IMG/VR virus record: IMGVR_UViG_3300022222_000103
Span: 1 to 20,426 of that record
Length of the DNA: 20,426 nt
Source: a virus
Direction: 5' to 3' (one strand)
Under the pieces are notes generated by a model that had not been told where the DNA came from, searched no databases, and saw only the letters and a list, made by a program, of their open reading frames with translations. A program made the translations under genes and the position numbers. Shown one piece after another: positions 1 through 20,426 of the stretch (within the stretch, counting starts at the first letter, position 1; each line of letters opens with the position of its first letter).

Positions 1-2
1 AC

Positions 3-239
3 TCGGAAGAGTTTAGACTTCATATGGTAAAAATGGCTGATATTTTCAATATCATCAATGAAATGGACTTAGAATCATTCATAGTAACGTGCCAGAAGTA
101 TGAGCAGATACAAGGGATTCGTGATGAATCCATTTGGTCAAATTTCAGCGGATTGATGATGCAATGGTCTGAGTTTGCAGCCGCCTTACGCTCCGCCGGT
201 GTGGAATACAAAGAGTTTCAACGCAGTCGCACAATATAG
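3..239 (+). CDS. Unknown small protein, possibly cut at the left edge
   Basis: The first ATG is at 24 and gives 71 residues, but the reading frame is open back to the first bases of the window, so the gene may begin further upstream. A purine-rich GGAAGAG at 5-11 lies 12 bases before the ATG at 24, which is long for a ribosome-binding site. The protein is acidic in its first half and contains several Met, Phe and Trp residues. It has no signal peptide, membrane segment or metal motif that I can see, and I do not recognise the family. It sits just upstream of the packaging genes, where phages often carry small DNA-handling or regulatory proteins, but no function can be given. Confidence 0.5.
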   Translation, partial: SEEFRLHMVKMADIFNIINEMDLESFIVTCQKYEQIQGIRDESIWSNFSGLMMQWSEFAAALRSAGVEYKEFQRSRTI

Positions 240-271
240 ACTTTTTCAATTCGATAGCCTAATCTGGGTTT

Positions 272-415
272 ATGCCTGACAAGCTAAAGTGCTCACCGGG
301 GAGACACAAATGGATAGTAAGAACTAATCCAAAATGGACTTCTCTAAAATGCGTAACTTGTGGGTTCGTCACTACAGGATATTTACCAGATGACTACAAT
401 CGAATATCTCGTTGA
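272..415 (+). CDS. Small zinc-ribbon-like protein, 47 residues
   Basis: An ATG at 272 opens a 47-codon frame ending in TGA at 413-415. The protein has a Cys7-x4-His12 pair (CSPGRHKW) and a Cys27-x2-Cys30 knuckle (CVTCG). This is the usual layout of the tiny zinc-ribbon proteins found near terminase genes in many tailed phages. It is basic in the first half. The RBS is weak: only a GGG at 265-267 is visible. Its end overlaps the start of the small terminase frame by 26 bases if that gene starts at 390. The paired Cys/His motifs argue that it is real despite its size. The role is unknown; nucleic-acid binding is a guess from the fold. Confidence 0.6.
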   Translation: MPDKLKCSPGRHKWIVRTNPKWTSLKCVTCGFVTTGYLPDDYNRISR

Positions 416-1052
416 TAATATAACTTCAATTGTCGTGCCTGATAAGATTCAGGACGGCATCGTGTTTTCTCGCGGTATTGACAAATGGGAACGCGGAGAG
501 AATGAGCGCGCAGATGAATACGCCGCGTTCTTGATATACAGAGACCTCGGGGCATTGCAGCGTTCAATTTACGCAGCTCAGGCTGTGGTCGGCGAAGAGA
601 AGTTTCCTAATCTCACGGCAGTAGCATCAAGGAACCGCTGGAAGACTCGCGCCGAGTTGTGGGATGACGAATTAGTTCGGCTAAAGGCCGTGGCAAATGA
701 GCGCGCTTTAATCGAGATGGGCGCGAGGCACGCTACTCAGATTCAATCCGCAGCAGAAGTTTTGATGATTCCCGTAAATGCCGCAATGAAACGTCTTGAA
801 GAAGATCCTGAGATTTTTGGGCGAATGGTTGGAATGGACACCGAGCAATTACTTAATTTGATGATTAAATCAATCAATGCTCTCCCCGGTGTTATCAAGA
901 CCGAACGACTCATTAACGGCCAAGCTACTTCCGAGATAAGTGCTACTTCAAAGACAACTTCACTTATTTTGAGCGGCAAACTCTCTGAATTGAGTGATGA
1001 ACAGCTTGAGGTTCTTGAAGGCGTATTCTCTCCAGTCGAAGATGATGACTAA
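390..1052 (+). CDS. terS: Putative terminase small subunit
   Basis: The small subunit recognises phage DNA and feeds it to the large terminase. I place the start at ATG 390 (220 residues), with AGGA at 376-379 ten bases upstream. A GTG at 360 would add 10 residues but has no better RBS and lies deeper inside the zinc-ribbon gene. The N-terminal half carries WERGENERADEYAAF, then a Tyr-Arg-Asp-Leu-Gly helix, then RNRWKTRAELWDDEL. This pattern (a helix-turn-helix with RW..RA..WD) is typical of small terminase or DNA-binding packaging proteins. The second half is helical and would suit oligomerisation. The stop overlaps the large terminase ATG by one base (TAATG), so the two are probably translationally coupled. 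The family call rests on pattern and position, not on a catalytic motif. Confidence 0.65.
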   Translation: MTTIEYLVDNITSIVVPDKIQDGIVFSRGIDKWERGENERADEYAAFLIYRDLGALQRSIYAAQAVVGEEKFPNLTAVASRNRWKTRAELWDDELVRLKAVANERALIEMGARHATQIQSAAEVLMIPVNAAMKRLEEDPEIFGRMVGMDTEQLLNLMIKSINALPGVIKTERLINGQATSEISATSKTTSLILSGKLSELSDEQLEVLEGVFSPVEDDD

Positions 1053-2470
1053 TGCCAGCCACAGCTATCCCGTGGACAGGAAATCAAGTTAAGCTCGAAA
1101 TAGATAGACGAGCTTGCAAGAATTCATTTCGACACTTTCTTAAATTCTGGAGATTTAAGAACAGAGAGACCGGAGAAATCCTTTCATTCGGCGATGCTCT
1201 TTGGCCGGGACAAGATGGGCTTGTTTCTATCATGGAGAAAGAAAAATGGATCATCGCGTTAAAGGCCGGGAAACTTGGGTTTACAGAACTTGAATGCGCC
1301 TTTGATGCTTGGGTAGCTCTTTTTGGACAAGATAACAGTCGTGTTCACCTTTTCTCTAAAGATCTTAGTGCTTCCCGAGAATTGTTGAAGTATATCCAAT
1401 TTGGCTTGTCGAAACTCCCGCCCGAGTGGCAGATAGAGATACTATCAGATAAAGCTGGCGGACAAACTGCTACATCATTGATATTCAGAGCGCACTGGAT
1501 GAATACAGACGATGAACGAAACATTGTTTCGTATGCCTCTACTGGCAACATTGCCATCGACGTATCCGCACAGCATAATCACGTAGATGAATTAGCACAT
1601 ATGCAAGATTCGGAAGGCGTGTGGAACTCAATTGAAACCACAGTCTCTCCCGGCGGCAGTTGCCATATTATCTCGCGCGGGGCTGGCCCCGGTTATATGT
1701 CGAAATTATGGGATAAAGCTGTACGCGGAACGAGTAAACTTAGTGCGTACTTTGCTCGCTGGGATGCTCGACCAGATAGAGATGCACAATGGCGCTTAGA
1801 TCATGCTGGTACTCTTTCTGATTTGGGACTTTCTTATTTTGCCCCTGAAACGCCAGAAGATGCGCTACGAGGCGAAGGCACTTCCATCTATATTCCTATG
1901 GAGAGATGGGATACTCTTTATGAGCTTTTCCCTGATTTAGATGATAGGACTCCTCTTGTCATGGGAGTAGACGCTGCTGTTACCGGAGATATGTTCGGTA
2001 TTTCCATAGTTTCTCGACATCCAGTTCGTCATAGTGATGTTTCAATCAGAATGGTGAAGTATTGGCGGCCTAGAGATTTTGCAAATAGACAGATTAACTT
2101 TGAGGAAGTAGATAAATGGGTTCGTTCATTTTGCCAAATGCACAATGTCGTACAGATTGCTTTTGATGTTTACCAGCTAGCTTCCCTCGCACAGGGATGG
2201 ACTAGAGATAGGGTTTCATGGGTTAAGCAGTTCGACCAAGGCTCTGAGCGGCTTGTAGGCGACTCCCTGATGCATAAGCTGGCAATATCAGGTAACCTTA
2301 CGCACAATGGCGACCTTGTACTAAGGGAGCATATAGATAACGCTGCTACTCGTTTACAAAAGGGCGAAGAGTCGAAAATGAGAATCATTAAAAAAGAAGA
2401 TGATTTGAAAATTGACTTGGCAGTAGCGTCAGCTATGGCTTGCAAGAGAATTAGAGAATTGAATCTATAG
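1052..2470 (+). CDS. terL: Terminase large subunit (ATPase and nuclease)
   Basis: This is the motor that pumps DNA into the prohead and cuts the concatemer. At 472 residues it has the usual family length. The N-terminal ATPase domain shows a phage-type Walker A (KAGKLGFTE, residues 71-79), then LFSKDLSASRELL at about 100-112. A Walker B ending in Asp179-Glu180 (HVDELAHM) follows. The C-terminal RNase H-like nuclease domain shows three well-placed acidic residues: Asp307 (GVDAAVTGD), Asp372 (IAFDVYQLA) and Asp455 (KIDLAVASAMA). The deviant Walker A, with Gly-Phe-Thr in place of Gly-Lys-Ser/Thr, is normal for this family. The start overlaps the preceding stop (TAATG). It is intact, with no frameshift. 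Product confidence is high; packaging type (cos or pac) cannot be read from the protein alone. Confidence 0.92.
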   Translation: MPATAIPWTGNQVKLEIDRRACKNSFRHFLKFWRFKNRETGEILSFGDALWPGQDGLVSIMEKEKWIIALKAGKLGFTELECAFDAWVALFGQDNSRVHLFSKDLSASRELLKYIQFGLSKLPPEWQIEILSDKAGGQTATSLIFRAHWMNTDDERNIVSYASTGNIAIDVSAQHNHVDELAHMQDSEGVWNSIETTVSPGGSCHIISRGAGPGYMSKLWDKAVRGTSKLSAYFARWDARPDRDAQWRLDHAGTLSDLGLSYFAPETPEDALRGEGTSIYIPMERWDTLYELFPDLDDRTPLVMGVDAAVTGDMFGISIVSRHPVRHSDVSIRMVKYWRPRDFANRQINFEEVDKWVRSFCQMHNVVQIAFDVYQLASLAQGWTRDRVSWVKQFDQGSERLVGDSLMHKLAISGNLTHNGDLVLREHIDNAATRLQKGEESKMRIIKKEDDLKIDLAVASAMACKRIRELNL

Positions 2471-2474
2471 GTGG
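2469..2474 (+). promoter_or_regulatory. RBS that sets the portal start
   Basis: AGGTGG ends five bases before ATG 2480 and spans the stop codon of the large terminase. The in-frame GTG at 2471 lies within it, so ATG 2480 is the better start. Confidence 0.6.
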
Positions 2475-2479
2475 TTCTA

Positions 2480-4027
2480 ATGCCGAGTCCCGATGACATT
2501 GAACAACCGGGCTTTGCCGGTGAAAAAGTCTTTGATCCAATAACTGCTAGAGCTATCAATAGATCCGTTGATTCTCCTCAGCCAATGCAGAATACTGGAT
2601 TTGGCGGCGGTGCCAGTAATCTGATGTATTTTGCTTCTTCATTTAATGATGGCATTCCTAGGTGGGGAACGAATGTTCAATTTCGTGACATAAAATTACG
2701 CGAGTTTATTTCAAGCGAAGCGTATGCAGCATCAGCCTTTGGCTCTATTGTAGCGAAATACGCATCGGCTGGATGGGAAATAACTGGCCCAAAAAGGACT
2801 CGTATTGCTGCCCATAAAATGCTGCACCAAGCAAACTGGGGAGCAGGCTGGGAGAATTTCGTCTCGAAGTTTGCATGGGATTATCTCACACAAGACAAAG
2901 GCGCATTTGTCGAGTTAATCCGTTCAAGAAATTCACCAGATGCTCCGGTTATAGCATTCCGCACACTAGATCCACAGAACTGCTGGCCTACTGGGAATCC
3001 AGATACTCCCGTTATCTTCTTCAATAGGATCACGGGGAAATACCACAAGATGCGATGGTGGCATGTGTGGCATCAACTAGAGCTGCCTGTTAATCATTAT
3101 CTATATCCTGACATTCAGTTGTCAGCATTGTCTCGTTGTTTAGCTGGAGCGAAGGTCTTCAAAAACATTATGACATATGTTGAGGAAAAGACTGGCGGAC
3201 GACACTCGCGGGCACTGCACGTTATATCTGGCGTAGGTAAGCAGGATATTGTTGATGCCCTTGCTCTACAACAAAATGAATCAGACAATCAGTTACTTAC
3301 TCGATACATTCAACCATCAGTTATGACGATCCTTGACCCGCAGGCGCGCGCGAGTGTGGCAACGCTTGAATTCTCCGCACTACCTGAGAATTTTAATTTG
3401 AGTGAAAACTTGAAGGATTACTTCATGCTTCTTTCACTTGCTCTTTCCACGGACTACGGAGAATTGGCACCGCTTCCCGGTAAATCATTGGGTTCGGGCG
3501 CTCAATCTGAAATGATGGACAAGAAGTCTGAAAGAAAAGGTTCTGGTCTTTTCCGAAAGAATCTTGAGCATTTTATCAACTACATTGTTCTCCCTGAAAA
3601 TGTACACTTTAATTTCGATCAGACGGATCTTGACGCTGAGCTTAAAGAAGCGGAGATTAAGAAGACTCGTGCCGAAGCGCGTAGCATTATGATTCTTAAT
3701 CAAGAAGTAGATAGTGCTGGGGCAAGACAACTTGCACTTGACGAAGAAGATATGTCTCCTGAATTGTTTCTTGCAATGAATGAGCGGGATTTGACTGCTA
3801 ATAATACGATTGGCGATGAATCACAAATGAATCCCAGCGAACCTACGGACGGCCCCGGTTCGGCTACTCCTAGGGCACCCGCCGCGCCTACTGGCAACGG
3901 GACTAATAAGACTGACTTCCCGCGCCGATTGCAAACGAATGTTCCGCGCGGCATGACACGGAATAAGCCAATGAATCCTATGGCAATGAATGAAGGTAAA
4001 ATTACTGACTCAGCGAAGATACGATAA
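2480..4027 (+). CDS. Portal protein
   Basis: The portal is the dodecameric ring at one head vertex through which DNA enters and to which the tail attaches. The likely start is ATG 2480 (515 residues), because AGGTGG at 2469-2474 lies five bases upstream. A GTG at 2471 is in frame but lies inside that RBS. The sequence follows the portal pattern: YASAGWEITGP near residue 90, a stem-like region with WDYLTQDKGAFVEL and FRTLDPQNCWPTG, then WWHVWHQLELP. A helical LALSTDYGELAPLPGK stretch follows. The C-terminal tail is Pro/Gly/Asn-rich and probably disordered. It directly follows the large terminase and its stop overlaps the next ATG (TAATG). There is no fused protease or gp7-like domain. Confidence 0.88.
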   Translation: MPSPDDIEQPGFAGEKVFDPITARAINRSVDSPQPMQNTGFGGGASNLMYFASSFNDGIPRWGTNVQFRDIKLREFISSEAYAASAFGSIVAKYASAGWEITGPKRTRIAAHKMLHQANWGAGWENFVSKFAWDYLTQDKGAFVELIRSRNSPDAPVIAFRTLDPQNCWPTGNPDTPVIFFNRITGKYHKMRWWHVWHQLELPVNHYLYPDIQLSALSRCLAGAKVFKNIMTYVEEKTGGRHSRALHVISGVGKQDIVDALALQQNESDNQLLTRYIQPSVMTILDPQARASVATLEFSALPENFNLSENLKDYFMLLSLALSTDYGELAPLPGKSLGSGAQSEMMDKKSERKGSGLFRKNLEHFINYIVLPENVHFNFDQTDLDAELKEAEIKKTRAEARSIMILNQEVDSAGARQLALDEEDMSPELFLAMNERDLTANNTIGDESQMNPSEPTDGPGSATPRAPAAPTGNGTNKTDFPRRLQTNVPRGMTRNKPMNPMAMNEGKITDSAKIR

Positions 4028-4461
4028 TGCCAAATATTGTTACATTTCGAGCCATAAATAAGAAACCGCATATTGGCGCTAGTTCAGCATCAATTAAAGA
4101 CCTAGAGAAGGTGATAAATAAATTTGCCAATTCTGTTATAGCAGAGGCGAAAAAGTATCCACCAAAAGCGCCAGATCAAAAATATAGAAGAACTGGTAAC
4201 TTATCTCGCGCTTGGCGCACAACTCGCGGATATTCATCTGGTAATTTTTATACACTTAAAATCGTGAATGACGTTGAAGGAAAGGATGGTCCATATGCCA
4301 GTGCAGTACAAGGATTGATAACTGCTTCTATGTGGAAGAGGCAGTATCTTATATTTGCCAGTAGGGGTTGGCGGTCTATCGAAACAATCATGGATGAAGA
4401 ATTTTCCAAGGCACTGCCTGAAATGCGAAAATCGTTCAAATTGAGGTATGACAGAAGTTGA
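4027..4461 (+). CDS. Putative HK97 gp10-like head-tail protein
   Basis: The 144-residue basic protein begins by stop/start overlap with the portal gene (TAATG at 4025-4029). Around residues 44-63 it has KYPPKAPDQKYRRTGNLSRAW. This Tyr-Pro ... Tyr-Arg-Arg-Thr-Gly-Asn-Leu ... Trp pattern is seen in phage proteins of the HK97 gp10 or minor-tail group. A later segment, YASAVQGLITASMW, and an invariant-looking GW near residue 120 fit the same group. A role in head completion or tail attachment is inferred. The position between portal and protease is unusual, because gp10-like genes normally lie after the major capsid gene. It could instead be a portal-associated morphogenesis protein. Confidence 0.55.
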   Translation: MPNIVTFRAINKKPHIGASSASIKDLEKVINKFANSVIAEAKKYPPKAPDQKYRRTGNLSRAWRTTRGYSSGNFYTLKIVNDVEGKDGPYASAVQGLITASMWKRQYLIFASRGWRSIETIMDEEFSKALPEMRKSFKLRYDRS

Positions 4462-4491
4462 CAACGCGCGCTGGATTTACGATGATTCATT

Positions 4492-5658
4492 TTGACCGAG
4501 AGAGCCGGTCGGCAGGTTCCTTGCGTGGAAACTAAAGAGCAAATTGATTCGATTGTAGAATCGCAAACTCAACTTGCATCTACTCTTGTAGAAAATGGCG
4601 CTGACACAAAAACAGCCTCATCATTTCTTACAAGTCTCTCTTCTATTATTCCGTTTTTATCCAAGAAGAATAAGACTCAGAACGGTGCACTTACAGCTAT
4701 TAAACAGGCTGATGGGCGCTACCGCTGGGTTGCTGTCTACTCTGATACAACTTGGGATAGAGATAAGGAAAGATTTACATCAGAATCCCACAAGGATTTT
4801 GTTGACTGGGTAGATAAAACAAAGAATTTTCCTGATCTAAGAATCTGGCATATTCCCGGTACTGCATTCGGGAAATCAGATATGATCGATATGGACAGTA
4901 ACGGCTACATGGTAGCAACTGGTCTTATTGAATCAGGAAAAGAATACGTTGTAGAAAATCTACAAAAGAGCGGTAAAGTCCTTGGCGTTAGTCACGGATT
5001 TTATTTCCCATCACTTATTAGAGGTGAGTATTCTAAGGGATATCGGACATTTGAAATTTCCGTTCTCCCTTGGGAAAAAGCTGCGAATGAGAATACCGGC
5101 TTCTTCGCCGGAGAGGAGACACCTATGCTTGCCCCTGAAAAGAAAGCGTTTATTGCTAACGCACTTGGTAGTGAATTTACTACTAAGCTAGAAGCAACTC
5201 TCGCCGAAGCCTCTTCAAAGGCGAAGGAAAAGGGTGTTTCTTTCAAAGAATTGATGGAGACAATTCAAAACAGTAATACTGCCAAAGAAATGTCTACTCA
5301 ATCTGAGAAAGAAACTGAATCTACTTCGCAGAAAACAACCGATCTCTCTTCAGTCAAAGACCTTCTCGCTGAATTTATGAAAGAAGTCAAGACAACTCTG
5401 TCTGAATTCTCTGAACAGATTAAGGCAATTGAAGTTTCTGATGATGAGAAGATTTCAAAAGCAATGAGTCAGAAGGCTGGATTTAATCCAACTACTGATG
5501 AATCAACTCAGACCAATGCAAATGACAAGGATGTCAAAATTGCAAAGGCAGAAATGAGTAAGAAAGAAGGAACCACTGCGGATGGTTTTGAATATCCTGC
5601 TCACCTGAAAGAATACGGCGCACTTCTTGGTGCTTTGACCCCTAATGGAGGGAACTAA
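4492..5658 (+). CDS. Prohead maturation protease with scaffold-like C-terminus
   Basis: The N-terminal part (about residues 65-205 from TTG 4492) fits a phage S78-type prohead protease. It has a candidate catalytic His120 (RIWHIPGTAFGKSD), candidate Ser167 (KVLGVSHGFYF), and the hallmark strand FEISVLPWEKAANENTGFF. Residues 205-388 are rich in Lys, Glu, Ser and Thr, are predicted by eye to be helical or coiled-coil, and resemble a fused scaffolding domain. The product would shape the prohead and then cleave scaffold and itself. The start is uncertain. TTG 4492 has no clear RBS. GTG 4525 has GGCAGG at 4511-4516 eight bases upstream and would give 377 residues. The end overlaps the ATG at 5645 but not the preferred capsid start. 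Confidence 0.8.
   Translation: MTERAGRQVPCVETKEQIDSIVESQTQLASTLVENGADTKTASSFLTSLSSIIPFLSKKNKTQNGALTAIKQADGRYRWVAVYSDTTWDRDKERFTSESHKDFVDWVDKTKNFPDLRIWHIPGTAFGKSDMIDMDSNGYMVATGLIESGKEYVVENLQKSGKVLGVSHGFYFPSLIRGEYSKGYRTFEISVLPWEKAANENTGFFAGEETPMLAPEKKAFIANALGSEFTTKLEATLAEASSKAKEKGVSFKELMETIQNSNTAKEMSTQSEKETESTSQKTTDLSSVKDLLAEFMKEVKTTLSEFSEQIKAIEVSDDEKISKAMSQKAGFNPTTDESTQTNANDKDVKIAKAEMSKKEGTTADGFEYPAHLKEYGALLGALTPNGGN
5647..5652 (+). promoter_or_regulatory. Strong RBS that sets a TTG start for the capsid gene
   Basis: GGAGGG lies seven bases before the in-frame TTG at 5660. The competing ATG at 5645 overlaps this site and has no comparable purine run upstream. A strong RBS is expected for the most abundant virion protein. 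Confidence 0.65.
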
Positions 5659-5659
5659 G

Positions 5660-7093
5660 TTGGACAGGGAAATTGGTCAGCTTTTCGCTCAATTAGGCGC
5701 AAAGATGCTAGGAGAAAAACACGATTCTGCCGGTACTCCGGCGACTACTGGGCTGCTTCATGGCCCCGGTGGATTGCTCACACTTCCGGGCATTGATCAG
5801 GATGTTTATTCTACCGTAATTGGTACTCGCCCCGGTTTGTTTAATCAACTTCCGGCAGTCCCGTCGGTATTTGAATATCCGCTTTTTGAAGTCATTACTG
5901 GTATCTATGGTGGTTCTGGCGCTGAACCAGATACTGTTTGTGATGACGCTCCTATTGGCGGCGTAATGAAGGCTGGGAAATATACTCTTCCTTTCGGAAA
6001 GTATCAGCGCCAGACGCGCGAAATTGATCTGCTTCGAGTTGGGCAGAGAAATAATCGCGCCGATCCCGTAGACATCCGGATGGTTAATCGTCCTATCGGC
6101 CAAGATCCATTTAGCCCAACGGCAGATGGAACAATGTCCGGTGATATTCTGATTAACGAGATGGATGCAGTAATGATGGAACGAGCTGTCGAATTCCATC
6201 GTCTTCTTTCTCGCCAGATTTGGAATGGAAACCCGGCCAATAACAATGGTGAAGCCTACAAGGAAATGACGGGACTTTCGTCTCTAATTGATGTGGGCTG
6301 GAAAGATGCCGAAACAGGGATTGCTCTGCCATCGCTTTATCCCGATGTGAAGAATTTCCAGTTTGGCAATGTTTCTACCACGGCGGGCGACGAACTTGTT
6401 CGCGTAATTACAATGATGGTTCATTATGTGAAAGACATTGCAATGCGAACAAGTCTTGACCCCGTAAGATGGGCCTTTGCTATGCGGCCTGAACTGTTCT
6501 ATGAAATCACATCGCTATGGCCATGCGCTTATTTCACCAATCTTTGCGGATTTGATGCTGGCGGATCTAAGGTTCAAAATATCGATCTTGGTGACCAGAT
6601 TCGTATGCGCGATGATATGCGCTCCAACCCTCATCTTCTGGTTGATGGGATGAAATTTGAAGTCGTTCTTGACGACGGTATCACTGAATATACGAATACG
6701 ACTAAAGCCGGTGTTCCAAACACAGGATATTCGTCAGATATTTACCTAATTCCAATGAGTGTGATGGGCGGTCGTTCCGTTACATTCATGGAATACTTCC
6801 AATTCCAGAATCCTTCTGTAATGTCTGCACTTATTCCCGGCCTTACGCTCGCGCGTGCGGTTGCCGGTGGTGCATTCATGGAAACAGTGAAGCAGACGAA
6901 TTGGTGCATTAAATTCCAGGCCGCAATTAAGCCTAGAATTGTAATGAGAACTCCGCAGCTTGCCGCGCGCCTACTGAATGTGGTCTATCAGCCTCTTCAA
7001 CATCTGCGCGACCCGTATCCTGAATCGCCTTATTGGGTCAATGGTGGTGAGACTACTCGCTCCGGCCCTTCGTACTACAGACCTACCGTTTAA
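5660..7093 (+). CDS. Major capsid protein, HK97 fold
   Basis: This is the head shell subunit. I start it at TTG 5660 (477 residues) because of the GGAGGG at 5647-5652; ATG 5645 would add five residues and overlap the protease gene by 14 bases. It follows the protease/scaffold gene, is Gly- and aromatic-rich and has a family-typical length. Recognisable stretches include LPFGKYQRQTREIDLLRVG, an Asn/Asp-rich loop at RPIGQDPFSPTADGT (candidate E-loop region), FHRLLSRQIWNGNPANNNG, and MRPELFYEITSLWPC. The last resembles the A-domain helix and strand of HK97-type capsid proteins. An internal WKDAETG ... DVKNF segment may be a small insertion. The gene ends 26 bases before a strong terminator. The capsid call is well supported by position and pattern; I could not check the fold. 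Confidence 0.85.
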   Translation: MDREIGQLFAQLGAKMLGEKHDSAGTPATTGLLHGPGGLLTLPGIDQDVYSTVIGTRPGLFNQLPAVPSVFEYPLFEVITGIYGGSGAEPDTVCDDAPIGGVMKAGKYTLPFGKYQRQTREIDLLRVGQRNNRADPVDIRMVNRPIGQDPFSPTADGTMSGDILINEMDAVMMERAVEFHRLLSRQIWNGNPANNNGEAYKEMTGLSSLIDVGWKDAETGIALPSLYPDVKNFQFGNVSTTAGDELVRVITMMVHYVKDIAMRTSLDPVRWAFAMRPELFYEITSLWPCAYFTNLCGFDAGGSKVQNIDLGDQIRMRDDMRSNPHLLVDGMKFEVVLDDGITEYTNTTKAGVPNTGYSSDIYLIPMSVMGGRSVTFMEYFQFQNPSVMSALIPGLTLARAVAGGAFMETVKQTNWCIKFQAAIKPRIVMRTPQLAARLLNVVYQPLQHLRDPYPESPYWVNGGETTRSGPSYYRPTV

Positions 7094-7119
7094 TCTACTT
7101 CTCAATTCCAGTAAGAATT

Positions 7120-7148
7120 GGCCCGAAGAAATTCGGGCCTTTTCTTTT
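7120..7148 (+). terminator. Intrinsic terminator after the capsid gene
   Basis: Perfect 8-bp stem GGCCCGAA (7120-7127) and TTCGGGCC (7132-7139) with a GAAA loop (a GNRA tetraloop), followed by TTTTCTTTT at 7140-7148. This is a textbook rho-independent terminator. It would end or reduce transcripts from the head genes before the sugar cassette. Confidence 0.9.
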
Positions 7149-7152
7149 GTCC

Positions 7153-7173
7153 GCGAGAATGCGAGAATGCGAG
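7153..7173 (+). repeat. Short tandem repeat, 8-base unit
   Basis: GCGAGAAT occurs twice in a row, followed by a partial GCGAG. It lies in the gap between the terminator and the RBS of the dehydratase gene. Flanking CCGC (7151-7154) and GCGG (7173-7176) could pair and would partly cover the RBS at 7175-7180. It may be simple slippage. Confidence 0.6.
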
Positions 7174-7174
7174 C

Positions 7175-7180
7175 GGAGGT
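7175..7180 (+). promoter_or_regulatory. RBS that sets the dehydratase start
   Basis: GGAGGT nine bases before ATG 7190. It shows that translation starts after the terminator, not at the in-frame TTG at 7118. Confidence 0.75.
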
Positions 7181-7189
7181 AGAGAGCTA

Positions 7190-8161
7190 ATGTTAACTGG
7201 GAAGGTGTTTATAACCGGGGGTGCGGGCTATTTGGCCCGAGCGATTTACAGACGAGCGCGACAAGAGAAGTGGGAATGTGAATTTACCTGCTTCTCGACA
7301 GATGATTCCAAACATGCTTTTCTGAATGAAATATACCCAGAAGTTAAATGCTATCGCGGAGATATTTCAGATACGCCAATCGACATTCTTTCGTCTTTAA
7401 TGGCCGATCATAAATATGTAATTCATGCGGCTGCAATTAAGTACGTTGATAGAGCTGAATTCAATGTCTGGGATACAGTGCGTGTAAATATAAAGGGCAG
7501 TGAGAATGTTATTCTCGCAGCGCACGCCGCTGGCGTAGAGCGTGCAATAGGAATCTCAACTGACAAAGCATGTGAGCCAATCAATATTTATGGAATGACC
7601 AAGGCTACAATGGAACGCCTTTTCATTGAGTCTTCTGGAAGATTCAGGAATACAGAATTTTCAGTTGTTCGCTATGGTAATGTTGTAGCCTCAACTGGTT
7701 CTGTAATCACTCTTTTTCGCAAGCAGGAAAAAGAAGGAATCATTAAGATTACAGATCCTAATATGACAAGATTTTGGATGACTCCTGATGAAGCTGTTGA
7801 TACTGTTCTTGCTGGTTTACTTATCTCTGAAAACGGTTCAATTCTCGTGCCTTCTTGTCGAGCAATGTCAATTATTGATGTGGCAAAAGCTGCGCTCACA
7901 GCAACTGGATCTAAGCTTGAAATCATTGGAAAACGTGCCGGAGAAAAAGTACATGAGAAACTGATTTATAAGCAGGAATCAGTTCGGTCAGAGATTGTCG
8001 TAACAGATAAGCTGAAACCCCCTTACGCTTTTTGGGAGATTTCTCAACCGCCTGCTGAAATTACATCACATGAATTTGAACTTTCTTCTGACAATCCAAA
8101 AGCTGGCCTTATTTCAATTGAAGAAATGCGAGACATTATCGCAGATTCAGAGACGATATAA
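7190..8161 (+). CDS. PseB/FlaA1-like UDP-sugar 4,6-dehydratase
   Basis: A 323-residue extended SDR enzyme. The start is ATG 7190, with GGAGGT at 7175-7180 nine bases upstream; the frame continues upstream to 7118 but only through the terminator. Motifs in order: NAD(P)-binding TGGAGYLA (9-16), IHAAA (78-82), STDKA (123-127), Tyr134-x3-Lys138, RYGNVVASTGSVITLF (161-176) and TRFWMT (193-198). The Thr-Asp-Lys triad eight residues before the Tyr, with RYGNV and TRFW, is characteristic of inverting UDP-GlcNAc 4,6-dehydratases (PseB/FlaA1) and CapD-like enzymes. These make a 4-keto-6-deoxy UDP-sugar. No membrane segments are present. The stop overlaps the next ATG (TAATG). The donor sugar is inferred from the family; the enzyme looks complete. 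Confidence 0.85.
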   Translation: MLTGKVFITGGAGYLARAIYRRARQEKWECEFTCFSTDDSKHAFLNEIYPEVKCYRGDISDTPIDILSSLMADHKYVIHAAAIKYVDRAEFNVWDTVRVNIKGSENVILAAHAAGVERAIGISTDKACEPINIYGMTKATMERLFIESSGRFRNTEFSVVRYGNVVASTGSVITLFRKQEKEGIIKITDPNMTRFWMTPDEAVDTVLAGLLISENGSILVPSCRAMSIIDVAKAALTATGSKLEIIGKRAGEKVHEKLIYKQESVRSEIVVTDKLKPPYAFWEISQPPAEITSHEFELSSDNPKAGLISIEEMRDIIADSETI

Positions 8162-8838
8162 TGCAAGGATTAGGAGTAATTCTTCTTACATATGATCGTA
8201 TGGACTATACAAAGACTACAATTAAATCATTTCTCAATAATATTAAAACCAAAGAGAAGATACATTTTCATATAGCAGATGATGGTAGCGGGACTGATTA
8301 TGTAAATGAGTTAATTGATTATGTTGGAGATTTTGGCATTAAGGCAACTTCTTCTAATTCTAATCGTGGTGGATACGGCGCAAATTACAATATGGCTACC
8401 CAAGTCATTCACTATGATTGCGACCTCGTATTTGTCCTTGAAGATGATTGGGAATTAAGAAGGGAATTTAACTTAGATCAATACTGTAAAGTAATTAGGG
8501 AAAATAAAGGAATAGATGCTATTCGATTTGGGTACATAGGATATACACAAGAATTGAAAGCCAAATTTGTATCTTCCCATGGTGAGCAATTTCTTCTTTT
8601 AGATCCTGATTCCCCTGAGCCTCATATTTTCGCCGGGCATCCACGATTAGAATCGGTTAAGTACCAGAGAGAAGTCGGGGAATGGCCTTTAAATGTTGAC
8701 CCCGGCACAACTGAATTTATGGTAGCGCATATCCCGCGATCAAGACGCGGAGTAGCTTGGCCGATTGATTTAGTACATCCACGCGGGGATTTGTTTTATC
8801 ATATTGGCACAATTCAAGCGCGAAGTGACCAGAAGTGA
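8161..8838 (+). CDS. GT2-type glycosyltransferase, 225 residues
   Basis: A small GT-A fold transferase. The N-terminus GVILLTYDRMDYTKTTIKSF is the first Rossmann-like strand and helix of family GT2. Asp40-Asp41 in IADDGSG should bind the nucleotide. A second cluster, NRGGYGANYN (68-77), matches the usual N-x-G-x-x-x-A-x-N segment. The metal-binding DXD equivalent is Glu94-Asp95-Asp96 in FVLEDDWE. The C-terminal HPRGDLFYHIGTIQA has the conserved His region of phage and bacterial relatives. It starts in the stop of the dehydratase gene and ends overlapping the next GTG by four bases (GTGA), so the three sugar genes look translationally coupled. Acceptor and donor are unknown. Confidence 0.82.
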   Translation: MQGLGVILLTYDRMDYTKTTIKSFLNNIKTKEKIHFHIADDGSGTDYVNELIDYVGDFGIKATSSNSNRGGYGANYNMATQVIHYDCDLVFVLEDDWELRREFNLDQYCKVIRENKGIDAIRFGYIGYTQELKAKFVSSHGEQFLLLDPDSPEPHIFAGHPRLESVKYQREVGEWPLNVDPGTTEFMVAHIPRSRRGVAWPIDLVHPRGDLFYHIGTIQARSDQK

Positions 8839-11519
8839 AAGTGTTTTTACAACCACGCGCATACGGTGTAGATGATGGACAAGGCGGAATTCGCCGAGTA
8901 GTTGAAGGGCAACAAGATTTTCTGCCGAAATACGGAGTTCAATTAGTTGATAAGATTGACGATGCAGATATTGTTGCATGTCATATTTCCATTCCTCCAG
9001 AATTTCTTAAGAGATTTCCTGAGAAGATTTTTGTAGCTCATTGTCATGGTCTTTATTGGCGTGAATATGAATGGGAAAAATGGACTCAAATTTCTAATAG
9101 AGAGGTAATGGAGTCTCTTAGGGTTGCCGATGTAATCACGGCACCTTCTCACTGGGTTGCCAGCGTAATTCGCCGCCATACCTCCCGTCCCGTTTATGCG
9201 GTGCCACACGGAGTCAGATTCTCAGACTGGAATACGGTAGAGAATAAGGGTTATGTCCTTTGGGATAAGACGCGCCCAGACCCGGTGTGCGATCCTCACT
9301 TAATGCAGGAAGTCGCGGCGCTTCTCCCTGATGTTCATTTCGTTTCTACTTTCGGAGAACCGAAGAAGAATGTTTCTATTGTTGGACATCAAACATTTGC
9401 TGAATCTCAGAAATTAACAAGCGAGGCAGCTGTATATCTTGCTACCAGTAGAGAGACATTTGGAATTGCTACTATTCAAGCCCTTGCATGTGGCGTGCCA
9501 GTTGTTGCTTATAATTGGGGCGCACACCCCGAGATTCTTACGCATAAAGTTGATTCCTATCTTGCCAACATTGAAGATCCAAAAGATCTTGCTAAAGGTA
9601 TTTTATGGGCATTAGAAAATCGAGCTATTATTAGTAAAGCCGCTCTTAAAACGGCACAACATTATACATGGGATAATGCCTGCAAAGAGTACGTAAGAAT
9701 CTTTCAAGAAGCCATTGATAAAAAAGCTGCATACAAGGCGGCACCGCGTACCAGCATTATTGTCACTGCATACAAACTGGATCAATATCTGGAAGAATGT
9801 CTAGACTCTGTGCTTAAGCAGTTTGATACAAACTGGGAGTGCATTATTGTTGATGATGCCAGTCCAGATAAGTGCGGAGAGATTGCTGATAAATATGCTG
9901 CTAAAGACAGTAGGTTTAAGGTAATTCATAATGAAACAAACCAATATTTATCTGGAGCTAGAAATATTGGGATTCAGGCAGCACGCGGTAAATACATTTT
10001 GCCGTTGGATGCGGACGATAAACTTACGCCACATGCTGTCAGAATTCTATCAGAAAGCCTTGATTCCAATCGTTCTATTCACATCGCTTACGGTAATGTG
10101 TATTTTGTTGACGAAGACGGTCATCCTAATGATTATGGATCAACTCCGGGCCATTCACAATGGCCGGTTAATTTTTCATGGGAGAAGCAAATCTCAAGAA
10201 TGAATCTTCTCCCGTATTGTAGCATGTTCCGTCGCGAAGTATGGGATTATACTGGCGGCTATAGAAAGCGCCTTAAGACTACGGAAGATGCTGATTTTTG
10301 GACAAGGGTATCTAGCTACGGATTCCGGCCTAAAATGGTTACAGAAGTAGATACTCTTATCTATCGTTGTAGAACTAATTCAATGAGCCAAACCGAAGGT
10401 CAATATGATTGGACAATTTGGTTTCCTTGGAGAAGGGAATTACAGAAAGCACCGGCGGGGTGTGTGTCGGAAACCCAGCTCTCTATACCGACATACATTC
10501 CGCCGGTACTTTCTGTAATTATTCCAGTCGGCCCGGGCCATGAAGAATTAGTAATGGATGCCATTGATTCTTGTGAAGCTCAGTCAATGCGACAATTTGA
10601 AACAATTGTCGTGAATGATTCTGGCAAGTCACTACACCTTCCTCAATGGGTACGATATTTCGAGGTAGAGAATGCGCCGCAAGGTGTGGCAAACGCTCGC
10701 AACATTGGTATTAGGGCAGCACACGGACTAAATATCCTACCACTGGACGCTGATGATATTCTACAGCCTAATGCTGTTAAGATATTCTATGAGTTTTCTC
10801 AAGTTAACCCAGGAGTTATTCTGTACTCAGATTTCTGGGAAGATCCAGATACAGAAGGTGCTTACAGAAGATTCTTTACTGATGACTATGAAGCCAGCCT
10901 GTTAGTTTCAAAAGGGGCCATAGCAACAGTTACGGCCTTAATCCCCCGAGAAGTATTTGAAAAAATCGGCCTTTATGATACAGATATGATTGCTTGGGAA
11001 GACTGGGCATTTATGCTTAAGGCAGCAGAGAACGGTTTCTGCTACGCCAGAATCCCCAAGCCATTATTTACATATCGTAAGCATACAGGGAGACGAGCTA
11101 AAGATAATTTTGAGAATAAAGACAAAAATAAGGAACAGATTTTAGCAAAGTTCGGTCATTTTTGGAACGGGAAGAAGAATATAATGGCTTGTAGTAAATG
11201 TGCACAGGGAAGAGCTAAGTCTCCAGATCCAATTGATGAAATGAATTTCAGGTCACAACAGAATATTTCTCCATCACTTGTTGGTGTTAAGGGAGAAATG
11301 ATTCTCATAGAATATTCAACAGAACGCCTAGCTGATGCTCAGTTTCGTGGGCCTAGCAATCAGCGATATAATTTCGCTAACGGTGATAGGAAATATGTCC
11401 TAGCCCAAGATGCATCATTCTTTTTCTCGATGGATGGGTTTAAGGATGCTACTCCGTTGCCAGAAGAAGACGAAATTCGCCCAATTCTTGTATCCAGTAA
11501 TCCATCGAAAATCAAATGA
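8835..11519 (+). CDS. Multidomain glycosyltransferase: GT-B + GT2 + GT2 + extra C-terminal domain
   Basis: 894 residues, GTG start in a GTGA overlap. Residues 1-290 form a GT4-like GT-B transferase with CHGLYWREYEW (70-80), VPHGV (123-127), and a donor-site segment SRETFGIATIQALACGVPVV (205-224). The EX7E motif has Glu207 but Gln215 where Glu is usual. Residues 306-525 form a GT2 domain: Asp340-Asp341, LDADD at 391-395 and TEDADFW at 483-489. Residues 548-760 form a second GT2 domain: VIIP, VND at 583-585, LDADD at 637-641 and WEDW at 721-724. The two GT2 parts share ARNIGI-x-AA-x-G-x2-ILPLDADD, suggesting duplication. Residues 786-894 have a CSKC knuckle and a beta-rich segment (MILIEYSTE ... 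RYNFANGDRKYVL) that is not glycosyltransferase-like and resembles a small domain found in some phage structural proteins. Soluble, no membrane segment. Confidence 0.82.
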   Translation: MKVFLQPRAYGVDDGQGGIRRVVEGQQDFLPKYGVQLVDKIDDADIVACHISIPPEFLKRFPEKIFVAHCHGLYWREYEWEKWTQISNREVMESLRVADVITAPSHWVASVIRRHTSRPVYAVPHGVRFSDWNTVENKGYVLWDKTRPDPVCDPHLMQEVAALLPDVHFVSTFGEPKKNVSIVGHQTFAESQKLTSEAAVYLATSRETFGIATIQALACGVPVVAYNWGAHPEILTHKVDSYLANIEDPKDLAKGILWALENRAIISKAALKTAQHYTWDNACKEYVRIFQEAIDKKAAYKAAPRTSIIVTAYKLDQYLEECLDSVLKQFDTNWECIIVDDASPDKCGEIADKYAAKDSRFKVIHNETNQYLSGARNIGIQAARGKYILPLDADDKLTPHAVRILSESLDSNRSIHIAYGNVYFVDEDGHPNDYGSTPGHSQWPVNFSWEKQISRMNLLPYCSMFRREVWDYTGGYRKRLKTTEDADFWTRVSSYGFRPKMVTEVDTLIYRCRTNSMSQTEGQYDWTIWFPWRRELQKAPAGCVSETQLSIPTYIPPVLSVIIPVGPGHEELVMDAIDSCEAQSMRQFETIVVNDSGKSLHLPQWVRYFEVENAPQGVANARNIGIRAAHGLNILPLDADDILQPNAVKIFYEFSQVNPGVILYSDFWEDPDTEGAYRRFFTDDYEASLLVSKGAIATVTALIPREVFEKIGLYDTDMIAWEDWAFMLKAAENGFCYARIPKPLFTYRKHTGRRAKDNFENKDKNKEQILAKFGHFWNGKKNIMACSKCAQGRAKSPDPIDEMNFRSQQNISPSLVGVKGEMILIEYSTERLADAQFRGPSNQRYNFANGDRKYVLAQDASFFFSMDGFKDATPLPEEDEIRPILVSSNPSKIK

Positions 11520-11815
11520 TAGAACACATTTTAATCGCCGGGTTCGCCGGTTGGCGCGCGTCGCGGTTGCTGGTCTATGAGGCTGGCCCCGGTAATCTGT
11601 TCGGGCGCATCAGGGCCGCGTGTGGCGTCCCGGACGGCCCCGGGGAGATACGACCGCTCCCATTCCTTGGCCCGCTTGTTTCGTGTGTGCCTTGCGCGTC
11701 CGTGTGGCTCTCGGCGGCGGCATGGGGAATTGGCGCTTGGCTGGGTTGGATGCCAGTAGCTATCGCGGCTGCTTGTGGAGTAGCATTGATGCTAGAAATA
11801 CACGTCAAGGAATAG
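11516..11815 (+). CDS. DUF1360-like small membrane protein
   Basis: 99 residues, starting with ATGA overlap of the glycosyltransferase stop. The pattern WRASRLLVYEAGP (13-25), then Arg-Ile-Arg, then LVSCVPCASVW (54-64, with Cys57, Cys60 and Trp64), fits the DUF1360 family of phage and bacterial proteins of unknown function. Residues about 62-95 are hydrophobic (Ala, Trp, Leu, Ile) and should form one or two membrane segments. Base composition is striking: by hand count 11581-11760 is about 68% G+C, against about 38% in the line after the gene. This suggests separate acquisition. A role in the host membrane is inferred from the hydrophobic tail only. Confidence 0.65.
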   Translation: MIEHILIAGFAGWRASRLLVYEAGPGNLFGRIRAACGVPDGPGEIRPLPFLGPLVSCVPCASVWLSAAAWGIGAWLGWMPVAIAAACGVALMLEIHVKE

Positions 11816-11818
11816 ACT

Positions 11819-13072
11819 ATGGCTATTGCTTCAACTCCTACAAAATTATCACTCTCTCAATTTGCAAAGATTATGGGCCTTCATCCATTACATTTTGAGG
11901 GAGTATATGTCGCTGATCAATCTCATTGTGGCTCCGCATGGTTTCAATATGATTGGCAGAATTTCCAACGAGTTAGCCGTGAAACAATTGCACGCGCAAT
12001 TATGGATGCGGAAAATCAGATAGAAGACTTTTTAGGATATAATCTTCTTCCTGACTGGACTATTGATGAACGAGTTCAAACAAGTAGACCATTTTATAAA
12101 GACCTTGTAAATTATGGCAATGGCAATATGCGAGGATATGGACAAACAATTAGACCAGTAAAAAATTGGTTTATTTCTGGTGGTATGCGAGAAGCAACTG
12201 TCATAAAATTATCTTCCATTATTACATGGACAGATCAGGATTCTGATGGGTATTTTGAAACCGGCACAGTATCTGCAATTACAACTGTAGAGGATGATTG
12301 TGAAGTTCGCGTGTTTTATCCAGCTAAGTCTGGAGATAATCTTTGGGAAATCAGGCCAGCCAGAATTTCGATTAGCGGAGGAACAGTTACCGTTACCTTT
12401 CGCCGAGAATTATGTGTACTTGAATCGATATTAGAAATGGTTCAAGACCCTGCCCAAAACGCATTTGCGGATGGATTGAATAATGCAGACTTTCTTACAA
12501 CAGTTGATATTTATCAAGTAACAAATAATCCAGCCACTTCCGCTAATTTGCTATGGGAGCCTACTGGCAACTGTGGCTGTTCTGTAAATAATTCATGTGC
12601 CGAGTGTGCGTATCAAACACAAACTGCATGTTTAATTGCTAGAGATCCCAGGCTTTCAATTGTAACATACTCTCCGGCAGCATGGGATACTGTTACTAAG
12701 CAGTTTGATTTTCAATCATTATCCATAGGCCGCCAACCAGATCAATTAAGAACATGGTATTATTCTGGATATAAGTGGCAGCAATCAATTTGCCCAAATA
12801 AAGAAATAGATCCATTCTGGGCGCAAACTATTTCTTATTTTGCAGCATCAATGCTAGAGCGAAATCCTTGTGACTGCAATGGAGAATTCTTCGAGCAGTT
12901 TAGGGAAGATATGGCATTTGTTAATGGCGCAGATCAATTGAATAGATATGAGATTCGTCGAGCAGAATTGACAAATCCTTTTGGATCAAGACGTGGAGCA
13001 TTGATGGCATGGATTCGTGTTAAGAATCGACAAATAGGAAAGGTTGGCGCTGGCGGCGCTGTGATAGTTTAA
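11819..13072 (+). CDS. Putative head-tail adaptor, Cys-rich
   Basis: 417 residues from ATG 11819, with AAGGA at 11807-11811 seven bases upstream. Residues 53-78 (SRETIARAIMDAENQIEDFL followed by GYNLLP) resemble the first helix pair of gp6/gp15-type head-tail connectors, in which short proteins cap the portal. The rest is beta-rich and longer than a standard connector. It contains a Cys cluster: C252, C254, C260, C263 and C271, then C325, C341 and C343 (NPCDCNG). These could bind metal or form disulfides. It lies between the sugar cassette and the tail genes, where connectors are expected. The end overlaps the next ATG (TAATG). The connector call rests on the N-terminal helices and position. 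Confidence 0.55.
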   Translation: MAIASTPTKLSLSQFAKIMGLHPLHFEGVYVADQSHCGSAWFQYDWQNFQRVSRETIARAIMDAENQIEDFLGYNLLPDWTIDERVQTSRPFYKDLVNYGNGNMRGYGQTIRPVKNWFISGGMREATVIKLSSIITWTDQDSDGYFETGTVSAITTVEDDCEVRVFYPAKSGDNLWEIRPARISISGGTVTVTFRRELCVLESILEMVQDPAQNAFADGLNNADFLTTVDIYQVTNNPATSANLLWEPTGNCGCSVNNSCAECAYQTQTACLIARDPRLSIVTYSPAAWDTVTKQFDFQSLSIGRQPDQLRTWYYSGYKWQQSICPNKEIDPFWAQTISYFAASMLERNPCDCNGEFFEQFREDMAFVNGADQLNRYEIRRAELTNPFGSRRGALMAWIRVKNRQIGKVGAGGAVIV

Positions 13073-13353
13073 TGAGGCAAGTTTTACATGTAGATCATTA
13101 TGGCCGAAAAACTCTATATGCAATTCCTAATGATGCTCCAGATCACCATGCAACAATGGGAATTTTTATAGGGCCGCCATCTTTGGAAAAATTAAGTCTT
13201 CCTCTTGAAATCGAAGTGCGAATAAATAATGCCTTATTCGACAGGGGAATTATCACTCAACGCGACGTAGAGAGAAAGCCAAATGAAGTAAATTCTGCCA
13301 TTCAGTCGGCCTTGAAGGTGGACGCGCAGAGAATAGCGGCGCTGTACTTTTAG
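13072..13353 (+). CDS. Small conserved-looking phage protein, unknown
   Basis: 93 residues, coupled to the adaptor gene by TAATG. The sequence has an N-terminal basic, His-containing part (VLHVDHYGRKTL), then LPLEIEVRINNALFDRGIIT and a helical C-terminus (SALKVDAQRIAALYF). The central LEVR-x-NNALFDRG-like stretch is reminiscent of small proteins that follow connector genes in several siphoviruses, but I cannot name the family. Between connector and tube genes the usual products are neck or tail-terminator proteins, so that is the best guess. No membrane or signal segment. Confidence 0.55.
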   Translation: MRQVLHVDHYGRKTLYAIPNDAPDHHATMGIFIGPPSLEKLSLPLEIEVRINNALFDRGIITQRDVERKPNEVNSAIQSALKVDAQRIAALYF

Positions 13354-13357
13354 GCGC

Positions 13358-13387
13358 TTCCCAAATCAGCGCGGGATAGCATATACT
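13358..13387 (+). promoter_or_regulatory. Possible sigma70-like promoter before the tail tube gene
   Basis: TTCCCA at 13358-13363 (4 of 6 to TTGACA), 18-base spacer, TATACT at 13382-13387 (5 of 6 to TATAAT). It sits in one of the few gaps (13354-13420) and would boost the abundant tail tube. The match is modest and could be chance. Confidence 0.3.
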
Positions 13388-13420
13388 CCGCACAGAGAGC
13401 CATAGGAGAATGGTTTAGAA

Positions 13421-14935
13421 ATGCCCGCTCGTACCGAGAAATTACTCAAAACAAGCTATTCAAGAGTCTTCACACAAGAAGGGGGAGCAGGCCCGAGCAA
13501 TCCGCCAGTCTATCAAGGACTTGCACGGGCAACTGGCGTAGCTTGGCCGCAAGGAGATATCTCTCCTATTCGTGTGCCATCACGCGATAAGTATGATCGC
13601 TTTGATGTTGCTACTACTATTCAGGGACAACAGGGACTTCCTTCCTTGTCTCTTGAATTTAGAATGCAGCAGACTCTTTCTGATGTTCTTCGATTTGTCA
13701 AAAAGGGCTGCGAAATCGACGTTCATGTCCACATTGGAGCTTGCCAAAAGCCTGATGATTTTAACGGCGGATGGGCTGATGGAAAGGCGATTGTTCTTTC
13801 GCAAGCGCAACCTACGGACTATACCACAGACGACTTAGGCGCTCTTGATTCAGATCAGCGTGCAATCGTTATGGAGACTGTTCCATTTACTGGTCTTGAT
13901 TACAATGAAATTGCTCCTATTAAGCCGGAGGAACAAGCAGCGTCAATTATTAGTGATGAAATCGTAGGTATTAAAATCTGCGATTCTATTGCGTGTGGCG
14001 AATGCGGACTTCCTTCCGATGGCTGCCAAGTAATTTTTGCACTTCAAGCCGAATCGTCCGGCTCTCCCGGTATCTCTGCTGCCGTACTCTATTCCGTAGA
14101 TGGTGGTTCCAATTGGACAAAGAGTCTTGTGTCGTCTCTTCCGATTGGACAGGATGCAACTGCAATCGCCTGTGTTGGCACCAGACTTGTTGTTGTTTCT
14201 AATTCTGACTTGTCCTTGCATTGGGCCGACATTGCCGATGTCGTAGCCGGTGTGGGAGTATGGACGCGAGTAGCCACTGGATTTGTTGCATCAAAGGGGC
14301 CAAATTATATTTTCTCGGCTTCCGCTACCGAAACATGGATCGTAGGCAATGGCGGCTATGTCTACACGACTGCCGATCCGACTGCGGGCGTAGAAGTCCA
14401 GAGTTCTGGCGGCGCAACTGTCCAGAATCTTCTTTACATTCATGGTATCGACCAGAATTCACTCGTTGCCGTGGGCGTTTCTAACGCAGTTCTCGTTACC
14501 AGTAATGGCGGGGAAACTTGGTCTCTAGTTACTGGCCCGGATGCTGGCGTGCAATTGAATACAGTTGCGATGAAATCGTCTCAGGTATTCTTGATTGGCA
14601 CTGATGCTGGTAAGATGTGGTATACACTTAACGGTGGCGACACATGGGTTGCAAAGGCATTCTCAGGGACGGGTTCTGGTAAAGTTAAGGATATTGTTTT
14701 TGCGAACAAGAATGTTGGCTATATGGCCCATTCTACGACCGCACCCGCTGGTCGAATGTTTCGAACGATTGATGGCGGATACTCTTGGTATCTTCTTCCT
14801 GAACAAGCCGGGGTGTCCTTCCCGACAATTGATCGCATCAATGCTATCGCTGCCTGTGAATCCGATGTAAATGTCGTATTCGGTGGTGGATTGAATGCCG
14901 ATGGAGCCGATGGAGTAATCGTTAAAGTAGCATAG
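13421..14935 (+). CDS. Putative tail tube protein with Asp-box beta-propeller
   Basis: 504 residues. Residues 1-180 look like a tail tube or major tail protein (RVFTQEGGAGP, LSLEFRMQQTLSDVLRF, a closing MVTP-like VMETVPFTG). The position just before the chaperones and tape measure agrees. A Cys-rich linker follows (C187, C192, C195, C202). Residues 205-504 are a repeat domain with four clear Asp-boxes: SVDGGSNW (225-232), SNGGETW (361-367), TLNGGDTW (402-409) and TIDGGYSW (449-456). Two degenerate copies lie near 265-275 and 310-320, giving about six blades of about 45 residues. This resembles YCF48/BNR-like propellers. It could decorate the outside of the tail and bind host sugars. AGGAG at 13404-13408 is 12 bases before the ATG, rather far. 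No sialidase Arg triad is obvious. Confidence 0.72.
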   Translation: MPARTEKLLKTSYSRVFTQEGGAGPSNPPVYQGLARATGVAWPQGDISPIRVPSRDKYDRFDVATTIQGQQGLPSLSLEFRMQQTLSDVLRFVKKGCEIDVHVHIGACQKPDDFNGGWADGKAIVLSQAQPTDYTTDDLGALDSDQRAIVMETVPFTGLDYNEIAPIKPEEQAASIISDEIVGIKICDSIACGECGLPSDGCQVIFALQAESSGSPGISAAVLYSVDGGSNWTKSLVSSLPIGQDATAIACVGTRLVVVSNSDLSLHWADIADVVAGVGVWTRVATGFVASKGPNYIFSASATETWIVGNGGYVYTTADPTAGVEVQSSGGATVQNLLYIHGIDQNSLVAVGVSNAVLVTSNGGETWSLVTGPDAGVQLNTVAMKSSQVFLIGTDAGKMWYTLNGGDTWVAKAFSGTGSGKVKDIVFANKNVGYMAHSTTAPAGRMFRTIDGGYSWYLLPEQAGVSFPTIDRINAIAACESDVNVVFGGGLNADGADGVIVKVA

Positions 14936-14938
14936 GAG
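14934..14938 (+). promoter_or_regulatory. RBS of the small basic gene
   Basis: AGGAG six bases before ATG 14945, overlapping the tail tube stop. A nearer ATG at 14940 gives only Met-Pro-stop, so 14945 is the start. Confidence 0.7.
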
Positions 14939-14944
14939 TATGCC

Positions 14945-15109
14945 ATGAATATGAGTCAGGATTTAGCTCTTCAGCATAAAGAGTTTTCCCGGCTAAAATA
15001 TGATGGGCATAACCGACGTTCGATTCAATCTTCTATGAAGAAGATGCAACACCGTAGGTCTCGTAGGAGTTTTCAATCTAAGTTACGCCTATCAGTCTCG
15101 CTGTGGTAA
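14945..15109 (+). CDS. Small basic protein, 54 residues
   Basis: An ATG at 14945 follows a perfectly spaced AGGAG. The protein ends at TAA 15107-15109. It starts MNMSQDLALQHKEFSRLKYD and becomes strongly basic, with KKMQHRRSRRSFQSK in the middle and a hydrophobic LSVSLW end. There is no Cys, signal or membrane segment. The RBS and its fit into the gap between the tail tube and chaperone genes argue that it is real. I do not recognise a family. Such short basic proteins may bind nucleic acid or a tail protein, but nothing in the sequence decides this. Confidence 0.6.
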   Translation: MNMSQDLALQHKEFSRLKYDGHNRRSIQSSMKKMQHRRSRRSFQSKLRLSVSLW

Positions 15110-15127
15110 GATGGCACCTAGCAAATT

Positions 15128-15133
15128 AGGGAG
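15128..15133 (+). promoter_or_regulatory. RBS of the tail chaperone gene
   Basis: AGGGAG six bases before ATG 15140. It lies in the loop of a weak 5-bp hairpin, CTAGC (15118-15122) with GCTAG (15133-15137), which may be chance. Confidence 0.6.
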
Positions 15134-15139
15134 CTAGAA

Positions 15140-15811
15140 ATGCCAACACCAATCGCACCAAAAAGAAGGCCGCGTGTCCAGAAAGAGGAACCGCGGCCTT
15201 CTGATTTTAATTCTCAATTAAATGAGATGATTAAAAACGGACAAAAAGAAGCTCAGGTTACCCTGACTAATGGAATCATTATTCAGACTAAGCCAATTTC
15301 TCAGGATGCTATTCGTAGGATTATTGATAGAGTTGATAAGCCTACAATTCCAGTAGTCTTTATAGACTCTAGGGATCGTGAAGAGGAAAATCCTAACGAC
15401 CCTGACTATCTTGATGCGCTTGAAAAATATCATTCTGATATTTTGAATAAAGTATATGATGCTATGTTTATTCTTGGAACTTCTTGTGCATATGTTCCAG
15501 AAGACTACTACAAGCCTGAATCAGAAGAATGGGTTCAATTTCTTGGAGTAGCTGGCATAGAAATAAACAACGAGAATAAATTTACAAGGTATCGAGATTG
15601 GCTTAAGCTCTATGCATGTAGTTCTCAGTTCGATTATTTTCAACTAACTTCCGTACTTTATCGCAGAGTTGGTGTAATGGAAAAGGAAGTCATCGACGCG
15701 ATAGGATTCTTTCGGAGTAGAGAGGATGGGGGAGCCATTGTCGAACTTCCAATTGAAGGGAATGAATTCGGGGATAACAATCAAGCCAATGATACCGGGG
15801 ATAGTATCTGA
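15140..15811 (+). CDS. Putative tail assembly chaperone (first frame)
   Basis: 223 residues, well-placed RBS. The protein begins with a basic, Pro-rich N-terminus (APKRRPRVQKEEPRP), continues with mixed helical and charged segments (PDYLDALEKYHSDILNKVYD), and ends in an acidic Asn/Asp-rich tail. It lies directly before the tape measure gene and overlaps a second frame, the classic arrangement of lambda G/T-type chaperones. These keep the tape measure soluble and guide tube polymerisation and are not in the mature virion. The sequence itself has no diagnostic motif; the call is mostly from context. An overlap of 107 bases with the open second frame (from 15705) allows programmed frameshifting. 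Confidence 0.65.
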   Translation: MPTPIAPKRRPRVQKEEPRPSDFNSQLNEMIKNGQKEAQVTLTNGIIIQTKPISQDAIRRIIDRVDKPTIPVVFIDSRDREEENPNDPDYLDALEKYHSDILNKVYDAMFILGTSCAYVPEDYYKPESEEWVQFLGVAGIEINNENKFTRYRDWLKLYACSSQFDYFQLTSVLYRRVGVMEKEVIDAIGFFRSREDGGAIVELPIEGNEFGDNNQANDTGDSI

Positions 15812-16004
15812 ACTTGAAGAACGAGACGCGGCGAAATTTAGTCTGATACCTTGGCCTGATTTTAAAGTTATGAATCGTCTTGAAAAGGCTGACGTAATCG
15901 CTTACTTCCGAATTCGCATGGAAATAGACGCTCATACAAATGACGAAATGACTAGGCGAAGAGAGCGAGAAGCGATAAGGGATCGCGCGAAGCAACGGCA
16001 ATAG
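15726..16004 (+). CDS. Putative tail assembly chaperone, second frame
   Basis: The frame is open from 15705 and ends at TAG 16002-16004. From ATG 15726 it gives 92 residues; GGAG at 15714-15717 lies eight bases upstream. Other in-frame starts are ATG 15762 and ATG 15789. The conserved-looking part is LIPWPDFKVMNRLEKADVIA and a very basic, charged helix (RREREAIRDRAKQRQ). It lies just upstream of the tape measure and in the +1 (or -2) frame relative to the first chaperone. It may therefore be made as a C-terminal extension by frameshifting at the G-run 15728-15732, as a separate protein, or both. The function is inferred from the lambda-like arrangement. Confidence 0.65.
   Translation: MGEPLSNFQLKGMNSGITIKPMIPGIVSELEERDAAKFSLIPWPDFKVMNRLEKADVIAYFRIRMEIDAHTNDEMTRRREREAIRDRAKQRQ
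15728..15732 (+). promoter_or_regulatory. Candidate programmed frameshift site
   Basis: GGGGG in the overlap of the two chaperone frames. In the first frame it reads GAT-GGG-GGA-GCC. A glycine tRNA on GGG can slip +1 onto GGG, or one on GGA can slip -2 onto GGG. Both place the ribosome on GAG in the second frame. No downstream structure was confirmed. Confidence 0.4.
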
Positions 16005-16014
16005 AGTAGACTGG

Positions 16015-16044
16015 CCACACTGGTGAAGAGAGCCGCCAGTGTGG
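16015..16044 (+). repeat. Inverted repeat (hairpin) before the tape measure gene
   Basis: CCACACTGG (16015-16023) is perfectly complementary to CCAGTGTGG (16036-16044). The loop contains the purine run GAAGAGAG. Only TTTCT follows, so it is a weak terminator or attenuator at best. It may instead control translation of the tape measure, because the ATG at 16051 lies six bases after the stem. Confidence 0.65.
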
Positions 16045-16050
16045 TTTCTG

Positions 16051-19000
16051 ATGGCGGGCACATCTGGCTTTGGTGACAGTATCCAAACCGTCGGCGTAAA
16101 CATTGTAGCCACGGGCGGGGCAACATATACCCGACAAATCAATGCTGCGATCAATTCAACAAATCAACTTGCACAAGCTACTACTAAAGTTGGACAGGCT
16201 TCCGAGACAAGCACATTCAATATAGTCAAATTTAGTGCGGCAGTTGCCGGTATTTATACTGCCGGTCGCTTCGCTAGAAATATGATGATTCAAACAGTTG
16301 GAGCGGCGATTGCATTTGATGATGGTTTCACAGGGGTTCGCAGAACAGTCGATGGAACAACTGAACAACTTAATGAGCTTAAGCAAGGGTTTCGAGATTT
16401 AGCTAAAGAAATCCCACTTCCTGTTGGAGAACTTCTTAAAATTGGTGAAGCGGCTGGCGCGCTTGGCATTGCCAGAGAAGATGTTCTTGAATTCACCAAG
16501 ACAGTTGCTATGCTTGGTGCCACTACAAACATTACAAGTGATGATGCCGCTAGATTCCTGGGAAAATTCTCTGCAATTGTAGGAGCAACTTCTAAAGATT
16601 TTGGCAGAATTGGCGCAGTAATGGTCGATCTTGGAAACAAGACGGCTGCCACGGAAACAGAGATTGCTAAACTTGCACTTAGAATAGCAGGTGCCGGTAG
16701 TGTTGTCGGCCTAACAAATGCAGACATTCTTGCTCTTTCTGCCAGCCTTGCTTCCGTAGGAGTATCCGCTGAAAAGGGCGGGTCAGCAGTATCTCGTATT
16801 CTTATTGCGATAGAGAGTGCGGCTCGTTCTGGCGGTGCTGAGGCTGCTAAATTCGCAGAAGTGCTTAAGCTTACTGTTGAACAATTTATTGCACTTCAAC
16901 AGTCAGATCCCGGTGCAGTGCTTAATGAATTTTTTGCTGGCATTAAGCGGATAACTGATTCTGGTCAGAATACATTTGCCCTTCTTAAAGAACTTGGCCT
17001 GAATGAAATTCGCGTTAGAGATACCATTCTTCTTGCATCACAGGCGACAGGTCAATTTACTGAAAATCAAGCTATGGCAAATGACCAGTATAAAGCTGCG
17101 AATGCCTTGGTCGCAGAATTTGGTAAGAGAACCGAATCTCTTGCTTCGAAAATCCAGCTACTTAAAAATCGCGCCTTAGATGTTGGCATTACTTTCGGAA
17201 CGGAACTTGCACCCGGCCTTATCAGTTCTGGAACGGGAATGGCGAATCTACTTGAACTGATTGTCCCGCTTGCCGGTGGGCTAGGAACAGTTGCATCTAC
17301 TTTGCCGACGGTTATTACTGGATTTATATTACTTGGAACAGTAATTGGCGGAATAAAACTTGCCGCATTCATAGCACAGATTCTAGCAGTAACACAACAA
17401 CTAATGATTAGTGGAATTGCAAGTCGAAGCGCGGCACTTGGCATGGCTACATTTACGAATGTTGGTACGGGTAGTGCTGCATTAAAAATGGGTCCAGTTA
17501 TGCTTGGAATTGGTGCTGCTCTTATTGGGATTGATATTGCTACACAAAATATAACTGGTCACAGTCTTATTGACTGGTTTACCGGGGCGGCACAGGCGGC
17601 TAATAGGGCAACTGAGCAATTTAAGCAATTTGGAAGTAGTCAAGAAAATATTGAACGGTTAATGCGCGAAGGATTTACAGCAAGTGAAGCTGTAAGTTCT
17701 CAAGCAATTAAAAGCGCACAAGAATTAGTAGATGTATTATCTCAGTCAAAAGATTTAGATATAACACTTAGATTTGGATTTATTCCAGGTGTTATAAATA
17801 AACAAGCAGAAGATATTGAACTTCTTAAAAATAAGTTAATAGAACTTAAGCTTCCATATAAAGACTTACTTGCATTAACAGAAAAATATCCTGCTATTGC
17901 AGCTATAATGTCTTCTGAGCTTGAAAAGCAAAAGATTGCATTTGATGAAACAGGTAAAAAGGCAAAAGTATTTGCAGGCAATGTTAAATTATCTGGCGAA
18001 GATATAGGCAAAATATCTAAAAAATTCGGCGATCTTTTCGCTGATATTTTGCCAAATCTCAATAAGTCTACTGCTGATATTAAGAAGGAACTTGCTGCCC
18101 TTACTGAGGCATGGAGAAATGAAGCTGGAAATCAAGCATTTTTATCCGATCAACTTTCTAGGAAAAATATAAAGAATTTTGATCAAATTGTTGCAGCCAT
18201 TGCTTCAAAAGGGCCAGAATATCTTGCTCAGTTTGTAGAGTGGTATTCAGAGCATCCAGATGAAGTTCTAGAACTATTTGGCGTTGCTGCTCCTAAAATT
18301 ATGGATCAAGCAGTATCAGATATTACTGATTCAATGGCTAATCCTGATGTAGATGCGGCTGATGCGATGCATATTGGAATAACTGGACCAGCATTGAATC
18401 AGTTAATTATTGATGGCAATATAATGTCAGAAACGTCTAGGCAAATTGCAAATAATGTCATAAGTAATATCATGAATGCTAGGCGCGCTTTCGATGGTAT
18501 TGCAATAGGAGCAGATGGAAATATAATTAGCACGGCAGGCAATTCTGGAAAATGGCAAGGTCCAATACAGCCAATAGATAAGTTAGAAAATAAACTTAAT
18601 AGATATGGCGGCGGCGGCGGCGGCGGTAAAGCTGATAAACCAGACATCACCGCGATTCAGGCGTTTATTGCTCTCGCAGAAGATCGAATAAAACAAGCAG
18701 CATTAGAAGTAGTATTTAGTGAAGCTGGAGCCAAGGCAATTATGGCATTCAATAAGGCCATAACTACTGGATCTGAATCCGACGGTAAAGCTGCGTTTGA
18801 TACTATCGTAGCTATTGTCGAAAAGGCGAAAGAGGATAACGTGCCCCACGCCTACGAAATGGGGCAAGCGATCATCGACGCTTTTATCCGGGCATATCAG
18901 GAAGGCACGCCAGAGGCTGCCAGCGCGTTCCACGACTCTGTTTATGCCCTGACAGGGGGTAGTGGTGCGGTAAGCGTAAATCAGGCGTTTGCGGACGCTC

Positions 19001-20426
19001 TGAAAGCCAACATATCGCACGACCTCCACGCCGAAGCCATGACTGAAATCGGGGCCAATCTGTGGGAACAATTAGCAGAAACAGTTAAGCATCCTACCCC
19101 TGAGAATGCAAAGGCTCTTGCTAACGGAGTAGATGAAATGATTGAGCAAGGTCGTAAATATAAAGTTCCTAATATTGAAGCGATTGGATTAGAATTAGGT
19201 GTCCTTGTTGGAAATGCGCTTGCTGAGGGATTTGACGGGCCAGCAACCGCTAAATTAAGAGAAGCCCTTATTCGTCTTGGGCAATCTACCAAAGCTAAGA
19301 TGGCAGGAATTGGACAAATAACAGCGGCTACATTCACAGAGGCTTTTGAGATTGGAATGAAGCATGGAGACCTCGTTCGCCGTGTGGGTGGCAGTGGGGC
19401 GCGCTTAATCGAGACTCTTATGATGGGAATAAAGGAAAAGAAGCCAGAAGCTATTGCAGAAGTTGGTTCACTTGCTGCTGACATTATTTCAGAGCTTTTT
19501 CTTAATGGAGATATTACAGCAGCAGAAGCGGCTTTCTATGGCGCTGCTATTCCGAAGGCAATTGCTCTCGCTATATCCACAGGTAGCCCGGAGGCATTTA
19601 AGGCACTTGAAGATCTGTTTGCTGGGCTTTGGGCTAGATTGAAAAGAAAGCCATCTGCAACCGAGGGAATAAACATTGGCCCCGGCCCTGAAATAAATGC
19701 TGAAAAAACAACAGGCACAGGTGGATCAGATGCTGTTGATGATGCTCGTCAGAATCGTATCGAAGAATACGATGCTCTTGGCGATGCCATAATGGAAGCA
19801 CTTCGCCGAAGATATAGGGCCGAAGAGGATCTTCAACTTGAATCTATTAACAAGCAAAAAGACGAACTAGAAAAGTGGACTAAGGATCAGATTGAGATTC
19901 GCTCTAAGCCATTGCAGGATGAACTTGATGCAATGGACAAGATTGAAACTGATGGTAGGGAAGCTGATATTCGCCGACGTCTTGCACTTGCTTATGATGC
20001 ACGAGACCGTAAGAAAGTTCAAGATGAACTTGATGCATTCCTTCGTGGTAAGCGTAAAGATGAAATTCGTGATCAACTTGGTATCATTCGTGATCAAGTT
20101 GAGGCAGAGGCAAAACTTAAGCGCGAAGCATTAGAGGCTCAGGAAAAAGCAATCCGCGAAAGTTATGAGCGACTTCTTTCTGATGCCAATCTTCAAGCGG
20201 AAGCATTGCTACTAATTCAAAGCCATAATCAGCAAGCAATGATTGACTTGATTAAGCAGTTTTATCCCGATTGGAATCATACAGGTCAATCATTAGGTGA
20301 ACAACTTGTTGATGGACTTCTTTCTAGCGGAATAGAAGATACAATTTCTGGCCTTCTGTCAGGTGTTAACTCAATAATTGATCGCATAAATGTTTTGAAC
20401 GCCACGCCTGTTGGGGGTGGTGGGGG
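16051..20426 (+). CDS. Tail tape measure protein (cut at right edge)
   Basis: The frame is open from ATG 16051 to the last base, at least 1458 residues. A GTG at 16039 with AGAGAG (16027-16032) six bases before it is an alternative start. The protein sets tail length and takes part in DNA ejection. Residues about 85-335 match the TP901-type core: FDDGFTGVRRTVDG, GEAAGALGIAREDVLEFTK, ATETEIAKLALRIAGAG, then ASVGVSAEKGGSAVSR. Residues about 400-490 are hydrophobic and Gly/Ala-rich, probably membrane-active. A run of seven glycines lies at 853-859. Residues about 1250-1395 form a charged coiled coil. At about 1.5 angstrom per residue the tail would be at least about 220 nm. Composition varies within the gene (near 28% G+C around 17701-17820, about 60% around 18841-18960). 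Confidence 0.9.
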   Translation, partial: MAGTSGFGDSIQTVGVNIVATGGATYTRQINAAINSTNQLAQATTKVGQASETSTFNIVKFSAAVAGIYTAGRFARNMMIQTVGAAIAFDDGFTGVRRTVDGTTEQLNELKQGFRDLAKEIPLPVGELLKIGEAAGALGIAREDVLEFTKTVAMLGATTNITSDDAARFLGKFSAIVGATSKDFGRIGAVMVDLGNKTAATETEIAKLALRIAGAGSVVGLTNADILALSASLASVGVSAEKGGSAVSRILIAIESAARSGGAEAAKFAEVLKLTVEQFIALQQSDPGAVLNEFFAGIKRITDSGQNTFALLKELGLNEIRVRDTILLASQATGQFTENQAMANDQYKAANALVAEFGKRTESLASKIQLLKNRALDVGITFGTELAPGLISSGTGMANLLELIVPLAGGLGTVASTLPTVITGFILLGTVIGGIKLAAFIAQILAVTQQLMISGIASRSAALGMATFTNVGTGSAALKMGPVMLGIGAALIGIDIATQNITGHSLIDWFTGAAQAANRATEQFKQFGSSQENIERLMREGFTASEAVSSQAIKSAQELVDVLSQSKDLDITLRFGFIPGVINKQAEDIELLKNKLIELKLPYKDLLALTEKYPAIAAIMSSELEKQKIAFDETGKKAKVFAGNVKLSGEDIGKISKKFGDLFADILPNLNKSTADIKKELAALTEAWRNEAGNQAFLSDQLSRKNIKNFDQIVAAIASKGPEYLAQFVEWYSEHPDEVLELFGVAAPKIMDQAVSDITDSMANPDVDAADAMHIGITGPALNQLIIDGNIMSETSRQIANNVISNIMNARRAFDGIAIGADGNIISTAGNSGKWQGPIQPIDKLENKLNRYGGGGGGGKADKPDITAIQAFIALAEDRIKQAALEVVFSEAGAKAIMAFNKAITTGSESDGKAAFDTIVAIVEKAKEDNVPHAYEMGQAIIDAFIRAYQEGTPEAASAFHDSVYALTGGSGAVSVNQAFADALKANISHDLHAEAMTEIGANLWEQLAETVKHPTPENAKALANGVDEMIEQGRKYKVPNIEAIGLELGVLVGNALAEGFDGPATAKLREALIRLGQSTKAKMAGIGQITAATFTEAFEIGMKHGDLVRRVGGSGARLIETLMMGIKEKKPEAIAEVGSLAADIISELFLNGDITAAEAAFYGAAIPKAIALAISTGSPEAFKALEDLFAGLWARLKRKPSATEGINIGPGPEINAEKTTGTGGSDAVDDARQNRIEEYDALGDAIMEALRRRYRAEEDLQLESINKQKDELEKWTKDQIEIRSKPLQDELDAMDKIETDGREADIRRRLALAYDARDRKKVQDELDAFLRGKRKDEIRDQLGIIRDQVEAEAKLKREALEAQEKAIRESYERLLSDANLQAEALLLIQSHNQQAMIDLIKQFYPDWNHTGQSLGEQLVDGLLSSGIEDTISGLLSGVNSIIDRINVLNATPVGGGG
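18607..18627 (+). repeat. Trinucleotide repeat coding for seven glycines
   Basis: (GGC)6 followed by GGT, in frame in the tape measure gene. It encodes a flexible linker and marks a change from AT-rich to GC-richer DNA. Length variation by slippage is possible. Confidence 0.85.
19918..20097 (+). repeat. Heptad-spaced DNA repeats in the tape measure coiled coil
   Basis: GATGAACTTGATGCA occurs at 19918-19932 and 20023-20037, 105 bases apart (35 residues, five heptads). ATTCGTGATCAA occurs at 20065-20076 and 20086-20097, 21 bases apart (one heptad). The exact copies suggest recent growth of the coiled coil by duplication or similar codon use in repeats. Confidence 0.6.

Follow-up and report, generated by a model that had tools for sequence, protein, structure and literature searches.

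A probable siphovirus-type tail tube protein with a predicted seven-bladed propeller in a group of uncultured phages

In this study we analysed a window of 20,426 bases, which is the complete sequence of an IMG/VR virus record and probably a fragment. Its 504-amino-acid target protein is likely a siphovirus-type major tail protein, with residues 1-186 as tube domain and residues 187-504 as an outer propeller that forms an integral coat on each subunit. The domain architecture, the gene order, the constant pairing of both domains, their conservation and the covariation of cysteines support this reading. In such a tail residues 1-186 would build the tube subunit and the seven-bladed propeller would sit outside the tube on every subunit, rigidly held as an integral part of it rather than as an optional adhesin. 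The window holds terminase genes, a presumed portal gene and genes for an HK97-gp10-like protein and a presumed capsid protein, followed by a sugar cassette; on the tail side it holds the genes for a 417-amino-acid and a 93-amino-acid protein, the target gene, two overlapping ORFs and a tape measure gene that is cut off (Table 1).

Table 1. Features of the target gene and its neighbourhood (positions in the window).
Feature	Position	Strand	Basis
Very probable tail tube protein (504 aa) whose propeller is constitutive	13421..14935	+	Intact ORF; 66 distinct full-length homologues
N-terminal domain, residues 1-186, presumed tube domain	13421..13978	+	AF2 strand/helix order
C-terminal seven-bladed (predicted) Asp-box propeller, residues ~187-504	13979..14932	+	Profile matches, AF2, Foldseek, shuffles
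Four-cysteine loop C187, C192, C195, C202 at domain boundary	13979..14026	+	Covaries with C251, C97, C108, C479
Asp box, blade 1, near-canonical SVDGGSNW	14093..14116	+	Sequence, shuffle test
Degenerate Asp box, blade 2 (residues ~270-281)	14228..14263	+	Canonical in distant relatives (alignment)
Degenerate Asp box, blade 3 (residues ~316-327)	14366..14401	+	Canonical in distant relatives (alignment)
Asp box, blade 4, TSNGGETW	14498..14521	+	Shuffle test
Asp box, blade 5, TLNGGDTW	14624..14647	+	Shuffle test
Asp box, blade 6, TIDGGYSW	14765..14788	+	Shuffle test
Tail assembly chaperone, frame-0 ORF, 223 aa	15140..15811	+	Tail gene order
Putative +1 frameshift site TTT_C (ttc ttt cgg)	15710..15713	+	Same place in 34 loci
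Chaperone extension, +1 frame	15714..16004	+	Second overlapping ORF
Tape measure protein, at least 1458 aa, ended by record end	16051..20426	+	PHROG tape measure, E=1.9e-72
417-aa protein	11819..13072	+	Conserved position
93-aa protein, gene between those of the probable adaptor and the tube protein	13072..13353	+	Conservation
Sugar cassette	7118..11519	+	Named by eye from sequence; neighbourhood conserved
Sugar cassette: epimerase-like	7118-8161	+	Named by eye
Sugar cassette: glycosyltransferase-like, two ORFs	8161-8838 and 8835-11519	+	Named by eye

The Asp-box propeller

The Pfam family PSII_BNR matched the protein (E=1.4e-8), and a family profile of 11 sequences reached the solved Ycf48 propellers with E=6.6e-14. 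An AlphaFold2 (AF2) model built with 43 aligned homologues (pLDDT 92.4, pTM 0.90) separated the N-terminal domain from the propeller, which was modelled with high confidence over residues ~205-503, and the best solved matches of the full model in Foldseek, where propeller matches dominate the top 50, were again Ycf48 structures with TM scores of 0.72-0.76 normalised by target. The seven-bladed propellers of Ycf48 and HCF136 have the same fold and Asp-box repeats; however, they are photosystem II assembly factors, whereas the propeller described here is fused to a phage tail protein and shares 12-15% identity with them in the structural alignment. As Asp-box propellers also include sialidases and glycoside hydrolases (GH), and GH74 enzymes appear low in the Foldseek list of the full model, the domain could be an enzyme digesting host polysaccharide along the tail. 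We consider this highly improbable, as the best matches are the non-enzymatic Ycf48 propellers and no sialidase or GH family matched above the cut-off.

Three strict Asp boxes (residues 360, 402 and 449) and a near-perfect one (residue 225, SVDGGSNW) were found; when residues 201-504 were shuffled 20,000 times, no shuffled sequence contained more than one Asp box. At the two blades that are degenerate in the window protein, the distant relative L037 carries the canonical motifs YSDDNGATW and YSSDGGATW. Such canonical counterparts in distant relatives identify both degenerate boxes as real relics. The propeller of about 300 residues with four clear and two degenerate Asp boxes, as given in a preliminary description of the sequence, was thus confirmed by Pfam, AF2, Foldseek, the shuffles and the alignment with distant relatives. 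The count of six blades in that description has to be extended: the six Asp-box blades are present, but the strand order in the model points to an additional blade without an Asp box at the C-terminus (residues 470-503; blades assigned from the AF2 secondary structure string), so that the predicted number is seven.

Tail gene order and the presumed tube domain

From its context the 504-amino-acid protein is very probably the tail tube subunit. In all 34 loci that were read, the gene lies directly 5' of two overlapping chaperone ORFs, which are followed by the tape measure gene and, in L005, L007 and L011, by a gene for a Dit-like protein. The genomes of HK97, Bxb1, JBD30 and lambda have the identical tail gene order. 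A scan seeded with the chaperone only identified 24 loci, and the target gene was directly upstream in each of them; when the N-terminal domains of distant members alone served as seeds, every protein found also had the propeller. Both scans were seeded from known members, and the linkage was therefore tested within the group rather than across all phages. Moreover, the codon usage of the target gene was the most capsid-like of all genes in three of three genomes whose capsid gene could be recognised, a result that presupposes that the 482-amino-acid protein is indeed the capsid protein. None of five Pfam tube families was detected in 12 relatives of 35-102 kb. The gene just 5' of the target encodes a protein of ~93-120 amino acids or a neck-type protein, and no other gene between adaptor and chaperones suits the role of a tube protein.

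The N-terminal domain itself (to residue ~186) had no sequence match in PHROGs, Pfam or PDB, and its alignment with the single tube sequences of lambda, HK97, Bxb1 and JBD30 by hhalign was no better than the controls. AF2 predicted with high confidence beta strands, a single helix at residues 88-95 and further strands. Canonical major tail proteins (MTPs) consist of a beta-sandwich with one helix and a long beta2-beta3 loop (PMC8718954); the predicted order is compatible with this arrangement, which is weak evidence for a tube fold. The missing sequence match to known tubes would also suit another reading, in which the protein is a decoration or minor tail component that happens to occupy this slot, while the tube itself is the product of a gene elsewhere or of one that was not recognised. 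This is quite improbable in our view, as no other gene between adaptor and chaperones qualifies, no known tube family occurs in the 12 relatives and the codon usage resembles that of an abundant protein. The earlier assignment as a tail tube protein is upheld on contextual grounds by gene order, codon usage, tandem paralogues and the lack of a rival tube family; a tube gene elsewhere, which had been named as the finding that would speak against it, did not appear among the five Pfam families in the 12 relatives.

The tape measure protein of lambda comprises 853 amino acids. The lambda tail contains about 192 copies of its tube protein (PMC5009743). Scaled to the tape measure of at least 1458 amino acids, this gives at least about 330 subunits in the phage described here. 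Six subunits per ring would then display a thick, knobbed outer coat along the tail. The proposal of hundreds of propellers per tail thus agrees with the scaling, but the number is an extrapolation from tape measure length.

The second chaperone ORF is in the +1 frame in 34 of 34 loci, and each of these chaperone genes has an in-frame TTT followed by C, the codon after TTT being CGG, CGC, CGA, CCA, CCG, CAA or CAG. Of the 142 Phe codons elsewhere in the same ORFs, 63 are TTT, and a C comes next after nine of these. Judged from the sequence, TTT_C is a putative conserved +1 frameshift site of the UUU_C type. Such a P-site type has been demonstrated for influenza PA-X, and a wider class of these sites has been predicted (PMC3498833).

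Besides, the neighbourhood shows several further features. The 417-amino-acid protein is probably a head-tail adaptor carrying a large internal insertion, and profile searches returned no family match for it. A small putative membrane protein with a CxxC motif is encoded at 11516-11815 and is kept after the glycosyltransferase in many loci. An unusual gap of 204 bases (14936-15139) precedes the chaperone gene, and a small ORF for a basic product may run from 14946 within it. A scan for promoters and terminators gave a signal near chance.

Conservation of the propeller and covarying cysteines

Across about 65 related fragments of uncultured viruses the propeller was always present. We collected 66 distinct full-length homologues; all 66 have the propeller in frame and none consists of the N-terminal domain only. 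No close homologue was found by tblastn in 50,697 annotated phage records, and there was no PHROG match. Matches of the same search in Caulobacter phage KSC, phiVC8/VP5, Marinobacter phage PS6 and others were rejected as unrelated propellers, none of which lies in the tube slot where this was examined; genome-scan matches beyond L046-L050 were mostly other Asp-box proteins without the N-terminal domain. The BFVD entry A0A1P8DJ39 (497 amino acids) matched the structure over its full length (TM 0.72/0.73) and is therefore probably a distant member, going by the model comparison; tblastn in phage records did not recover it.

The mean identity was 0.396 for the propeller versus 0.316 for the N-terminal domain, and the propeller was the more similar part in 821 of 903 pairs. 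Neither face of the propeller is hypervariable. These observations argue against a rapidly diversifying receptor binder and bear on the possibility that the propellers form an adhesin array, in which a surface glycan of the host or a polymer of its envelope would be bound by hundreds of weak sites, allowing the phage to slide along the cell. Tail extensions of lactococcal 936 phages carry carbohydrate-binding modules, one of which bound host cells (PMC6669499), and the outer domains of SPP1 and T5 have been proposed to act in this way (PMC8718954). However, the propeller was never lost or swapped in the 66 sequences, and its conservation exceeds that of the tube domain. The argument from conservation would not apply if the ligand were an envelope polymer that is itself conserved, so that an adhesin array deserves serious attention as a possible reading, albeit one that we do not favour.

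Among the 66 sequences the cysteine pairs 187/251 and 202/479 were kept or lost jointly in 66 cases and the pair 108/195 in 64, counts that are inflated by shared ancestry, whereas Cys 97 and Cys 192 were both present nearly always. C202 belongs to blade 1 and C479 to blade 7, so the two may serve as a latch for the ring. Disulfides 108-195 and 97-192, which the sequences suggest, would tie the tube domain to the propeller. Disulfides in phage tails have a precedent in phage Milano (PMC10811340); zinc binding by the covarying cysteines is an alternative. Taken together, the constancy, the conservation and the cysteine covariation speak for a rigid coat that is an integral part of the tail, rather than for an adhesin that evolves fast.

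Two tandem target-type copies occur in L006, L011, L037 and L039. Full-length tube-propeller genes lie in tandem in L011 (7998-11001), L037 (7968-10907) and L039 (7968-10896), and such phages possibly build mixed tubes. In L006 (7202-9478) the tandem paralogue has 758 amino acids and extends through a proline-rich linker into a C-terminal Laminin_G_3 (ConA-like) domain (E=7.4e-9). The added domain fits an outward-pointing C-terminus and would also be in line with an adhesin array.

The sugar cassette and comparison with known tails

The sugar cassette lies between the presumed capsid gene and the tail genes and is kept in the main clade. Where main-clade loci extended far enough upstream, a homologue of the 894-amino-acid glycosyltransferase was present there in essentially every case. 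The propeller could therefore be the acceptor of sugars from the phage's own glycosyltransferases, which would result in a glycan-coated tail. Yet the distant relatives L037, L039, L041 and L042 carry the propeller and have no related glycosyltransferase within ~8 kb upstream. Moreover, the target of the cassette could be the capsid, and since cassette and tail genes form one syntenic block, their linkage may reflect shared descent. We therefore regard the propeller as an unlikely acceptor. The preliminary description had named the propeller as a possible site of action of the cassette; the neighbourhood is conserved in the main clade as this would suggest, but the four distant relatives do not follow, and glycosylation of the tail by the phage's own cassette is a hypothesis. 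We are equally sceptical about a more elaborate two-layer, non-contractile tail, in which the propeller shell would be fixed by cysteines (97-192, 108-195), the ring latched (202-479) and the shell serve both as armour and as glycosyltransferase acceptor.

Returning to the integral coat, an outer domain C-terminal to the tube domain is likewise found in lambda gpV, T5 pb6, YSD1_22 and JBD30 with Ig-like domains and in SPP1 gp17.1* with an FN3 domain. The genes of these Ig- or FN3-decorated MTPs, too, come just ahead of the chaperone and tape measure genes. However, their decoration is small, whereas the propeller of ~300 amino acids is larger than the tube domain and was present in every member found. 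The MTP of lactococcal 936 phages with TpeX (470-530 residues) has a comparable total length and a large C-terminal module on the tube. In contrast to the in-frame, constitutive propeller, TpeX is BppA-like, made by frameshifting on part of the subunits and missing in many phages. As a rule, the tail decorations known so far can be dispensed with or vary, which counts against an integral coat. Literature searches did not turn up a tail tube that bears a propeller.

As an integral coat the propeller would probably shield or stiffen the tube, and it may also touch the cell envelope weakly and multivalently. Tails of this group are probably coated with hundreds of propellers, a design that is absent from the annotated collections searched; the protein is well conserved and unusual, yet it belongs to a known kind, of which it is a variant. 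Known tube decorations are small or optional, whereas here a propeller of 300 residues would be an obligatory part with slower evolution than the tube domain. The reading leads to predictions about tail width, disulfides and glycosylation, and it would offer a dense natural display scaffold. If it is true, a group of uncultured phages would build a second, outer protein layer into their tails as a basic element.
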